Assembly: GCF_002196705.1 (NCBI RefSeq) | Contig: NZ_NADJ01000034.1 | Span: 1-64,000, forward strand | DNA from: Desulfosporosinus sp. FKB | Lineage (GTDB): Bacteria; Bacillota; Desulfitobacteriia; Desulfitobacteriales; Desulfitobacteriaceae | Reading direction: 5' to 3' | DNA length: 64,000 nucleotides | In this document: piece by piece, positions 1-64,000 of the stretch | How the letters are laid out: each line of letters begins with the position of its first letter | How positions within the stretch are numbered: the first letter of the stretch is position 1 | The notes under the pieces: generated by a model | What the model saw: only the letters and a program-made list of their open reading frames with translations | Databases searched by the model: none | Told to the model about the DNA's origin: nothing | Made by a program: the position numbers and the translations under genes

Positions 1-134
1 TGCCATACTCAATTTCTCTGAATTAAGCATTCAATGCAAGTTCTATCCTTGATAAGTTCTTTTGGTGAATTAGCAATTCTATGAAAACAAGAGGAAAACC
101 AAGAAAAATCAAATTTATATAGGGAGGGTTAGTA

Positions 135-1064
135 ATGTTAGTTGAAGCAAAAAATCTGGTTAAACGCTACAAAGATGTGCTAGCTGTTGATAATGTCAGC
201 TTTACCATCGAAGAGGGTGAGATCTTTGGCCTCTTAGGTCCAAACGGGGCGGGGAAAACCACTGCCATCAATGCTTTGATTGGGATAAAAAGGTTGGACA
301 GTGGTGAAATAACAATTTTTGGCAAAAATCCCAAGGACCATGAGTTGGAAATCAAGAGAGATTTAGGTGTTGTACCTCAGGATTTGGCCATATTTGAAGA
401 CCTCACCGCCTATGAAAACCTTTGCTATTTTGGAAAGCTTTATGGCTTAAAAGGATCACTTCTAAAGGAGCGGGTGGAGGAAGCGCTGAAGTTGACCGGT
501 CTGATGGAGAAAAAGAAAGAATATCCCAGAAAGTATTCCAATGGGATGAAAAGACGGCTAAACATAGCCTGCGCCATTGTCCATCATCCCAAGCTGATCA
601 TTATGGATGAACCGACGGTTGGAATAGACCCTCAGTCCAGAAGGCACATTCTTCAATCAGTTCAACAATTAAACAAAAAAGGTGCCACCATCATTTATAT
701 CTCTCATTATATGGAGGAGGTGGAAGAGATCTGTACGAGAGTCGTCATCATGGATCAAGGGCGGGTTATCGCTAAGGGAAGCAAAGATGAACTTAAGGCC
801 CTGATGACAAGTGATCAAAGGGTAGTCATAGTGCTTTCCACTCTGAACTATACCTTGGTTGACAATATTAAGAAACTTGCTGGAGTGAAAGAGGTCTACG
901 TTAATGGCAATGAGTTGACGGTTATCTCCCGGAAGAACAGCAAGAACCTTAACGGGATTATTAACTATGTAGCCGAAAGCAGTGAAATTTTAGCACTCAA
1001 TGTAGAACAACCAAGCCTGGAAACAGTGTTTTTGACCTTAACAGGCAGGTCATTGAAGGATTAA
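135..1064 (+). CDS. ABC transporter ATP-binding protein (DrrA/CcmA type)
   Basis: This is a cytoplasmic ATPase subunit expected to energise export through the two permeases encoded just downstream. The 309-residue protein has a Walker A motif GPNGAGKT at residues 35-42, a signature SNGMKRR, a Walker B followed by the D-loop (IIMDEPTVGIDP) and an H-loop (ISHYMEE). The tail after about residue 220 resembles the DUF4162 domain common in DrrA-like and antibiotic or multidrug exporters. The start ATG follows an AGGGAGG ribosome site. The next gene begins 4-13 bases downstream, so the three ABC genes form one operon. The substrate cannot be read from sequence; drug, lipid or peptide export are all possible. 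Confidence 0.93.
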   Translation: MLVEAKNLVKRYKDVLAVDNVSFTIEEGEIFGLLGPNGAGKTTAINALIGIKRLDSGEITIFGKNPKDHELEIKRDLGVVPQDLAIFEDLTAYENLCYFGKLYGLKGSLLKERVEEALKLTGLMEKKKEYPRKYSNGMKRRLNIACAIVHHPKLIIMDEPTVGIDPQSRRHILQSVQQLNKKGATIIYISHYMEEVEEICTRVVIMDQGRVIAKGSKDELKALMTSDQRVVIVLSTLNYTLVDNIKKLAGVKEVYVNGNELTVISRKNSKNLNGIINYVAESSEILALNVEQPSLETVFLTLTGRSLKD

Positions 1065-1077
1065 GGGAGTGAATTTA

Positions 1078-2199
1078 GTGAGTGTTTTCCCAATCGCCTA
1101 TTATACACTTCTCAGAAATATCAAGAACTGGAAATTGATCCTTTTGCTTATCGGGGTGCCCTTACTGGCCTACATAACTACTGCAAATGTCATAACGAAT
1201 GTGAATTACGGCCCAAAGGTTGAAAAGACTAAGGTCGCTTATTTTGATGATGATGGTGGGGCAATCGCCGAACGGCTTAATCAGTTTCTCCATACAAAGG
1301 AGATATTGACTTCTTTTGAAGTTCAGAAGGTAACCTCTGTGGATGAAGGAACCCGGCTAATTACAACTGGGATAACAGATGATTTTATTTATTTTAAAAA
1401 TGATTTTTCCCCAAGCTACAAAGAGGGCAAAAAATTCAGCATCGCGATATTGAGTAATAGAGACAATTCACCAACCCGACTGATTGTCGAAAGTTTTATC
1501 AATTCGGTTAACGCTTTTACTGCTATTCATAGCAACGGCTTGGATAGCAAAGTATGGGAAGTTTCCAGTGGCATCAAGCAAATTGCGGTTTCGCCAAGCG
1601 GGAAAATATTAAGAGATGCTGACAAATATTCGTTTCTCGGCATGCTGGAGATGCTCTCTTATGGAGCTTTATTGGGTTGCTTTTCTGTCGTCAACAGTAT
1701 TAAAAAGAATACCCTGATCAGATTTGAAATCTCTCCGATCAATAGCTTGGCCTATGTCAGTGGAAAATTTATGGGGAACTTTTTAACGTTGTGCCCCACG
1801 ATCGCCTTGTTCATTGTCTACTTGTATCAGCAATGGGGATTATCTATGCAAAAAAATATCTTAACAATCATTATGGCATTTTTGTTGTTTACGGTTATTA
1901 TTACAGCTTTAGGTATGATTGTCGGTTATCTAACGAAAAAAACAGGCTTGGGTGTCTTGATTACCGTATGTTTAGTTGGCTTCCTTTCAGCTGCGGCCTT
2001 TGTCCAGGCGCTCGGTACAGCTCAGGGATTCTTGAAATGGATTCTCTTCCTTAGCCCGCAAAATCACATCTATACAATTTTTACGGATACGCTATTTGAA
2101 GGTTTGTCCAGGATACATGGATCCTTAATTTCTCTGGCCATACTTGCTACAGTTTTAACAACGCTGACACTTCTCTTGGGCGGGAGGAAAGCAGTATGA
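1078..2199 (+). CDS. ABC-2 type transporter permease, first subunit
   Basis: Membrane subunit of the exporter. It has one hydrophobic segment near the N-terminus (about residues 15-35), a roughly 150-residue extracytoplasmic region, and then about five membrane segments in the C-terminal half, the usual ABC2_membrane_3 layout. A GTG at 1069 lies inside the AGGGAGTG ribosome-site sequence; the GTG at 1078 has correct spacing, so I place the start there (373 residues). The last four bases overlap the next permease gene, which suggests translational coupling. Confidence 0.85.
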   Translation: MSVFPIAYYTLLRNIKNWKLILLLIGVPLLAYITTANVITNVNYGPKVEKTKVAYFDDDGGAIAERLNQFLHTKEILTSFEVQKVTSVDEGTRLITTGITDDFIYFKNDFSPSYKEGKKFSIAILSNRDNSPTRLIVESFINSVNAFTAIHSNGLDSKVWEVSSGIKQIAVSPSGKILRDADKYSFLGMLEMLSYGALLGCFSVVNSIKKNTLIRFEISPINSLAYVSGKFMGNFLTLCPTIALFIVYLYQQWGLSMQKNILTIIMAFLLFTVIITALGMIVGYLTKKTGLGVLITVCLVGFLSAAAFVQALGTAQGFLKWILFLSPQNHIYTIFTDTLFEGLSRIHGSLISLAILATVLTTLTLLLGGRKAV

Positions 2200-3296
2200 C
2201 AATATTTTTCAGTAATCTAAGGAGGATATTCAAAAGAAAGCTCAGGGTTTTTGTTATTGTATTTTTACCTGCAATTATGTTATTGCTTTTTAGTTCGTCC
2301 GTTATTGACAAGAGTCAAACCTTAAATATTGGCATTATAGATCTGGACAAAACAGATTACACGACATTGCTCGAGAACAATCTTGCTTTACAAGTTAAAA
2401 TCGCAACTATTTCTCAAGACCAAATTAATAATGAATTAATCAATTCCAAGGTTGACTACGTTGTCGTTATTGAAAAGGGCTTTACTGCGAGATTGCTTAA
2501 AGGTGAAGACATGGAGGCTACAGGCTATTATCTCAAGAACTCTATTCAATCCCTGCCTGTTCAGAATTATGTAGAAAGTTATATCAGTTCTGGAGAGAGA
2601 ATCGCCAAGGCAACCGGTGGCAATGACCAAAAGTTTTATGAATTCTTGAAGAATAGCAATCATGCGAACATTCAATTGGATTACAGAGTGCTTACGGAAA
2701 TTGAAAGGCATAAATCCTATGCTTTAGTCGGAATATTTGTTGAAATTATGCTGTTGACATCTGTAATGTTCATAATGGTGATCCTGACAGACAAAGAAAA
2801 TAAGACCTTTTATAGAACCCTTACTGCGCCGATCTCGTTAAAAAATTACATGTACCAGAACATATTAAGTTTTTTACTTGTTTCCATTATTCAGGTGATT
2901 TTGGGATTTATTGTGCTTAAGAGCTTATTTGGAATCTATATGGGAGATTCCATCTTAAGCATGTTTTTGCTTCTCCTTACAGTATCAGTTTTAGCTGTTT
3001 CCATAGGAGTAGCAGTATGTTCGATTTCCAAAAGTGTTCTCCAAGCATCTTTTCTAGGCTTATTTAGCACCTTTTTCATGGGAATGTTAGGCGGTTGCCT
3101 ATGGGAACATGACATGGCAACAAATCTATTGAGAACGATTGGTAAGTTTACACCCGTCTATTGGGTAATGGATGGGGTTAGCAAAGTACTGCAGGAACAG
3201 GGTGTATTGGCCATAAGCGGGGATATTTTGCTTACGCTCCTGTTTGCGATGGTGTTCTTTTTCTTAGGGACGTGGCGAAAAGAAGATATCAAGTAG
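2196..3296 (+). CDS. ABC-2 type transporter permease, second subunit
   Basis: Second membrane subunit of the same exporter, 366 residues. It has the same architecture as its upstream neighbour: an N-terminal membrane anchor at about residues 17-35, a long polar extracytoplasmic loop, and six hydrophobic stretches from about residue 175 to the end. The start ATG overlaps the previous stop in an ATGA arrangement. The two permeases with one ATPase probably assemble as a heterodimeric exporter. Confidence 0.87.
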   Translation: MTIFFSNLRRIFKRKLRVFVIVFLPAIMLLLFSSSVIDKSQTLNIGIIDLDKTDYTTLLENNLALQVKIATISQDQINNELINSKVDYVVVIEKGFTARLLKGEDMEATGYYLKNSIQSLPVQNYVESYISSGERIAKATGGNDQKFYEFLKNSNHANIQLDYRVLTEIERHKSYALVGIFVEIMLLTSVMFIMVILTDKENKTFYRTLTAPISLKNYMYQNILSFLLVSIIQVILGFIVLKSLFGIYMGDSILSMFLLLLTVSVLAVSIGVAVCSISKSVLQASFLGLFSTFFMGMLGGCLWEHDMATNLLRTIGKFTPVYWVMDGVSKVLQEQGVLAISGDILLTLLFAMVFFFLGTWRKEDIK

Positions 3297-3362
3297 CAAC
3301 TGGTCGTTTATTTAGCAGAACTAAAAATCCATATTCCAATTACAACGATTGGAGGGTTTATT

Positions 3363-5021
3363 TTGGCTAAAATATCGTCAATTTACGTTAATCCAGAGAA
3401 CAGGGAAAAGATATTGTCTATTTACGACAAACACCTTTCTCAGTGGCCCGTACCATACGAGTCTCTCGATGTGCCAACGAGATACGGGAGTACACATTTC
3501 ATTGTAAGCGGTCCTAAAGATGCTCCTCCGATTGTGTTGATGCACGGTAGGGGTGGCACTGCCACAATGTGGCTGCCGAATGTTTTTGCCCTAAGCCGTG
3601 ATTATAGGGTTTATGCAATTGACACGATAGGTGATTTTGGCAAGAGCGAATTAGATGATATAGATAATTATCCGAAAAATGGTCAGGCCTGCAGCGATTG
3701 GCTTGTAGATGTATTCAATGAACTTGGTCTTAACCAGGCTTTTGTTATCGGGGAATCAATGGGAGGTTGGATAACAATGAACCTCTCTATATATGCTCCA
3801 GAAAGAGTAAAGGGAATCGCCCTTTTAGCTCCCGTTGGAATTTCTTCCGCTGTCCTAGGTATGGTATTTCGAATACTTTTAGTATCATTTCATCCAACAG
3901 AGTCAAACAGGAAAAAATTTTTCCGCTCATATGTGGGAAACAGCCCTTTAGTCTCGGATACAATGGTCGAATTAATGACGGCAAACTGGGATTGCCGTAC
4001 TAAATCTGCTTGGCCTTCAAAGTTTTCAAATGACAAACTTAAACAGATCAAGGTCCCAACATTGTTATTTATCGGGGGAAAAGACCCTACATTTAACAAG
4101 CAAAGAGACATCGACCGGGCTGTTAAAATGATTCCGAATATCCAATTAGAGGTTATGACTGAGATAGGACATGCGATGAGTATAGAGAATGCCGATTTTG
4201 TAAACAACCGCATACTTGATTTTCTGAAAGGAATTGAATGGGCCAGAGGAAAATTTCAGGTGATGAAAAGCAACCAAAGTGCAGGAACTAATCTGGAAAG
4301 GAATGTGAAGTTTTCAATTATCATACCAGCCTATAACGAAGAAAAATTCATAGGGAGATGTCTGGATTCCATCGTAGCCGCGTCTCCACCTTATCCAGAT
4401 CAGGTGGAGGTTATCGTAGTCTTGAACCGTTGTACAGATCGAAGCGAAGAAATAGCCAGATCCTACAATTGCGTTATCGTAAAGGAAGACAGAAAGAATA
4501 TGTCCATTATCAGGAATGCCGGCGCTAAAGTTTCAAGGGGAGAGATCATCGCAACCATCGATGCGGATAGTCGGATGACAGATAACATGCTTACTGAGAT
4601 CGAAGAAAAACTACTGACAGGGATGTATATTGGCGGTGGAGTTAAAATGAAATTCGAGAGGTTGCCGTTGGGAGTGCTTTTACAAGGACTAATCCTTATT
4701 CCTTCGATAATTAAGTATAAAGGTGTAACCGCAGGTATCCTATGGTGTTACAAGAAGGACTTTGATGCCATAAACGGTTTTAATGAAAACCAACGGATGC
4801 TGGAAGATGTTGATTTTGGTCTGCGTTTAAAAAATTGGGGACGAAAATGTGGTAAAAAATATGGGACGATAACAAAAGCACAGATGATAGTTTCCTTAAG
4901 GAAAGCGGATAAATGTGGAAATTGGATTTTATTTAAACATCCAAAATGGCTATTGGCCTATTTAAAAGGAAATGTAGAGAAATATGCGGACGAATCATTT
5001 TATGACTTTGATAAAAGGTAG
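3363..5021 (+). CDS. alpha/beta-hydrolase fused to family-2 glycosyltransferase
   Basis: A two-domain protein of 552 residues starting at TTG after a GGAGGG ribosome site. Residues 1 to about 290 are an alpha/beta-hydrolase: oxyanion-loop HGRGG, nucleophile elbow GESMGG with Ser132, a later GGKDP acid region and IGHAM for the catalytic histidine. Residues from about 310 to 552 form a GT-A glycosyltransferase of family 2, with FSIIIPAYNEE at its start, the DADS metal-binding motif, and the EDVDFGLRL acceptor-site motif. No membrane segment is obvious. Each half is a common family; the fusion is not. Placed between an ABC exporter and a two-component system, it may act on the exported compound or on cell-envelope material, but this is inference. 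Confidence 0.85.
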   Translation: MAKISSIYVNPENREKILSIYDKHLSQWPVPYESLDVPTRYGSTHFIVSGPKDAPPIVLMHGRGGTATMWLPNVFALSRDYRVYAIDTIGDFGKSELDDIDNYPKNGQACSDWLVDVFNELGLNQAFVIGESMGGWITMNLSIYAPERVKGIALLAPVGISSAVLGMVFRILLVSFHPTESNRKKFFRSYVGNSPLVSDTMVELMTANWDCRTKSAWPSKFSNDKLKQIKVPTLLFIGGKDPTFNKQRDIDRAVKMIPNIQLEVMTEIGHAMSIENADFVNNRILDFLKGIEWARGKFQVMKSNQSAGTNLERNVKFSIIIPAYNEEKFIGRCLDSIVAASPPYPDQVEVIVVLNRCTDRSEEIARSYNCVIVKEDRKNMSIIRNAGAKVSRGEIIATIDADSRMTDNMLTEIEEKLLTGMYIGGGVKMKFERLPLGVLLQGLILIPSIIKYKGVTAGILWCYKKDFDAINGFNENQRMLEDVDFGLRLKNWGRKCGKKYGTITKAQMIVSLRKADKCGNWILFKHPKWLLAYLKGNVEKYADESFYDFDKR

Positions 5022-5053
5022 ATTAAATACTTCTCGAGATATATTGGTTACTA

Positions 5054-5086
5054 CCGGAGCATTTCTTTTGATGCTCTGGCCTTTTT
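5054..5086 (+). terminator. rho-independent terminator after the hydrolase-glycosyltransferase gene
   Basis: A 9-bp stem (CCGGAGCAT with ATGCTCTGG, including a wobble) is followed by CCTTTTT. It separates the exporter operon from the sensor kinase gene, so the two-component pair probably has its own promoter. Confidence 0.8.
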
Positions 5087-5112
5087 GTTAAAGATTTCGC
5101 TAATATTCTCCA

Positions 5113-6300
5113 ATGGGAGGAATATTTGGGAAAGACGTGGAATGTAAGATGATAAGCAGTTTGGGTTTGTATTACCCTAAATTAGATGAGGTGGCAGTGA
5201 AACAGATAATCAAACTTCTTTTTCTTATCTACATAATTGTTTTATTCGCTATACATGGTGATGTGCCGGATAGGGCAGTGCTGGTTTTTACTCTCATAAT
5301 AGGTATTAATGTATTTAAAGAAAGATTTTATGATACTGTCTATACCACGGTAGCTTCGTTTATCCTGATCTGTATAGCTATCTGGTTGGACAGAAATTTT
5401 ACTTTCCTGCTCTGTATTCCTATATTTGATTTCGTATACCAAAAGAGATATCTTGGTGTTTTTCCGGTGGCTATTTTGGGCCTATATTTCACCCTGAAAT
5501 CTAGAATTCCCTCATTGATACTGATCATGAGTCTATGTGGAATCCTGGCCTTGGTAATGGAAAAAGCAAAAGCTAAGGAATCGGATTATAAGAATAAGTA
5601 TGATGAGGAAAGACGCTTAAGGTACGAGCTTGAGCTGACAAAAATTAAACTGCTTAATTCGGCAAAAGATATTGCCCATCTTACTGAAGTCAGTGAAAGA
5701 AATCGGATCGCTAGGGAAATCCATGACAATGTTGGTCATGGTATCGCCGGTATTCTTATTCAATTACAGGCAGCTGATAAGCTCTTTGACCGGAATGAGA
5801 AAAAGTCTCAAGAAATCCTGAAAAAATCCATTGAAAACCTTTCTGATGCTTTGACCCTGCTGCGAAATACAGTGCACAATATTAAACCCCAAGAAACCCT
5901 AGGGGTAGAATATATTAAAAGCGTTATTAATAACTTTGGTTTTTGCCCAATTGAGCTTAAGTTTTATGGAGATTTTGGTCTTCTTGCTTCAAGTCAATTA
6001 GAAATCTTAGGATTGATTGTTAAAGAGGCTCTAACCAACGCCGCTAAGCACTCTAAGGCAACTAAAGTAGATATCACAATTGATATCAATGAAAAATACA
6101 CAAGGTTATATATTAAAGACAATGGGGTTGGCTGTGTCAAATTAGAGGAGGGGTTAGGTATAAGCGGGATGAGGGAAAGAGTCCTGAATTTAGGGGGGAC
6201 TATTTCTATTAGTTCGAATGATGGCTTCTTGATAGTATGCCTTTTACCGCTGGCTAATCAGGAAGGGTGTGATGTAGTTGAAAGTTCTCATTGTAGATGA
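5113..6300 (+). CDS. sensor histidine kinase (HisKA_3, LiaS/DesK-like)
   Basis: Membrane sensor kinase of 395 residues. The N-terminal third carries about five hydrophobic segments with short loops, so it probably senses within the membrane rather than with a large external domain. A coiled linker precedes the dimerisation/phosphoacceptor helix, REIHDNVGHG with His204, typical of the HisKA_3 family. The HATPase_c domain follows (N box EALTNAAKHS, then DNGVG and GLGISGMRER). The start is uncertain: ATG 5113 has no clear ribosome site, and ATG 5149 is possible. It overlaps the response regulator gene by 23 bases. The likely output is the adjacent regulator, and possibly the upstream exporter operon. 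Confidence 0.88.
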   Translation: MGGIFGKDVECKMISSLGLYYPKLDEVAVKQIIKLLFLIYIIVLFAIHGDVPDRAVLVFTLIIGINVFKERFYDTVYTTVASFILICIAIWLDRNFTFLLCIPIFDFVYQKRYLGVFPVAILGLYFTLKSRIPSLILIMSLCGILALVMEKAKAKESDYKNKYDEERRLRYELELTKIKLLNSAKDIAHLTEVSERNRIAREIHDNVGHGIAGILIQLQAADKLFDRNEKKSQEILKKSIENLSDALTLLRNTVHNIKPQETLGVEYIKSVINNFGFCPIELKFYGDFGLLASSQLEILGLIVKEALTNAAKHSKATKVDITIDINEKYTRLYIKDNGVGCVKLEEGLGISGMRERVLNLGGTISISSNDGFLIVCLLPLANQEGCDVVESSHCR

Positions 6301-6904
6301 TGATGCTTTAATCAGGGAAGGATTAAAGATACTCTTGGAGATTGAAGATGATTTCCAAGTCGTAGGCACAGCAAGTAACGGGCAGGAAGCATTGGAAATG
6401 TGCCGTTGGGAAAAACCTGAGCTTGTTCTAATGGACATCAGGATGCCAGTAATGGATGGGGTTTTAGGGACCAAGCTAATTAAAAGTCAATTGCGGGAAA
6501 TCAAAATTGTGATTCTTACAACCTTTAAGGATGATGAATATATAAAAGAAGCCTTAAAAAGCGGAGCGGAAGGATACATCCTTAAAAATCAACCGGCAGA
6601 CAGTATAATCGAAAGCCTACGGGCTGTTAGTAAAGGCAATATTGTTTTAGAGCGAGAAGTAGCCAATACTCTTTCTTCCATGCTTAAGGAAAATAAAAGG
6701 GCTACTCCCGAACGCCTTAATATTTCGCAACGTGAATTTGAGATATTAAAACTGGTGGGAGAGGGCCTATCAAATAGGGAAATTGCTGAAAGCCTTAACT
6801 TAAGTGAAGGCACAACGAGAAATTATGTCACGGGTTTGCTGGAGAAACTTGGTTTTAGGGACAGAACCCAGCTTGCAATTTTCTTTATCAGAAATTGTGA
6901 ATAG
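6278..6904 (+). CDS. NarL/LuxR-family response regulator
   Basis: Cytoplasmic DNA-binding partner of the upstream kinase, 208 residues. The receiver domain has the acidic pocket Asp7-Asp9, phosphoacceptor Asp53 in LMDIRMP and the conserved Lys of the ILKNQ segment. The C-terminal domain from about residue 140 is a LuxR-type helix-turn-helix (ISQREFEILKLVGEG, then SNREIAESLNLSEGT). The start is TTG 6278 after an AGGAAGGG site, inside the end of the kinase gene, indicating coupling. Confidence 0.92.
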   Translation: MKVLIVDDDALIREGLKILLEIEDDFQVVGTASNGQEALEMCRWEKPELVLMDIRMPVMDGVLGTKLIKSQLREIKIVILTTFKDDEYIKEALKSGAEGYILKNQPADSIIESLRAVSKGNIVLEREVANTLSSMLKENKRATPERLNISQREFEILKLVGEGLSNREIAESLNLSEGTTRNYVTGLLEKLGFRDRTQLAIFFIRNCE

Positions 6905-7007
6905 TATTTTCGGTTTAAGCAGTTTATGGTATAGATTCCAGATCAGGTTAAACAATTATAGAATATTTAACTTATAAACTTATAGATAGATGGACTCCTT
7001 GTCCCAG

Positions 7008-7027
7008 CAGGAACAGTACTGTTCCTG
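7008..7027. repeat. 20-bp perfect palindrome
   Basis: The sequence is self-complementary over all 20 bases, with CAGGAACAGT forming one arm. A related but imperfect copy (CAGCGGAAACAGTACTGT) lies about 220 bases downstream. It could be an operator for an unknown dimeric regulator. The arm spacing does not fit the Firmicute LexA box. Confidence 0.6.
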
Positions 7028-7064
7028 AATTAGAAAGCTAAACTATAGATACCAACAATAACTA

Positions 7065-7106
7065 AATTAAACAACGCACCTGTTTCAGCTGGTGCGTTGT
7101 TTAATT
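7065..7106. terminator. bidirectional hairpin terminator
   Basis: A 16-bp perfect stem (arm AATTAAACAACGCACC) with a 10-base loop. The A/T-rich outer stem gives a T-rich 3' side on both strands, so it can end the response-regulator transcript and the leftward MocR transcript. Confidence 0.8.
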
Positions 7107-7352
7107 AAAGTTCTTTACTATTATCTACGATTTTAGGGTTTCTGTTCCCGTTAGTATATACTTATACAGCCTGCTTTTTGAAGGCTAGGAAGTCGTCCTC
7201 GATTCGGGGATGAATTGTTTGTTCCAGCGGAAACAGTACTGTGGGGCAGATGCATGCTAAGACAAGATCAATCCAGGCCTATAGCGGTAAAAAAATAAAA
7301 ACAAAGTAAATTATGTAGTGTGTTAAGCTGAGGTTTGGGAGCGGTTTTTAAT

Positions 7353-8777
7353 TTAACTGGTTAAATAAGACGATAACACTGTATATAGTCGCTTTATGCC
7401 AGCATCAATTGATAAAATATTTGTATTTCCATAGCCAAAAATCAGAGAATCATTATAAGGATGTTTAAGCACCTTATTAGTTTCATCAAGCAGATAATGT
7501 TTACTGATCGGGACAATTTGAATATCACTGTCTTCAATTTTATGCATTGCTATAGTATCAAAATTTATGGTTTTAAAAGTTGCTACTAAGTGCATTCCTG
7601 CTTCTGCTCCAGAAATTGAAACTGTATCTCCGAACGTATTTTTAAGGCATTTGATTAAATGATTTCTTCTTTTTAAATAAATACTTCTCATCTTTTTGAT
7701 ATGCAAATCTAAAAAACCTGCTTCAATAAATTTGGCCATAGTAAGCTGTTCAAGGATGGGTGAATGTAAATCGGCTACATACTTAGTTTCTTCCATTTGA
7801 GCACACAAAGCATCAGGCAATACCAAGTATCCCATGCGCAATGACGGCATAAGTGTTTTGGAAAATGTTCCTACATAAATAACGCATGTTGGGTCAAGTG
7901 ATTGCATGGACTGTATTGGACTTCCATCAAATCGAAATTCACTATCATAGTCATCCTCAACAATGTAGGAGTTATGTTTTCTTGCGTACTGGATCATTTG
8001 AATCCTGCGTTTGATTGGCAGAATTACTCCAGTTGGAAACTGATGACTTGGAGTTGTAAATATTAATACAGGTGGAATATTAGGCAGTTTTGCTGTCACC
8101 ATTCCAAATTCATCAACGGGAATCGTTTGCATTTTTACCTTTTTACTTTCCAAAGTATGAAGAATGCCATAACTAAGTGGATTTTCCACCAATGCGTATC
8201 CATCGTCTGAGACAAGCTGACACAATAAGCTAAACGCTTGAGCGGCCCCATTTGTTATGAGAATGTTCTCTGGATGGGTATTTACTCCGCGTACTCGCCT
8301 TAAATAAATTGAAAGCTGACGTCTTAGCTCGTACTCACCCTTCGAGCTTTGATAATCCATGTGCAGCGGTGATACTGACAGGGTAATGGATTTATATAGC
8401 TGCCCCCATTTTTTTATAGGAATAGAAGCCAAATCGGGAATTCCTGTGCGAAAACTAATAGCATTTTTATTAGACCGGTTATCTATTGCCTTTCGATTAT
8501 TTAAGGAAGAAATGGTGGCTGTTCGTTCAAAATAGATACCATCGCTTACATATGTTCCTGCCCCATTTTTAGTGTATATATAGCCTTCAGCGGTAAGCTG
8601 TTCATAGCTTTCAATAACAACATTTCTTGCCACATTAAAATACTTGGCCATTTCTCGTGTCGATGGAAGTTTCTCATATTGCTGCAGTGTTCCGTTCAAG
8701 ATGGCCTCTCGTATATGATTATAGATTTGTCTAGTGAGGGAAATAGTGCTGCTTCGATCTAAATTAATGTACATCAT
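7353..8777 (-). CDS. MocR/PdxR-type transcriptional regulator (GntR HTH + aminotransferase-like domain)
   Basis: Regulator of 474 residues. Residues 1-75 form a GntR-type winged helix (LTRQIYNHIREAILNG, LPSTREMAKYFNVAR). Residues from about 110 resemble fold-type I aminotransferases, including NPLSYG, EDDYDSEFR and the GTFSKTLMPSLRMGY segment whose Lys would bind pyridoxal phosphate. Two tandem ATG codons sit at the start after a GAGG ribosome site. It is divergent from a LysE-family exporter gene, and the 115-bp gap holds matching dyad and direct repeats. MocR proteins usually control the neighbouring divergent gene, so control of amino-acid export is likely. Confidence 0.92.
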   Translation of the reverse strand: MMYINLDRSSTISLTRQIYNHIREAILNGTLQQYEKLPSTREMAKYFNVARNVVIESYEQLTAEGYIYTKNGAGTYVSDGIYFERTATISSLNNRKAIDNRSNKNAISFRTGIPDLASIPIKKWGQLYKSITLSVSPLHMDYQSSKGEYELRRQLSIYLRRVRGVNTHPENILITNGAAQAFSLLCQLVSDDGYALVENPLSYGILHTLESKKVKMQTIPVDEFGMVTAKLPNIPPVLIFTTPSHQFPTGVILPIKRRIQMIQYARKHNSYIVEDDYDSEFRFDGSPIQSMQSLDPTCVIYVGTFSKTLMPSLRMGYLVLPDALCAQMEETKYVADLHSPILEQLTMAKFIEAGFLDLHIKKMRSIYLKRRNHLIKCLKNTFGDTVSISGAEAGMHLVATFKTINFDTIAMHKIEDSDIQIVPISKHYLLDETNKVLKHPYNDSLIFGYGNTNILSIDAGIKRLYTVLSSYLTS

Positions 8778-8790
8778 ATTTTTTCCTCAG

Positions 8791-8841
8791 AGTGGTTCCA
8801 TAAAAAATGATATTAAGTGGTACTTTTATGAACCGCTTTTT
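8791..8841. promoter_or_regulatory. candidate MocR operator region
   Basis: Between the divergent regulator and exporter genes, AGTGGTTCC (8791-8799) and AGTGGTACT (8817-8825) form a direct repeat 26 bases apart. GGTTCCATAAAA and TTTTATGAACC form an imperfect inverted repeat over the same stretch. Direct repeats with this kind of spacing are typical of MocR regulator sites. Confidence 0.5.
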
Positions 8842-8892
8842 TAGATTACAGTATATCATAAAATGGAATTAAGCTCACGGAGGAGGAAATAA

Positions 8893-9507
8893 ATGAGCAT
8901 ATACACATTCATAGTAACGTCATTAATCATAATTCTGCTTCCTGGAACCGGGGTTATTTATACAATCTCCACCGGCATAACAAAAGGAAAAAAAGCAAGT
9001 TCCATTGCTGCTCTAGGATGTACAGCTGGTATACTTCCCCATCTAATTATAAGTATAGGATTTTCATCACTATTGCTAAGGATGAGTGAGCAGGCCTTCT
9101 TTGTAGTTAAGACGGCTGGTGTCTTGTATCTACTTTATCTTGGAGGCGGGATGCTCCTGTCAAAAACTAAATTAGATTTTGGTGAAACAATTAAAGAAGA
9201 TAACGCAGTGACCATTGTACGTAAAGCAGTTCTAATTAACCTATTAAATCCAAAACTTACGCTGTTCTTTTTCTCGTTTTTGCCCCAATACCTTAGCAGC
9301 AACGGCCAGAGCTATATAAGAGAGAGTTTTCTGTTTGGCGTAGTATTTATGCTGTTGACCTTTATTGTTTTTGTGGGCTACGGAATTCTGGCAGGATCAA
9401 TGAAAACATTTGTTGCAAAGTCTCCCAAACGACTGCAAGGTATTAATCAGCTCTTTGGAATAATTTTTATTGTCTTTGCAATTAAACTGGCAGCTAGCTC
9501 TCTATAA
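8893..9507 (+). CDS. LysE-family amino-acid exporter
   Basis: Integral membrane protein of 204 residues with about six hydrophobic segments. The N-terminal part (ILLPGTGVIYTISTGITKG) and the later NLLNPKLTLFF segment match the RhtB/LysE family, whose N-terminal motif is usually PGP; here it reads PGTG. The ATG follows an excellent GGAGGAGG ribosome site. It is divergently transcribed from the MocR-type regulator, which probably controls it. The substrate is an amino acid or derivative, not determinable here. Confidence 0.88.
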   Translation: MSIYTFIVTSLIIILLPGTGVIYTISTGITKGKKASSIAALGCTAGILPHLIISIGFSSLLLRMSEQAFFVVKTAGVLYLLYLGGGMLLSKTKLDFGETIKEDNAVTIVRKAVLINLLNPKLTLFFFSFLPQYLSSNGQSYIRESFLFGVVFMLLTFIVFVGYGILAGSMKTFVAKSPKRLQGINQLFGIIFIVFAIKLAASSL

Positions 9508-9552
9508 ATCTCACGATATAGGAAGTGTTATATTTAATATTAGGAATTATCA

Positions 9553-9750
9553 ATGCTTTCAAAAGACAAGGTTATTGAAGCCATGCCGAAATGCCTTAAT
9601 GAGAAAGAAAAGGAGATTCTTTCAGAAAGATGGGGCTTAAACAATGGTATCCCTAAAAGAATAGAAGAACTGAAAGAGATTTACGGAATAACTATAGAGC
9701 AATTGAGAAATATCGAGAGAAAGATTATTTTGTACATGAAGGAAACTTGA
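9553..9750 (+). CDS. small sigma-70 region 4-like protein
   Basis: A 65-residue protein that matches the region-4 helix-turn-helix end of primary sigma factors (LNEKEKEILSERWGL, then a second helix pair and IEQLRNIERKI). It lacks every other sigma region. It may act as a DNA-binding modulator or be the remnant of a sigma gene. The ribosome site is weak. It lies 45 bases after the exporter gene on the same strand. Confidence 0.6.
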   Translation: MLSKDKVIEAMPKCLNEKEKEILSERWGLNNGIPKRIEELKEIYGITIEQLRNIERKIILYMKET

Positions 9751-9860
9751 ATTTTTTTATATAGGGTCTCTAATAGAACCGTTGATTCGAATTAATAAGA
9801 ATCTGTCTGTGTGTACCGCGGGTAGGCTACGATACTCACAATTATCCTTGGAGGGATGAA

Positions 9861-10319
9861 ATGAGGAAAAGAATAATAGTAGCTCTTATTCTCAGCGTTA
9901 TAGTCTTAGCTGTTGGAACTGTTGGATGTAATAATAAACCAAGTTCAAACGAAGGAACATCGGAACTTTTGAGGGTTTCCATGTTTGCCGAAAAAAGCCA
10001 GTATCCTTCTAATGTCAGTGAGATAAATGTAGTTTGGAAAAATGACACAGATGAAATCCTGACTTTTGGTAATCCTTTCACCATTCAGAAGTTGGTCGGC
10101 AATGAATGGAAGGCAATCGGAAACAAAGGAGCAGCATTTACTACTATTGGATATAGGGTAGCCCCTCATTCTGAGATGAAACACAGTTACAACATCCGAC
10201 TATATAGTGATCATAAGTTGGAGAAAGGGACATATCGAATCATAACGGATTTTTTAAATGTTCTGAGTTCTGGTAATTACAATAATTATCAGTTGACCGC
10301 AAATTTTACAGTGAAATAA
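9861..10319 (+). CDS. Big_14-like immunoglobulin-fold lipoprotein
   Basis: Predicted exported lipoprotein of 152 residues. It has a basic N-terminus, a hydrophobic core and a lipobox ending VGTVGC with Cys23 as the lipidated residue. The mature part resembles the bacterial Ig-like Big_14 family: EKSQYPSNVSEINVVWKND, then TFGNPFTIQKL, and a final KGTYRIITDFL strand. The ATG follows a GGAGG site. These domains are found on the surface of many Firmicutes; no specific ligand is known to me. Confidence 0.8.
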   Translation: MRKRIIVALILSVIVLAVGTVGCNNKPSSNEGTSELLRVSMFAEKSQYPSNVSEINVVWKNDTDEILTFGNPFTIQKLVGNEWKAIGNKGAAFTTIGYRVAPHSEMKHSYNIRLYSDHKLEKGTYRIITDFLNVLSSGNYNNYQLTANFTVK

Positions 10320-10421
10320 CCCTTAACCCTATAAAGTTAATACATATCATTTCGGAGAAGTTAAAGGAAAGTGGAATCTAGTTTCATAATTGACTAATCT
10401 AGTACAAAGAGCAAAAGTTGT

Positions 10422-10714
10422 GTGTCTCTGGTAATTTGTTTTTGCGCCCAATACTGGTTTCAGGGTAAACCAATTAATTTTACTATTGAGTTAGAAAAAG
10501 ATGTTGATAATTTACATTTACTGCTTCTGTCATACCAATCAACTCCAAATTTTCCTCAAGTGACTGGACTAGCAGTATTAAACGTCTGCCAGATAATAAA
10601 TACAAATATGATATCTTTTTTCAAGGGTCTACTTTGAGTCAAAGTTCCCAAACGGTATTTAGCTACAAGTCCCCAAGGTGGGATTGGGCATACAGAAATT
10701 ATATTGATCTATAA
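10422..10714 (+). pseudogene. frameshifted remnant of an unidentified protein gene
   Basis: Two adjoining reading frames appear to be halves of one former gene. One frame reads KPINFTIELEKDVDNLH up to about 10515. The next frame continues from about 10511 with SVIPINSKFSSSDWTSS and ends YRNYIDL at a stop at 10712-10714. There is no convincing ribosome site. The family was not recognised. It lies just after the Big_14 lipoprotein gene. Confidence 0.5.
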
Positions 10715-10767
10715 AAGCACAAGTAAACAATCCGAATGAACGGGTTGGTTGCTTGTGCTTATTTATT
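10715..10767 (+). terminator. hairpin after the decayed gene
   Basis: AAGCACAAG pairs with CTTGTGCTT around a 28-base loop, followed by ATTTATT. It starts immediately after the last stop codon of the frameshifted remnant, which supports that stop as the original gene end. Confidence 0.55.
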
Positions 10768-10909
10768 GAAGAGTGATGAAATCAATTGATGCCTTCCTTC
10801 TGTTATTCATTCAAAAGCAGGAGAAGGCTTATCTTTATTTTGGAATCATTCACAGCTTTCTATCTTCCCCAATACACTATTAAAGAAGTTAAGACTGGGG
10901 GGAGTGACA

Positions 10910-11674
10910 TTGAAGGCCGTCGAGGTACATAACATCAGCATGAAATATCAATCCCTGAACGGGGAAATTACGGCTCTTAAAGACATCGGATTTTCTGTTC
11001 AGGATGGGGAATTTGTGAGCATTGTCGGCCCTAGCGGGTGTGGAAAATCTACACTTTTATCGATTATATCCGGCTTGCTTTCTCCTAGCTCAGGGACAGT
11101 GTGGCTTAGTGGAGAAAAGGTCACGGGGACCTCGGGAAAAATCGGTTATATGCTGCAAAAGGATCATCTTTTTAATTGGCGAACTATTTGGCAAAATGTC
11201 ATGCTCGGACTGGAAATCCGCAAGGCTGTGACCCAGGAGGCCAAAGAGCGGGCCCGGATTCTTCTTAAAACCTACGGGCTCTATGAATTCAAAAATAGAT
11301 ACCCGGATCAGCTTTCCGGTGGGATGAGGCAGCGGGCGGCGCTGATCAGAACTCTAGTAACGGATCCGCAGATTCTGTTATTGGATGAAGCGTTTTCCGC
11401 CCTGGATTATCAGACTCGGCTCGCCGTCAATGATGATATTTATTCAATTATCAAAAAGGAAAATAGAACCGCTATTTTGGTTACCCATGATATTTCTGAA
11501 AGTATCAGCATGGCCGATCGGATTATTGTTCTCTCAAAAAGACCTGGAATGGTTAAGAATATCCATGAGATTAAGTTAAGCTGCAGCAACAGAACTCCAT
11601 TAAATTGCCGGGAAGCCCCTGAATTTCGGCACTATTTTCAGGAGATATGGAAGGAGCTGGATGTTCATGTTTGA
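10910..11674 (+). CDS. ABC transporter ATP-binding protein (NitT/TauB/SsuB type)
   Basis: ATPase subunit of an importer for a small organic or inorganic anion or thiamine-precursor-like compound. It has Walker A GPSGCGKS, signature LSGGMRQRAA, Walker B ILLLDEAFSALDYQTR and an H-loop VTHD. I place the start at TTG 10910, six bases after the GGGGGAG ribosome site; a GTG at 10904 overlaps that site. The gene order ATPase, permease, binding protein and an 8-14 base overlap with the permease gene indicate one operon. Confidence 0.92.
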   Translation: MKAVEVHNISMKYQSLNGEITALKDIGFSVQDGEFVSIVGPSGCGKSTLLSIISGLLSPSSGTVWLSGEKVTGTSGKIGYMLQKDHLFNWRTIWQNVMLGLEIRKAVTQEAKERARILLKTYGLYEFKNRYPDQLSGGMRQRAALIRTLVTDPQILLLDEAFSALDYQTRLAVNDDIYSIIKKENRTAILVTHDISESISMADRIIVLSKRPGMVKNIHEIKLSCSNRTPLNCREAPEFRHYFQEIWKELDVHV

Positions 11675-12518
11675 AGATGAAGAAGAAAACATTCCTGCCA
11701 TTTCCCAAGCCCTGAACATTTCTTTGGAACGTCAGGAATACTTACGTAGGGAGAGGTTTGGTAAAATCTCTGTTCGCATGACTCAGATTCTCCTTTTAGT
11801 TTTAGCTCTTGTCCTATGGGAAATTATGGCGGATGCTAAAATTATTGATCCTTTTATCACCAGCCAACCTTCAAGGATTGTAAAAACAATTGTCCAGTTA
11901 TATAAGGAGGGGGTGCTTTTTTATCATATCGGAATTACCTGTCTGGAAACTATAGTCGGTTTTACTTTAGGCACACTCCTGGGAACATTTCTAGCTGTCA
12001 TTTTGTGGTGGTCAAAATTTATATCCAAAGTAGCTGAACCGTATCTGGTTATCCTTAACAGTTTACCTAAGATTGCTCTTGGTCCGGTATTCCTCGTCTG
12101 GATCGGAGCGGGCCCGGCTTCCATTATTGTCATGACTCTGGCGATTTCCCTTATTGTAACAATTTTAGAGGTTCTAAACGGTTTTTGGGGGATTGATCAG
12201 GAAAAGATCAAACTGGTTCAAACCTTTGGCGGGAACAAATTTCAAGTCCTGACAAAAGTAGTGCTCCCTGCTTCCTTCCCCACCATAATTAATGCTTTAA
12301 AGATTAACGTCGGGTTGTCATGGGTCGGGGTGATAGTGGGAGAATTCCTGGTTTCCAAAGCTGGATTAGGTTACCTTATCATTTACGGCGGACAGGTTTT
12401 TAAGTTAGACCTGGTAATGACCAGTGTAATAATTCTGGGAGTAGCAGCAGCTATCATGTATCAGGGGGTGGTTTATCTTGAAAGACTGCTTGTAAAAAAT
12501 AATGATCTCAAATATTAG
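11661..12518 (+). CDS. ABC transporter permease (NitT/SsuC type)
   Basis: Inner-membrane permease of 285 residues with a charged N-terminal extension of about 35 residues and then six membrane segments. The binding-protein-dependent transport motif is visible around KIKLVQTFGGNKFQVLTKVV (the EAA-loop, with its conserved G) before PASFPTIINALK. Start codons ATG 11661 and ATG 11667 are both possible after an AAGGAG site; it overlaps the ATPase gene. Confidence 0.92.
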   Translation: MFMFEDEEENIPAISQALNISLERQEYLRRERFGKISVRMTQILLLVLALVLWEIMADAKIIDPFITSQPSRIVKTIVQLYKEGVLFYHIGITCLETIVGFTLGTLLGTFLAVILWWSKFISKVAEPYLVILNSLPKIALGPVFLVWIGAGPASIIVMTLAISLIVTILEVLNGFWGIDQEKIKLVQTFGGNKFQVLTKVVLPASFPTIINALKINVGLSWVGVIVGEFLVSKAGLGYLIIYGGQVFKLDLVMTSVIILGVAAAIMYQGVVYLERLLVKNNDLKY

Positions 12519-12650
12519 TCCCTGTTGGGATCTAATTCTATGTTTACCTCTGACAGGAATGTCATCATTTTAACCAAGCTTAAATAACAAGTTCTACTAT
12601 GAGAATAGATATTGGTACATAAGTTTCTTTATAAAAAGGGAGGAGCCATT

Positions 12651-13652
12651 ATGAAACGATTAATTACAGTATTTAGTGTATTGCTTTTAGGACTTTCTTT
12701 AGTGATCTCCGGCTGTGGCACTCAAACGGGGCTTACAAAGGTCAAACTTTCTGAGGTGACCCATTCTGTTTTCTATGCTCCCCAATATGTTGCTATAACT
12801 CAGGGCTTTTTTAAGGAAGAAGGGTTGGATGTCGAACTGTCAAACGGTCAGGGAGCAGATAAGGTTATGACAGGGGTTCTATCTGGGGAAGAGGACATCG
12901 GTTTTGCCGGACCTGAGGCTAGTGTATATGTTTATAACGAAGGCAAAGAAGATAATAGTGTTGTGTTTGCTCAACTTACCAATGGAGATGGGACGTTCCT
13001 GATGGGCAGAAAGCCTGATCCCGGTTTCAAATGGAGTGATCTGAAAGGAAAAACCATTATCGGCGGACGTAAGGGCGGAATGCCAGCCATTGTTCTCCAG
13101 TATGTTTTGGGTAAAACCGGTCTTACCACAGGTCGAGATGTGACAATTGATACAACTATACAATTTGCGGCTATGCCAGGGGCCTTTCTGGGAGGTAAAG
13201 GGGATTATGTGATTATTTTTGAGCCCACAGCATCAGTAATGGAGAAAGAAGGCAAATCCTTTATTGTAGCTTCTTTAGGCAAGGAGAGTGGCGAAGTTCC
13301 GTATACAGCCTATTTTTCCAGGAAGAGTTATATTGAGAAAAATCCGAATGTCATTCAAAAATTCACAAACGCGATCTATAAGGGCCAGATCTGGGTTGAA
13401 AACCATTCTCCCGAAGAGATCGCCAAGGCAATTAAGCCCCAATTCCCGGATGAGAATGAGGAGATTTTGACCAGTTCTATTAAACGATATAAAGAACAGA
13501 ACACCTATAAGACAAATCCTGTTCTTCAGGAAAAAGATTTTTACCTCCTTCAGCAGATTATTAAGGATGCGGGAGAGCTTAAGCAGATTGCCCCTTATGA
13601 AAAGGTGGTCAACACAAAATTCGCCGAGACTGCAATCAAGAATATCAAGTAA
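12651..13652 (+). CDS. ABC transporter substrate-binding lipoprotein (NMT1/SsuA-like)
   Basis: Extracellular solute receptor of 333 residues for the importer upstream. It begins at ATG 12651 after AAAGGGAGGAG, with a lipoprotein signal ending LVISGCG. The mature protein has the NMT1/SsuA pattern: SEVTHSVFYAPQYVAITQGF with FFKEEGLDVELS, then a GPEAS segment and IGGRKGGMPA. Family members bind sulfonates, nitrate, taurine or pyrimidine thiamine precursors. No TPP riboswitch was seen upstream, so a thiamine-precursor role has no extra support. Confidence 0.9.
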   Translation: MKRLITVFSVLLLGLSLVISGCGTQTGLTKVKLSEVTHSVFYAPQYVAITQGFFKEEGLDVELSNGQGADKVMTGVLSGEEDIGFAGPEASVYVYNEGKEDNSVVFAQLTNGDGTFLMGRKPDPGFKWSDLKGKTIIGGRKGGMPAIVLQYVLGKTGLTTGRDVTIDTTIQFAAMPGAFLGGKGDYVIIFEPTASVMEKEGKSFIVASLGKESGEVPYTAYFSRKSYIEKNPNVIQKFTNAIYKGQIWVENHSPEEIAKAIKPQFPDENEEILTSSIKRYKEQNTYKTNPVLQEKDFYLLQQIIKDAGELKQIAPYEKVVNTKFAETAIKNIK

Positions 13653-13730
13653 GTTTACCAGTATGTATGAATAATCTCTTGATTATAGCTATAATTAAGA
13701 TTCCAATTTGTTTTGGATCTTTACATTGAA

Positions 13731-13770
13731 ATATAAATGGTTCAGTATTAATTAGCTGAACCATTTATAT
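13731..13770. terminator. hairpin after the importer operon
   Basis: A perfect 15-bp stem with arm ATATAAATGGTTCAG and a 10-base loop. It has no long T-run but its A/T-rich base is compatible with termination of the ABC importer operon. Confidence 0.65.
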
Positions 13771-13896
13771 TGTAGAAATGGATGCCGCCAGTTTTTAAAT
13801 ATCCAGCTCATTTCTCAAAGTTTTTCAAGTTAAAGACTGGTATGTCACCTATGGCATTTAGAAAATGAATGAAATATCGAAAGCGAGGTGATCTTA

Positions 13897-14733
13897 TTGA
13901 TAAAATTAGATACGAGTTGCAACGAGAATGATCAATTCACACGGACAACCATTTTTTACTTTACCGGTACCGGAAATTCCTTGTGGTTAGCGCGTACTCT
14001 TGCATGCAAGATAGGCAATACCGAGCTAATCTCCATGGTTGACTGGAATATACAAAAACAAGCCATCAATTCATCGGCAATAGGTTTGATTTTTCCAGTA
14101 CATATTTGGGGTGTGCCCCGACGGGTTTTATCCTTTTTGGATAAGTTGAAGGCTATTTCACCTGACTATATTTTTGCTATTGCTAATAATGCCGGTCAAG
14201 TCTCTAATACGTTGGTACAGTTAAAAAAGGTAATGGAATCTAAGGATTTAACATTATCCAGCGGATGGTCCATCATCATGCCTTCAAATTACATACCTTG
14301 GGGAGGCCCAGGTCCCCTGGATAAACAAAATGAGCGTTTTCAAGCAGCTCAATTAAAGTTATCCTCAATTGCAGAGAAAGTTCAGAGCAGAGTCAATATG
14401 CCGGTTGAAAAAGGTCCTTTGTGGCAACGAATTGTATTTACTGGTTTATACAAATTAACCTTTCCATACGTTCATAAAATGGACGTAAAGTTCTGGGCCG
14501 ACAACCGCTGTAATCAATGCTCTGTTTGCATTAATATTTGTCCAGCTCAAAACATTGATATTCGTAACGAGAAACTAACTTGGCATCATCATTGTGAGCA
14601 GTGTTTAGCATGTATACAGTGGTGTCCGAAAGAATCGCTGCAGTATGGCAAAAAGACATCTGCTTATCCGAGGTATCATAACCCTGAAGTTAAGTTGAAA
14701 GATTTAATGAATGGACGTATTTTGCAAACTTGA
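13897..14733 (+). CDS. EFR1-type protein: flavodoxin domain + two [4Fe-4S] clusters
   Basis: Cytoplasmic redox protein of about 278 residues. The first 160 residues are flavodoxin-like, starting with the FMN-phosphate loop FYFTGTGNSLWLAR. The C-terminal part has two ferredoxin motifs, CNQCSVCINICP and CEQCLACIQWCP, for two [4Fe-4S] clusters. This arrangement is the EFR1 family found in anaerobic Firmicutes and archaea. I place the start at TTG 13897 after GCGAGGTG; a GTG at 13888 lies within that site. It is monocistronic as far as can be seen. The partner is unknown. Confidence 0.88.
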   Translation: MIKLDTSCNENDQFTRTTIFYFTGTGNSLWLARTLACKIGNTELISMVDWNIQKQAINSSAIGLIFPVHIWGVPRRVLSFLDKLKAISPDYIFAIANNAGQVSNTLVQLKKVMESKDLTLSSGWSIIMPSNYIPWGGPGPLDKQNERFQAAQLKLSSIAEKVQSRVNMPVEKGPLWQRIVFTGLYKLTFPYVHKMDVKFWADNRCNQCSVCINICPAQNIDIRNEKLTWHHHCEQCLACIQWCPKESLQYGKKTSAYPRYHNPEVKLKDLMNGRILQT

Positions 14734-14784
14734 TGAATATTCTGTGAAAAATTATTGATAGTATCGAATAAAGGAGTTTATATT

Positions 14785-15283
14785 TTGAGAAAATTCAAAG
14801 CGATAAAGGAAAATTATGAATTTTGGAGTATTCTTGATATTTGTAAAAACAATTGCCTTTATTTCACTTTAACCGAAATAGATCAACTTGATTACAAAAA
14901 AGAGAATCCAGTTTATAATCAGTTTTTAAAAGAACTGTCGCCAAATTTTATTAAGCAGGTTTATAACATCGATTTGGTTTGATGGTTATTCCGACCCTAG
15001 GAACCCAAAGAAGATTTCTATATTCAAATTGAACGAAAAGACAAAAGCAATTTTATCTTCTTACATAGATTGTTTGTTTTTTTTAGATAATAATGGCCGA
15101 GTGTTAGATTTACCTGAAGATATCTGTTTTTTTCGAGAGGATGATACGCTTTTCCTTGGAACAAATACACATTGCAGATTTGCTGTATTTTACCTTACTG
15201 ATCAGGAAACTCAAACTATAACTTTACCAAATGGCTTTGAAGAAAAGCCCGAGATACATTTTACTGCAATTTTACCTATTTAA
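14785..15283 (+). pseudogene. hypothetical gene split by a single-base frameshift
   Basis: Two short frames read as one former protein of about 165 residues. The first begins at TTG 14785 after AAAGGAG and runs to a stop at 14980-14982, ending YNIDLV. The second frame is open across the same point and reads WFDGYSDPRNPKKISIF and then LNEKTKAILSSYIDCLFFL to 15283. Removing one T from the run at 14973-14975 joins them as NIDWFDGYSDPR. The 84-residue downstream frame has a TTG at 15029 but no ribosome site. The family was not recognised. A sequencing error is possible. Confidence 0.6.
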
Positions 15284-15602
15284 TATTTTTTACAGTAACC
15301 GCTCAACAAGCAATTTTCCAAGAAGGGCTTGCCCTTCCTTATCGGCCTGCCACTTGCGCTTAGCTAAGGTTAAGCAGAAACAGCCGTTATAATTGATTGT
15401 TATTTGAATTAGTGCTGGGGGGCTGCCATAGATGGCGGCCCCTTGAAAATGCACCCAATTTACAAGCTATTAAATCCCTGCTTCATATTGAAATAAATGC
15501 AAGTTCGTGTTAGACTCATAATTAGTAATATTTTGTCGATTTACTAAGATTTTCTGGTTTGTGAATTATTTAATTAATTCCGATTCTATAAAAAGGTGGT
15601 AG
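15284..15602 (+). other. 319-bp intergenic region upstream of the chemoreceptor
   Basis: It contains a strong GC-rich hairpin at 15419-15442 (GGGGCTGCCAT with ATGGCGGCCCC, two-base loop) without a T-run. No gene, riboswitch class or clear sigma-D promoter could be supported. Confidence 0.5.
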
Positions 15603-17228
15603 ATGAATATAGCTAGTGACGTAAAAGTTAGTCTAATGCAAAAAAAACAAGGCTTAGCGACTATTGAACGCATTGCCAAAGAAATTGAAGGTATTTTAGA
15701 CCAATATGATGATTGGAAAAGTGCTGTCAAGCCGCTAAGAGAAGCGATCGATCGAAACCTTGGCGACAACGAATTTCTTAGTCTATTTGATTTAGACGGG
15801 TTGGCTCTGGTTCACTCAAATCGTTTGAGAGAGGGTATTTACTTTAACAACGAGACGGAACTTCGGGGCGCGCGATGTACAGAACCGATTACTCAGATTT
15901 ATCATCGTAACACTGGCGAAGTCCTGTTTGAAGTTGCAAGTCCAATCTTTGTTAAAGGCAAACATGCCTATGCTGTTCGCTTGGACATCCCTCTCAATAA
16001 GGGACAACTCACGAAACAAGTGTATATCGGCATGATTCCCTCACTTTTTCTTGCAATTGCCTGGATAATTTACAGTTCCTTTTCACCAGTATCCATTATT
16101 TTTTCTCTAATCGCTTTAGGGATTCACGCTTTTTACAGTTTTTGGTTCAAAAACAAACTGGCAACTGCTCTTCAAGAAACATTCAAGGTAACAAAAGCGA
16201 TTGCCAAAGGAAATTTGAAATCCAGAGCTAAAGCCCATTCGAATGATGAATTAGGAAACTTATCTTACGAGGTAAACAAAGTTTCTATTGGGATGACATC
16301 TATCATTACAGACCTCGCTTCTATTACCGAGAAAGCTCAGGCTATGAGTCAAACTCAAGCAACTCATGTTAACGCGCTAGTTGAAAACCAAGAAACGTTT
16401 GCTGCCACATTAGAAGAGTTTAGCGCAGGAGCTACTGAACAAATTCAGAGTATAAAGAAGTCTCAAGATGAAGTCGATGAAATTGAAGCTGCTGCCCAAA
16501 GTATCTTGGAGAGCACTCAGAAGGTTCTATCTTTAACGACCTCTGCCAAAGCTACAAGCCAACAAGGAACCTTAGCTGTTAAAGAAGCCGTTCAGGAGAT
16601 GGAAGCTATTTATCAAGTCACTGAGCAAGCTAATGAATCGATCTTGAGTTTAGCTGATCAGGCGCAAAAGATCGGGGATATTATCTCAGTAATCAACGGG
16701 ATCACAGCTCAGACAAATTTATTAGCTCTTAATGCTGCCATCGAAGCAGCCAGAGCTGGGGAACATGGTCGAGGTTTTGCCGTTGTCGCTGAGGAAGTCA
16801 GAAAACTCGCGGATAGTTCGGCTCAGTCTTCGCAACAGATTATGCAGCTTATTTCCAATGTTCAGGAAATGGTCAACACAACGGTGACGAATATTAATCA
16901 AGGAATGGAGGTCGTGAATCACGGCAAAACTGTGATTGAACAAGCAGGAGATGCGATCGACTCACTTGATGAAGTGATTAACTCCACCTCTATAAAGGTA
17001 GAAGAAAATCTTTCAAATGCCGATCATTTATTAAATCGAAGTCAACTGTTAGCAGAAGCCCAGAGGTTGGCTACCTCAATCGCCTCTCAATTTGCTGAGG
17101 GAGCAACTCAATCAGCGACTTCAGCTGAGCAGCAGATGATTTCAACACAAGAACTAGTTGCGATTGCTGCAGAATTGGCCAAAACCTCAGAACATTTATA
17201 TCAAGTAATTCAAAGGTTTGAAATTTAG
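15603..17228 (+). CDS. methyl-accepting chemotaxis protein
   Basis: Chemoreceptor of 541 residues starting at ATG after AAAGGTGG. Residues 1-135 form a sensor region resembling a Cache/PAS fold ([19 protein letters not shown]). Two adjacent hydrophobic segments lie at about 140-183, followed by HAMP ([23 protein letters not shown]) and the MCP signalling hairpin, whose tip is [20 protein letters not shown] then [15 protein letters not shown]. There is no N-terminal membrane segment before the sensor region, so that region is predicted to be cytoplasmic, which is unusual for this layout. It would signal through CheW/CheA encoded elsewhere. Confidence 0.93.
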
Positions 17229-17390
17229 ATTTTCAGAAACACTTCTGTACCTGCTTCCTTCATATAAATTTACCATTCAGGCGTCGAAATGTTCACCCAA
17301 ACAAGATGGTTCTTTTACCAAATAGCCCATTAGCATAATATGGAGACAATACAGTTGATTCTGTACATTTTCAGGTCGAACTAACGAAAA

Positions 17391-17444
17391 AAGATGACGG
17401 CTGACCCTTATCCTTAAGGATAAGTTGGTTAGTCCGTCTTTTTT
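17391..17444 (+). terminator. rho-independent terminator after the chemoreceptor gene
   Basis: An interrupted stem, outer AAGA.GACGG with CCGTCTT and inner CTTATCC with GGATAAG, is followed by six T residues. The rest of the 420-bp gap (17229-17648) shows nothing I can name. Confidence 0.8.
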
Positions 17445-17648
17445 GTTACAGAAATAGGATTGCAATTAATGGCATGCATCCTTTATTTTATAATTTAAAC
17501 ATCTTTACAATAATTTCAGGCTTGCTTTTATATACTAGTTAAAGTATTTGATTTTTGAAGATAAATCATGATTTATTCCGAACTCTACGGAGCGTTGATT
17601 TAAATAATCACATTTATTGTTTACAATTGAGACATGGAGGTAGTCGTT

Positions 17649-18233
17649 ATGCAAAACGTTAAGGTCGGCAGCATCATTCGTACGCTGCGAATAGAAAAAG
17701 GAATGAGCCAAAAGCAGCTTGCAGACAAAATGAATATCAGTGACAAAACAATTTCTAAATGGGAACGTGGCCTTGGTTGCCCAGATATTTCACTGCTTGC
17801 AGAACTGTCTGACCTACTTGAGGTTGACATTGGAACGTTATTAAGTGGCGATTTAGTTGCGAATAATTTCGTTGGAGGCAATATGAAAAAATCAAAGTAT
17901 TACATCTGCCCTGTGTGTAACAATATTTCGCTTTGTACAGGCAATGCTGAGTTATCTTGCTGTGGCAGGAAATTGGAAGAACAAATCATGCACAAGGCTG
18001 ATGAAAGCGACAAACTTTCTATCGAAGTCATTGAAGACAATTGGTTCATCACAAGTAATCACCCAATGAAAAAAGAGCATTACATTTCGTTTGTTGCCTT
18101 TGCAACAGGCGACCGTGTGCAAATTATCAAACAATATCCCGAATGGGATATGCAACTACGAGTTCCCAAACTAGGGCACGGAATGTTTATTTGGTATTGT
18201 ATACAGCATGGATTATTTTATCAGTTGGTATAA
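17649..18233 (+). CDS. XRE-family HTH regulator fused to class I desulfoferrodoxin
   Basis: A 194-residue fusion. Residues 1-65 are a Cro/CI-type helix-turn-helix (IIRTLRIEKGMSQKQLADKM, ISKWERGLGCPD). Residues from about 82 match desulforedoxin: YICPVCNN and a CC pair (LSCCGRKLEE), giving a FeCys4 centre. The last 70 residues match superoxide reductase: NHPMKKEHYI supplies histidines and YCIQHGLF the Cys-His pair of the catalytic iron site. Start ATG 17649 follows a GGAGG site. Superoxide reductases convert superoxide to peroxide without making oxygen; here the iron centres may also serve as the sensor for DNA binding. A flavodoxin-like gene follows after 13 bases and could be its electron partner. 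Confidence 0.85.
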   Translation: MQNVKVGSIIRTLRIEKGMSQKQLADKMNISDKTISKWERGLGCPDISLLAELSDLLEVDIGTLLSGDLVANNFVGGNMKKSKYYICPVCNNISLCTGNAELSCCGRKLEEQIMHKADESDKLSIEVIEDNWFITSNHPMKKEHYISFVAFATGDRVQIIKQYPEWDMQLRVPKLGHGMFIWYCIQHGLFYQLV

Positions 18234-18246
18234 AGGAGATTTGAGC

Positions 18247-18933
18247 ATGAAAGTAGTTGTTTTTAATGGTAGCCCTGCGGCGGCAGGGAGTAATACAAAT
18301 GTAATTGCCGAAGTTTTTTTAAACGGCGCAAGACGGGCAGGTGCCGATACTGAAAATATATTTTTGATAGAGAAAAATATAGGGCATTGTCAAGGTTGTT
18401 TTTCCTGCTGGTTTAAAACACCAGGAAAATGTGTCTTGCAAGATGATATGCAGGAATTGCTTGACTTATATAACTCTGCCGATCTTGTATGTTTTGCTTC
18501 ACCTGTTTACACATGGAATATGACAGCTGCTCAAAAGAATTTTGTTGACCGCTTAGCGCCTTTAAAATGCCCTGTAATTGTAAGTAAACATGATAACTTT
18601 GATTTAGCTGACTCTGCCGCTAAAACTCAGCGGTTTATGGTCATCTCAAACTGCGGTTTTCCGGGCAACAATAATTTTGAAACAATGAAGGTTGTATTTG
18701 CATCGTGTAATCCTGTTTTGGAGATTTATAGAAACTGCGGAAAGCTACTGAAAAGTAAGGATGAGAAAATTAGAAGTGTAGTAGATAATTATTTAAAATT
18801 TGTCGAACAAGCCGGCTATGAAATGGTAAAGTATAATAACGTCTTAGAAGATACAAAAGCAGGACTTAAAAAAGAGCTGATGTCTATTCCGGAATATGTG
18901 AAGTATATAGGAATGTTAGGCAACCGAATATAA
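18247..18933 (+). CDS. NADPH-dependent FMN reductase / flavodoxin-fold oxidoreductase
   Basis: Cytoplasmic flavoprotein of 228 residues beginning at ATG 18247 after AAAGGAGA. It has the N-terminal FMN-phosphate loop FNGSPAAAGSNTNV, the cysteine-rich GHCQGCFSCW segment and the SPVYTWNMTAAQKNFVDR flavin-ring motif typical of the iron-sulfur flavoprotein/NADPH:FMN reductase group. The cysteine spacing CQGCFSCW...C resembles that of iron-sulfur flavoproteins. It sits 13 bases after the HTH-desulfoferrodoxin gene and probably shares its transcript and an oxidative-stress role. Confidence 0.88.
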   Translation: MKVVVFNGSPAAAGSNTNVIAEVFLNGARRAGADTENIFLIEKNIGHCQGCFSCWFKTPGKCVLQDDMQELLDLYNSADLVCFASPVYTWNMTAAQKNFVDRLAPLKCPVIVSKHDNFDLADSAAKTQRFMVISNCGFPGNNNFETMKVVFASCNPVLEIYRNCGKLLKSKDEKIRSVVDNYLKFVEQAGYEMVKYNNVLEDTKAGLKKELMSIPEYVKYIGMLGNRI

Positions 18934-18949
18934 ACGGTTGCTTTCTTTT
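18920..18949 (+). terminator. terminator overlapping the end of the flavoprotein gene
   Basis: GCAACCG and CGGTTGC form a 7-bp stem followed by TTTCTTTT; the hairpin includes the stop codon of the flavoprotein gene. Confidence 0.7.
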
Positions 18950-18992
18950 GTTTTACCGTTGCATAATGAATATTTATAGTTTTTATAAAAAT

Positions 18993-19042
18993 AAAACCCT
19001 GCATATAAGTGGATGATTTGAACCACTATTTATGCAGGGTTT
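18993..19042. terminator. bidirectional terminator between convergent genes
   Basis: A long stem, outer AAACCCTGCATA with TATGCAGGGTTT and inner AAGTGG with CCACTA, lies between the flavoprotein gene and the leftward DoxX-like gene. It is suited to ending transcription from both sides. Confidence 0.8.
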
Positions 19043-19092
19043 CATTTAATGAGGAGCGCTTATGCAGTTTGAGACAGGCACTTCAGTATTGC

Positions 19093-19650
19093 TTATGCTT
19101 CGGCTGGGGTTTCTTTAGCTACAATTTGTTGATTATTTTGATGGTATTTAAAATATCCGCTGATACCAATTAGCTCAAAGTAATTAGATAAATTCATAAC
19201 AATGATGTTTGTCCAAATATAACCGAAGTTATTAGCGGAACCTGCAGTAATAAACTGTATATTAAGGAAGAGTCCCAGTATGGCAACCCAAAAAAGTCTG
19301 AAGCCGATAATCATTCCTATACCAACGACAATTTCGCAAATAGGTACTAAGAAATCCGTTAGACCGGGCATTCCGTTAAAAATATGAACGGCAACCCATG
19401 CCCATAATTTGTTCAGATAGAGAGGGTCATAACCATGGGCTTTCGGTGGAAGCATATTAACTGCCATTCCTGCTATCAGTCCTTTAGCGTGACCTCCAGC
19501 AAAGTTAAGCCAACCTGAAGTTGCTTTTTCCCAACCAGCTTGAACCCAAGCATAACCATAAACAATTCTTGCTATGGTGAAAACAGTTACTAAAAGAGCC
19601 TTTTTCCAATCCTTTAATTCAGCTTTAACACCATTAATATAAGAATTCAT
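19093..19650 (-). CDS. DoxX-like membrane protein
   Basis: Integral membrane protein of 185 residues with four to five hydrophobic segments. The pattern ARIVYGYAWVQAGWEKA near the N-terminus, followed by VPICEIVVGIGMIIGFRLFW, fits the DoxX/DoxD-like family. The start ATG follows an AAGGAGG site. DoxX proteins are linked to thiosulfate:quinone chemistry in archaea and to redox stress in bacteria; the role here is unknown. It is a single-gene unit with no evident operon partner. Confidence 0.8.
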   Translation of the reverse strand: MNSYINGVKAELKDWKKALLVTVFTIARIVYGYAWVQAGWEKATSGWLNFAGGHAKGLIAGMAVNMLPPKAHGYDPLYLNKLWAWVAVHIFNGMPGLTDFLVPICEIVVGIGMIIGFRLFWVAILGLFLNIQFITAGSANNFGYIWTNIIVMNLSNYFELIGISGYFKYHQNNQQIVAKETPAEA

Positions 19651-20097
19651 TTTTCAAAACCTCCTTGTATGTTTTAGTTAGGCCTTAAAAAGCCCATGTG
19701 AAAGTGTTGTTCTATGTTATGGATATTTTAACATAATGCTATAAAATAAATAACACTAAATAGTAATGATTTTAATTAAAACGCAAGAATTTGATGTCTT
19801 CAGCTTCAAGTCTGCTGAAGTACTCATTAATAAGATCGAAGACATGGATAGTATTCAGGAAGAACAACTGAAAAAACGCAGTTGGATGCTATAGATTATA
19901 TCTTATTCATGGTATCATTGATCAAGATGTTTGGGATAGCTAACTATTCCTCTTATCATGTATCATAGTAAATTCCATTTGCATAGTTGAGTAAAATGAG
20001 CAGAGCCTAAAGCTAAGTTGATTCGAATTCTTTTGATCTGACGTATCAGTAGAAGTTATGCTTTAAGATTATATTTAAAGGAGATGGGTAACAAAAA
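19651..20097. other. 447-bp intergenic region with a possible coding remnant
   Basis: Between the divergent DoxX-like gene and HAD gene. A short open stretch on the + strand at about 19780-19893 reads EFDVFSFKSAEVLINKIEDM and then a few more residues before a stop, without a start or ribosome site. It may be the tail of a lost gene. Nothing else is clear. Confidence 0.4.
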
Positions 20098-20721
20098 ATG
20101 AGTATCGATAGTATCATTTTTGATTTGGATGGCACTCTTTGGAATGCAATAGAAGGAATTTGTGAAGCATGGAAAACAGTATTAGCAAACTACCCAAACA
20201 TTACAAAGGTCATAACTCCTGAAGATATGGAGGGATGCATGGGGCTTCCAATGGATGAAATAAGCAAAAGGTTATTTCCAGATTTAGATAGGGATTTTCA
20301 AATCAAATTATTGGAAGAATTTTGTGAAACAGAACAAGCTTATTTAGGTGAACATGGTGGAATTTTATTTCCTAACTTAGAAGAAACACTTAAAAAGTTA
20401 TCAAAAAAATACAAGTTATTCATAGTTAGTAATTGTCAGGATGGCTACATACAATGTTTCTTTAAGGCACATAACTTAAGTAAATATTTCGATGATTTTG
20501 AGTGTTGGGGGGTAACAGGACTATCAAAAGGAGAAAGTAATAAAATTATAATGAAAAGAAATATGCTGAAAAAACCAATTTATGTAGGAGATACTAATGG
20601 AGATGCAGAGTCAGCAAAAGTAGCAGAAATTCCATTTGTATATGCAAGATACGGCTTTGGTAATGTTGAAGAATATGATTATGCTATTGATAGTTTTGAA
20701 GAGTTATTAACTTTATTCTAA
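20098..20721 (+). CDS. HAD-superfamily hydrolase (phosphoglycolate phosphatase-like)
   Basis: Cytoplasmic phosphatase of 207 residues with the HAD motifs in order: motif I DLDGTLW (nucleophile and acid Asp), motif II VSNCQDG, the GLSKGES region with the lysine, and motif IV YVGDTNGDAESA. A helical cap domain occupies about residues 18-85. The ATG follows AAAGGAGATGG. It is visibly more A/T-rich than the locus that follows. The substrate cannot be assigned from sequence. Confidence 0.88.
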   Translation: MSIDSIIFDLDGTLWNAIEGICEAWKTVLANYPNITKVITPEDMEGCMGLPMDEISKRLFPDLDRDFQIKLLEEFCETEQAYLGEHGGILFPNLEETLKKLSKKYKLFIVSNCQDGYIQCFFKAHNLSKYFDDFECWGVTGLSKGESNKIIMKRNMLKKPIYVGDTNGDAESAKVAEIPFVYARYGFGNVEEYDYAIDSFEELLTLF

Positions 20722-20777
20722 TTTTACAGCATAGAAATTGGTTCCAATTAACGCGATAATTGGAATGGATTTTAATT

Positions 20778-20819
20778 AAACTACCGGTCTGGGTTGTGGA
20801 GACTTCGAACGGTAGTTTT
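20778..20819 (+). terminator. terminator after the HAD hydrolase gene
   Basis: AAACTACCG pairs with CGGTAGTTT around a long loop, followed by TTTT. Confidence 0.6.
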
Positions 20820-20994
20820 GCTAAATGGATGCACGTAGCATCTGCTTTTTTTATCTTAGCACCAATTATAAAAAATCTTACGTTTGTTTAATATAAGTGT
20901 AGTGGTATAGCGGTTAATGATATACCATGACAGTCGTAGTAATGCGGCGTATATTGTTTTTACGTAAAACAGCATGAGACATTATTCTACCTAT

Positions 20995-21028
20995 AACGGG
21001 TTCGGCCATAAAAAGCTGAATCCGTTTT
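20995..21028 (+). terminator. hairpin with T-run upstream of the metal locus
   Basis: AACGGGTTCGGC pairs with GCTGAATCCGTT through two G-T wobbles, with an 8-base loop and TTTTC after it. Lying 430 bases ahead of the metal locus, it may end an unseen short transcript or insulate the leader. The remaining sequence between 20722 and 21100 holds no supported gene. Confidence 0.55.
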
Positions 21029-21107
21029 CTTCAATTTGGTCTAAGTAACAGACATAACACCATGGCAAGTCGATAAACTACACTACGAATATCCAATAGA
21101 TAAGAAG

Positions 21108-21226
21108 ACCGGCTTATTCTCTGTTTTCGCCTTTGGAAAAGCCTCTTCACCCCAAGGGAACCAATCTACAGGTCTGAAATTGAATAGATTACTGATATGC
21201 CGGTTGAGGCGGAGAGTCCCCATGGA
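21108..21226 (+). ncRNA. structured leader, possible molybdenum/tungsten-cofactor-type riboswitch
   Basis: The stretch folds on paper into several helices. ACCGGC (21108-21113) pairs with GCCGGT (21199-21204). CTCT (21119-21122) and CGCCT (21128-21132) pair with AGGCGGAGAG (21207-21216). GCCTC (21141-21145) competes for GAGGC (21206-21210). A small GTCC/GGAC hairpin closes the 3' end. The AAAAGCCTC..AAGGGAA core is reminiscent of the Moco RNA motif, but I recall that motif only in outline. It lies 200 bases ahead of the metal locus on the same strand. It could instead be an unrelated attenuator. Confidence 0.4.
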
Positions 21227-21424
21227 CGGTGTTTTTGTTTGGATTAAAAGGGTCTATGCTTCCTATCGGCCAAGCATAAAGGAACGTAACTATAAATAAA
21301 CGAATAAAAACAGATATAAATGAACTGGACACAGACTCAATTAACGTATAAATTTAATATATGTAACAAACTGACACTACAAGATCAGACATAACTAATC
21401 GATAGAAACGGGTAGGAGGTTGTT

Positions 21425-22117
21425 ATGAAGCTGATAACAGTTGCCGGTCCGCCATCTTCAGGCAAGACATCCGTCATACTTAAGCTGATCGAATGTATGA
21501 ATTGTGCCAAAGGCAGCATCGGTGTTGTGAAATTTGACTGCTTGACTTCTTTTGATAATCTCAGCTATGAAGAGGCCGGAATTCCCGTGCAAACCGGATT
21601 TTCCGGAAAAATATGCCCGGACCATTATTTTGTGAGCAATATTGAGGATGCAGTACAATGGGGAGTTGAGTCCGGTTTTGAGCTGCTCATCACCGAAAGC
21701 GCCGGCCTTTGTAACCGCTGTTCCCCTTATATCCGGGGGATTTTGGCAGTTTGTGTGATAGACAATCTGTCCGGAGTCAATACCCCCCGCAAAATAGGAC
21801 CCATGCTCAAATTTGCGGATATTGTGGTTGTGACTAAAGGGGATATAGTTTCTCAGGCTGAGCGGGAAGTATTTGCTTTTAATATACGGCAAGTGAATTC
21901 AGCGGCCAAGGTGATATTTGTCAATGGGATAACCGGGCAAGGAGCTTTCATTCTGGCTAAATATTTGCAGCAGGCCGTGGAGATTCAGAGCCTCACAGAT
22001 ACGAAGCTGCGCTTTACTACACCTGCTGCTGTCTGCTCTTACTGCACCGGGGAAACTAAAATAGGAGCGCCTTATCAGATGGGAATGATGAAGAAAATGG
22101 AGTTTAAGAACCTATGA
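21425..22117 (+). CDS. HypB/CooC-like P-loop GTPase of a metal locus
   Basis: A 230-residue cytoplasmic nucleotide-binding protein. It has a Walker A GPPSSGKTS at residues 8-16, a TKGD guanine-specificity motif (equivalent to NKxD), and several cysteine pairs: CNRC in ESAGLCNRC and CSYC near the C-terminus. Together these point to the G3E/HypB-type metallochaperone GTPases that deliver nickel or another metal. The ATG follows GGTAGGAGG. It overlaps the next gene by four bases (ATGA). The metal is not readable; the neighbouring DUF364 and FecBCD-type genes support metal handling. Confidence 0.75.
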   Translation: MKLITVAGPPSSGKTSVILKLIECMNCAKGSIGVVKFDCLTSFDNLSYEEAGIPVQTGFSGKICPDHYFVSNIEDAVQWGVESGFELLITESAGLCNRCSPYIRGILAVCVIDNLSGVNTPRKIGPMLKFADIVVVTKGDIVSQAEREVFAFNIRQVNSAAKVIFVNGITGQGAFILAKYLQQAVEIQSLTDTKLRFTTPAAVCSYCTGETKIGAPYQMGMMKKMEFKNL

Positions 22118-23145
22118 CAGTAAATGAATTTATGATGATCTTGGACAGCAAACCTCTGGCCGAGGTTTTGAAGGAATATCCAATTGGCTGGGATTTCTTG
22201 GCTAATTTTCGTTTAAACAATTTAGCAAATGAACTCCCTTTCTCCCAGGCCCTGCTGAAGGTGGATGACGAAGCTCTTGCCGAATTCGGTTTAGACCGGT
22301 TCGGAGCTTTAAAGAGTTTTGGTGCGTTTCTTGAGCAATTCACCCCCAAGGAGAATCCTCTGGAAGAGGTTAAGTCGATTACGATTAGCGGTGGTTGGAA
22401 TAAATCCAGGACGCCGGAAAATATCAGCCTGACCATTTCCGCCGGGGAAATCATCAGCATTGTCGGTCCGACAGGCTCAGGGAAAAGCAGGCTTCTCAAT
22501 GATATTGAGTGCTTGGCTCAGGGAGACACTCTCACCGGTAGGAGAATCCTGGTCAATGGGGCTGAGTTGGACGATCTTCAGCGCTTCGAGATGGAAGGGA
22601 AATTGGTTGCCCAGCTTTCCCAGAATATGAATTTTGTCATGGACCTGACAGTTCGTGAATTCCTGGAGATGCATGCCAAATGCCGGCTTACTCCCAATGT
22701 CGGCGAAGTGGTGGCCATCTGTTTTCAACGTGCCAATCAGCTGGCCGGGGAGAAATTCTCCGAAGACACGCTGGTAACTCAGCTCAGCGGCGGGCAGTCT
22801 CGGGCTCTGATGATCGCCGACACCGCTTATATGAGTGACTCTCCTATCATCTTGATTGATGAAATCGAAAATGCCGGGATTAACCGGCGCCAGGCTATTG
22901 GGCTGCTGGCCAAAAGAGAAAAGATTATTTTTGTTTCCACTCATGATCCTCTTTTGGCACTGAGCGCCCATAAGCGGATCATTATTAAAAACGGGGGGAT
23001 TGCCAAAGTCATCAGCATTTCCGAGGAAGAAAAGGAAAGTCTGGGGGTGATTGAAAATCTCGATAATACCATGCAAAGGCTGCGCACTGCCCTGCGGGCC
23101 GGGGAGTTAATTCATATGAAGGATTTGAGTGAGCCAAGCTCATAA
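22114..23145 (+). CDS. soluble ABC-type ATPase with N-terminal DUF1858-like helical domain
   Basis: A 343-residue protein without membrane segments. Residues 1-75 are helical and resemble DUF1858/ScdA-N-type modules (LAEVLKEYPIGWDFLANF). The ATPase follows: Walker A GPTGSGKS, signature LSGGQSRAL, Walker B IILIDEIENAG, and an H-loop VSTHD. ABC ATPases of this type that lack a permease may work as soluble machines. It is coupled to the upstream GTPase by a four-base overlap. Its partner could be the GTPase or the DUF364 protein. The precise role is unknown. Confidence 0.75.
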   Translation: MTVNEFMMILDSKPLAEVLKEYPIGWDFLANFRLNNLANELPFSQALLKVDDEALAEFGLDRFGALKSFGAFLEQFTPKENPLEEVKSITISGGWNKSRTPENISLTISAGEIISIVGPTGSGKSRLLNDIECLAQGDTLTGRRILVNGAELDDLQRFEMEGKLVAQLSQNMNFVMDLTVREFLEMHAKCRLTPNVGEVVAICFQRANQLAGEKFSEDTLVTQLSGGQSRALMIADTAYMSDSPIILIDEIENAGINRRQAIGLLAKREKIIFVSTHDPLLALSAHKRIIIKNGGIAKVISISEEEKESLGVIENLDNTMQRLRTALRAGELIHMKDLSEPSS

Positions 23146-23200
23146 CTTTTGAATGTTATATTAAATAAGGATTACAGACACCATTAAGGGAGGGACTAAA

Positions 23201-23980
23201 ATGTGGGAATTGTATGATGCTTTAATCGAAGGGATACCTGAAGATTATCTGATTGACGAGCTGGTTTGTGGCTATCACTATGCCTATGTCCGCAGCGGAG
23301 AGGGTTCCGGGGTGGCTGTGGGGCGGCTTTATGATCAGCGAATGCCCATGTTCAGTAAAAACCTCTTGGGTGCGCCTCTGCGCGAGGTGGCAGCCTGTGT
23401 AAAATCATGGAACTTAATAGAGGCGGCCTTAGGTGCCGCAGCCCTGAACGCTTACTATAACAATCCTCAAGTGGCCAGAGACAATGGGGTGGAATTCTCC
23501 GATGCCCAGCGCGTGGAAGACCGGCGCTATGACCCATTTATCATGTCCCAGAATGTTGTGAAAGGGAAAAGGGTTGTGGTAGTCGGACATTTTCCTTACC
23601 TGGAGAATCTGCTGGAACCAGTTTGCGACTTTTCTATCATTGAATGGGACCCCTTAGAAGGTGACTACCCTATGCCGGCATGTGAGTATCTGCTTCCCGA
23701 AGCAGATTACGCCTACCTTACCTGCACAGCCCTAGTGGATAAAACCCTGCCCCGGCTTTTAGAATTGACCGAAAACGCTGTTCGGGTCAGCCTGGTGGGA
23801 CCTGCTACCCCTTTAGCTCCTGTGCTTTTTGATTACGGAGTTGATGAATTGTCCGGTTTTCTCATTAAAGACAATCAGCGGGCGTTCCGGGTTGCTGCCG
23901 GAGCAGAACATGTCAAGATCTTCGCCACAGGGCAAAAAGTCGCGTTTAAGGCTGAAAGACAGCAGAATCATGAATTTTGA
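23201..23980 (+). CDS. DUF364/DUF4213 family protein, putative heavy-metal chelation
   Basis: A 259-residue protein matching the DUF364 family. The known structure of the family (Dhaf4260 from Desulfitobacterium hafniense) combines an enolase-N-like domain with a Rossmann-like domain, and its authors proposed a role in heavy-metal chelation. Visible features are LGAAALNAYYNNP in the first half, GKRVVVVGHFPYLENL at the Rossmann start, and a DYAYLTCTALVDKTLPRLLE segment. The ATG follows AAGGGAGGG. It is in line with the GTPase/ATPase pair, 55 bases downstream. Confidence 0.82.
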   Translation: MWELYDALIEGIPEDYLIDELVCGYHYAYVRSGEGSGVAVGRLYDQRMPMFSKNLLGAPLREVAACVKSWNLIEAALGAAALNAYYNNPQVARDNGVEFSDAQRVEDRRYDPFIMSQNVVKGKRVVVVGHFPYLENLLEPVCDFSIIEWDPLEGDYPMPACEYLLPEADYAYLTCTALVDKTLPRLLELTENAVRVSLVGPATPLAPVLFDYGVDELSGFLIKDNQRAFRVAAGAEHVKIFATGQKVAFKAERQQNHEF

Positions 23981-24019
23981 ATGGAATGGGGTATTCGAGA
24001 TTAAAGGCGGTTGTGAGCA

Positions 24020-24544
24020 GTGCATATCTTTTTGAGCGGCGAAATCCAAATAGGCAAAAGCACAGTCATTAACAAAACCCTGAATTTATTAAAGATAACT
24101 CCTCAGGGCTTCCGGACTTACTTCGGACCTGACCGGGCCATGGAGGACAGGCTGCTTTATCTGAATTCGGCAGCGTTGCCCCAGGTTTGCCGTGAAGAAA
24201 AGGCTATTGTGCGTTTTAGGGCAGGGCGGCCGCCGGAGGTTCTGACCGAAAGGTTCGATAGCTATGGTGCTCAGCTGATTCGTTCAGCCAGGGCTGATTC
24301 GGATTCGGCCCTGATTTTAATGGACGAATGCGGCAGCCTGGAGAGCGGGGCTCTGGTATTTCAGCAGGCGATTTTAGCTGCCCTCGCAGGCCCCAAGCCT
24401 ATACTCGGGGTCATCAAACTGGTCAGCACCGGCTGGACGGACCAAATCAGAGAGCACGCCATGGTGACTCTGCTTACTGTAACCCGGGAAAACAGAGACC
24501 GGCTGCCGCAGCTGCTGGCTTATTTACTCAGCGGTGTTCTTTAA
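24020..24544 (+). CDS. THEP1-like nucleoside-triphosphatase
   Basis: A 174-residue P-loop protein with Walker A SGEIQIGKST at residues 5-14, a Walker B-like LILMDECGSLE, and IGKST/EIQ spacing similar to the NTPase_1 (THEP1) family. The start is GTG 24020 after AAAGGCGG. It lies 39 bases after the DUF364 gene and is the last gene before the FecBCD-type importer. THEP1 enzymes hydrolyse NTPs; a chaperone-like role in metal delivery is inferred only from context. Confidence 0.75.
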   Translation: MHIFLSGEIQIGKSTVINKTLNLLKITPQGFRTYFGPDRAMEDRLLYLNSAALPQVCREEKAIVRFRAGRPPEVLTERFDSYGAQLIRSARADSDSALILMDECGSLESGALVFQQAILAALAGPKPILGVIKLVSTGWTDQIREHAMVTLLTVTRENRDRLPQLLAYLLSGVL

Positions 24545-24880
24545 TTTTCAGATCGGGATTATGTTTAGCCGTCACAGGTGTGGCGGCTTATTTAATTTAG
24601 CAGGAGTAGTAATTTTGTTTGTCCTGATATTTGCATTATAGATTTAATTGTATCCGAATTCCAAAAAGAGTAATTTTCTTTGATAAACACAGCAAAACAT
24701 AACTAAACTGTATTAAAACAAATATAAACAAACATGAAAGAACTGGACATACCGCTAATTAATGTATAAATTGAATATAACAGATAATACAACACAATAA
24801 AAACAAGCATAAGCAAATTGAATTTTTAACAACTTCAGAGGAAGGCCCTACAAATCCCTGCCAATGGGGGCGCCTCATGG

Positions 24881-24946
24881 CTATTAGCCGCTTTTATGCC
24901 AGTGAGCAAACTGAGCTTGTGGCATCAGAAAATAGCGGTGTCTATA
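24881..24946 (+). promoter_or_regulatory. long leader hairpin with T-run upstream of the FecBCD-type importer
   Basis: Paired arms CTAT/ATAG, CCGCT/AGCGG, TTTT/AAAA and ATGCCA/TGGCAT stack into one long stem, followed by CTTTTT at about 24951. It looks like an attenuator terminator 160 bases ahead of the binding-protein gene. Confidence 0.55.
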
Positions 24947-24981
24947 GCAACTTTTTCAGTTTGAGCGGAGCAAATGCTTTC

Positions 24982-25045
24982 TTTAACTTTGGCCAAAAGC
25001 CAAGCTGAAGCTTTTTAGCTATTTAGACTTTTGGCTAAAGTTAAA
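24982..25045 (+). promoter_or_regulatory. second long inverted repeat just ahead of the binding-protein gene
   Basis: Eighteen-base arms TTTAACTTTGGCCAAAAG and CTTTTGGCTAAAGTTAAA match except for one G-T wobble, with a 28-base loop. It ends 60 bases before the start codon and may act with the preceding hairpin in control of the importer genes. The rest of 24545-25105 holds no supported gene. Confidence 0.55.
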
Positions 25046-25105
25046 TATAATTGCGGGCTAACCGCTCGTGTAGATAAAAAAATAAAGATTGAGGAGAGTC
25101 GAGAA

Positions 25106-26209
25106 ATGAAAAATAAACGGTTTAAATTTGTCGCCTGGGCTATATGTGCTGTTATTCTGACCTTTTCTATTGCAGGTTGTTCAACTACTTCCGCCACACA
25201 GCCTGCCTCGCAGTCAGTTTCAGCCGCAGCGTCGGATAAGCGGGAAATAACCGACATGCTGGGCAATAAAGTTAAGATCCCGGCTAAAGTCAACAAAGTA
25301 TTTTGCACGAGCCCGATAGGGACCTACATTGTCTATACTTTAGCCCCGGACAAGCTGCTGGGCTGGAACTCCAAGATGTCCTATGACGAGCTTAAATACA
25401 TAAGCCCTAAATACAAAAACCTTCAGGTTCTGGGCGGAACAATGGGCGGTCAAAACACGTTCAATACGGAAGCAATCACCGCTCTTTCTCCCGACATCAT
25501 TTTGGACTTTGCTTACAATGGTCAAACCAGCGACATGGTAACTGAGCTTGGCAAGCAAACCGGAATCCCTGTTGTACTAATGGACAGTGCCTTGAAATCG
25601 ACCGCTGCTTCTTACCGCTTGCTGGGGAAAATACTTGGCGTGGAAGACAGAGGAAACATGCTGGCCGATTATGTCCAGAAATCCCTTGACCAAACTGCCG
25701 CTATGGTCGCCAAAATCCCTGCCAATAAAAAGGTCAAGATTTATTACGCTGAAAGCGCGGACGGTCTCAAAACGGATGGTAACGATTCAATGCATACCGA
25801 GGTCATTAATTTCGTCAATGCAACCAATGTCGTCACTATGGATACATCAACGTCAGGCAAAGGTGCTTCCGTTTCCATGGAGCAGGTCTTGAAATGGAAC
25901 CCTGATGTTATTCTGGTCAACTCTCAGATGGGCGGGAGCAATTTCCTTAAAACTGTCTATACGGACAAAACCTGGGCCGACGTTAAAGCCGTTCAGGCCA
26001 AGAGAATTTATGTACCCGCTTCGCTGCCTTTCGGTTGGTTTGACCGTCCTCCCTGCATTGCGAGAGTTATAGGCGTAGAATGGCTGGCAGCCAAATTGTA
26101 TCCGGATTATGTCAAAGTAGATTTGAAGAGTGATGTTAAAAATTTCTATAAGACCTTCTACGGAGTGGAGATCACGGATGCCCAGGCAGATTCTCTGATC
26201 AATGGTTAA
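25106..26209 (+). CDS. FecB/BtuF-type substrate-binding lipoprotein
   Basis: Exported solute receptor of 367 residues for the following permease and ATPase. It starts at ATG 25106 after GAGGAGA, with a lipoprotein signal ending TFSIAGC. The mature protein has the periplasmic-binding TroA/BtuF fold pattern: EITDMLGNKVKIPAKVNKVF, then LSPDIILDFAYNG and a WNPDVILVNS repeat of that motif. Substrates of the family are iron-siderophores, haem, cobalamin or metal chelates. The DUF364 locus immediately upstream suggests a metal chelate. Confidence 0.9.
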   Translation: MKNKRFKFVAWAICAVILTFSIAGCSTTSATQPASQSVSAAASDKREITDMLGNKVKIPAKVNKVFCTSPIGTYIVYTLAPDKLLGWNSKMSYDELKYISPKYKNLQVLGGTMGGQNTFNTEAITALSPDIILDFAYNGQTSDMVTELGKQTGIPVVLMDSALKSTAASYRLLGKILGVEDRGNMLADYVQKSLDQTAAMVAKIPANKKVKIYYAESADGLKTDGNDSMHTEVINFVNATNVVTMDTSTSGKGASVSMEQVLKWNPDVILVNSQMGGSNFLKTVYTDKTWADVKAVQAKRIYVPASLPFGWFDRPPCIARVIGVEWLAAKLYPDYVKVDLKSDVKNFYKTFYGVEITDAQADSLING

Positions 26210-27268
26210 ATGGGCAGCATGAAAAAATTAGAGAACAAATTAAAAACTTCCCCACAGCTCCCGCTGATTTCAGTGATGACCGCTTTAGCCCTTTTACCCC
26301 TTGCTGCTTTTTTAGTATCCCTTAGCTTTGGAAGATACGGTATTCCGCTGCTGCAGCTTATGCAGATTCTTTTCGGCAAACTATTCGGACTGACCCCGAC
26401 CTGGCCGGATACGCTGGAGAAGGTTTTATTCAACGTACGGATTCCCCGCATCCTGTGCGCCATGATGGTAGGGGCGGCTTTGGCAGGCTCCGGCGCTGCT
26501 TATCAGGGAGTTTTCAAGAACCCTATGGTTTCTCCGGATATCCTGGGAGCATCGGCCGGAGCGGGCTTCGGAGCAGCCTTCGCCATCCTGAATAATTACA
26601 ACATTATAGGCATTGAACTAACCGCTTTCCTCTTCGGAATAGCGGCCGTTGCTGCAACTTATTTTCTAGGACAGGCTATAGGACGAAATATGAATACTGT
26701 GCTTATTCTCGTACTTACGGGCATGGTAGTACAAAGCCTTTTCGCCGCTTTCACCTCGGTAATCAAGTATGAGGCTGACCCGAACAACAAACTGCCCGAA
26801 ATCACTTTCTGGTTAATGGGCGGACTTACATCGTCGACACAGAAACAGGTTTGGATGATGATTTTCCCCTTTCTGGCCGGATTAGCGATACTTTTTCTGC
26901 TGCGCTGGAAAATAAACATTCTCTCTTTCGGTGATGAGGAAGCCAAGGCCTTGGGAATAGATACTCTGAAAATCCGGGTTATTATAATAATGGCCTCAAC
27001 TCTGCTTACCTCAGCATCAATAGCCATCTCCGGTATGATAGGCTGGGTGGGCCTGATCATCCCTCACTTAGCGCGTCTTATCGTCGGACCGAACTATAAG
27101 GTTTTGCTGCCCGCTTCCGTCTTGATGGGAGCAGCATTTCTTCTGCTTGTTGACGACGTGGCCCGGACGGTGCTTGTAACAGAAATACCCTTGAGCATCT
27201 TAACGGCAATTATCGGTGCCCCATTTTTCATTTATTTATTGTTTAAAGGAAGGAGCTCCTGGGAATGA
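26210..27268 (+). CDS. FecCD-type ABC permease
   Basis: Integral membrane permease of 352 residues with about nine to ten hydrophobic segments. FecCD-family motifs are visible: RIPRILCAMMVGAALAGSGA, GASAGAGFGAA, and GWVGLIIPHLARLIVG. It begins directly after the stop codon of the binding-protein gene (or at ATG 26219) without a strong ribosome site, so translational coupling is likely. Its stop overlaps the next start (ATGA). Confidence 0.93.
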   Translation: MGSMKKLENKLKTSPQLPLISVMTALALLPLAAFLVSLSFGRYGIPLLQLMQILFGKLFGLTPTWPDTLEKVLFNVRIPRILCAMMVGAALAGSGAAYQGVFKNPMVSPDILGASAGAGFGAAFAILNNYNIIGIELTAFLFGIAAVAATYFLGQAIGRNMNTVLILVLTGMVVQSLFAAFTSVIKYEADPNNKLPEITFWLMGGLTSSTQKQVWMMIFPFLAGLAILFLLRWKINILSFGDEEAKALGIDTLKIRVIIIMASTLLTSASIAISGMIGWVGLIIPHLARLIVGPNYKVLLPASVLMGAAFLLLVDDVARTVLVTEIPLSILTAIIGAPFFIYLLFKGRSSWE

Positions 27269-28038
27269 AGCTGGAGGTGTGTTCCGCTGTTTGCGGATAC
27301 GGCAGGAGAGATGTGATAAAGGGAATTTCTTTCAGCGTTTCATCCAAGGAAATTTTTTGCCTGCTCGGTCCTAATGGGGTGGGCAAGACCACATTGTTTA
27401 AGACAGTGCTCGGTTTTTTGAAGCTGCGGGGAGGCTCAATTAACGTGGACGGAGAAGATATCAGCCAATGGTCAAGGAAAAAATATGCTCAGGTCATAGG
27501 TTATGTTCCCCAAACCCATACTCCTCCCTTTCCTTTCGCTGTTTCAGATGTGGTTATTATGGGACGGACGGCTCACCTGGGTTCTTTCTCAACTCCTGCC
27601 CTGGAGGACAGGATCATTGTCAGGGACGTAATGGAAGAGTTGGGTATAATGCATCTCAAAGACAGGATATATACGGAGATAAGCGGTGGTGAACGGCAGA
27701 TGGTCTTAATAGCCAGAGCCCTTGCTCAGCAGCCTCAGTTTCTTGTCATGGACGAACCGACTTCCAATCTTGATTTTGGCAACCAAATGCTGGTGCTTCG
27801 GCAGATCAGAAAGCTAAGCGCTAGGGGAATAGGAGTCATAATGACATCTCATTTCCCGGATCACGCCTTTTTATGCTCCTCAAAGGTAGCCCTGCTCCGT
27901 AAAGAAGGTTTTGAAATAGGCAGGCCCGACGAAATAGTGACGGAAGAAAACCTTCAGGAAGTATATGGCGTACGCGTAAAAATAACCAGCACGCCGGTGG
28001 CCGGTGGTTTGGTCAAGGCCTGCGTTCCACTGATTTAA
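27265..28038 (+). CDS. FecE-type ABC ATP-binding protein
   Basis: ATPase of the metal-chelate importer, 257 residues. Motifs are Walker A GPNGVGKT, signature ISGGERQMVLIARAL, Walker B FLVMDEPTSNLDFGNQ and an H-loop TSHFPDHAFL typical of the FecE/BtuD group. It follows an AAAGGAAGGAG site and overlaps the permease stop by four bases. It closes the operon; a terminator-like hairpin follows. Confidence 0.93.
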   Translation: MKLEVCSAVCGYGRRDVIKGISFSVSSKEIFCLLGPNGVGKTTLFKTVLGFLKLRGGSINVDGEDISQWSRKKYAQVIGYVPQTHTPPFPFAVSDVVIMGRTAHLGSFSTPALEDRIIVRDVMEELGIMHLKDRIYTEISGGERQMVLIARALAQQPQFLVMDEPTSNLDFGNQMLVLRQIRKLSARGIGVIMTSHFPDHAFLCSSKVALLRKEGFEIGRPDEIVTEENLQEVYGVRVKITSTPVAGGLVKACVPLI

Positions 28039-28057
28039 GGGAGGAAGATTTGGAATC

Positions 28058-28085
28058 ACCCAGGGGTAAATGCTCTTGGGTTTTC
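28058..28085. terminator. terminator between the importer operon and ggt
   Basis: ACCCAGGGG with CTCTTGGGT forms a stem followed by TTTTC on the + strand, lying between two convergent genes. Confidence 0.65.
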
Positions 28086-29693
28086 TTACCAGGCTGCGAC
28101 GCAACCGTCCGTACGCGGCTCTGTGGCACCGGCTAAAACGCCATGTTCATCACGCCATATTATCTCTCCGCGGCCAAAGCCACCTGAACCCAAAGCCCAT
28201 TTAATATCGTGACCTCTCCGAGCAAGGTCTTGAGCAATATGCTCAGGCAATTGATGCTCAATTTCTACTGTTTTTCCTTCGACCCATTGCCAGCGCGGAG
28301 CATCTAAAGCCGCTTGGGGGTTTAAAGCAAAATCCAGGCAATTCATGATAACCTGCACATGGCCTTGGGGTTGCATAAAGCCTCCCATCACTCCGAAAGG
28401 CCCTACAGCCTGTGAATCCTTGGTAAGAAAGCCGGGAATTATTGTGTGATATGGCTTTTTTCCTGGCCCCAGACAATTTGGATGTAAAGGATCAAGGGAG
28501 AAATTATGGCCTCGGTTATGTAAGGCGATACCCGTTCCGGGAACAACCAATCCGGACCCAAATCCCATATAGTTACTTTGTATATAGGAGACCATATTTC
28601 CTTTTGAATCAGCTGTTGCCAGATAAACAGTACCACCTCGATCAGGTGAACCTGGGGAGGGTAAAGCGGCTTTCTGGCTTATGAGTTGACGTCGTTTCGC
28701 CGCATAGGGTTCGGATAGCAGGTCTTCAACCCGCAAAGTCATATTTTTGGGGTCAGCGATAAATTTCTTTCCATCTGCAAAAGCAAGTTTAATTGCTTCA
28801 ATTTGTGTATGATAGGCTTCATTTCGATCCATTGTTGAAAAATCAAAGCCTTTAAGGATATTAAGAGCTAATAAAGCTACCAAGCCATGTCCATTTGGCG
28901 GCATCTCCCAAACATCATAACCGCGATAATTAACTTTAATTGGCTCGACCCATTCCGGTTGGAAAGAGGAGAGATCTTCCTGACGTAAAAAACCACCGGT
29001 TGTTCGTGAAAATTGGTCAATTTTTCTGGCCAGATCACCTTGATAGAAGGCTTGGGCCTTTGTATCGGCGATTATCTGCAGTGTCTGAGCATGGTCAGGT
29101 GATTGCCACATTTCGCCTATCTCAGGGGCTCTTCCTCGTGGGGCAAACGTTTCAAACCAATAACGGAATTTCTCACCCTTTAGTTCGTTGCTATATTCTT
29201 TAAACGCCGAATTCCAATAATACCCTAAAGTAGGAGAGATCGGATAACCACGTTCAGCATATTCTATCGCCGGACGTAAGACTTTGGTCAATGGCAACTC
29301 ACCGAAGCGCTCGGAAAGTGCAGCCCATGCAGCAGGTATGCCTGGAACGACAACAGGAAGCCAGCCATATTTAGGAATTTCATGATGGCCTGCTTTGGAT
29401 AGTTCTGATAGGGTTAAACTTTGAGGAGAGGGTCCGCTGGAATTGAGACCATAAATTTGATTGTTTACCCAAACCAGTGCAAAGGCGTCACCGCCAATGC
29501 CATTTGAGGTTGGCTCGACGACTGTAAGGCAGGCAGCTGTGGCTATTGCAGCATCTATAGCGTTACCGCCGCGTTTTAATATTTCCAAACCTGCTTGAGC
29601 TGCTAAAGGCTGCGAGGTAGCTACCATACCGTTACGAGCATAGACGGTCTGGCGTTTTGACGAGAAGGGATGGTATAACGGATCGTATTGCAT
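28086..29693 (-). CDS. ggt: gamma-glutamyltransferase, cytoplasmic YwrD-like
   Basis: Gamma-glutamyl transferase/hydrolase of about 535 residues. It is expected to cleave itself before Thr355, seen in DRGGTVYLATAD, which becomes the catalytic N-terminal nucleophile. Other family marks are GGNAIDAAIATAACLTVVEP, SNGIGGDAF and the FGVMGGFMQPQGHVQ segment of the small subunit. No signal peptide is present, as in Bacillus YwrD, so it is probably cytoplasmic. The start is ATG 29693, which has a GGAGGA site; an ATG five codons earlier lies within that site. It probably degrades gamma-glutamyl peptides. Confidence 0.92.
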   Translation of the reverse strand: MQYDPLYHPFSSKRQTVYARNGMVATSQPLAAQAGLEILKRGGNAIDAAIATAACLTVVEPTSNGIGGDAFALVWVNNQIYGLNSSGPSPQSLTLSELSKAGHHEIPKYGWLPVVVPGIPAAWAALSERFGELPLTKVLRPAIEYAERGYPISPTLGYYWNSAFKEYSNELKGEKFRYWFETFAPRGRAPEIGEMWQSPDHAQTLQIIADTKAQAFYQGDLARKIDQFSRTTGGFLRQEDLSSFQPEWVEPIKVNYRGYDVWEMPPNGHGLVALLALNILKGFDFSTMDRNEAYHTQIEAIKLAFADGKKFIADPKNMTLRVEDLLSEPYAAKRRQLISQKAALPSPGSPDRGGTVYLATADSKGNMVSYIQSNYMGFGSGLVVPGTGIALHNRGHNFSLDPLHPNCLGPGKKPYHTIIPGFLTKDSQAVGPFGVMGGFMQPQGHVQVIMNCLDFALNPQAALDAPRWQWVEGKTVEIEHQLPEHIAQDLARRGHDIKWALGSGGFGRGEIIWRDEHGVLAGATEPRTDGCVAAW

Positions 29694-29842
29694 TGTGTAT
29701 TCCTCCATTCAAAGTTTGCAATTAGGACATGGTGAAAGAAGGCTTCACTGGGTTGATAGTAATCCTACATTAATTATACAGGAAAAGTCGGATAGATAAT
29801 TATAACTCCTGATATTCTATTGATAAGAGAGGAGGTCATTAC

Positions 29843-30727
29843 GTGGATTCTTTAAAAACGATGAATGACGCATTAAATTATATTGAGGAGAACCTTACCA
29901 ATGATATTGATTTTAATGAAGTTTCGAGATTAGCTTTCTGCTCGGCGTATCATTTTCAAAGAATGTTTTCTTTCCTTGCTGGTATCACGCTTACAGAGTA
30001 CATTCGCCGCAGGCGACTTACCATTGCAGCCTTTGAACTTAATAATAGCAATATTAAAGTAATTGATGTGGCGATTAAATACGGATACAACTCCGCCGAT
30101 TCATTTACAAGAGCATTTCAAAACTTGCATGGGATAACTCCATCAGAAGCAAGGTTTAATGGTCAATTACTAAAAGCATATCCAAGAATGACCTTTCAAT
30201 TAGCAATAAAAGGAGGAAATGAATTGAACTATCGAATAGTAGAAAAAGAAGCATTTAGAATCATTGGTATCAAGAAAAGAGTTCCGATAATCTTTAATGG
30301 GGTTAATCCAGAGATTGCCTCTATGTGGAAAGGTCTAAATAAGGACATGATTTATAAACTTAATGAGCTTTCTAATGAGGAGCCATTGGGGATAATAAGT
30401 GCATCTATAAACTTTTCAGATGAACGCATGGAGGAAAAGGGAGAACTTGACCATTATATTGGCGTGGCGACAACAAGAGAATGCCCAGATAACCTTACAA
30501 AACTTGAAGTTTCTGCTTCAACATGGGCTGTTTTTCAATCTGAAGGGCTATTTCCAGATACTTTGCAAAATGTTTGGGGCCGTATTTATGCTGAATGGTT
30601 TCCGTCTTCAAATTATGAGCGTGCAGAGGGACCATCAATCTTATGGACCGAGCAAAAAAGAGATATGACATCATCAGCTTTCAGAAGTGAAATATGGATA
30701 CCGATTAGGAAAAACAATACTATTTAG
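29843..30727 (+). CDS. AraC-family regulator with GyrI-like C-terminal domain
   Basis: Transcription regulator of 294 residues starting at GTG after GGAGGT. Residues 1-105 carry the two AraC helix-turn-helix units ([18 protein letters not shown], then [18 protein letters not shown], ending TPSEAR). Residues from about 125 form a GyrI/Rob-like small-molecule binding domain ([18 protein letters not shown] to the end). Proteins of this layout usually respond to drugs or other small molecules. No target gene is evident nearby; the divergent ggt gene is a possibility. Confidence 0.9.
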
Positions 30728-31032
30728 TCTCATTATTCGTATTTGCTGCCCTAGTATGCGTCAATTACAAAATCAATCGATCGGGCGTTCGCCTCTTTGC
30801 CGAAAACCAGCCGGTAGGCAATGGAATTATGGATCGCTCTTGCATAGTGCTAATACAAATGCCGTCCACTTTATGTAGTTGGACGGCATTTCCTTTTAGA
30901 ATTGAAAACTTTTTTGTATTGTCCATAACTATGAAGGTAACCGATTGTAGTATAGAGAATCTCTAAATATTGGTATGTCATCGAGTATGTTTTAATTTCA
31001 TACAGATATTCTGAGGAATGGAGGACTGAAAG
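30728..31032. other. 305-bp intergenic region with terminator
   Basis: A strong terminator occupies 30858-30896. No gene is supported in the rest. Confidence 0.5.
30858..30896 (+). terminator. terminator after the AraC/GyrI regulator
   Basis: AATGCCGTCCA and TGGACGGCATT form a perfect 11-bp stem with an 11-base loop, followed by TCCTTTT. Confidence 0.8.
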
Positions 31033-31982
31033 ATGGAAAAATACCCTTTACCCGAGGCTGATACCTGCAAGACATGGCAGAAACGACTTAAAGTAATATG
31101 TTTCATAGGGCTCGTTCTAATCATTTTTACCAGCCTTGGAATTAGTCTTGTATGCAATAGAGCAGGAAGTGCGGTTGAAAAAGATATTCTCTCAGTAGCA
31201 GAAGTTAGGCGCACCGTTGTGAATCCGGTTTGTCATTAACTTCAAATTCAATGGTGAACCCAGCTGACTACAAAATGGGTCAAGTTGAACCCCAAATTTA
31301 TGAAATCAAGAATTTTGATGGAATGCTATTTATCTATAAGTTTACTTCTATCGGGGAGCGGGACACAATCTATGATCAATGGCAAGACAATAATAAGAAA
31401 ATCAGTAATAGTTTATACTTAAATATGTTTTCGTCAAAATGGCAATATAATCGAGCCTACGCCGCCAAAAATACAATCATAGTTGTTTCTTTGAGTCAGT
31501 TTCCCGGCGAAGAGTATGCGCAGAAAATTTCACCGAGACTAAGGAACTTAGGTAAGGCAATTTTTTATAATTTAAATGAAGGACAACAAATCGTGTATCA
31601 AGGAGAAGGAAATAATTGGCGTGGAAAAGTCATAATAAATTACTACAATCACTTTTGGACAGATGATAAAGGGGTTCTCCGAGATGATTGCTGGAATCAT
31701 AGGCAACCCGTAATAGAGTTTAAAGGGGACCCAGGTAATATTCAGGGAGATTTTAGTTATGAATTTAAGTCTGCCATAGATGAATTTGGGGGAACGGACT
31801 CTAAGGGGTTTGATGCAAGCCGATTCACTAAAAATGATAGTGCTGCGAACTATGGTGGTGTAATACTTGGTTTTGGAGGGATAGGTGGGAGCGGGGCGAT
31901 GCCTCCAAAAGATAATGTTTATAGGCTTACGGTTAAATGGAATAACAAGCAGGAGACTTTTGATTTAAAGGATTCTGAATAA
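31033..31982 (+). pseudogene. membrane-anchored protein gene split by a probable frameshift
   Basis: The first frame (31033-31239) begins at ATG after GGAGGACTG and encodes a 68-residue piece with a single membrane segment (VICFIGLVLIIFTSLGISLV). A second frame, open from about 31211 to 31982, carries about 240 polar residues (NPADYKMGQVEPQIYEIK, later TKNDSAANYGGVILGFGG) but its first codons, TTG 31230 and ATG 31251, have no ribosome site. Together they read as one N-anchored extracytoplasmic protein of about 310 residues with a shift between 31211 and 31240. The family was not recognised. A sequencing error cannot be excluded. Confidence 0.55.
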
Positions 31983-32064
31983 GTAAGACAATATGTGTTT
32001 ATCTTTAGCTGAGCGAGTTCGCTTACCATGTGATTCACTGTTATTTACACTAGAACCTGACTGC

Positions 32065-32100
32065 AAAGAAACCCTCATCATTCGTGATGGGGGTTTCTTT
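32065..32100 (+). terminator. terminator after the frameshifted gene
   Basis: AAAGAAACCCTCATCA pairs with TGATGGGGGTTTCTTT around a TTCG tetraloop. A sister hairpin with the same core and loop lies at 47947-47975. The remaining intergenic sequence to 32479 shows no gene I can support. Confidence 0.85.
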
Positions 32101-32479
32101 TACGTAAACGATCAGTATGTACATTATTTCAACGGTGGTTATTGTAGTAGACTTGGTGAACGCGGATAGAAAAATGACATTAACCTGTAGCAGAAATGCC
32201 AATCCATAAAGTTAGTTTTTAGTATTAAAATTCTTATTCTGTTCTAATACTATTAAACGTTCTTTGATAGTGGACAACAACACAAAAAGTCCGCCATAGA
32301 GAGACAATGCTGTTTTTGTCTATTTTGAAACAATATGTATTAAGTTCTTAAAAGCTTTAAATCATTAAAGACTTGTATAAAAACGGTGTTGCATAATTAT
32401 TTTGATATTTGAATGCAAAATGCAGAATACTATAGAATGATGTCGAAATATTTAAATTTAAATTCAGGAGGTAAATTTA

Positions 32480-34405
32480 ATGGAAAAGAGAGGTCTGGAT
32501 CATTCGGCTTACGGTGGAGTCAATGGAGAAGATTATATTCCATACATACCTGCCAGCGAAGCCATGCCTGAAGTCACAGTAGTTTCGTTAGTCATGGGGG
32601 TTTTATTTGCCGCACTATTTGCTGCCGCCAATACATATCTCGGACTTAAGGTAGGAATGACAATTGCCGCTGGGATTCCATCGGCGGTCCTGGCTACCGG
32701 AATACTTAAAGGACTTTTCAAACACAACAATGTCTTAGAAGCTAACATGATTCAATCCATTGCCGCTATGGGTGAAGCTTTGGCGGGCGGGATAATTTTT
32801 ACGTTACCGGCTATTATTATTTGGGGGTTAGAGTTAAAATTATCAACGATCATAGTCGCTACATTGCTCGGGGGATTGATAGGTATTTTCTTCGTCGTTC
32901 CCTTGCGTAAATATCTGACGGTTGAAGAACACGGGAAACTTATTTTTCCTGAAAGTATGGCAGCTGCCGAAATCCTGGCTACCGGCAGTTCCGGCGGCAC
33001 CGGATTTAAGACGGTACTTACAGGTTTGTTGTATGGCGGCGGTTATAAACTGTTATCCGGTGGTTTTGCACTCTGGATGGAGGAACCGGAATGGACAATC
33101 AAACCCTTGCAGAGTACTGTCTTTGGTGTTGATACATTGGCATCGCTTGCCGGAGTCGGTTTTATCATCGGTATCGAAGCTGCTCTATACATGTTTGCCG
33201 GTGCACTGGTGGCCTGGTTCGGGTTAATCCCTTTAATTAAATACGTAGGTGCAGGGCTTACTACACCATTGTTCCCTTCCACGACCTTAATCTCGAAAAT
33301 GAGTGCTTCAGCGATCTGGAGCAGTTATATACGGTACGTGGGAGCAGGAGCTGTGGCTGCAGGTGGATTTATCAGTTTAGGCAGATCATTGCCCACGATT
33401 GGCCGCTCATTCAAATCAGCGATGGGGGGACTGGGAAAAGGAACTGTCAGCGATAAACGTACAGATATAGATGCGCCGATAATTTGGGTTATTGGGGCGG
33501 CAGTTTTTGTATTCCTTCTTGCTTGGTTATTGCCTATGATTTCTATCGGACCGATTGGGTCGCTTCTGGTGGTTATTTTTGCCTTCTTCTTTGCCGTGGT
33601 TTCTGCTCGGATGTGCGGAATTGTCGGGGCTTCCAATAATCCGGTGTCGGGAATGACCATCGCTTCCTTGCTGTTTATCACGGCTGTGTTAAAAGCTACA
33701 GGGTTAACTGGTCAGCAGGGGATGGTCGCTGCTATCCTGGCAGGTTCTATTGTCTGTATTGCCATTGCGGTGTCCGGTGATGCAGCCCAAGCTCTTAAGA
33801 CTACCCATATCATTGGGGGCACGCCGAAACGAGTGGAATTCAGCATGTATGCAGGTGTAGCTTTCGCCTCTGTTTTTTCCGGTTTGGTTTTGCTCATGCT
33901 AAATCATACTTACGGGATTGGTTCCGATGCTGTTGCTGCACCTCAGGCGACTTTGATGTCCATGGTTGTTAAAGGTGTTATGACAGGTCAGATACCCTGG
34001 ATTCTTGTTATTATCGGTGTTACGTTCGGAGTGATGTGCGCCTTAATGAGATTACCGGTTTTGCCGGTGGCACTTGGTCTCTATTTGCCGATTCATCTCA
34101 GTGCTGGTATCTTAGTAGGAGGTTTGATCAGAGTTTTTGTTGACCGGAAATTCCGTAACAATAGTGATCAATTAAAGGAAAAGGTGGAAAAAGGAATTCT
34201 GCTGGCCTCCGGGCTTGTCGCCGGGGATGCGATTATGGGCATCGTGATTGCGGTATTTGCTACGTTGAGTATTAATATCGGCTTTGGAGCTAATATTTTA
34301 CCGGGAATTACCGGCAGCCCATATACGGCAATGCTTCTTTATATTCTGTTAGCTGTCTGGATGTACCGGGTTACTGTCAAGAAAGATACGAAACAGAATG
34401 GGTGA
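32480..34405 (+). CDS. OPT-family oligopeptide transporter
   Basis: Large integral membrane protein of 641 residues with about 14-16 hydrophobic segments. It matches the prokaryotic OPT superfamily: EVTVVSLVMGVLFAALFAAAN near the start, then YLGLKVGMTIAAGIPSAVLA and PESMAAAEILATG, and GASNNPVSGMTIASLL. The ATG follows CAGGAGG. OPT proteins take up peptides or metal chelates by proton coupling. The next two genes, a PqqD-like protein and a PepV-type dipeptidase, follow with overlap or close spacing, which favours peptide uptake. Confidence 0.92.
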   Translation: MEKRGLDHSAYGGVNGEDYIPYIPASEAMPEVTVVSLVMGVLFAALFAAANTYLGLKVGMTIAAGIPSAVLATGILKGLFKHNNVLEANMIQSIAAMGEALAGGIIFTLPAIIIWGLELKLSTIIVATLLGGLIGIFFVVPLRKYLTVEEHGKLIFPESMAAAEILATGSSGGTGFKTVLTGLLYGGGYKLLSGGFALWMEEPEWTIKPLQSTVFGVDTLASLAGVGFIIGIEAALYMFAGALVAWFGLIPLIKYVGAGLTTPLFPSTTLISKMSASAIWSSYIRYVGAGAVAAGGFISLGRSLPTIGRSFKSAMGGLGKGTVSDKRTDIDAPIIWVIGAAVFVFLLAWLLPMISIGPIGSLLVVIFAFFFAVVSARMCGIVGASNNPVSGMTIASLLFITAVLKATGLTGQQGMVAAILAGSIVCIAIAVSGDAAQALKTTHIIGGTPKRVEFSMYAGVAFASVFSGLVLLMLNHTYGIGSDAVAAPQATLMSMVVKGVMTGQIPWILVIIGVTFGVMCALMRLPVLPVALGLYLPIHLSAGILVGGLIRVFVDRKFRNNSDQLKEKVEKGILLASGLVAGDAIMGIVIAVFATLSINIGFGANILPGITGSPYTAMLLYILLAVWMYRVTVKKDTKQNG

Positions 34406-34415
34406 GAATATATCT

Positions 34416-34781
34416 ATGATTAAGAAGAAAAACAGAGAAGATAATTATCTATGTTACATCCCATGGAAACAACACCAAAAATGGGAATCAAGAAACGGAA
34501 AAGTGTTTCTCTTCTTTGAACATGATAAACTGATTGAGAAGTTTGCTCGTTGGTTAGTGAAAAAGCCGAACATTAGTGATGTTGAATTGGATGAAGTAGG
34601 CTCGCAGGTTTGGTCCTATATTGATGGCAAGTGTACGGTGTTCGAGATCGGACAAAAACTGCAGAAACTCTTTGGGACTGAGTTTGATCCCAAGTATCAA
34701 AGACTAATTTCCTATTTGAACTATCTTAACAAAAAAGGCTGGATCTTGTTTAGGAGAGGTCCGCAGCTACAGGGGGATTAA
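34416..34781 (+). CDS. PqqD-family protein
   Basis: A small cytoplasmic protein of 121 residues. The segment VELDEVGSQVWSYIDGKCTV followed by FEIGQKL is a good match to PqqD, a peptide-binding winged-helix module that normally presents precursor peptides to radical SAM enzymes. No radical SAM gene or precursor peptide is present nearby. Start ATG 34416 has GGGTGAG nine bases upstream; ATG 34398, overlapping the OPT gene by eight bases, is an alternative. It lies between a peptide transporter and a dipeptidase, so it may bind peptides in that pathway. Confidence 0.75.
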   Translation: MIKKKNREDNYLCYIPWKQHQKWESRNGKVFLFFEHDKLIEKFARWLVKKPNISDVELDEVGSQVWSYIDGKCTVFEIGQKLQKLFGTEFDPKYQRLISYLNYLNKKGWILFRRGPQLQGD

Positions 34782-34783
34782 AG

Positions 34784-36175
34784 ATGGAACTAAACAAACA
34801 AATAGAACAAGATAAAAATGATCTGATTCAATCTGTTCAGGAACTTGTTCGAATCAGAAGTATCCAGGGTGAGGCACAGGAAGGTAAACCCTTCGGTGCT
34901 GACGTAGACGAAGCTCTTAATAAGGCGCTGGCAATTGCTGAGAAAATGGGATTCAGAACCGTTAATTTGGATGGCTTCATTGGATATGCCGAGTACGGTG
35001 AAGGGGAAGATTATGTAGGTATTCTCGGGCATCTTGATGTGGTGCCTGAAGGCGATGGCTGGCTTTATCCTCCTTATGCCGCGGAGATTCATGACGGGAA
35101 AATTTATGGACGAGGAACTATGGATGATAAAGCGCCGATTATAGCTGCCCTTTATGGCCTTAAAGCTATCAAGGATCTCCAGCTTCCACTGAAGCATAGG
35201 GTTAGAGTAATATTTGGCACGAATGAAGAAAGCGGTTGTCAGGAAATGGAGTATTATCTCTCCAAGGAAAAAGCACCGGTCTCCGGTTTTACCCCTGATG
35301 CTGAATATCCAATAATCTATGCCGAAAAAGGGATTACTTTTTTTGATTTGGTGAGAAAGCTGGAGGCAAACCACGAGGGTGACATTGTAATCAAGACTAT
35401 TAAGGGCGGACAACGAGCGAATATGGTGCCTGATTATTGTGAGGCACAAGTTGTGGCGAAGGATTCAGCAAAACTTATTAAAACCATTGAAGAATTTGCA
35501 GGCAGTACTGGTTATGCTGTCTTTGCAGAACCACAAGATAGGGGAGTAGTTATTAAGTCGAAGGGTGTTTCGGCTCATGGCAGCCTGCCTCATCTGGGCA
35601 AAAACGCCATCATGCAAATGATGCAATTGTTAGAGCAATTGCCGCTGGGTGACGATGACACAGCCAAATTTATTGCCTTCTTAAATAAGTATGTCGGGAT
35701 GGAGACGGACGGAAAATCATTTGGGGTTGACCTTGAGGACAAGGAGTCCGGAAAGCTGTCTTTCAATGTTGGGATTATTTCTTTAGAGGATAAAGAAGTG
35801 CGTTTGGGTTTAAATTTGCGTTATCCGGTGACCTTTTGCTTAGAGGATATGATGGATCTAATCTATAAACGCCTTGAGGGGACAGGGATCCAGGTTGAAC
35901 TAAATCTGCATCAAAAGCCTTTGTATTTTTCAGTTGATCACCCCTTAATTAAATCTTTGCAAAAAGTTTATACAGAACAGACCGGAAAGGAGGCCACGTT
36001 ATTAGCCATTGGCGGCGGTACTTATGCCAAAGAAATGCCTAATATTGTTGCCTTTGGGCCAATAATGCCTGGTGAGGAAGATCTTGACCATCAAGCTAAT
36101 GAATATATTAAGATAGAACATTTAGTACTTAATGCCAAGATCTACGCTCACGCCATATATGAATTAGCTAAGTAA
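34784..36175 (+). CDS. pepV: M20-family dipeptidase PepV
   Basis: Cytoplasmic zinc dipeptidase of 463 residues, the normal PepV length. Metal and catalytic residues are visible: His83 and Asp85 in GHLDVVPEG, the bridging Asp in RGTMDDKAP, the Glu-Glu pair in GTNEESGCQE, Asp in FTPDAEYP, and a C-terminal His in EEDLDHQANEY. A lid domain is inserted at about residues 180-340. It starts two bases after the PqqD-like gene stop. The enzyme would hydrolyse dipeptides brought in by the OPT transporter. Confidence 0.93.
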   Translation: MELNKQIEQDKNDLIQSVQELVRIRSIQGEAQEGKPFGADVDEALNKALAIAEKMGFRTVNLDGFIGYAEYGEGEDYVGILGHLDVVPEGDGWLYPPYAAEIHDGKIYGRGTMDDKAPIIAALYGLKAIKDLQLPLKHRVRVIFGTNEESGCQEMEYYLSKEKAPVSGFTPDAEYPIIYAEKGITFFDLVRKLEANHEGDIVIKTIKGGQRANMVPDYCEAQVVAKDSAKLIKTIEEFAGSTGYAVFAEPQDRGVVIKSKGVSAHGSLPHLGKNAIMQMMQLLEQLPLGDDDTAKFIAFLNKYVGMETDGKSFGVDLEDKESGKLSFNVGIISLEDKEVRLGLNLRYPVTFCLEDMMDLIYKRLEGTGIQVELNLHQKPLYFSVDHPLIKSLQKVYTEQTGKEATLLAIGGGTYAKEMPNIVAFGPIMPGEEDLDHQANEYIKIEHLVLNAKIYAHAIYELAK

Positions 36176-36210
36176 CATAAGACAATAATGTAATAATGCC
36201 TTGCAAACTG

Positions 36211-36260
36211 ATCCCGGTTTAACTTAAAGAAAGTTGAACCGGGATTTGATATGCTTTTTT
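36211..36260 (+). terminator. terminator after the OPT-PqqD-PepV operon
   Basis: ATCCCGGTTTAACTT pairs with AAGTTGAACCGGGAT (one wobble) with a short loop; TGCTTTTTT follows at 36252. The rest of the gap to 36541 holds nothing I can support. Confidence 0.85.
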
Positions 36261-36541
36261 ACCCGAATTTCAAACTATAAAAGAGATGAACGAGTGGGAA
36301 TGCCACGGCGGAAGGTGAAGAACAAAAAGGAATTAACATTAAAAAAGTAAATGATTTTAACGGGATGCTTTTTGATAAATTGTAGAGTAGTATGTTATGG
36401 AAGGTGTATCTCTGATGAAAGATATCATAAATGCTAATTTGATATTTAATCTTAATATATCTTGAAAGTTGGTGATAAAGTGAAGGATTGTATTGTGATT
36501 ACTGGAATAGTTAAATAAAGATCAAGGCTAAGGAGGATTTT

Positions 36542-37174
36542 ATGACTATTCCAGATGAAAAAATATACCCGCGGACTAATGACTTTAAAACAGTTTATTT
36601 AAAAAGTGTAATCACAAATCCCAATATCATCGTTGGCGATTATACAATGTATAATGATTTTGCTTCTGCCCCCACGCAATTTGAAAGAAATAATGTGCTA
36701 TATCACTATCCTATTAATACAGACAGATTGATTATTGGCAAATTTTGTTCTATAGCTTGTGGAGCAAAGTTTCTTTTTACCAGTGCCAATCACACTCTTA
36801 AATCACTTTCCACGTATCCATTTCCATTATTCTTTGAAGAATGGAATCTGGATAAAAAACATGTTACATCTGCATGGGATAATAAGGGTGATATTGTAAT
36901 TGGTAATGATGTTTGGATAGGATACGAAGCAGTCATCTTATCCGGGGTTCATATAGGTGATGGTGCAATCATCGGAACAAGAGCGGTTGTAACAAAGGAT
37001 ATACCTCCATATACAATTGTCGGCGGTATTCCCGCAAAAGAAATCAAAAAACGTTTTGATATAGAAACAATTAAAAAACTGCAGCAGATAAAATGGTGGA
37101 ATTGGTCTTTTGAAAAGATACAGAAATTTTTGCCTTATATTATGGATGGAGAAGTTGATAAGTTAACTCATTGA
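36542..37174 (+). CDS. CatB/Vat-type xenobiotic acetyltransferase
   Basis: A left-handed beta-helix acetyltransferase of 210 residues. It has [20 protein letters not shown] near the start, then [15 protein letters not shown] and [17 protein letters not shown], which includes the catalytic histidine of the SANH motif. Hexapeptide repeats follow ([32 protein letters not shown]) with [14 protein letters not shown] at the end. This pattern is that of chloramphenicol/streptogramin acetyltransferases, using acetyl-CoA. Many chromosomal members are uncharacterised, so resistance is only a possibility. The ATG follows AAGGAGGA. Confidence 0.88.
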
Positions 37175-37254
37175 AATTTCCCATCCCATAATGGCATGAT
37201 GTGTGATGATTTGTGTAATAGTCATTTCATCTTTTATAGGGTATGCGTTAAATA

Positions 37255-37303
37255 ACAAAAAGCTGGTTTCTTCAAAGTGGAGGAACTGGCTTTTTGTATT
37301 TTT
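37255..37303 (+). terminator. terminator after the acetyltransferase gene
   Basis: ACAAAAAGCTGGTTTCTTC pairs with GAGGAACTGGCTTTTTGT, with ATTTTT after it. Confidence 0.75.
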
Positions 37304-37341
37304 GCGAGGGTATTTATTTTTAAGCTCAATAGGGAATGCTC

Positions 37342-37390
37342 TTGACCGAATCGGTTTAGAGAGGTATACTTGCATCAACCGATTCGGTCG
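37342..37390 (+). promoter_or_regulatory. sigma-A promoter flanked by two TetR-type operators
   Basis: TTGACC (37342-37347) and TATACT (37365-37370) are separated by 17 bases, a near-consensus promoter. Two palindromic sites of the form ACCGAnTCGGT lie at 37345-37355, overlapping the -35 box, and at 37378-37388, around the start region. The two together form a 13-bp inverted repeat. They are ideally placed for autorepression by the TetR protein encoded next. Confidence 0.82.
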
Positions 37391-37411
37391 AAAAACTTTG
37401 GAGGTGAGATT

Positions 37412-38035
37412 TTGGAGAAATTTTTAAGTTTACCTCGAGAGAAACAAAATGTCATCATTGATGCAGCTCTTAGAATGTTTGGCTCAAATGGCTATAAAAA
37501 AGCCTCTGTTAGTGATATTGCTGTTGCAGCTGGAATTTCCAAGGCTATGGTATTTCATTACTTTGGCACCAAAAAAGCGTTATATCTCTATCTGATTAAT
37601 TTGTGCGGCTCCATCATGATGAATGAAATTAATGAAAAGTTCGATAATAGCATTACTGATTTTTTTGACAGAATTAAAATGTCATCACAAATTGAAATTT
37701 CCGTTATGAAAAAGCACGCTGCGATACCCTCTTTTTTAACGAGTATGTACTTTGAAAATGATGAAGAAGTTAAAGATGATATAAAAGCTATTTTAGCTGG
37801 CGGAGACGATTTTAGAAATAAAATAGCTTTTGAAGGTGTGGATACTTCTAAGTTTAAAGACGAGGTTGATCTTAAACTTGTAATGAAAATGCTTTCCTGG
37901 ATAGCTGATGGATATACCAAACAACTATCCAATCAGTCAGAGTTTGATTTTGATGTTATGTTGAATGAATTTAATGAATGCTTAGACATGCTTAAAAACA
38001 ACTTATATAAAGAGGACTACGTGCAAAATCGGTAA
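37412..38035 (+). CDS. TetR-family transcriptional regulator
   Basis: Repressor of 207 residues starting at TTG 37412 after GGAGGTGAG. The N-terminal TetR helix-turn-helix is clear (IIDAALRMFGSNGYKKASVS, DIAVAAGISKAMVFHYFG). The rest is a helical ligand-binding domain. The gene sits directly behind a promoter with two matching operators and is followed 68 bases later by a rifampicin-phosphotransferase-like gene, so it probably controls itself and that gene. The inducer is unknown. Confidence 0.93.
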   Translation: MEKFLSLPREKQNVIIDAALRMFGSNGYKKASVSDIAVAAGISKAMVFHYFGTKKALYLYLINLCGSIMMNEINEKFDNSITDFFDRIKMSSQIEISVMKKHAAIPSFLTSMYFENDEEVKDDIKAILAGGDDFRNKIAFEGVDTSKFKDEVDLKLVMKMLSWIADGYTKQLSNQSEFDFDVMLNEFNECLDMLKNNLYKEDYVQNR

Positions 38036-38103
38036 GTGAAAATTGTCTGTTGGTCAGTTTTTGGATAGTTATTTCTAAAAGTAGTAAATGGGAGGGAATA
38101 GCT

Positions 38104-40740
38104 ATGAATTCATGGTTACTAAGTTTTGAGGAGATCGATAAAACACAGATTACGATAGTTGGAGGCAAAGGGGCAAATCTGGGAGAACTGTCAAGAATTG
38201 AAGGAATTCAGGTTCCTGAGGGTTTTTGTCTTACAACGGAAGCCTATAGAAGAATCGTGGAGAATAATGCGGAGTTTATCAGCCTAGTTGAAGAATTATC
38301 TGTTCTTAAAGCGGAGGATCGGGGAAAGGTGAGCGAAATCAGTGGGAAAATCCGCAATTTAATTGAAGGAATAATAATTCCCCAGGATATAGACGAAGAG
38401 ATTATGGTTTACCTTAAAAGGTTGGGGGAAAAGAATGCTTATGCCGTTCGCTCAAGTGCGACTGCCGAAGATTTACCGCTGGCTTCTTTTGCGGGACAGC
38501 AGGATACCTATTTAAATATCATAGGAAAAGATGCCATTCTTCGCCACGTAAGCAAGTGCTGGGCCTCGCTTTTTACGGACAGAGCGGTTATTTACCGACT
38601 GCAAAACCACTTTGACCATCGCAAGGTCTATCTTTCTGTGGTTATTCAAAAGATGGTTTTTCCACAGGCTTCAGGGGTTATGTTTACGGCAGACCCTGTA
38701 ACCGCCAATCGAAGAATCACTTCCATTGACGCCAGTTTCGGCCTAGGTGAGGCACTAGTGTCAGGGTTAGTGAATGCTGATATTTACAAAATTAAAGAAG
38801 GCGTGATCATTGATAAGAAGATTTCAAGCAAGAAATTAGCCATCTATGGGTTAGAACAAGGGGGAACTGAAAAGAGGGAAATTGATATTGGCCGACAGAA
38901 TACGCCAACACTGACAGAAGGGCAGATATTACAGCTGGAACAAATGGGCAGGAAAATTGAAAAGCATTTTGGCCGTCCTCAGGATATTGAATGGTGTATA
39001 AATGAAGATAAGATCTATATTGTCCAAAGCCGTCCGATTACAACGTTGTATCCTGTGCCGGAAGTGAATAATGATAAGAACCATGTCTTCTTTTCTTTTG
39101 GTCACCGACAGATGATGACAGAGGCCATGTCTCCCCTAAGCATAACGTTTTTTCAGGTATTATTTAAACTGATGACTGACTCACCAATGTATGAAGCCGG
39201 CGGAAGAATATATGTCGATGTCTCTAACGAAATGAGATCACCGTTTATGAGAAAGTCTTTTGTTAAAGGGCTCTCAGCCATCGATGTGCTTATGCAGAAA
39301 GCCTTTTACAATGTGATCAAACGAGAAGATTTTATGAAACATCTCGCTAAAAGTAAGAAGCCAATGGTGGGAGGCAAAGTGATTGCCCGCTGGCTTTTTA
39401 AGACAATAGAATGCTATAGAAAAAATGATCCTGCTATAGTGGAAGGTTTTATGGCCCGTAATAGAGCAGCCTTAATGGACTTGGAGCAGCAGGCTCAGAC
39501 GATTTCCGGAAAGGAACTTTTTGATTTCATTGATAAGAGCATGGTTCAATTAAAGGATATAATCTTTGACACTTATGGAGTTGTTTTTGCCGGAGCCTAT
39601 GCAACGAACTGGCTAAATAAGCATATGGAGAAATGGTTAGGAGAAAAGAATGCCGCGGATACTCTTGCCCAATCTGTAGCCAATAATGTTACCTCAGAAA
39701 TGGGCCTTGAACTTTTGGATGTCTCCGATGTCGTTAGAAAGTACCCGGACGTCATGAGCTATTTGGAAAACCCGAGTGATGAAAGCCTATTTGAGGATCT
39801 AGCAAATTTAGAGGGAGGGTCTGAGGTTAGTGAGGCCATAAGAGCGTATCTGAAAAAATATGGTATGCGCTGCTCTGCGGAAATAGATATTAGCAGAATT
39901 CGCTGGAATGAGAAGCCTACTATATTGGCTCCTCTGATCCTTGGCAATATTAAAGTTTATCCGCCGAATGAGCATATTGCCAAATTCGAGCAAGGCTTGA
40001 AGGAAGCTAAGCAGAAAGAGCAGGATATTATTGACAGGCTTCAGCAGCTGCCAGGTGGCAGCTGGAAAGTTAAAAGGACCAAGAAAGCAATCAGCGTTCT
40101 TCGCAATTATGCCGGATATCGTGAGTTCAATAAATATGTCCTAGTTTGGTATGAATGGATTGTGAAGCAAGTTCTTATGAAAGAGGCGGAAGCTTTAGTT
40201 CGGCGGGGGCGCTTAGAAGAAACTGAGGATATCTATTATCTTAGATATGAGGAATTGAAACAAGTCATAGAAACGAACGAAATAGATTATCAAATGATCA
40301 AGAACAGAAAAGAAGACTATAAGATCTATAAGAAGCTTACCCCTCCACGTGTTATTACTTCTGATGGAGAAGTTATTTCCGGTGAATATGATACAAGTAA
40401 TATCCCAGAAGGTGCTTTGGCTGGGGTGCCTGTTTCGGCGGGAATTATTGAGGGAAGGGCAAGAGTAATACTCAGAATAGAGGATGCCCAAATCGAGGAA
40501 GGAGATATTCTAGTTACTATTTTCACCGATCCCAGCTGGACGCCGGTATTTGTTTCAATCAAAGGATTGGTTACGGAGGTTGGAGGGATGATGACTCATG
40601 GAGCAGTCGTTGCCAGGGAGTATGGCCTTCCGGCAGTGGTAAGTGTTGAAAATGCAACTACGCTGATAAAGGACGGACAGAAGATTCGGGTAAACGGTAG
40701 TGAAGGATATGTGGAAATACTCTCGGAGAAGGAGTGCTAG
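38104..40740 (+). CDS. rph: rifampicin phosphotransferase-like PEP-synthase-family enzyme
   Basis: A 878-residue protein matching the RPH architecture: an N-terminal ATP-grasp domain (GGKGANLGELSRI, later YAVRSSATAEDLPLASFAGQ, VMFTADPVT), a middle domain beginning FFSFGHRQMMTEAMSPLSI, a hallmark of RPH-type proteins, and a C-terminal swivelling phosphohistidine domain with His832 in GGMMTHGAVVAREYGLPAVV. RPH uses ATP and water to phosphorylate rifamycins through the phosphohistidine. Start ATG 38104 follows GGGAGGGA. Closely related proteins of unknown substrate exist, so rifamycin is likely but not proven. The TetR gene and promoter upstream suggest inducible expression. Confidence 0.85.
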   Translation: MNSWLLSFEEIDKTQITIVGGKGANLGELSRIEGIQVPEGFCLTTEAYRRIVENNAEFISLVEELSVLKAEDRGKVSEISGKIRNLIEGIIIPQDIDEEIMVYLKRLGEKNAYAVRSSATAEDLPLASFAGQQDTYLNIIGKDAILRHVSKCWASLFTDRAVIYRLQNHFDHRKVYLSVVIQKMVFPQASGVMFTADPVTANRRITSIDASFGLGEALVSGLVNADIYKIKEGVIIDKKISSKKLAIYGLEQGGTEKREIDIGRQNTPTLTEGQILQLEQMGRKIEKHFGRPQDIEWCINEDKIYIVQSRPITTLYPVPEVNNDKNHVFFSFGHRQMMTEAMSPLSITFFQVLFKLMTDSPMYEAGGRIYVDVSNEMRSPFMRKSFVKGLSAIDVLMQKAFYNVIKREDFMKHLAKSKKPMVGGKVIARWLFKTIECYRKNDPAIVEGFMARNRAALMDLEQQAQTISGKELFDFIDKSMVQLKDIIFDTYGVVFAGAYATNWLNKHMEKWLGEKNAADTLAQSVANNVTSEMGLELLDVSDVVRKYPDVMSYLENPSDESLFEDLANLEGGSEVSEAIRAYLKKYGMRCSAEIDISRIRWNEKPTILAPLILGNIKVYPPNEHIAKFEQGLKEAKQKEQDIIDRLQQLPGGSWKVKRTKKAISVLRNYAGYREFNKYVLVWYEWIVKQVLMKEAEALVRRGRLEETEDIYYLRYEELKQVIETNEIDYQMIKNRKEDYKIYKKLTPPRVITSDGEVISGEYDTSNIPEGALAGVPVSAGIIEGRARVILRIEDAQIEEGDILVTIFTDPSWTPVFVSIKGLVTEVGGMMTHGAVVAREYGLPAVVSVENATTLIKDGQKIRVNGSEGYVEILSEKEC

Positions 40741-40803
40741 AGTAGTATTTCTTGTAATTTTAGAAAGCTATAGCAGAGGAAAATAATTTCTTTGCAAATG
40801 ACC

Positions 40804-40851
40804 AAAGGCGTTCTCGCTTCAGTTTAGTGGAGTGAGAACGCCTTTATTTAA
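40804..40851. terminator. terminator between rph and the MoaE-like gene
   Basis: AAAGGCGTTCTC pairs perfectly with GAGAACGCCTTT, followed by ATTTA. The same 12-base arms recur at 42106-42148. Confidence 0.85.
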
Positions 40852-40920
40852 TGTCAGAGCTCATTGAGTCATTGCGCCATTTGTATACTATAAGGAAAAA
40901 TGACTTGCAATTAAAGCGAA

Positions 40921-41331
40921 TTAATCTTTTTGTTCGATTTCAGTAACACATTCGCATTTAATCTTTTCAACGAGGGATTGCAGGGCGTCAACGACATGTG
41001 GTCTGATGTCACCGCCAATCAGCACATACATTATGTCGTCGCCAAGTTCTAGCAGCCCTTCGTTAAGCCAAACCCTGACATGGAAGATGCCGTCCATTTT
41101 ATAGGTTTCGGCAATCGCTGCATCAACCTTTGCTGCATCATAACTAAAGATCATTCCCGTCACCATTGAACCATCGTCAATTCCATGGCGTACCTTGGCT
41201 TTGGGAGTTTGGCGCACAACGCCATTATGAACTAAAAACATTCCTTCCTGTGAAGACGCTCGATCAGCTTTTGCCTCTTTTAGCCATTCATCAATTGATG
41301 GCGAGAGCTTTTTAATTTTTCCTTTAATCAT
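40921..41331 (-). CDS. MoaE-like protein (molybdopterin synthase large-subunit family)
   Basis: A 136-residue cytoplasmic protein. GMFLVHNGVVRQTPKAKVRH and VDAAIAETYKMDGIFHVRVW with EGLLELGDDIMYVLIGGDIR follow the MoaE fold, whose normal role is sulfur transfer to precursor Z with MoaD. The usual HR motif and C-terminal WKKE-type lysine segment are not preserved (GGDIRP, then KCECVTEIE). It may be a divergent MoaE or a related protein with another function. No other moa gene is adjacent. The leftward gene has no operon partner in view. Confidence 0.65.
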   Translation of the reverse strand: MIKGKIKKLSPSIDEWLKEAKADRASSQEGMFLVHNGVVRQTPKAKVRHGIDDGSMVTGMIFSYDAAKVDAAIAETYKMDGIFHVRVWLNEGLLELGDDIMYVLIGGDIRPHVVDALQSLVEKIKCECVTEIEQKD

Positions 41332-41494
41332 AATTTAAAAACCCCTAATTTTTTCAGAAGATTAAATACCAATACATGCTATCAAAAATAGAGCAAAGTT
41401 TCAATCTATAGGATTCAAAACTTTCAGATCTAATGTCAAAGTCATACCTTTTTGCGTAATGTAATTTTAGTAAAATGATTAGGGAGGCATAATT

Positions 41495-42055
41495 ATGATT
41501 AAACCTACAATGCTTGCCCCCGATTTTTCAGCCGATGCCTATTTCCTAGGTAATAGAACTACAGTTACATTAAGCAGTTATAGAAAAGATTGGGTTGTTT
41601 TGTTCTTTTATTCCAGCGATTTTACCTTTGTTTGACCGACAGAGTTGGGAGCCGTGGCTGCCCATCACCACTTCTTTGAGCAATTAGGAGTTAAGGTGCT
41701 CGCAATTAGTACTGATAGTGTATTTTCTCATAAAGTTTTTGCTGAAGTTTCTCCGTCTGCCAGAACTATACAGTATCCATTACTCTCTGATAGAACCCAC
41801 CGCATCTCTCTTGAGTATGGAGTTCTGAGAGAAGAATTAGGATTTACATTTAGAGCAACATTCATTATAGCTCCTGGTGGGGAAGTGAAATATTCCTGTC
41901 TGTATCCCCCGGAAGTTGGGCGCAATGTATTAGAAATAATCCGAGTAATTCAGGGACTACAGTACGAGGAAGCGACTGGGTTAGGTGTTCAGGCCGGCTG
42001 GCGTCCAGGACAACAAGGGCTGAGGAAAGATTTTAACTTGGTAGGTAAAATATAG
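41495..42055 (+). CDS. prxU: selenocysteine-containing peroxiredoxin (in-frame TGA at codon 47)
   Basis: A 186-residue peroxiredoxin of the AhpC/Prx1 group, if the in-frame TGA at 41633-41635 is read as selenocysteine. The ATG at 41495 follows AGGGAGG. The TGA falls exactly at the peroxidatic position: SDFTFV-U-PTEL, where other family members have DFTFVCPTEL. Downstream landmarks continue in frame (LAISTDSVFSHKVFAE, TFRATFIIAPGGEV, GWRPG). The only cysteine is Cys135, and the usual C-terminal resolving Cys (VCPAGW) is replaced by VQAGW, so the enzyme probably depends on an external thiol. A SECIS-like hairpin follows the TGA. It would reduce peroxides. Selenoprotein peroxiredoxin PrxU is known from Eubacterium acidaminophilum. 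Confidence 0.88.
41647..41663 (+). promoter_or_regulatory. SECIS-like hairpin downstream of the TGA
   Basis: GGGAGCC and GGCTGCCC can form a stem with one bulged G and a very short apical loop, beginning 11 bases after the TGA. Bacterial SECIS elements lie within the coding region just 3' of the UGA, so the position is right; loop details should be modelled. Confidence 0.55.
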
Positions 42056-42105
42056 CACTTATCCTCATGCTCCCATTTTAAAGAGAATTTTTCCAATTTC
42101 CGTTA

Positions 42106-42148
42106 AAAGGCGTTCTCATTTCACTACGAGTGAAGCGAGAACGCCTTT
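42106..42148. terminator. terminator after the peroxiredoxin gene
   Basis: AAAGGCGTTCTC and GAGAACGCCTTT form a perfect 12-bp stem, identical in its arms to the hairpin at 40804-40845. It lies between convergent genes. Confidence 0.85.
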
Positions 42149-42233
42149 GGCTATTAATCCGCTTTGTTTTTTTAGAGTTAAGTTTTTAAGCACTCCCATT
42201 GATGCCCGTTTCTAATTTGACTTTAATGATTTC

Positions 42234-42431
42234 TTAGGCTTGAAGGTCAATCTTAGCTCCTAAATTTGGTTGAACGGACAACTCCATGGATTTGGTTGCC
42301 TCACTTAACATAGAAACAAGGGAATTGCCATTAGAAGCTGCAACGCCCATAGCCATTTTCAGGACTGATATTCCTGCCTGTTGCTGCACATTGCTTTGAC
42401 TCAGCATTGATGATATTGCTGCAATATCCAA
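42234..42431 (-). CDS. YjfB-family putative motility protein
   Basis: A 65-residue protein resembling YjfB (MDIAAISSMLSQSNVQQQAG, VLKMAMGVAASNG). In Bacillus subtilis yjfB belongs to the sigma-D (motility) regulon; its function is unknown. The start is TTG after GGAGGAG. A sigma-D-like promoter lies just upstream on the same strand, in agreement with the family. Confidence 0.8.
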   Translation of the reverse strand: MDIAAISSMLSQSNVQQQAGISVLKMAMGVAASNGNSLVSMLSEATKSMELSVQPNLGAKIDLQA

Positions 42432-42453
42432 TGTATCTCCTCCTTTGTTTTAG

Positions 42454-42481
42454 ATATCGACAGAAATTAAATATAACTTTA
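42454..42481 (-). promoter_or_regulatory. sigma-D (sigma-28) type promoter of the YjfB-like gene
   Basis: On the minus strand TAAA, a 16-base gap and GTCGATAT match the motility-sigma consensus TAAA-N15-GCCGATAT with one change in the -10 element. It lies about 20 bases upstream of the TTG start. Confidence 0.65.
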
Positions 42482-42628
42482 GAAGTGCAGCAACAATTCA
42501 CATGCAATCAGAACTTATTTGTGGATATTTTTCTATGAATGAGAGAATGGCTAAATGACGTAGAATTCACAAATCCCTATGGATGCAGAAAGCTCTCTTT
42601 GGGCACAGACTTAACCAATAAGTAGAGA

Positions 42629-43603
42629 TTAGTCAATTGATAATCTGTTTGGCTTTATATCGTATTTCTGCATACGACGTAAAAGTGTAGCGTGGCTGAT
42701 TCCTAAGAATTTAGCCGCTGAACGAATACTTGAACTTGTCTCTAAAGCTTCTCTAATAATTTTTTTTTCACTAGCTTCCAATTTGGACTGGAGGTTACCA
42801 CTCTCGCTCTTATATATAGGCGAGCTTTCAGGCGAGCTTAAACCCTGCTGCAAGCGATTTAGAACTTCATCTTTTGAAATGAGCTCTAATTCTGAAGCTA
42901 CACAAAGCCCTTCAACTAAGTTACGCAGTTCGCGTACATTGCCAGGATAATTGTGGTACAAAAGTAAACCGAGTGCTTCATTACAGAACCGCCTGCTAAT
43001 CCTGAATTCTTCAGTAATTTCATGAAGATAGTGGTTCAATAGCGGTAGAATGTCTTCTTTTCTCTCGCGTAATGGGGGAACATATAAATATACAACATTT
43101 AGGCGATAGTAAAGATCCTCACGAAACAATCGTTGATCAACCATTGATCTTAGATTTTTATTTGTGCTTGCGATCACTCGAACATCAATTGTACGAGACC
43201 AACTCCCGCCGACACGACGAATTTCCCGATCATGCAAAACTCTCAGCAATTTGACTTGCATCGCCAGAGATAGCTCACCAATCTCATCAAGGAGAAGAGT
43301 ACCTTTATCGGCTAACTCAAATAGACCGGGATTTCCATCGGTTTTCGCTCCGGTGAAAGCACCTTTCTCATAGCCAAAAAGCTCTGATTCCAAGAGAGTT
43401 TCGGGAATCGCCCCACAGTTAATTTTTATAAATGGAAATGAGGCACGTTCGCTATTGCGGTGAATCCAATTGGCAACAACTTCTTTGCCTACTCCGGTTT
43501 CCCCCTCTAACAGGACTGTGGAAGGAAACAGAGCAATTCTCTTTGCACGAGCAAGAAGGGCAACGAAATTTGGACTCTGAGCAATCAATTCCTGGTTCAA
43601 CAT
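42629..43603 (-). CDS. sigma-54-dependent transcriptional activator without sensor domain
   Basis: Enhancer-binding AAA+ protein of 324 residues. Walker A GETGVGKE lies at residues 34-41, the sigma-54-contacting GAFTGA loop at 81-86, Walker B LLLDEIGELS follows, then the arginine-finger region LRERKEDILPLLNHYL. A Fis-type helix-turn-helix ends the protein (SIRSAAKFLGISHATLLRRM). It lacks an N-terminal receiver, PAS or GAF domain, so regulation may occur by its own level or by a partner. The divergent catabolic cluster has a matching -24/-12 promoter and is the probable target. Confidence 0.92.
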   Translation of the reverse strand: MLNQELIAQSPNFVALLARAKRIALFPSTVLLEGETGVGKEVVANWIHRNSERASFPFIKINCGAIPETLLESELFGYEKGAFTGAKTDGNPGLFELADKGTLLLDEIGELSLAMQVKLLRVLHDREIRRVGGSWSRTIDVRVIASTNKNLRSMVDQRLFREDLYYRLNVVYLYVPPLRERKEDILPLLNHYLHEITEEFRISRRFCNEALGLLLYHNYPGNVRELRNLVEGLCVASELELISKDEVLNRLQQGLSSPESSPIYKSESGNLQSKLEASEKKIIREALETSSSIRSAAKFLGISHATLLRRMQKYDIKPNRLSID

Positions 43604-43644
43604 TAAGCATCACCCGGTTCTATTTTAAACCGTAATTATAGAAT

Positions 43645-43657
43645 TGTCTACGAGACA
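43645..43657. promoter_or_regulatory. candidate enhancer site for the sigma-54 activator
   Basis: TGTCT-ACG-AGACA is a 13-base dyad about 90 bases upstream of the expected transcription start, a usual distance for an activator-binding site. Confidence 0.5.
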
Positions 43658-43712
43658 CATACATCTGTTGTATAATTCCACTGTTTTGTTCACCTGGTAT
43701 GTACTATTACTG

Positions 43713-43728
43713 TGGCATCAATTTTGCA
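43713..43728 (+). promoter_or_regulatory. sigma-54 (-24/-12) promoter
   Basis: TGGCAT-CAATT-TTGCA matches the TGGCAC-N5-TTGCA consensus with one change, and the key GG and GC doublets are ten bases apart as required. It faces the glutamine-synthetase-like gene and lies next to the divergent activator gene. Confidence 0.85.
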
Positions 43729-43770
43729 TATTACTATAACACATATCCAAAAATTTCTTTGCCATGAATT

Positions 43771-43950
43771 TATCCAATTTTTTAGATCCTCACTTCTGTA
43801 AGTGGGGGAGGGTCCTTCGTAATCTTCAGGTGGGGTAGAGTCCTCCTTCGCCGCTAAGTATTCCTATTGGGAAGGCGGCTCGGCAATAATGCCCACTGGA
43901 CATTATTGTATCTGGAGTCCCGATGTTCAGCTTTAGCTGAACGGGTTCAC
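43771..43950 (+). repeat. dispersed hairpin repeat, copy 1 (IS200/IS605 right-end-like)
   Basis: About 180 bases starting TATCCAAT, with a first hairpin (CACTTctgtAAGTG), a shared block GTGGGGTAGAGTCC, a CC.CTGGACA block, and a terminal hairpin GTTCAGC-TTTA-GCTGAAC followed by GGGTTCAC. Copy 2 at 53884-54068 has the same order of blocks. It lies in the leader between the sigma-54 promoter and the catabolic genes. Confidence 0.6.
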
Positions 43951-44032
43951 TTAAAGTTGTTTAAATGCTAGACTAAATTCCTAAATGTTCTATATAGAAT
44001 TACCTTAAATTCTTGTGAAAGACGGTGAAATC

Positions 44033-45385
44033 TTGACTACTTCTGATTTAAGCAACCATATCACCCAACTTATGCGGGAAAAGCAAATTCATACAGTACG
44101 AGTTACTTTACATGATCCTGCCAATATACAACGTGCCCGTTATGTTCCTATAAGGTATTTTATGGAACATGTTATGAACGGCTCTTTATCTTATCCTTCT
44201 GCGCTATTTTCCATGGACACCTCAGCCAAACTCCTGCCGGAAGCAGGAGAAGGCTTCAATGGTGGATATCCTAGTTGGTTACTGAAACCTGATTTAGCTA
44301 CGTTTGGAATTATTCCCTCTTCACCTGGCATGGCACACGTTATTTCCGATATTTTTTTGCCGGACGGACAACCCGTCCCTACTTCGCCCCGACATGTTTT
44401 GCGGAGGGTTTTAGACGATTTTGCACAAGAAGGGTATCGGATATACGGGGCTTTTGAATACGAATTTTATGTTTTTCTATCCGATGAAGGACGAACAAAT
44501 TTACCCTTAGAGCCGGCTTGGAGAGGATTACAGTGTTTTTCGGAGATAACTCAAGCCAAAGTGGAAGATATTATTACGTCTGTGATGTTTGCATTGACGG
44601 AAATGGGGGCAGGACCCGAAGTTGCTAATACAGAATACGGATCAGGTCAATTCGAAGTAACCAATTCGCCGTTTTGGGGATTAGAGATTGCTGATATGGC
44701 TTTTTATTATAGGACGGTTATTAAAGAACTCTTGCAACGAAAGGGTTATACGGCAACATTTATGAGTAAACCTGTTACCTCTTCAAGTGGAAGTGGAGCA
44801 CATACCCACCTTTCTTTGTTTAATAAAGATGGCCAAAATCTGTTTTCTGATCCTACTATGCCGGATGGTTTATCACAATTTTGTCGATGGTTCATTGGCG
44901 GATTGATAAAACATGCGCGAGCGTTATGTGCTTTGTGCAATCCGACTATTAATAGTTACAAACGCCTTCAGCCGTATACCTTTGCTCCTACTACCGTTAC
45001 ATGGGGCTATGAGCATCGCGGTGCAATGATCCGAATACCCAATCATCGAGGAGAAAACACTCGTTTAGAAAACCGCCTGCCGGGAGCGGACACTAATCCA
45101 TACATTGCTTTAGCGGCAATGCTGGCAGCTGGGATGGATGGTATTAGACTGAAGCTTGACCCGCCGCCAGCGTTAGATAAACAGGATGCTTATGGGCAAG
45201 ATTTTATTCAGTTACCCCGTTCACAAGCTGAAGCAATAAACGCGTTAAAGGAAGATGATTTTTTTCGTAAAGCACTGGGAGAAGAGTACTACAGTCATTA
45301 TATTCTCATGCGAACTTCTGAATGGAAACGATATGAAACGACAGTGACCGACTGGGAGTATAGAGAATATCTGGATCTTTATTAA
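44033..45385 (+). CDS. glutamine synthetase-like ligase (gamma-glutamylamide/PuuA type)
   Basis: A 450-residue enzyme of the glutamine synthetase superfamily, expected to join glutamate to an amine using ATP. Family motifs include FGAFEYEFYVF with metal-binding Glu, GPEVANTEYGSGQFEVTNSP, GSGAHTHLSLF (the ATP/glutamate site with its His), and RGENTRLENRLPGADTNPYI. It is shorter and more divergent than GlnA. The start is TTG 44033 after a GGTG site; GTG 44015 is possible. Its place before acetamidase/formamidase and amino-acid permease genes, under sigma-54 control, favours amine or amide catabolism over ammonia assimilation. Confidence 0.88.
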   Translation: MTTSDLSNHITQLMREKQIHTVRVTLHDPANIQRARYVPIRYFMEHVMNGSLSYPSALFSMDTSAKLLPEAGEGFNGGYPSWLLKPDLATFGIIPSSPGMAHVISDIFLPDGQPVPTSPRHVLRRVLDDFAQEGYRIYGAFEYEFYVFLSDEGRTNLPLEPAWRGLQCFSEITQAKVEDIITSVMFALTEMGAGPEVANTEYGSGQFEVTNSPFWGLEIADMAFYYRTVIKELLQRKGYTATFMSKPVTSSSGSGAHTHLSLFNKDGQNLFSDPTMPDGLSQFCRWFIGGLIKHARALCALCNPTINSYKRLQPYTFAPTTVTWGYEHRGAMIRIPNHRGENTRLENRLPGADTNPYIALAAMLAAGMDGIRLKLDPPPALDKQDAYGQDFIQLPRSQAEAINALKEDDFFRKALGEEYYSHYILMRTSEWKRYETTVTDWEYREYLDLY

Positions 45386-45540
45386 TATTAAATAGTTACT
45401 GATAATTTTTGGCATTTGGTTTCCCTGGAGTTAGGCGCCAGCTCTAAGCGGAGAATCAGACAGCCAATTTGGTTATTTGTTCTTTACCACGATTTAGACT
45501 AAAAAACCACTTAATATAGAGTTTAGTGGAGGAGATTATT

Positions 45541-46443
45541 ATGTATCGAATTAAACGCGATCAAATTGTTTATGAAATGTCTGCATTAAACAAACCTGTA
45601 TTACATGTCGAAGAAGGAGCGACTGTGATCTTTGAAACGTGTGACTGCTTTGAAGATCAGATTAAATCAGCTGATACGCAATTTGAAGCCCTTGACTGGA
45701 ATAGGATTAATCCGGCTACCGGCCCTGTCTATGTAGAAAATGCCGAACCAGGCGACGTTTTAGAGGTTAACATCAAACAAATTAAAATTGCCGAGCAAGG
45801 CGTTATGTTGACCGGGCCGCAGCTCGGAATGCTTGGAGACAGACTAACGCAAAATGTTATTCGACAAATACCTATTCGAAACAATAAAGCTGTTTATAAC
45901 GATAGAGTTGAAATCCCTCTGAAACCAATGATTGGAGTTATTGGGACTGCTCCGATGGGTGATGCCGTTGCCTGTGGTACCCCGGGGGAACACGGCGGAA
46001 ACATGGATTGCACTATCATCGGTGAAGGTACAATTCTTTATTTACCAGTTAACGTTCCAGGTGCTTTGTTGGCGATGGGTGATTTACATGCAGTCATGGG
46101 GGATGGCGAAGTTTCTGTTTGTGGTTTGGAGGTCTCCGGAGAAGTTACAGTTACAATTTCTGTAATTAAAGATCGTCAATTGCCGGTACCTTTTGCCAAA
46201 ACTGCATCTTCTGTGTATGTAATTTCGTCCGCAAAAACGTTGGATGAAGCAGTTTTGAATGCTACTCGTAAACTTGTGGGTCTATTGACAACTTTGACGA
46301 ATCATAGGGTAAACGATTACGATGCGGTTAATCTTCTCAGCCTTACTGGCAATTTGCAAATTTGTCAGGTCGTCGATCCCTTAAAGACAGTTCGTTTTGA
46401 ATTAAAATCAGCTTATTTGGATCAATTAGGGATTACTATTTGA
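45541..46443 (+). CDS. acetamidase/formamidase family hydrolase
   Basis: A 300-residue cytoplasmic amidohydrolase. It begins at ATG 45541 after GGAGGAG. Family features are FETCDCFEDQI near the N-terminus, GPVYVENAEPGDVLEVNIKQ, PMIGVIGTAP, and PGEHGGNMDC, where the conserved HGGNMD segment helps hold the metal site. Members hydrolyse formamide or acetamide to ammonia and the acid. It lies between the ligase and the permease gene in one likely operon. Confidence 0.93.
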   Translation: MYRIKRDQIVYEMSALNKPVLHVEEGATVIFETCDCFEDQIKSADTQFEALDWNRINPATGPVYVENAEPGDVLEVNIKQIKIAEQGVMLTGPQLGMLGDRLTQNVIRQIPIRNNKAVYNDRVEIPLKPMIGVIGTAPMGDAVACGTPGEHGGNMDCTIIGEGTILYLPVNVPGALLAMGDLHAVMGDGEVSVCGLEVSGEVTVTISVIKDRQLPVPFAKTASSVYVISSAKTLDEAVLNATRKLVGLLTTLTNHRVNDYDAVNLLSLTGNLQICQVVDPLKTVRFELKSAYLDQLGITI

Positions 46444-46569
46444 TAGTTTTTCTGTAGTTAAGTTTAGATCATGCAAGTAATTAATAACTAATTACAGACG
46501 AGACTTTGCGAAATAGTGTCTTTCCACACGAAATGAGCTCAATTTAGCTTATATAGGGAGGTAGAAGGT

Positions 46570-47922
46570 ATGTCCATTGAACAATTTGGTTATAAGCAAG
46601 AACTTAAGAGAGCCTTAAGTTTTTGGGATTTAGTTATTTATGGAATGATATTTATGGTACCGATTGCTCCATTTGGGGTTTATGGTTATGTTTCCGATGG
46701 TTCTAAGGGAATGGTTGCCCTTGCTTACATGATCGGAATGTTTGGCATGATTTTTACGGCTTTTAGTTATGCGCGAATGTCAGAGGCTTTTCCTATCGCA
46801 GGATCTGTATATGCTTATGCTCAAAGAGGAATAAATGAATATATTGGTTTTATGGCAGGATGGTCAATCCTACTCGATTATATTTTGATTCCATCGCTGC
46901 TTTACCTGGTTAGCGCAGCCGCCTTGGGGGCTTTAGTTCCTTCGGTTCCCATATGGGTATGGTTGATTCTCTTTATTGGGTTTAATACAATTATTAATGT
47001 TAGAGGAATTGAATTTACTGCGGGAGCTAACCGCATAATTTTAATTGCAGAATTTATCGTTTTGGCTATTTTTATTGTTGTTGGTCTTATCGCTTTGAAG
47101 AATGGTGTGGGTGATGGTGGTTTAACTCTAAAACCCATCTATGACCCGGCGAGTTTCAGTATGAGTACAGTAATGAGTGCAGTTTCAATTGCTGTACTTT
47201 CTTTCCTGGGGTTTGACGGGATCTCTACCCTTTCTGAAGAGGTTAAAGGCGGAGAAAAAGCAGGAAATAAGTTAGTTGGAAAAGCAACGGTTTTGGCCCT
47301 TTTAACTGTCGGATTTCTGTTTATTATCCAAACATGGGTTGCTAGTGATCTAGGCAGGGGTATGAAACTTGATAATCTCGATACAGCGTTCTATCAAATT
47401 GCTGGAGCCGCCGGGGGGGCGTGGCTGAAGAATCTAACGATTATTGCTACCGCCTTTTCATGGGGAATTGCTAATGCTCTTGCAGCTCAAGCTGCCATAT
47501 CACGTGTCCTTTTTTCCATGGCCAGAGACAAAAAATTGCCGCAGATTCTCTCGAAGGTTCATCCGAAATACCAAACGCCTTATGTTAGCACTGTTTTGGT
47601 GGCAGTAATTTCTCTGGGTGTTGGCCTTTTCTTCCAAAGTCAGATCGCCAATCTAACTGTTTTAGTTAACTTTGGGGCATTGATATCTTTCTTGCTTCTG
47701 CATATCTCCGTTATTAACCACTACATTATTCGTGGTAAGTCAAAAAATTATTTTAAACATCTGGTTTTACCAATCATTGGTTTTATTGTTATCGCTTATG
47801 TGTTATACGGCATGGACATAGCCGCTATCAAGCTTGGAGGCATTTGGATTATTCTTGGTATTATATATCTGGCGGTTCTTTCTATGGTACTAAAACAAAA
47901 ACCAACTTCAATTGAACTTTAA
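46570..47922 (+). CDS. APC-family amino acid/amine permease
   Basis: Integral membrane transporter of 450 residues with about 12 hydrophobic segments, the usual APC number. It starts at ATG after AGGGAGG. The N-terminal segment FWDLVIYGMIFMVPIAPFGV, then YARMSEAFPIAGSVYAYAQR and the later FLGFDGISTLSEEVKGGE, are typical of amino-acid/polyamine antiporters. It probably imports the amine or amino acid handled by the ligase and amidase encoded upstream. Confidence 0.93.
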   Translation: MSIEQFGYKQELKRALSFWDLVIYGMIFMVPIAPFGVYGYVSDGSKGMVALAYMIGMFGMIFTAFSYARMSEAFPIAGSVYAYAQRGINEYIGFMAGWSILLDYILIPSLLYLVSAAALGALVPSVPIWVWLILFIGFNTIINVRGIEFTAGANRIILIAEFIVLAIFIVVGLIALKNGVGDGGLTLKPIYDPASFSMSTVMSAVSIAVLSFLGFDGISTLSEEVKGGEKAGNKLVGKATVLALLTVGFLFIIQTWVASDLGRGMKLDNLDTAFYQIAGAAGGAWLKNLTIIATAFSWGIANALAAQAAISRVLFSMARDKKLPQILSKVHPKYQTPYVSTVLVAVISLGVGLFFQSQIANLTVLVNFGALISFLLLHISVINHYIIRGKSKNYFKHLVLPIIGFIVIAYVLYGMDIAAIKLGGIWIILGIIYLAVLSMVLKQKPTSIEL

Positions 47923-47946
47923 TAATTGCATCGAAATCTTTTTGAA

Positions 47947-47975
47947 GAACCCTCATCGTTCGCGATGAGGGTTTC
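47947..47975 (+). terminator. terminator after the sigma-54-controlled operon
   Basis: GAACCCTCATCG and CGATGAGGGTTTC form an 11-bp stem with a TTCG loop; it shares its core with the hairpin at 32065-32100. Confidence 0.85.
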
Positions 47976-48199
47976 TGTTACTACTGCCCGTTAGTAACTA
48001 AGCTTTAACATTAATATCTCCAGACAAAAGGAAAATTTTCATCTTTTAACATAACTTTTATTTAGAGGGTTCTGTTTTCTACATTTATGTTGAATTATAA
48101 TAAAGTGAGTCCTTAAATTTAGGAAGGGGGGGTTCATGGAAGAGGAGACTAGGTGATTACCTTTTAAAGGAAGAACTAAGTGTCCTTAGTAGAAAGTAG

Positions 48200-48550
48200 T
48201 TGATTGATTTGAAGGCTAGTAAGAGTATCCTGAGATTCGTACATTCATTTGATAAAGATTTTATAAAGTATTGGGAACGACAACGTCAAAGGGGAATGTT
48301 TAATTTCACCGTTAAATACGGAATCTTAATGGCTTTGTTCACCCTGGCCATAAATATTGTTTTCCCTGTGGCATATGAACATAGAATAGCAATAGATTTA
48401 GGCACTTTAATTCCTGGTCTTATCTCATCAATTATCCTTCCATTTCTTCTCTGGTTTTCAAATAATCAAAGATATTTTAATTTAAGAGAGAAGGGAAGGG
48501 GAAAAATTAATTGTAAAAGTGGTAAGAAGGAATTTACAAGTAAAAAGTAG
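48200..48550 (+). CDS. hypothetical membrane protein with two membrane segments
   Basis: A 116-residue protein starting at TTG 48200 or TTG 48209, with a weak ribosome site. Two hydrophobic stretches (YGILMALFTLAINIVFPVA and LGTLIPGLISSIILPFLLWF) are flanked by strongly basic ends. The family was not recognised. Nothing nearby indicates a role. Confidence 0.55.
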   Translation: MIDLKASKSILRFVHSFDKDFIKYWERQRQRGMFNFTVKYGILMALFTLAINIVFPVAYEHRIAIDLGTLIPGLISSIILPFLLWFSNNQRYFNLREKGRGKINCKSGKKEFTSKK

Positions 48551-48648
48551 AAATTTACAAATTGAAATGAAACCGGAGAAGGAGAATAGGACAAAGCAAT
48601 ACGCAGAGTATTAATATAGTTGTATAAATAAAATAAGGGTGATTGTGA

Positions 48649-49341
48649 ATGAACGAAGCACTATTTGATCATGTTGCTGCACATTATGATTCCTGGTATG
48701 ATACTGAGTTAGGATCAGTCTCTGATCAAGCCGAACGTAATCTGGCCCAATCTATGTTTAAGGCGCCTGGCCCGAAGGTTCTGGAGATTGGCTGTGGCAC
48801 TGGACAATATACGAGTTGGCTTGTACAAGAGGGTTATGAGGTTACTGCCGTTGATGTTTCCGGTGAAATGATGGCTTTGGCCCAAAAGAAAATAGCGATG
48901 CTTGAGGAGAGTACCTCAAAAGCTGATCGTGTTCACTGGTGGCATGCTGATGTTACAGAAATTCTTGATCAACTTGAAACCTACGATGGGATTTTCTCCA
49001 TGACTGCTTTTGAGTTTGTTCCTGAACCGGAAAACGTCTTAAAAAAACTATTTAGTCATTTAAACCCCGGGGGCTGTTTAATGATCGGAGTTATCGCCGG
49101 TATGAGTGCCTGGAGTGAATACTATGCAGAGGCTGCTCGTAAAAAACCAACGTCTGTCTTCAACCGTGCAGCTCTTTATACCCAAGGGGAAATACGTTCC
49201 TGGCAGATCGGTGTATCCGCCGAAATCGGAGAATGTCTATTCTTCCCACCGAATGTCAAAACTAAATCTGAGGCCCTTTCTCTTGAGGCCAAAAGGGAAG
49301 GAAATCCTGGATTTGTGGTGGTAAAGTGGGTAAAACGCTAA
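48649..49341 (+). CDS. class I SAM-dependent methyltransferase
   Basis: Cytoplasmic methyltransferase of 230 residues. Motif I VLEIGCGTGQYTSWL binds S-adenosylmethionine, followed by VTAVDVSGEMMALAQ (motif II acid), WWHADVTE and FSMTAFEFVPEPE. The ATG follows GGTGATTG. It appears as a single gene with its own terminator. The substrate cannot be inferred. Confidence 0.88.
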   Translation: MNEALFDHVAAHYDSWYDTELGSVSDQAERNLAQSMFKAPGPKVLEIGCGTGQYTSWLVQEGYEVTAVDVSGEMMALAQKKIAMLEESTSKADRVHWWHADVTEILDQLETYDGIFSMTAFEFVPEPENVLKKLFSHLNPGGCLMIGVIAGMSAWSEYYAEAARKKPTSVFNRAALYTQGEIRSWQIGVSAEIGECLFFPPNVKTKSEALSLEAKREGNPGFVVVKWVKR

Positions 49342-49350
49342 GATATGCAG

Positions 49351-49385
49351 AACAGTCCAGTAAGCACTGGGCTGTTTGTTATTTT
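49351..49385 (+). terminator. terminator after the methyltransferase gene
   Basis: AACAGTCCAGT and ACTGGGCTGTT form a stem with a four-base loop, followed by TGTTATTTT. Confidence 0.75.
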
Positions 49386-49433
49386 GAAAAGATGTACTAA
49401 TAAGAAAATAATGACAGAAGGAAACCGAACATT

Positions 49434-50237
49434 ATGGAAGAAACAAAGCTATTTGAGTTGCTGCAGAATAATCCCAATGCCATAGCCTATATAAATAATC
49501 CTACAGATGAGATGAAGCTCTTGGCTGTTAAAAGGAATGGGCTTATCTTAGAATATATCGACAATCCCTCTAGAGAGATGCAAGAATTAGCAATAGATAA
49601 TAATCCGCGAGCAATTCAATTTATAAATAACCCTACAGAAGATATGATGATAAAAGCTATCGATGATGGCTGGGTTAACTTAGAATATATTGAAAATCCA
49701 ACCGCTAAACTCATAAAACTAGCTTTAAAGCAAGCCGGATGGGCTATTAAATATGTCCATAATCCAAGCGAGGCATTGCAGTTATTAGCTGTTAGGAAAA
49801 ATTACGATGCCATAAAGTTTATTAAAGAGCCTTATGAAAGTGTACAAGAGGAAGCTGTTAAAATAAGTTATGATGCCTTACGCTATATTAATTCACCGAC
49901 ACACAATGTAGAGCTGATAGCTATTAAAAATAATGAAAAGGCTATTACATTTGTAAATGATTTGGATAAAAATAAACTGCTCGAGTTTTTAAAAGTAAAT
50001 ATCTTAGTGATTAAATATGTTACGATAGAAATTACTAGTGATGAAGTAGAACAAGTGTTAAAAGAAGCATTAGCAAATGAAGATGTAGAAGAAAAATATG
50101 TTAGGGATTATTTGAATTGTAGTACCTTAGGTAAAAATAGCGCTATTTTGCCCATGGACAAGCTCATGTTTATTTATAAATATGGCAGCAAAAAGGCGAA
50201 AAAAATAACTGTAGATGAAAAATTGAAGCTGATATAG
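49434..50237 (+). CDS. tandem-repeat protein (DUF4116-like repeats) of the MoxR/VWA cluster
   Basis: A 267-residue cytoplasmic protein built mainly of about eight helical repeats of roughly 22 residues from residue 10 to about 185. Each has a pattern close to NPTxEMxxLAIxxNxxAIxYI, for example INNPTDEMKLLAVKRNG, IDNPSREMQELAIDNNPR and INNPTEDMMIKAIDDG. They resemble DUF4116 repeats and would form a scaffold or protein-binding surface. The start ATG follows GAAGGAAA. The gene abuts the MoxR ATPase gene with only 12 bases between, so it probably supplies its substrate or adaptor. The sequence is notably A/T-rich. Confidence 0.75.
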   Translation: MEETKLFELLQNNPNAIAYINNPTDEMKLLAVKRNGLILEYIDNPSREMQELAIDNNPRAIQFINNPTEDMMIKAIDDGWVNLEYIENPTAKLIKLALKQAGWAIKYVHNPSEALQLLAVRKNYDAIKFIKEPYESVQEEAVKISYDALRYINSPTHNVELIAIKNNEKAITFVNDLDKNKLLEFLKVNILVIKYVTIEITSDEVEQVLKEALANEDVEEKYVRDYLNCSTLGKNSAILPMDKLMFIYKYGSKKAKKITVDEKLKLI

Positions 50238-50249
50238 GTGGGAGACATA

Positions 50250-51368
50250 ATGAATTTTTCAGACACGCTAAAAAGTGTTTACTTAGTCTTATCTATTGGA
50301 GAAGTACCTCTGATAGTGGGTGAAAGCGGAATAGGAAAAACAGCGTTAGCCAAGGAAATTGCGAAAGAAAATAATTGGAGTTTAATTGTTATTAATGGAA
50401 ATCTTCTTAAAGAGGGCGAAATAGGTGGCCTTCCCACAATAGAATCTTATACAGGTGTTAAAGATGATCATGAAAAGAAAACTACAGTCTATGCCGTCCA
50501 CCATAAGCTAAGAGAAATTGATGAAGAAATAGCTCAAGGGAAAACTGTTCTTTTATTTATCGATGAGATAAATCGTTGTGAACATACTGTGCAGCAGGAA
50601 CTTATGAATTTGATTTTAAATCGAGAAATTAATGGCTATGAATTACCTGAAGGCGTAAAAATATTGGCTGCCATGAATCCTTCAAGTAAATATGGTTCGG
50701 ATTTTGATTATCAAGTCGTCGATATGGATGCCGCACAAGAAAATAGATTTGTCTGGTTGAATATGGAACCTGATTATAACCAATGGATCGATTGGGCATT
50801 AGAAGCTGGAATTGAGCAAAAGGTTATAGAGTTTATTTCAACCTTCCCCGATTATCTGCATAAGGTAAACGAAGATGATATACGGGCAACTCCGAGAAGT
50901 TATGAAAGAATTTCAGGTATTTTTAAAATTTACAAGGAGAGTAAAGATTCAATACCCAGATCTGTGTTTTTAAATGTCATAAGAGGGAATGTGGGCAAGT
51001 TAATTGCTGAAGAGTTTGTGACCTTTATTGAATCGGATTATAGTTCATTGATATCTTTTAAGGATGTTTTTTCAGGAGATTCTCTTTCTGAAATAATTAT
51101 CGAAAAAATCAAAAAGGAAAGCCATATAAGACTTTATCTTACTGCTAAGAATATTCTTAAAACCTTAGAATCCAATATGAAAAGTCATGATTCTAATTCG
51201 ACTTATTATATTGAAAGATTTATTGAGTTTTTAAAAGCTTATCCAGTTGATTTAATGATTGGAATTATGAAGGATATTAAAAATAGCTATCATGAAGTTT
51301 ACAAATATGCCATAGATGATGAAGCCTTTGTTAATTTATATTTTGAATCTTATAGTTTAATTAGGTGA
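50250..51368 (+). CDS. MoxR-like/dynein-related AAA ATPase (AAA_5)
   Basis: A 372-residue AAA+ ATPase. Walker A GESGIGKT is at residues 24-31, Walker B LLFIDEINRCEHTVQQELMN follows, and LAAMNPSSKYG is the sensor-1 region. The C-terminal 150 residues are helical. ATG 50250 follows GGTGGGA; a GTG 12 bases earlier overlaps that site. Proteins of this type act as chaperones that use ATP to remodel VWA-domain partners. The next gene encodes just such a protein and overlaps this one. Confidence 0.9.
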   Translation: MNFSDTLKSVYLVLSIGEVPLIVGESGIGKTALAKEIAKENNWSLIVINGNLLKEGEIGGLPTIESYTGVKDDHEKKTTVYAVHHKLREIDEEIAQGKTVLLFIDEINRCEHTVQQELMNLILNREINGYELPEGVKILAAMNPSSKYGSDFDYQVVDMDAAQENRFVWLNMEPDYNQWIDWALEAGIEQKVIEFISTFPDYLHKVNEDDIRATPRSYERISGIFKIYKESKDSIPRSVFLNVIRGNVGKLIAEEFVTFIESDYSSLISFKDVFSGDSLSEIIIEKIKKESHIRLYLTAKNILKTLESNMKSHDSNSTYYIERFIEFLKAYPVDLMIGIMKDIKNSYHEVYKYAIDDEAFVNLYFESYSLIR

Positions 51369-52789
51369 TGACTGTGGGAACTAATTTTGATAATCAAGTA
51401 AACGAGCTGGATGAAAAAGCTAAAGAAATTGTCGATATATATTTAAACGCAAAACGTATAGATAATAAAGTAAAAATCTATATCCCGAAAGATTTCAAAG
51501 AGAAATTTTTCGGACTTGTAGATAATGTTAATTTAAGTCTTATGGAAAACAAAGACAACTTTTATGGATATTTTTTACTGCAAATGGGAAGAGAGATAAG
51601 ATTTGATATAAGTAGTCCTACTGCTCTCAATTTTAGGGGAGCTAACTATGTCATATCTTTTAATCCTTTAATATTTTTAAATCTGAGTATAAAACAAATG
51701 GAAAGTACTATTAAACATGAAATACTTCATATAATATCTCTTCATTTAATAAGGGCAAAGAAACTTAAAGCTGGTTATAGCAAATTAGCGATTAATATGG
51801 CAATGAATATAGTGGTGAATACATTTTTAGATAATTTGCCGCCATATGCTATTACTTTAGAATGGGTAAATTTAAATTATTCCTTAGAACTCTTACCCTT
51901 TAAACCATTTGAGTATTATGCGGAAAAGCTCCAAGCTGCGATAGAACTATTAGAAGCAGATGAGGACGATGAAGATGAGTCTGCGGATGAAAGTAATCAA
52001 GATGATAAAATCGAAACAGACTATAATCCGGAAAAGGCCCATGATGTATGGGAAGAATCTAGTGATATCGATGAAAAAACGCTTAAAGAATTTACTGAGA
52101 AGATCATTAATGATTCTCTAAAAGGTAATCTGCCCAATTATTTGGAAGGCATGATATCATTACATAGAAATAACAAAGGCGAATTGCCTTGGAATTTATA
52201 TCTCAAGAGGTTAATGGGAACTGTTGAAAGTAATAAAAAGAAGACTATAACCAGAAGAAATAGAAGACAGCCTAATAGACTGGACTTAAGAGGTGAACTC
52301 AGAAGTCATAAAGCAAAAATTGTTGTTGCCCTGGACATAAGCGGAAGTATTAGTGATGGAGAATTTTATCAAGCAATTAAAGAAGTACTGGATATCGTAA
52401 AAAATTATAACCATGAAATAACCATTATCGAATGTGATAATGAAATTAGACGTGTTTATAATGTCAAATCTATTAAGGATGTAAGAGATAGGATTAATAT
52501 CAGAGGAGGTACAAAATTTAGCCCGGTTTTTGAATATGCTAATCATAATAAGGCTAATTTGTTAGTTTATTTTACTGATGGAAAAGGTGAAGATAAGCTT
52601 CTCACGATACCTAGGGGATATAAAACGTTATGGGTTATTTCTGGAAGAGGAGATAAGCTTTCTCTAAAAGAAGCTTATGGACCTATTAAAAAACTTAAAA
52701 CGATTGAAGAAAAAGATAACTCAGTTAATATGAGTGATGTTAAAAGAGATGGGTTTTCAATGAACGACCAAGAAGAAATGCATATTTAA
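51365..52789 (+). CDS. DUF2201-type protein: metallopeptidase-like domain + VWA-like domain
   Basis: A 474-residue protein with two parts. The N-terminal part carries a zinc-binding HEILH motif within STIKHEILHIISLHLI, typical of DUF2201 putative metallopeptidases. An acidic linker (about residues 200-225) follows. The C-terminal VWA-like part begins KAKIVVALDISGSISDG, with the MIDAS DxSGS residues, and includes a later GGTKFSPVFE with the MIDAS Thr and YFTDGKGED. GTG 51365 and ATG 51368 are both possible starts; the gene overlaps the ATPase gene. MoxR plus DUF2201 pairs are recurrent in bacteria, but no function is established. Confidence 0.88.
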   Translation: MMTVGTNFDNQVNELDEKAKEIVDIYLNAKRIDNKVKIYIPKDFKEKFFGLVDNVNLSLMENKDNFYGYFLLQMGREIRFDISSPTALNFRGANYVISFNPLIFLNLSIKQMESTIKHEILHIISLHLIRAKKLKAGYSKLAINMAMNIVVNTFLDNLPPYAITLEWVNLNYSLELLPFKPFEYYAEKLQAAIELLEADEDDEDESADESNQDDKIETDYNPEKAHDVWEESSDIDEKTLKEFTEKIINDSLKGNLPNYLEGMISLHRNNKGELPWNLYLKRLMGTVESNKKKTITRRNRRQPNRLDLRGELRSHKAKIVVALDISGSISDGEFYQAIKEVLDIVKNYNHEITIIECDNEIRRVYNVKSIKDVRDRINIRGGTKFSPVFEYANHNKANLLVYFTDGKGEDKLLTIPRGYKTLWVISGRGDKLSLKEAYGPIKKLKTIEEKDNSVNMSDVKRDGFSMNDQEEMHI

Positions 52790-52821
52790 GTTAATCTTGG
52801 AAAGGGGTATCGGTCACAAAT

Positions 52822-53733
52822 ATGGCTATCAAAATCAATATTACTAAAAGAATTCTTTTAGTTTTTATCACACTTTCTTTTCTTTTAACAGGATGTGGAA
52901 ATACAGAAAAATCATCTACTGCGTCTCTAAGTGATGCCTCAGCGAAATCTTCAGCAGCAACTGTAACAAGTGATTCCGTTGACTATAATCAGTATGTTAA
53001 AAAGGTATGGAAGCTAAAAAATGATAGTGATATATCATTCGTGATTTCAAGAATTGAAGATAGTAAGGCGATGGGCAAATTAACTGTCCTAAACTTTACT
53101 GCTACAGATAAAAATTTGCTAAGTTTTGAGGCCGATTTTGAGGGGGGAATTAACAAAGATACTGCTGCCTGTCAGTATAATGACTCCAAAGGTAATAAGG
53201 GATCCTTGAAATTAGTCTTCAAATCTAATCATGAAATTGAAGCAACTATTACTATTGCAGATAAATCAAAGACAACAGTTCAACCGTCACAAGGAACTTT
53301 TAATTTTGTCCCGGAAAATATTAACGATATAAAGGGTTTTAGCTCGATTGAAAAACAATCGTTTATGGTCAACCTAAATTCTTGGGGCAACGTAAAATTT
53401 GTATCAGGTAAACTTACGGGCGGCAGTCACGTACCTGTGGAATTTTATTTAACGGACAAAGAGGGAGACATCTTTTATGATTTTGCTGCAACACTCCCCT
53501 ATAGAGTCGATGTCAAAGCCGTTTCCTTTGAGGATGTAAACAAAGATGGGCTAAAAGATATAATCATTATTGTTAATGATGAAGATGATACAAGTAATTG
53601 TTTGGCTACAGTCTATTTTCAAAAGGCAGATGGTTCCTTCGCAAATGATCTGAAGTTGGATCAAGAAATAAATGAATCAGGAAATAATAAAGAAGTTAAA
53701 ATCGTACGGACCTTTTTAGCACCAAAATTCTAA
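52822..53733 (+). CDS. lipoprotein with C-terminal FG-GAP/VCBS-like calcium loop
   Basis: Predicted exported lipoprotein of 303 residues. A basic N-terminus and hydrophobic core end at LSFLLTGCG, with the Cys as lipidation site. A Ser/Thr/Ala-rich linker follows. The C-terminal part contains DVNKDGLKDIIIIVND, a DxNxDGxxD calcium-binding loop of FG-GAP/VCBS repeats. It follows the MoxR/VWA trio by 32 bases with its own AAAGGGG site. Whether it belongs to that cluster is unclear. Confidence 0.75.
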   Translation: MAIKINITKRILLVFITLSFLLTGCGNTEKSSTASLSDASAKSSAATVTSDSVDYNQYVKKVWKLKNDSDISFVISRIEDSKAMGKLTVLNFTATDKNLLSFEADFEGGINKDTAACQYNDSKGNKGSLKLVFKSNHEIEATITIADKSKTTVQPSQGTFNFVPENINDIKGFSSIEKQSFMVNLNSWGNVKFVSGKLTGGSHVPVEFYLTDKEGDIFYDFAATLPYRVDVKAVSFEDVNKDGLKDIIIIVNDEDDTSNCLATVYFQKADGSFANDLKLDQEINESGNNKEVKIVRTFLAPKF

Positions 53734-53829
53734 TGTTTAGTAATGCCCTCGTGACTTATGTGCAATTGCGATAAACTGCTGCATCTTTGATTAACAATGC
53801 TTATCGGGGTTTAATAGGGCAATTAATGA

Positions 53830-53875
53830 GAAAATGCTGATTCCCTTCCACTAAGAACAGCGAATCAGCATTTTC
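53830..53875. terminator. terminator after the lipoprotein gene
   Basis: GAAAATGCTGATTC and GAATCAGCATTTTC form a perfect 14-bp stem with an 18-base loop. Confidence 0.8.
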
Positions 53876-53883
53876 TTCAAGTA

Positions 53884-54068
53884 TATCCAATCGTAAGACT
53901 TCCACTTCTACAAGTGGGAGTGGTTCTCATACCATTCTTCGGTGGGGGTAGAGTCCATCCTTCAGCGCGATAGCATTTGTTATGGGCTAGGCGCCTTCGG
54001 TGAAAGTGTCCACAGGACACTTTCGTCACCGCAGCCCCGACGTTCAGCTTTAGCTGAACGAGTTCACT
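53884..54068 (+). repeat. dispersed hairpin repeat, copy 2
   Basis: About 185 bases with the same block order as copy 1: ATCCAATCGTA, hairpin CCACTTctacAAGTGG, block GGTGGGGGTAGAGTCC, block GTCCACAGGACAC (a further hairpin), then CCCGACGTTCAGC-TTTA-GCTGAACGAGTTCACT. The 3' end hairpin plus TTCAC resembles a right-end recognition structure of IS200/IS605 elements, and the multi-hairpin body is reminiscent of a TnpB guide RNA scaffold. No tnpA or tnpB is present. Confidence 0.6.
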
Positions 54069-54141
54069 GATTAAAAATTCTAACATTTTAATTGTCATAT
54101 GACGTTATTCTTATCCCTGCAATTGGGAAAAAGAGATAGCG

Positions 54142-54978
54142 TTATCCCCTGCCGCCGTAAAGTGTTTTTAATTGCTCATCGTTCATCGTAAAACTATGTT
54201 GATCATCGGGGAAAAGTTCACTTCGTACTTCTTTTACGTATGTCTGTATGCCGTCAACAATTTGTTTATTTATAGCTGCATAGGGTTTAACAAACTTGGA
54301 GACGCGTTCTACACCATAGGTGAGAAGGTCATGGTAGACAAGGACTTGTCCGTCTGTATGCACTCCTGCACCAATCCCGATAGTGGGAATCGCCACAGAT
54401 GATGAAATTTCCTCGGCAAGCTGTTTGGGAACGCATTCGAGGACGATAGCGAATGCTCCTGCATCCTGACATCGTTTTGCATCATCGAGTAGTTTCCTGG
54501 CGCTTTCAACATCTTTCCCTTGTACTTTAAATCCGCCAAGGACTCCTACTGATTGCGGAGTAAGTCCCAGATGAGCAACAACAGGAATACCGGCTTTAAC
54601 AAGTGCTTCGATGTGTAAAAGTACTCCATCAGCACCTTCCACTTTCACCGCCTGGGCACCGGTTTCCTGAATAAGCCTTGCTCCATTTATAAGTGTATCC
54701 CTAACAGATAGATGATAGCTCATAAACGGCATATCCACGACTATGAACGTGTTACAAGCACCGCGTTTAACGGCTTTTGCATGATGGGTCATATCCTCCA
54801 TGGTCACATAAACTGTTGAATCATAACCAAGAACAACATTGCCCAGGGAATCACCAACAAGAATCATGTCCACATCTGCCAGCTCAGCTTGTTTAGCAGA
54901 TGGATAATCGTAGGCCGTTATCATGACAATTTTTTTTCGTTGCCTTTTCATTTCCAAGAAGTCTGTTGTTGATTTCAT
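54142..54978 (-). CDS. panB: 3-methyl-2-oxobutanoate hydroxymethyltransferase
   Basis: PanB, 278 residues, the first committed enzyme of pantothenate synthesis. It transfers a hydroxymethyl group from 5,10-methylene-THF to 2-oxoisovalerate. Motifs are [36 protein letters not shown] (Mg-binding Asp of GDS), [26 protein letters not shown] and IPTIGIGAG. The ATG follows AAGGAGGAAG. No panC or panD lies beside it. Its leader, on the same strand, contains an attenuator-like hairpin. Confidence 0.96.
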
Positions 54979-55524
54979 AATTCTTCCTCCTTTTTTCAGG
55001 AGAGGCGAGAAAACAAGTTAACATAAAAAAGTTCCTAAGCCAGAAGGAACTTTTTACATAACAGTTTTATCCCTCTGTCCTTGCCTGTAGCAGGTCTAGG
55101 CAGAACCATTTAAATTGTTTAAGATCCATAATAGGTGCAGCTCAAATGATACCGCCCAAAATGAGTATATCAGGTTATATTTCTCTTGACTATGTTAATT
55201 GGCTATTTTTTTTAAGGTTTCTCAACCCATTATGTTGATCCTAGTATATAATAGGGCTTATCACATTTAATTTGAAAAGAGAATCATCCATGTAAAGGGA
55301 AACTAATAATTTCAAAGCATTAATACATCGAAATTAATTTTGTGTTACTATAGATCATAGTGTTGCTGATTTGCTCTGTTCAAGAGCAGTAAATAATGTT
55401 AGCGAGTGAAAAATAACGTATAATAATTAAGTGCTTGTTAATAAAGATAAATGCACTGCATAAACTCGCTGTGAACTGCTTCGATAAGGTCTAATATAAC
55501 TAACATAGATGGAGGAAAACATTC
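54979..55524. other. 546-bp divergent gap between panB and pyc
   Basis: It contains the panB leader and the presumed promoters of panB and pyc. Apart from the leader hairpins, no gene or recognisable operator was found. Confidence 0.5.
55025..55140 (-). promoter_or_regulatory. structured leader of panB with terminator-like hairpin
   Basis: On the minus strand, a hairpin (AAAAAGTTCC with GGAACTTTTTT, 55025-55055) lies 47-77 bases before the panB start and ends in a T-run, so it could stop transcription early. Just upstream, CCTG-CTA-CAGG (about 55086-55096) and outer TGCCT/AGGCA pairings suggest a further fold. A pantothenate-linked RNA motif (pan) is known ahead of panB genes in Firmicutes; whether this is one is untested. 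Confidence 0.4.
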
Positions 55525-58500
55525 ATGGGTAATTTTAAAAGAGTGATGGTCGCCAATAGGGGTGAAATTGCCATTAGGGTATTTAGGGCTTGCAATGAAC
55601 TGGGAATAAGAACTGTAGCAATTTACTCCAACGAAGATAAATATTCTCTCTTCAGAAGCAAAGCCGATGAGGCTTATCTCATTGGCGAAGGCAGAAGCCC
55701 TGTTGATGCTTATTTGAATATTGAGGAGATTATCAGTTTGGCAATTAAGAAGGGTGTGGATGCTATCCATCCAGGATACGGCTTCTTGTCGGAAAACCCT
55801 GAATTTGCCAAACGATGTGAGCAGGAAGGTATTGAATTCATTGGACCAACTGCGGAGATGATGGAGCAGTTAGGGGACAAGATTACGTCAAAGATTGTTG
55901 CCAAGAAAGTCGGTGTCCCGATCATTCCCGGTTATGAGAAAGACATTAAAACTGTGAATGAGGCAAGAGTTCATACGGCAGAATGTGGTTACCCCTTGAT
56001 GCTTAAGGCAGCTGCCGGAGGCGGCGGAAGGGGAATGCGTATTGTCAGAAATGAGAGCGAGTTGGAGTCTGCCTTCTTAAGTGCCAAAAGTGAAGCCAAA
56101 AAAGCCTTTGGTATTGATCATATCTTTATGGAAAAATTCATCGAGAAACCGAAGCATGTCGAAGTGCAGGTTCTTGGCGATAAATACGGTAACATAGTTC
56201 ATATGTTTGAACGGGATTGTTCAATCCAGAGAAGGCATCAGAAGGTCGTGGAATTCACGCCTGCTTTTTCTATCCCTCAGGAAATCCGAAATAATATTTA
56301 CCAGGATGCCTTGAAGATTGCCAGATCTGTAAATTATAGGAGCGCAGGAACCTTGGAATTTCTGGTAGATAATCAGGGGAATTATTATTTCATTGAAATG
56401 AATCCGCGGATTCAGGTTGAACACACGGTTACGGAGATGGTCACGGGGATAGATATTGTTCAAGCTCAGATCAAAATCGCCCAAGGATATGCTCTGAATT
56501 CTCCAGAGATCGGGATAAATGCCCAGGAGGATATAAAACTTAACGGGTATTCCATTCAATGCAGAATCACAACTGAAGACCCTACGAATAATTTCGCTCC
56601 CGATACAGGGAAGATCGAATCGTACAGAACCGGTTCGGGATTTGGGATCAGGCTGGATGGCGGCAACGGATTTACCGGGGCTGAAATCAGCCCTTATTAT
56701 GATAGTCTTCTCGTTAAGAATATCTCTTGGTCCAGGAGCTTTCAGGATGCCATTAAGAAATCCATTCGTTCTATTACTGAGACCCAGATTACAGGCGTTA
56801 AGACGAATATCGGCTTTCTGATTAACGTACTTAACCACCCGCAGTTTTTGCATGGTGAGTGCCATACTGGTTTCATCGAGGAAAATCCTGACCTAATCTC
56901 TTTCACGCATAAGACTGATGACGAAAGCCGACTCCTGAAATTTCTTGGCAATGTCGTAGTTAATGAGACGATGGGGATAAAGCTGCAATACGATGTCCCT
57001 AAGGTACCACAAATTCAAGCTGTCGGTCCGAACGATCTGAGCGGGACCAGACAGATCCTTGATGCTCAAGGCGCTGAAGGACTTGTTAACTGGGTAAACG
57101 CACAGAAGAAGGTGCTGCTTACCGACACGACCATGCGGGATGCGCATCAGTCGCTGATGGCGACAAGGGTTAGAACTAAAGATATGATCAAGATTGCCAA
57201 GGCAACCTCCGTCTTTGGCAAGGATTTGTTTTCTCTGGAAATGTGGGGAGGAGCGACGTTTGATGTGGCCTACAGGTTCCTCAAGGAATCTCCGTGGGAA
57301 AGGCTGGAGCAACTGAGAAAAAGAATTCCAAACGTTCTGTTCCAGATGCTCATAAGAGGTGCGAATGGGGTAGGCTATAAGAATTATCCGGACAATGTTA
57401 TCAGAGAATTTATTAAAGAGTCTGCACTCGAGGGTATAGATGTTTTTAGGATCTTTGACTCTCTAAACGAATTAAGAGGCATGGAGATTTCCATTGACGA
57501 AGTGTTAAAGAATGGGAAGGTTGCTGAAGCCTGTATTTGTTACACAGGTGATATCCTCGATAGCAGGAAAGAAAAATATAACTTGGATTATTATATTAAG
57601 CTGGCGAAAGAGATCGAGAAAACCGGTGCCCATATCCTATGCATCAAAGACATGTCAGCTCTTCTGAAGCCCCATGCAGCCCATAAGCTGGTTAGTGCTT
57701 TAAAAAATGAAATCGGAATTCCTATCCATCTTCATACTCACGACACTACAGGCAACGGGGTAGCAACGGTTCTGATGGCCGTGGAAGCAGGGGTAGATAT
57801 TGTAGATACCGCCTTTAACAGCATGTCAGGTTTGACGAGCCAACCGGCCATGAATTCAATTGCTGCGGCACTTAAAAATACGGAAAGGGACCCTGGGATT
57901 GACCTGAAAGGAATTCAAAAGGTATCTGACTACTGGGAAGCGGTGCGGCCGGTATACGGCAAGTTTGAATCAGGATTGAAGTCTGGATCAGCCGAGATCT
58001 ATAAGTATGAGATTCCTGGAGGCCAGTACTCCAACCTTAAGCCTCAAGTTGAGAGCTTCGGTCTCGGCCATAAGTTCAATGAGATCAAAGACATGTACAA
58101 AAAAGTGAACGAGATGTTAGGAGATATTGTCAAGGTTACTCCTTCATCGAAAGTTGTAGGGGACTTCGCCATATTTATGGTCCAAAATCACCTCACCCCA
58201 GAGAATATTTATGAAAAAGCAAAGAATATGACATTTCCCGATTCCGTCGTAGCCTATTTCAGAGGCATGATAGGCCAGCCTATGGGGGGATTCCCGGAAA
58301 AACTTCAAGAGTTGGTCTTGAAGGGAGAAAGACCGATAACAGAACGTCCCGGTGAACTCCTTCCGGCTGAGGACTTTGACGAGATCTTTAAGTATTTAAG
58401 AGATAAGTTTGGTTTTGAACCGACGAAGAAGGATGTTTTGAGTTATGCTTTATACCCCGAAGTTTTTGAAGGATTCTTGAAAGTTATAGCTGAATACGGA

Positions 58501-58977
58501 GATTTGAGCAGGCTTGGAAGCGATGTCTTTTTCCATGGCCTTAGTGAAGGGGAAATCATCGAGGCTGAGGTTGCCGAAGGAAGAAGCTTGATGATTAAGC
58601 TTCGTTCCCTTGAGAAACCGGATCTGGAAGGATATAGAACTCTTGTGTTTGAAGTCAACAGAAATCGACGGGAAATTAAAATCAAGGATAAGAACTGGAG
58701 CAACAGTAACCCTCTCGTCCAATCGGGCGAATATAGTTTGACAGAAATGGCAGACCCTGATAATAAGAATGAAATAGGTTCCCCTATTCCAGGAACTGTC
58801 GTGACGTTGATGGTTAAAGAAGGAGACAAGGTTACGGAAAACCAAACTCTTGTGGTCATCGAAGCCATGAAAATGGAAACAAGAATAACCAGTTCCGCCG
58901 CAGGGATCGTCAGCTCAGTCAATATTAAAGAAGGACAGCAGGTCAAAGCCGGCGAACTCCTTATCGCCATTAAATAA
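55525..58977 (+). CDS. pyc: pyruvate carboxylase
   Basis: Full-length single-chain pyruvate carboxylase of 1150 residues, converting pyruvate, bicarbonate and ATP to oxaloacetate. Domains in order are biotin carboxylase (residues 1-455; KAAAGGGGRGMR glycine loop, VEVQVLGD, EMNPRIQVEHTVTE), carboxyltransferase (about 530-800; DTTMRDAHQSLMATR, HLHTHDTTGNG, metal ligands), the PYC_OADA/allosteric region, and the C-terminal biotin carrier with Lys1116 in EAMKMET. The ATG follows GGAGGAAA. It is monocistronic with a strong terminator, and provides anaplerotic oxaloacetate. Confidence 0.97.
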   Translation: MGNFKRVMVANRGEIAIRVFRACNELGIRTVAIYSNEDKYSLFRSKADEAYLIGEGRSPVDAYLNIEEIISLAIKKGVDAIHPGYGFLSENPEFAKRCEQEGIEFIGPTAEMMEQLGDKITSKIVAKKVGVPIIPGYEKDIKTVNEARVHTAECGYPLMLKAAAGGGGRGMRIVRNESELESAFLSAKSEAKKAFGIDHIFMEKFIEKPKHVEVQVLGDKYGNIVHMFERDCSIQRRHQKVVEFTPAFSIPQEIRNNIYQDALKIARSVNYRSAGTLEFLVDNQGNYYFIEMNPRIQVEHTVTEMVTGIDIVQAQIKIAQGYALNSPEIGINAQEDIKLNGYSIQCRITTEDPTNNFAPDTGKIESYRTGSGFGIRLDGGNGFTGAEISPYYDSLLVKNISWSRSFQDAIKKSIRSITETQITGVKTNIGFLINVLNHPQFLHGECHTGFIEENPDLISFTHKTDDESRLLKFLGNVVVNETMGIKLQYDVPKVPQIQAVGPNDLSGTRQILDAQGAEGLVNWVNAQKKVLLTDTTMRDAHQSLMATRVRTKDMIKIAKATSVFGKDLFSLEMWGGATFDVAYRFLKESPWERLEQLRKRIPNVLFQMLIRGANGVGYKNYPDNVIREFIKESALEGIDVFRIFDSLNELRGMEISIDEVLKNGKVAEACICYTGDILDSRKEKYNLDYYIKLAKEIEKTGAHILCIKDMSALLKPHAAHKLVSALKNEIGIPIHLHTHDTTGNGVATVLMAVEAGVDIVDTAFNSMSGLTSQPAMNSIAAALKNTERDPGIDLKGIQKVSDYWEAVRPVYGKFESGLKSGSAEIYKYEIPGGQYSNLKPQVESFGLGHKFNEIKDMYKKVNEMLGDIVKVTPSSKVVGDFAIFMVQNHLTPENIYEKAKNMTFPDSVVAYFRGMIGQPMGGFPEKLQELVLKGERPITERPGELLPAEDFDEIFKYLRDKFGFEPTKKDVLSYALYPEVFEGFLKVIAEYGDLSRLGSDVFFHGLSEGEIIEAEVAEGRSLMIKLRSLEKPDLEGYRTLVFEVNRNRREIKIKDKNWSNSNPLVQSGEYSLTEMADPDNKNEIGSPIPGTVVTLMVKEGDKVTENQTLVVIEAMKMETRITSSAAGIVSSVNIKEGQQVKAGELLIAIK

Positions 58978-59019
58978 TTGGTAGGGAAAGCTTATTCTGC
59001 CACTGCAACACTGCAATTA

Positions 59020-59054
59020 CCGTATAGCAACGTATGCTATACGGTTTTTCTTTT
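59020..59054 (+). terminator. terminator after pyc
   Basis: CCGTATAGCA and TGCTATACGG form a perfect 10-bp stem with a five-base loop, followed by TTTTTCTTTT. Confidence 0.92.
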
Positions 59055-59108
59055 CAGTATAGTAATTTCGTGATTCAACCATATTACAATGCGGAAGTAG
59101 CAATTTTT

Positions 59109-59192
59109 ATCCAATCGTACCAGGGGCCTGCAACATGTTAAGCGCCCTCACCGAAGCACCGATGTTCAGCTATTAGCTGAACGAGTTTACTC
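59109..59192 (+). repeat. dispersed hairpin repeat, copy 3 (internally shortened)
   Basis: It has the same ends as copy 2 (ATCCAATCGTA at the start; GTTCAGC-TATTA-GCTGAACGAGTT at the end) but lacks most of the middle. It is about 84 bases. Confidence 0.5.
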
Positions 59193-59246
59193 TTTATTAT
59201 TCTTAACTCATGAATGCCGATTGTAATCGAAAATTATCTTTAAAGA

Positions 59247-59295
59247 TTGACAAGTATCGTTCACAGATGTAATATAATCATCAATTACACATGTA
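59247..59295 (+). promoter_or_regulatory. BlaI-type operator/promoter region
   Basis: TTGACA (59247-59252) and TAATAT (59270-59275) form a promoter with a 17-base spacer. Two BlaI/MecI-like dyads are present: CACA-GA-TGTA (59262-59271), overlapping the -10 box, and TACA-CA-TGTA (59286-59295), just downstream. This is the expected site for the repressor encoded next. Confidence 0.75.
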
Positions 59296-59345
59296 AACTT
59301 AATTGAACTCTCAAATATGTAACGCAAAGAAAGGAAGTTATTTAA

Positions 59346-59720
59346 GTGATTAAAATCCCTAATATATCAGATGCCGAATGGGAAGTTATGAAAATCTGTT
59401 GGTTATCAGCGCCATGCAGTGCCAATGAGATCGTTAAGGCCTTAGAACAATCGACACATTGGAAACCAAACACAATTAAGACTTTAATCGGGAGGCTTGT
59501 CAAAAAGGGAGTCCTTGGTTTTAAAGAAGAAGGGAGATCTTATAGCTACTATCCGCTGATAACTGAGGAAGAATGTATTAAAGCTGAGAGTAAGTCTTTC
59601 CTTACACGTGTTTTTGGCGGTGCCTTAAAGCCTATGTTGGTCACTTTTCTTAAGGACGAAAAACTCTCTCCAGCAGAAATTGAAGAGCTAAAGCTACTCC
59701 TTGAAAAAAGGGAGGATTGA
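59346..59720 (+). CDS. BlaI/MecI/CopY-family transcriptional repressor
   Basis: A 124-residue winged-helix repressor. The N-terminal DNA-binding domain is typical (ISDAEWEVMKICWLSAPCSA, then WKPNTIKTLIGRLVKKGVL and FKEEGRSYSYYPLI) and the C-terminal helices mediate dimerisation and carry the cleavage region in this family. The start GTG follows AAGGAAG. Two operators precede it. It overlaps the following M56 gene region closely, so the pair forms a BlaI/BlaR1-type switch. Confidence 0.92.
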   Translation: MIKIPNISDAEWEVMKICWLSAPCSANEIVKALEQSTHWKPNTIKTLIGRLVKKGVLGFKEEGRSYSYYPLITEEECIKAESKSFLTRVFGGALKPMLVTFLKDEKLSPAEIEELKLLLEKRED

Positions 59721-59722
59721 AG

Positions 59723-61561
59723 ATGCTGATGCAACTACTGGTGAATTATCTCAACCTTTTTAACTGGGTTATGATGATATCTGCCAAAGCGAGCATCTTT
59801 GTAATTCTTTTGTTAGGAGTAAAGTTTGCACTCAGAAGCAAACTAGGAGTTCGCTTTCACTATCTGCTTTGGGTAGTTTTACTCATTGGTTTGTTGTTGC
59901 CTTGGACCCCCACTAGTTCCGTTAGTGTTTACAATTTCCTTGAGTTTCCCAAACTACAACAAAGTGCTGCAACGTTCTTTAAGAGCCCATATCAACCCTA
60001 TTTTGAAATGCAAAAAACTCAAACTCATTTGGACAAAACTCTTGGTGTCATAAATACAGACAGCAAGGCCATGCCGACAGCGGCGACGCAAATATCAAGT
60101 AATAGCCTACCCATTATTATTCAATTAATCTACCTAGATTGGTTCTTCGGAGTTTTGTTTGTGTCAATCCTTACAATTATTAGTAACAAACAATTTGCGG
60201 CAAAAATTGGAAATGATTTAATAACCGACGATAGGATTCTCTCGAATTTCAATAGCCTTAAATTAAAATTGAAGATAAAGGCGGAAATTCCCTTAATTAC
60301 AACAAGACATGTCAAGAGTCCCTCCTTATTTGGCTTATTTCATCCCCGCATATTATTACCCCTTGGCTTTGAACAAACATTTAATTTGGAACAAATCAAC
60401 TATATTTTGTTCCATGAATTAGTACATTTTAAACGCAAAGACCTTTGGATTAATTGGCTAGCGCAGATATTAGTCACAATTCACTGGTTTAACCCCTTAC
60501 TATGGTATGCGTTTTTCCGAATGAAAGAGGACCAGGAGATAGCCTGTGATGCCATAGTAATATCTCGCTTTGCCCCAGAGCAGTCCAACGACTATGCTCA
60601 TACTTTGATCAAGCTGGCTGAGACATACTCTTCAGTTCCGGCGCTGACCTGTATGGCAAGTTCAGGCGGCTCAAAATCCCAGATTAAGAAAAGACTTATT
60701 CTGATCTCTAAGCCTAAAAAGACTTCAGTCAGCTGGTTATTACTGAGTGTCGTGGTTATAGGCTTAATAGCCTTTTCAACATTTACTAGTCCCAAAGTAA
60801 GTGCGGAGCCGTTATACAATCAAAACACCAATAATAATGAGCAAATAGAGGAGCCTTCAAAGGCTATCACTTTAAGTTCGGGGATTATCATAGAGGATAT
60901 TACCGGTCCAACATATAAAGGCAAAGTGATGCTGATTAAAGACCCCAAACGAGTCAATTTAGCAATGACTAAAAATATTGGTATTAGTGGAGAAAGAGTC
61001 AGTGATCTGGTCAAAGATACGGGAGCGATCGCCGGAATTAATGCCGGAGGGTTCTCTGACCCCGATGGCAAAGGTAACGGTGCTTTTCCCGAAGGTTTAG
61101 TTATGCATGAGGGGAAAGTAGTATATAACAATGTGGGAGACAAGAATGTTAACGCTGCCGGTTTTGATGAGCAGGGGAAACTTGTTATTGGCAGCATGAC
61201 TGAAAAACAGCTGCAGGAAAATAACATGCGTGAAGCGGTTACCTTTAGCCCCAATCTTATTGTTAAGGGCAAAGTAGTCATTGATGGAGACGGTGGCTGG
61301 GGAATTGCTCCTAGGACAGGTATTGGGCAAAGGGCCGACGGCACGGTTATTCTTGTTGTAATTGATGGCCGTCAAGCCACCTGGAGTCTTGGGGCTTCCT
61401 TACGTGACCTGGCAGAAGTCTTTGCCGATTATCACGCACTCACTGCGGTTAACCTGGACGGCGGTTCCTCTTCAGAAATGTTCTTTCAGGGTAAGGTCCA
61501 GAATCGGCTGGGAAACGTTTTTGGTGAACGCTATCTTCCCACAGCCTTTGTCGTCAACTAA
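59723..61561 (+). CDS. M56 (BlaR1-type) membrane peptidase fused to a phosphodiester glycosidase domain
   Basis: A 612-residue fusion. The N-terminal 365 residues form an M56 antirepressor peptidase with four membrane segments and the zinc motif HELVH at His231-His235. The last membrane segment (VSWLLLSVVVIGLIAFSTF) is followed by an extracytoplasmic domain. In ordinary BlaR1 that domain binds beta-lactams; here it is instead a phosphodiester glycosidase (NAGPA-C) domain from about residue 395, with KDTGAIAGINAGGFSDPDG, APRTGIGQRADGTVILVV and AVNLDGGSSSEM. The start is ATG 59723 with a GGGAGG site. It may sense or process cell-wall or surface polymers rather than drugs. It is the first of three linked genes. 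Confidence 0.88.
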   Translation: MLMQLLVNYLNLFNWVMMISAKASIFVILLLGVKFALRSKLGVRFHYLLWVVLLIGLLLPWTPTSSVSVYNFLEFPKLQQSAATFFKSPYQPYFEMQKTQTHLDKTLGVINTDSKAMPTAATQISSNSLPIIIQLIYLDWFFGVLFVSILTIISNKQFAAKIGNDLITDDRILSNFNSLKLKLKIKAEIPLITTRHVKSPSLFGLFHPRILLPLGFEQTFNLEQINYILFHELVHFKRKDLWINWLAQILVTIHWFNPLLWYAFFRMKEDQEIACDAIVISRFAPEQSNDYAHTLIKLAETYSSVPALTCMASSGGSKSQIKKRLILISKPKKTSVSWLLLSVVVIGLIAFSTFTSPKVSAEPLYNQNTNNNEQIEEPSKAITLSSGIIIEDITGPTYKGKVMLIKDPKRVNLAMTKNIGISGERVSDLVKDTGAIAGINAGGFSDPDGKGNGAFPEGLVMHEGKVVYNNVGDKNVNAAGFDEQGKLVIGSMTEKQLQENNMREAVTFSPNLIVKGKVVIDGDGGWGIAPRTGIGQRADGTVILVVIDGRQATWSLGASLRDLAEVFADYHALTAVNLDGGSSSEMFFQGKVQNRLGNVFGERYLPTAFVVN

Positions 61562-61571
61562 AGGAGGCATT

Positions 61572-62546
61572 ATGAGGAAGAAAAGAAAAATACACCTTAC
61601 TAAGGTTGTTGGCTTTATTATTTTCAATGTCCTTTTTACTGTGCTCCTTGCCCCTTTTATTACGTTCTGGGGGCCTTTTGAAGCCACTAAAACAATAGCC
61701 GTTGGGTCTGTTCTAACGTCACGACATCCCCAGGTTGTTAAGGCATTTCTCTCAGATCAAGAGATAAGCGACATTGTTAACAATTATAATGATTCAAATG
61801 CAACCTCTGATCGGACAATACAGACTACTGTGACCGATGCCTCTGCTGGAATCACAATAGAAACAATTAATGGCAAGACTTTCAAAGGCAAGGTAATGCT
61901 CATCAAGGACCCTAAACGGATAAAAGTTGCTGTGACTAAAGACTTAGGGGTTAAAGGAGAACGGGTGAGTGACTTTGTGCAAGATACAGGAGCTGTCGCC
62001 GGAATCAATGGCGGAGCGTTTTGTGATCCTAACGGTGCGGGAAACGGTGGGTTTCCCGACGGGTTAACTGTGCATAAAGGAGAGATTGTCCAAAATAATA
62101 TCGGTAGTAATAGCACGGACATCGTAGCTCTGGATAAGGAAGGCAAACTGATTGTAGGACAAATTACGGCAGATGACGTTAAAAAGAAAAATATTCAGGA
62201 AGCGGTATTTTTCTGGCCCCCTTTAATCCAGGACGGAAAACGCTGTGAATTTAAGGACTCAGAATGGGGAATAGGACCTCGCACAGCTATCGGGCAGAAA
62301 GAAGATGGCACGATTATCCTGGCTGTCATTGACGGACGTCAGCCACTTTGGAGTTTGGGGGCCAAAATGAGTGACCTCTACAACCTTTTCAGGGATTATG
62401 GGGCAGTCAATGCGGCTAATCTGGATGGCGGCTCCTCTTCGGAGCTCTTCTATAACGGAAAAGTACTTAATAAACTCTGGGATTGGGCCGGTGAGCGGTA
62501 TCTGCCAACCGCCTTTGTGGTTATGCCGGAGGAAAGCAAATCATGA
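61572..62546 (+). CDS. phosphodiester glycosidase family protein, membrane-anchored
   Basis: A 324-residue protein with one N-terminal membrane segment (VVGFIIFNVLFTVLLAPFIT) and a NAGPA-C domain closely matching the C-terminal domain of the M56 fusion upstream: KGKVMLIKDPKRIKVAVTKD, QDTGAVAGINGGAFCDPNG, GPRTAIGQKEDGTIILAVID, ANLDGGSSSELF. ATG 61572 follows AAAGGAGG. The close similarity implies a tandem duplication. The likely site is the cell surface. Substrates of bacterial members are poorly known, with exopolysaccharide or wall phosphodiesters suggested. Confidence 0.9.
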   Translation: MRKKRKIHLTKVVGFIIFNVLFTVLLAPFITFWGPFEATKTIAVGSVLTSRHPQVVKAFLSDQEISDIVNNYNDSNATSDRTIQTTVTDASAGITIETINGKTFKGKVMLIKDPKRIKVAVTKDLGVKGERVSDFVQDTGAVAGINGGAFCDPNGAGNGGFPDGLTVHKGEIVQNNIGSNSTDIVALDKEGKLIVGQITADDVKKKNIQEAVFFWPPLIQDGKRCEFKDSEWGIGPRTAIGQKEDGTIILAVIDGRQPLWSLGAKMSDLYNLFRDYGAVNAANLDGGSSSELFYNGKVLNKLWDWAGERYLPTAFVVMPEESKS

Positions 62547-62586
62547 CCTTGAATTTTAAATACTGACACCAAAGGAGAAATATGGC

Positions 62587-63864
62587 ATGAAGAAGAAAAT
62601 GCGTACCCTCTTGGTGTGGATACTAGTTTCAATCATCCTGCAATTTGGAGGGTACTCTCTTTTAAACAAGCAGATGGAACGAGTTCTGGGAAATTCGGGG
62701 ACAGATAGTCAACCACCCATTACTACCGAGCTTCAAGCAACGATCCCAGGTTCAGGGTTATCCAATATCCAAGTTTCCTATGCTAAAGATTATGCCGCGT
62801 ATATGGACAATAATGTACTGAAGGTTTTTAATCTTAAAAAAGGAAATGTTGTGTTTGAGAAAAATCCTTCCACAGCTAACGATCAAACATTAGGGGTACT
62901 TGATTACCAATGGCTGCCGGATCGAAATATTTTGCTCTATTTTTATGCTCAGAAAAACCCAAATGCTGTGACGACTGTAAAAGTCTACCCAGCCAAGCCT
63001 GAAGTCTCGACGCCTTCAATTTCCTTTAATTCCGAAGACCCTAAGCAAGAAAAAACCGTTATCAAGACCTCTCCCCAGCCCAAGCTTGAAAAACGCTATG
63101 GCAATTCTCAGCTCACGGAACTATATTCTTTGGAACTTCCGAATAGTGACGAAGATGCAATCCCGGATGATCGCCTGAATCCCTTTGAGAGTGGTAGTAA
63201 AGAGTTTCCAGCAGGCGGAAAAATTGAAAAATTTGTTGTCTCACCTGTTACGAATTTGATGTATCTAACTGTGAAGACCCGTTCCGGGCAGCAGCTTATG
63301 AAGATCGATGTTATGAAAAAGGTTAGCGTTCTCAGCGAATCACAGGAGGAAATCGATAATATGGCCGCTTCTGACCAATATGGAACCCTTTATATTGATA
63401 GTAAGCTAGGCGCTCTTCAACAGATTACAGCAATTCAGTATGATACTGCTTCGCAAAAGAACAAACGTTATATCATCACTAAAAATACCTCAGATCGAAT
63501 CCTCGGCGTTAAAAAGGGAAAAGTCTATATCGGAGAAGTGAAGAACAATCAACTTGTAACGATAAAAACTACGAATGACCTTTCGGACGTTAAAGAAAAC
63601 CCTTCTTTGAAAACTGAATGGGAAGGTTCAATTCCCTTCAACCCAACTACACGTGCGATTATAGGTGCTGATGGACAAATAATTGTCTGTGATAATCAGA
63701 AAGCCTATATCGTTAGAGATGAACATCTTAAAGAGGTCGTTTTGCAGGGGGATGAAAATTATTGTTCCGAGGATGGAGCTGAGCTTATCCAGCTGAGAAA
63801 GGAAGGTACCTCCACTTTAGTTAAATTGCAGCCATTAGAGCAATTGACTCAGGTAGGCTTCTAA
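62587..63864 (+). CDS. membrane-anchored extracytoplasmic protein of unknown family
   Basis: A 425-residue protein beginning at ATG after AAAGGAGAAA, with one N-terminal membrane segment (LLVWILVSIILQFGGYSLL) and a large extracytoplasmic part. This part contains repeated short beta-like stretches (VSYAKDYAAYMDNNVLKVF, QWLPDRNILLYFYAQK, KFVVSPVTNLMYLTVKTR), compatible with a beta-propeller. I do not recognise the family. It is the fourth gene of the BlaI-M56-glycosidase group, and is probably a surface partner. Confidence 0.7.
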   Translation: MKKKMRTLLVWILVSIILQFGGYSLLNKQMERVLGNSGTDSQPPITTELQATIPGSGLSNIQVSYAKDYAAYMDNNVLKVFNLKKGNVVFEKNPSTANDQTLGVLDYQWLPDRNILLYFYAQKNPNAVTTVKVYPAKPEVSTPSISFNSEDPKQEKTVIKTSPQPKLEKRYGNSQLTELYSLELPNSDEDAIPDDRLNPFESGSKEFPAGGKIEKFVVSPVTNLMYLTVKTRSGQQLMKIDVMKKVSVLSESQEEIDNMAASDQYGTLYIDSKLGALQQITAIQYDTASQKNKRYIITKNTSDRILGVKKGKVYIGEVKNNQLVTIKTTNDLSDVKENPSLKTEWEGSIPFNPTTRAIIGADGQIIVCDNQKAYIVRDEHLKEVVLQGDENYCSEDGAELIQLRKEGTSTLVKLQPLEQLTQVGF

Positions 63865-63920
63865 AATCAAATGAAGGAGAGCAAATACCTGACGCATCAA
63901 ATATTTAAGCAAGTTCATTG

Positions 63921-63968
63921 TATAGGGATGAAGCTCTGATGTTTAGCTTTAGCTGAACGAGTTCACTA
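63921..63968 (+). repeat. dispersed hairpin repeat, copy 4 (3' end only)
   Basis: It holds the last part of the repeat: CTCTGATGTTTAGC-TTTA-GCTGAACGAGTTCACT. The 5' part is missing or diverged. It follows the last gene of the window. Confidence 0.5.
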
Positions 63969-64000
63969 CTTCGTGTTGTCTTGAACGAAATTTAAATGCC

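Follow-up and report, generated by a model that had tools for sequence, protein, structure and literature searches.

A predicted selenocysteine peroxiredoxin of Desulfosporosinus without the motif proline

A peroxiredoxin-like reading frame in Desulfosporosinus sp. FKB carries a TGA at the place of its catalytic cysteine, which raises the question of whether this codon ends the gene or is read as selenocysteine (Sec) and, in the latter case, whether the product is simply the known selenoenzyme PrxU. Sec peroxiredoxins are treated as an established selenoprotein family in the relevant passages of four publications (PMC13188914, PMC9312934, PMC1794560, PMC1088965), and a passage of a fifth places PrxU in only Desulfotignum phosphitoxidans and D. 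autotrophicum among the sequenced sulfate reducers compared there (PMC4046663); a 2023 review states in one passage that peroxiredoxins are 'not selenoproteins' (PMC10298544). No paper on the Desulfosporosinus protein or its lineage was found in searches of an openly licensed library, the nearest of which to Pro loss dealt with the motif and its proline. Here, the gene is identified as very probably encoding a selenocysteine peroxiredoxin, on evidence drawn from sequence comparison. The kind of enzyme is known already from PrxU; this protein belongs to a distinct lineage, most members of which lack the motif proline.

The reading frame and its TGA

The window, i.e. the whole stretch of 64,000 nucleotides analysed, lies on contig C28 of a 5.1 Mb genome assembled in 40 contigs (G000). 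Its forward strand has a 186-codon frame (41495-42052) whose only internal stop is the TGA of codon 47 (41633-41635); with the TAG stop at 42053-42055 included, the gene spans 41495-42055. A likely ribosome-binding site, GGGAGG (41482-41487), is found 7 nt upstream of the ATG at 41495, and comparable sites precede the ATG in the related loci L023, L024 and L025, the first of which, from Desulfosporosinus acididurans M1, encodes a 99% identical peroxiredoxin. These features bear out the original prediction that the frame runs unshifted from an ATG with a ribosome site through the TGA, and its placing of the TGA at the peroxidatic cysteine is upheld by three alignments with solved peroxiredoxins, which place residue 47 opposite the Cys of DFTFVCPTE. 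Translation table 11 lists on this frame a 136-aa ORF from TTG 41645 to 42055, as had been foreseen, but the companion claim that annotation is bound to truncate or restart the gene went too far, since the homologue on a Cytobacillus spongiae plasmid (L111) is annotated as one 198-aa CDS across its TGA.

The TGA is widely conserved. When 398 genomes of the phylum were scanned at E<=1e-45 with a six-row profile (A1) carrying Cys in the Sec column, 52 matched; an in-frame TGA is present in every one of these matches, and one match has two. Thirty of the 52 loci were fetched; 27 of these were aligned with the window and five genome_contigs loci to give 33 rows, L033, L034 and L035 being left out as repeats of the genes of L023, the window and L027, respectively. 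Every one of the 33 rows, the window included, has TGA in the peroxidatic column. The genome_contigs loci L028-L032 (25-41% identity) stand outside this alignment, and of these L029-L031 carry TGA in a TxxU motif and L028 has Cys. Within the class, 28 of 82 genomes matched at E<=1e-25: the gene is present in 19, at 288-391 bits and with the TGA in 19/19, and the remaining matches, at half the score or lower (144 bits or less), are stop-free. The window's own genus is represented by 29 genomes, and it supplies 14 of the 19.

A UGA at the position of a redox-active Cys, kept in relatives, is a feature of bacterial selenoproteins and is found here. Sequencing error, which had been named as a possible source of the TGA, is excluded because independent genomes share the identical codon in proteins that diverge down to 43% identity. 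Furthermore, on either side of the TGA synonymous change runs at a higher rate than non-synonymous change in 9/9 pairwise comparisons; between the window and L024, for example, pS and pN are 0.67 and 0.13 upstream of the TGA and 0.72 and 0.09 downstream. The observation of a peroxiredoxin gene with an in-frame TGA is thereby confirmed as real.

The surroundings of the gene are less constant. In a comparison limited to ORFs of at least 90 aa, L023 has four upstream genes and no downstream gene in common with the window, L026 and L027 have only the peroxiredoxin, and L024 shows a single 49% match between ORFs in different places, that of the window being a sigma-54 activator. The flanking genes encode a MoaE-domain protein, a YjfB motility protein and this sigma-54 activator, and no partner gene can be named because the neighbours are scarcely common to the relatives. 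The MoaE-domain protein (40921-41331, minus strand), which adjoins the peroxiredoxin and is also present in L023, is a stand-alone protein with a modest domain match of 30.3 bits. On the 3' side, between convergent genes, lies a strong, near-perfect inverted repeat (42102-42151; -28.5 kcal/mol, z -7.2), which is perhaps the transcript end; no T-run terminator was called there in the terminator scan. Elsewhere in the window a pan motif RNA (RF01749, 56.9 bits) occupies 55071-55158 on the minus strand; this RNA usually precedes pantothenate genes.

Decoding of the UGA

The source genome holds each component named for bacterial selenoprotein synthesis, selA, selB, selC and selD. A tRNA-SeC(tca) was found at C30:218852-218945 (64.9 bits) near selB (C30:220029-221900, 378 bits), and selA (C35:162212-163588, 570.6 bits) adjoins selD (C35:161115-162041; L019 1501-2427, minus strand), which has an in-frame TGA of its own in KAGUGCK. 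Two more RF01852 matches above cut-off are tRNA-Ser according to ARAGORN. A second selD-family match above cut-off, at C4:101574-102479 (L020 1501-2406), is TGA-free. The absence of this machinery had been set down as grounds for abandoning the selenocysteine reading, which is instead supported. Moreover, of the 19 genomes of the class that carry the peroxiredoxin gene, 18 have selA above cut-off, the exception being G421, which is 85% complete, and G421 is the sole carrier of the gene among the 22 genomes of the class in which selA found no match. In Desulfosporosinus orientis, two tRNA-Sec are predicted according to a passage of a tRNA-Sec survey (PMC5330540).

A check for a SECIS signal downstream of the TGA had also been suggested, and a candidate SECIS-like hairpin lies at 41647-41662 (plus strand), with apical CGUG and its GU at 41654-41655. 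With the first base of the TGA numbered 1, its stem joins positions 15-20 to 25-30 and is capped by four bases, the central two of which are GU in 31/33 rows (L045 and L051 lack the GU loop); in the window itself the third pair, counted from the base of the stem, is a G-G mismatch, or else the stem has a bulge. The relevant passage of PMC1088965 describes the bacterial signal as a hairpin just after the UGA with a G in its small apical loop, and such a hairpin is present here. Across 32 distinct rows 87.0% of cells are paired, compared with 73.8% in shuffles, cells altered on both sides number 25 against 9.2, and the covariation score is 0.367 against 0.150, with 0/500 shuffles reaching the observed value in each case. 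The count of pairs altered on both sides (4, equalled by 113/500 shuffles) and that of further pair types (10, equalled by 33/500) are unremarkable, and with the register slid by -3 some 76.6% of cells are still paired. Among 145 codon offsets the true position nevertheless ranks first, at 87% against a mean of 40% and a next best of 76%.

Since the hairpin apex encodes Ala-Val-Ala, the protein sequence by itself imposes pairs 19-26 and 20-25, and the pairs at third codon positions provide the clean test. Codons were redrawn 2000 times from each gene's own usage in 48 rows (L066, L067 and L080 were left out), 46 of which have the GU loop. Pair 15-30 is formed in 39/48 rows where 18.8 are expected, pair 18-27 in 43/48 where 13.9 are expected and pair 21-24 in 46/48 where 17.1 are expected, each equalled in 0/2000 draws; pair 17-28 was equalled in 3/2000, and pair 16-29, equalled in 587/2000, is no better than resampling. 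On the other side, folding energies of the window sequence are unremarkable: the 61 nt that follow the TGA are no more stable than their shuffles (z 0.66), the minimum free energy over 50 nt favours a different fold, the bare hairpin has an energy z of -1.17, and a search of the stretch against Rfam gave one chance-level match. The predicted hairpin is thus supported by comparison between relatives, not by single-sequence energy.

Two readings of the locus would do without Sec. Were the TGA a real stop, the gene would be broken (a pseudogene) or would yield a shorter, active-site-free protein from TTG 41645, as the ORF that table 11 lists at 41645-42055 allows; this is most improbable given a TGA shared by 33/33 rows, purifying selection on both of its sides, a complete Sec machinery, a covarying hairpin and a Cytobacillus plasmid annotation that reads through the codon. 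Hardly less improbable is that the UGA is read by a near-cognate tRNA, or recoded in some other way, to give Cys, Trp or another residue. Some selenoproteins elsewhere are reported to carry Cys at UGA when selenium is limiting, and sequence alone is blind to the inserted residue, but no support for non-Sec read-through was found at this locus, and the tRNA-SeC(tca) near selB, the SECIS-like hairpin with its GU loop and the presence of selA in 18/19 class genomes with the gene all argue against it. Insertion of Sec is the preferred reading, in which SelB would bring Sec-tRNA(Sec) to UGA47 under the direction of the in-frame hairpin.

Fold and active site

Read with Cys at the TGA, the protein matches AhpC-TSA at 2.4e-34 and solved peroxiredoxins at best at 8.4e-38. 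An AlphaFold2 model built on a 32-row alignment has a pLDDT of 90.7 and, among PDB structures, resembles chains of Salmonella AhpC most closely (TM 0.93), in keeping with the thioredoxin-like Prx fold of the AhpC/Prx1 group; confidence in the model is lowest for the Sec loop (residues 41-50, mean pLDDT 64). In searches of its own genome, the protein is the sole AhpC/Prx1-type peroxiredoxin found: there are three AhpC-TSA matches, the other two being PrxQ-like and TlpA/ResA-like by our own reading, and a search with a Cys AhpC (E<=1e-30) matched the Sec peroxiredoxin only.

Two residues expected of such an enzyme are replaced; the original prediction mentions neither replacement, nor does it set the lineage apart from PrxU. 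The resolving Cys near the C-terminus (VCPAxW in AhpC) is Val165 in the window (codon 41987-41989), and this position holds Cys in 0/51 Sec rows and in 19/27 Cys rows; the other eight Cys rows, which we read as Prx6-type, carry Thr. Within the sampled rows, loss of the resolving Cys accompanies Sec. Meanwhile, the proline of the PxxxTxxC motif is Ser40 in the window (codon TCC, 41612-41614), with the T and the U of the motif in place. This proline is replaced by Ser, Ala or Gly in 25/27 tree rows of the clade to which the window belongs, L042 and L044 having Pro, and is kept in 20/20 rows of the PrxU clade and 27/27 Cys rows. Thr44 and Arg120 are invariant in the 32-row alignment, so the pocket seems otherwise intact.

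How serious the loss of the proline might be is indicated by three sources. A 2023 study terms the Prx motif 'strictly conserved' and needed for catalysis in the passage concerned, and excludes motif-less sequences as non-catalytic (PMC9925728), and a passage of a 2026 review describes PxxxTxxU as 'highly conserved' and crucial (PMC13188914). Some BCP- or AhpE-like proteins of Deinococcus are without the motif, two of them being thought perhaps inactive in the passage that treats them (PMC8945050), so motif loss alone has a precedent in peroxiredoxin-like proteins. Peroxidase activity of the Pro-less protein is not assured, since the motif Pro is missing and motif-less sequences were set aside in PMC9925728.

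With these reservations we infer selenium incorporation and peroxidase activity. By analogy with the family, Sec47, in a pocket with Thr44 and Arg120, would attack H2O2 or an organic hydroperoxide and become a selenenic acid. As there is no Cys at the resolving place, the selenenic acid would be reduced by an external thiol; our guess is that this is most likely thioredoxin, presumed here from the NCBIfam name of the PrxU model, or else a low-molecular-weight thiol. A Cys elsewhere in the chain could take over the resolving role and make this a hidden Sec/Cys two-residue enzyme, for which Cys135 would be the candidate in the window, L023, L025, L036 and L039, and a Cys-bearing N-terminal extension (PPCGYPN, GCQRP) in Desulforamulus and several PrxU members. 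This is improbable: Cys135 occurs in just those 5/33 rows, L024, whose protein is 81% identical to that of the window, has no Cys at all, and the window protein is without an N-terminal extension, a TAG lying directly upstream of its gene. Judged from the aligned rows, Cys135 is not a general resolver. We are confident, from sequence and modelled fold, in a one-Sec peroxiredoxin of the AhpC/Prx1 fold whose UGA47 would be decoded by SelB via the in-frame hairpin and which would be reduced by an outside thiol.

Position among known peroxiredoxins

The original prediction looked to alignment with the PrxU and AhpC families, and the alignment does show an AhpC-like protein with the predicted Sec at the peroxidatic Cys. 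The protein falls under both curated cut-offs, scoring 170.4 bits with PrxU (NF040737, cut-off 270) and 159 bits with AhpC (TIGR03137, cut-off 272). A tree was built of 74 rows, 47 Sec and 27 Cys, from which L066 and L067 (identical to L024 and L025), L043 and L080 (cut off) and L063 and L064 (other families) were left out. The window belongs to a clade of 27 rows (support 99/97), separate from a PrxU clade of 20 rows (99/99), and an AhpC-like group of 18 rows (97/95) stands beside both Sec clades, the fork among these branches being open. The deep branching order is unsure because several long branches were flagged. A single clade of all Sec rows was neither favoured nor rejected (p-AU 0.509). 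A single clade of all Pro-less rows was rejected (p-AU 0.026), which means that loss or regain of Pro happened repeatedly.

That the protein is simply the PrxU of Peptoclostridium acidaminophilum, with nothing weighty separating the two, is rather unlikely, and yet it draws on real similarities: Sec is at 47 in both when PrxU is counted from Met38, the resolving Cys is absent from both, the proteins are 42% identical, and constraining all Sec rows to one clade costs nothing (p-AU 0.509). Against it, six scanned members of the window clade reach 158-190 bits with the PrxU model, no more than one Cys AhpC (194), while four scanned PrxU-clade members reach 349-415, the two clades are separate and both starred in the tree (99/97 and 99/99), and Pro is lost in 25/27 rows of the window clade. 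A bolder reading has somewhat less than even odds: the clade may be a second Sec peroxiredoxin lineage, perhaps with a Cys-to-Sec change of its own, in which selenium freed both the resolving Cys and the motif Pro, and the hairpin (GC-N-GU-N-GC) could dictate the Ala-Val-Ala that follows Sec in both lineages (46/48 Sec rows, 0/27 Cys rows). If so, the protein would be a genuine 1-Sec peroxidase with an altered pocket, and an RNA signal would shape the protein sequence beside the active site.

Several other loci were noted in the course of these searches. A relative with 56% identity, a TGA and a GU-loop hairpin is encoded on the 690 kb plasmid NZ_CP089998.1 of Cytobacillus spongiae, a member of the Bacilli (L111 4001-4543); Sec use seems unusual in the Bacillaceae. 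A peroxiredoxin-like frame in a Chloroflexi MAG (L032 6001-6447) carries a TGA in YFUGICQ and a Cys three residues further on. Elsewhere in the phylum, AhpC-like frames are interrupted by TAA or TAG (G139:C1:1325018-1325455 and G101:C55:8061-8501) or by one TGA and one TAA (G066:C2:161791-162273), and all three are probably broken genes.

Sec peroxiredoxins gain a branch here in Desulfosporosinus and Desulforamulus, both of them Gram-positive sulfate reducers. The branch offers a natural test of the roles of the motif Pro and the resolving Cys, which may belong to sulfur and perhaps not to selenium chemistry, and so bears on the live question of why nature uses selenium. It may also exemplify a coding sequence moulded by a recoding signal.

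Three known systems invite comparison. The FTGGU Sec peroxiredoxins of Binatia and Deltaproteobacteria MAGs (L029 3033-3458, L030 1377-1814 and L031 6001-6399), BCP/PrxQ-like by our own reading, likewise have peroxidatic Sec in TxxU, but share 35-37% identity with the window protein across 137-147 residues and differ in the TxxU loop. AhpC (TIGR03137), the 2-Cys peroxiredoxin, shares with it the fold, the DFTFV-x-PTEL motif and the length, whereas the window protein replaces its peroxidatic Cys by Sec, its resolving Cys by Val and its motif Pro by Ser. PrxU of Peptoclostridium (Eubacterium) acidaminophilum, reportedly described by Sohling in 2001, is encoded on an 809 kb plasmid (L116) and has in common with the window protein an AhpC-like sequence, peroxidatic Sec at the corresponding residue, no Cys at the resolving position, and a GU-loop hairpin and AVA after Sec. 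By contrast, PrxU keeps Pro in PGDFTFVU and has both a Cys ten residues before Sec and a Cys-bearing N-terminal extension, and the two are set apart further by clade, by the PrxU cut-off and by an identity of 42%.
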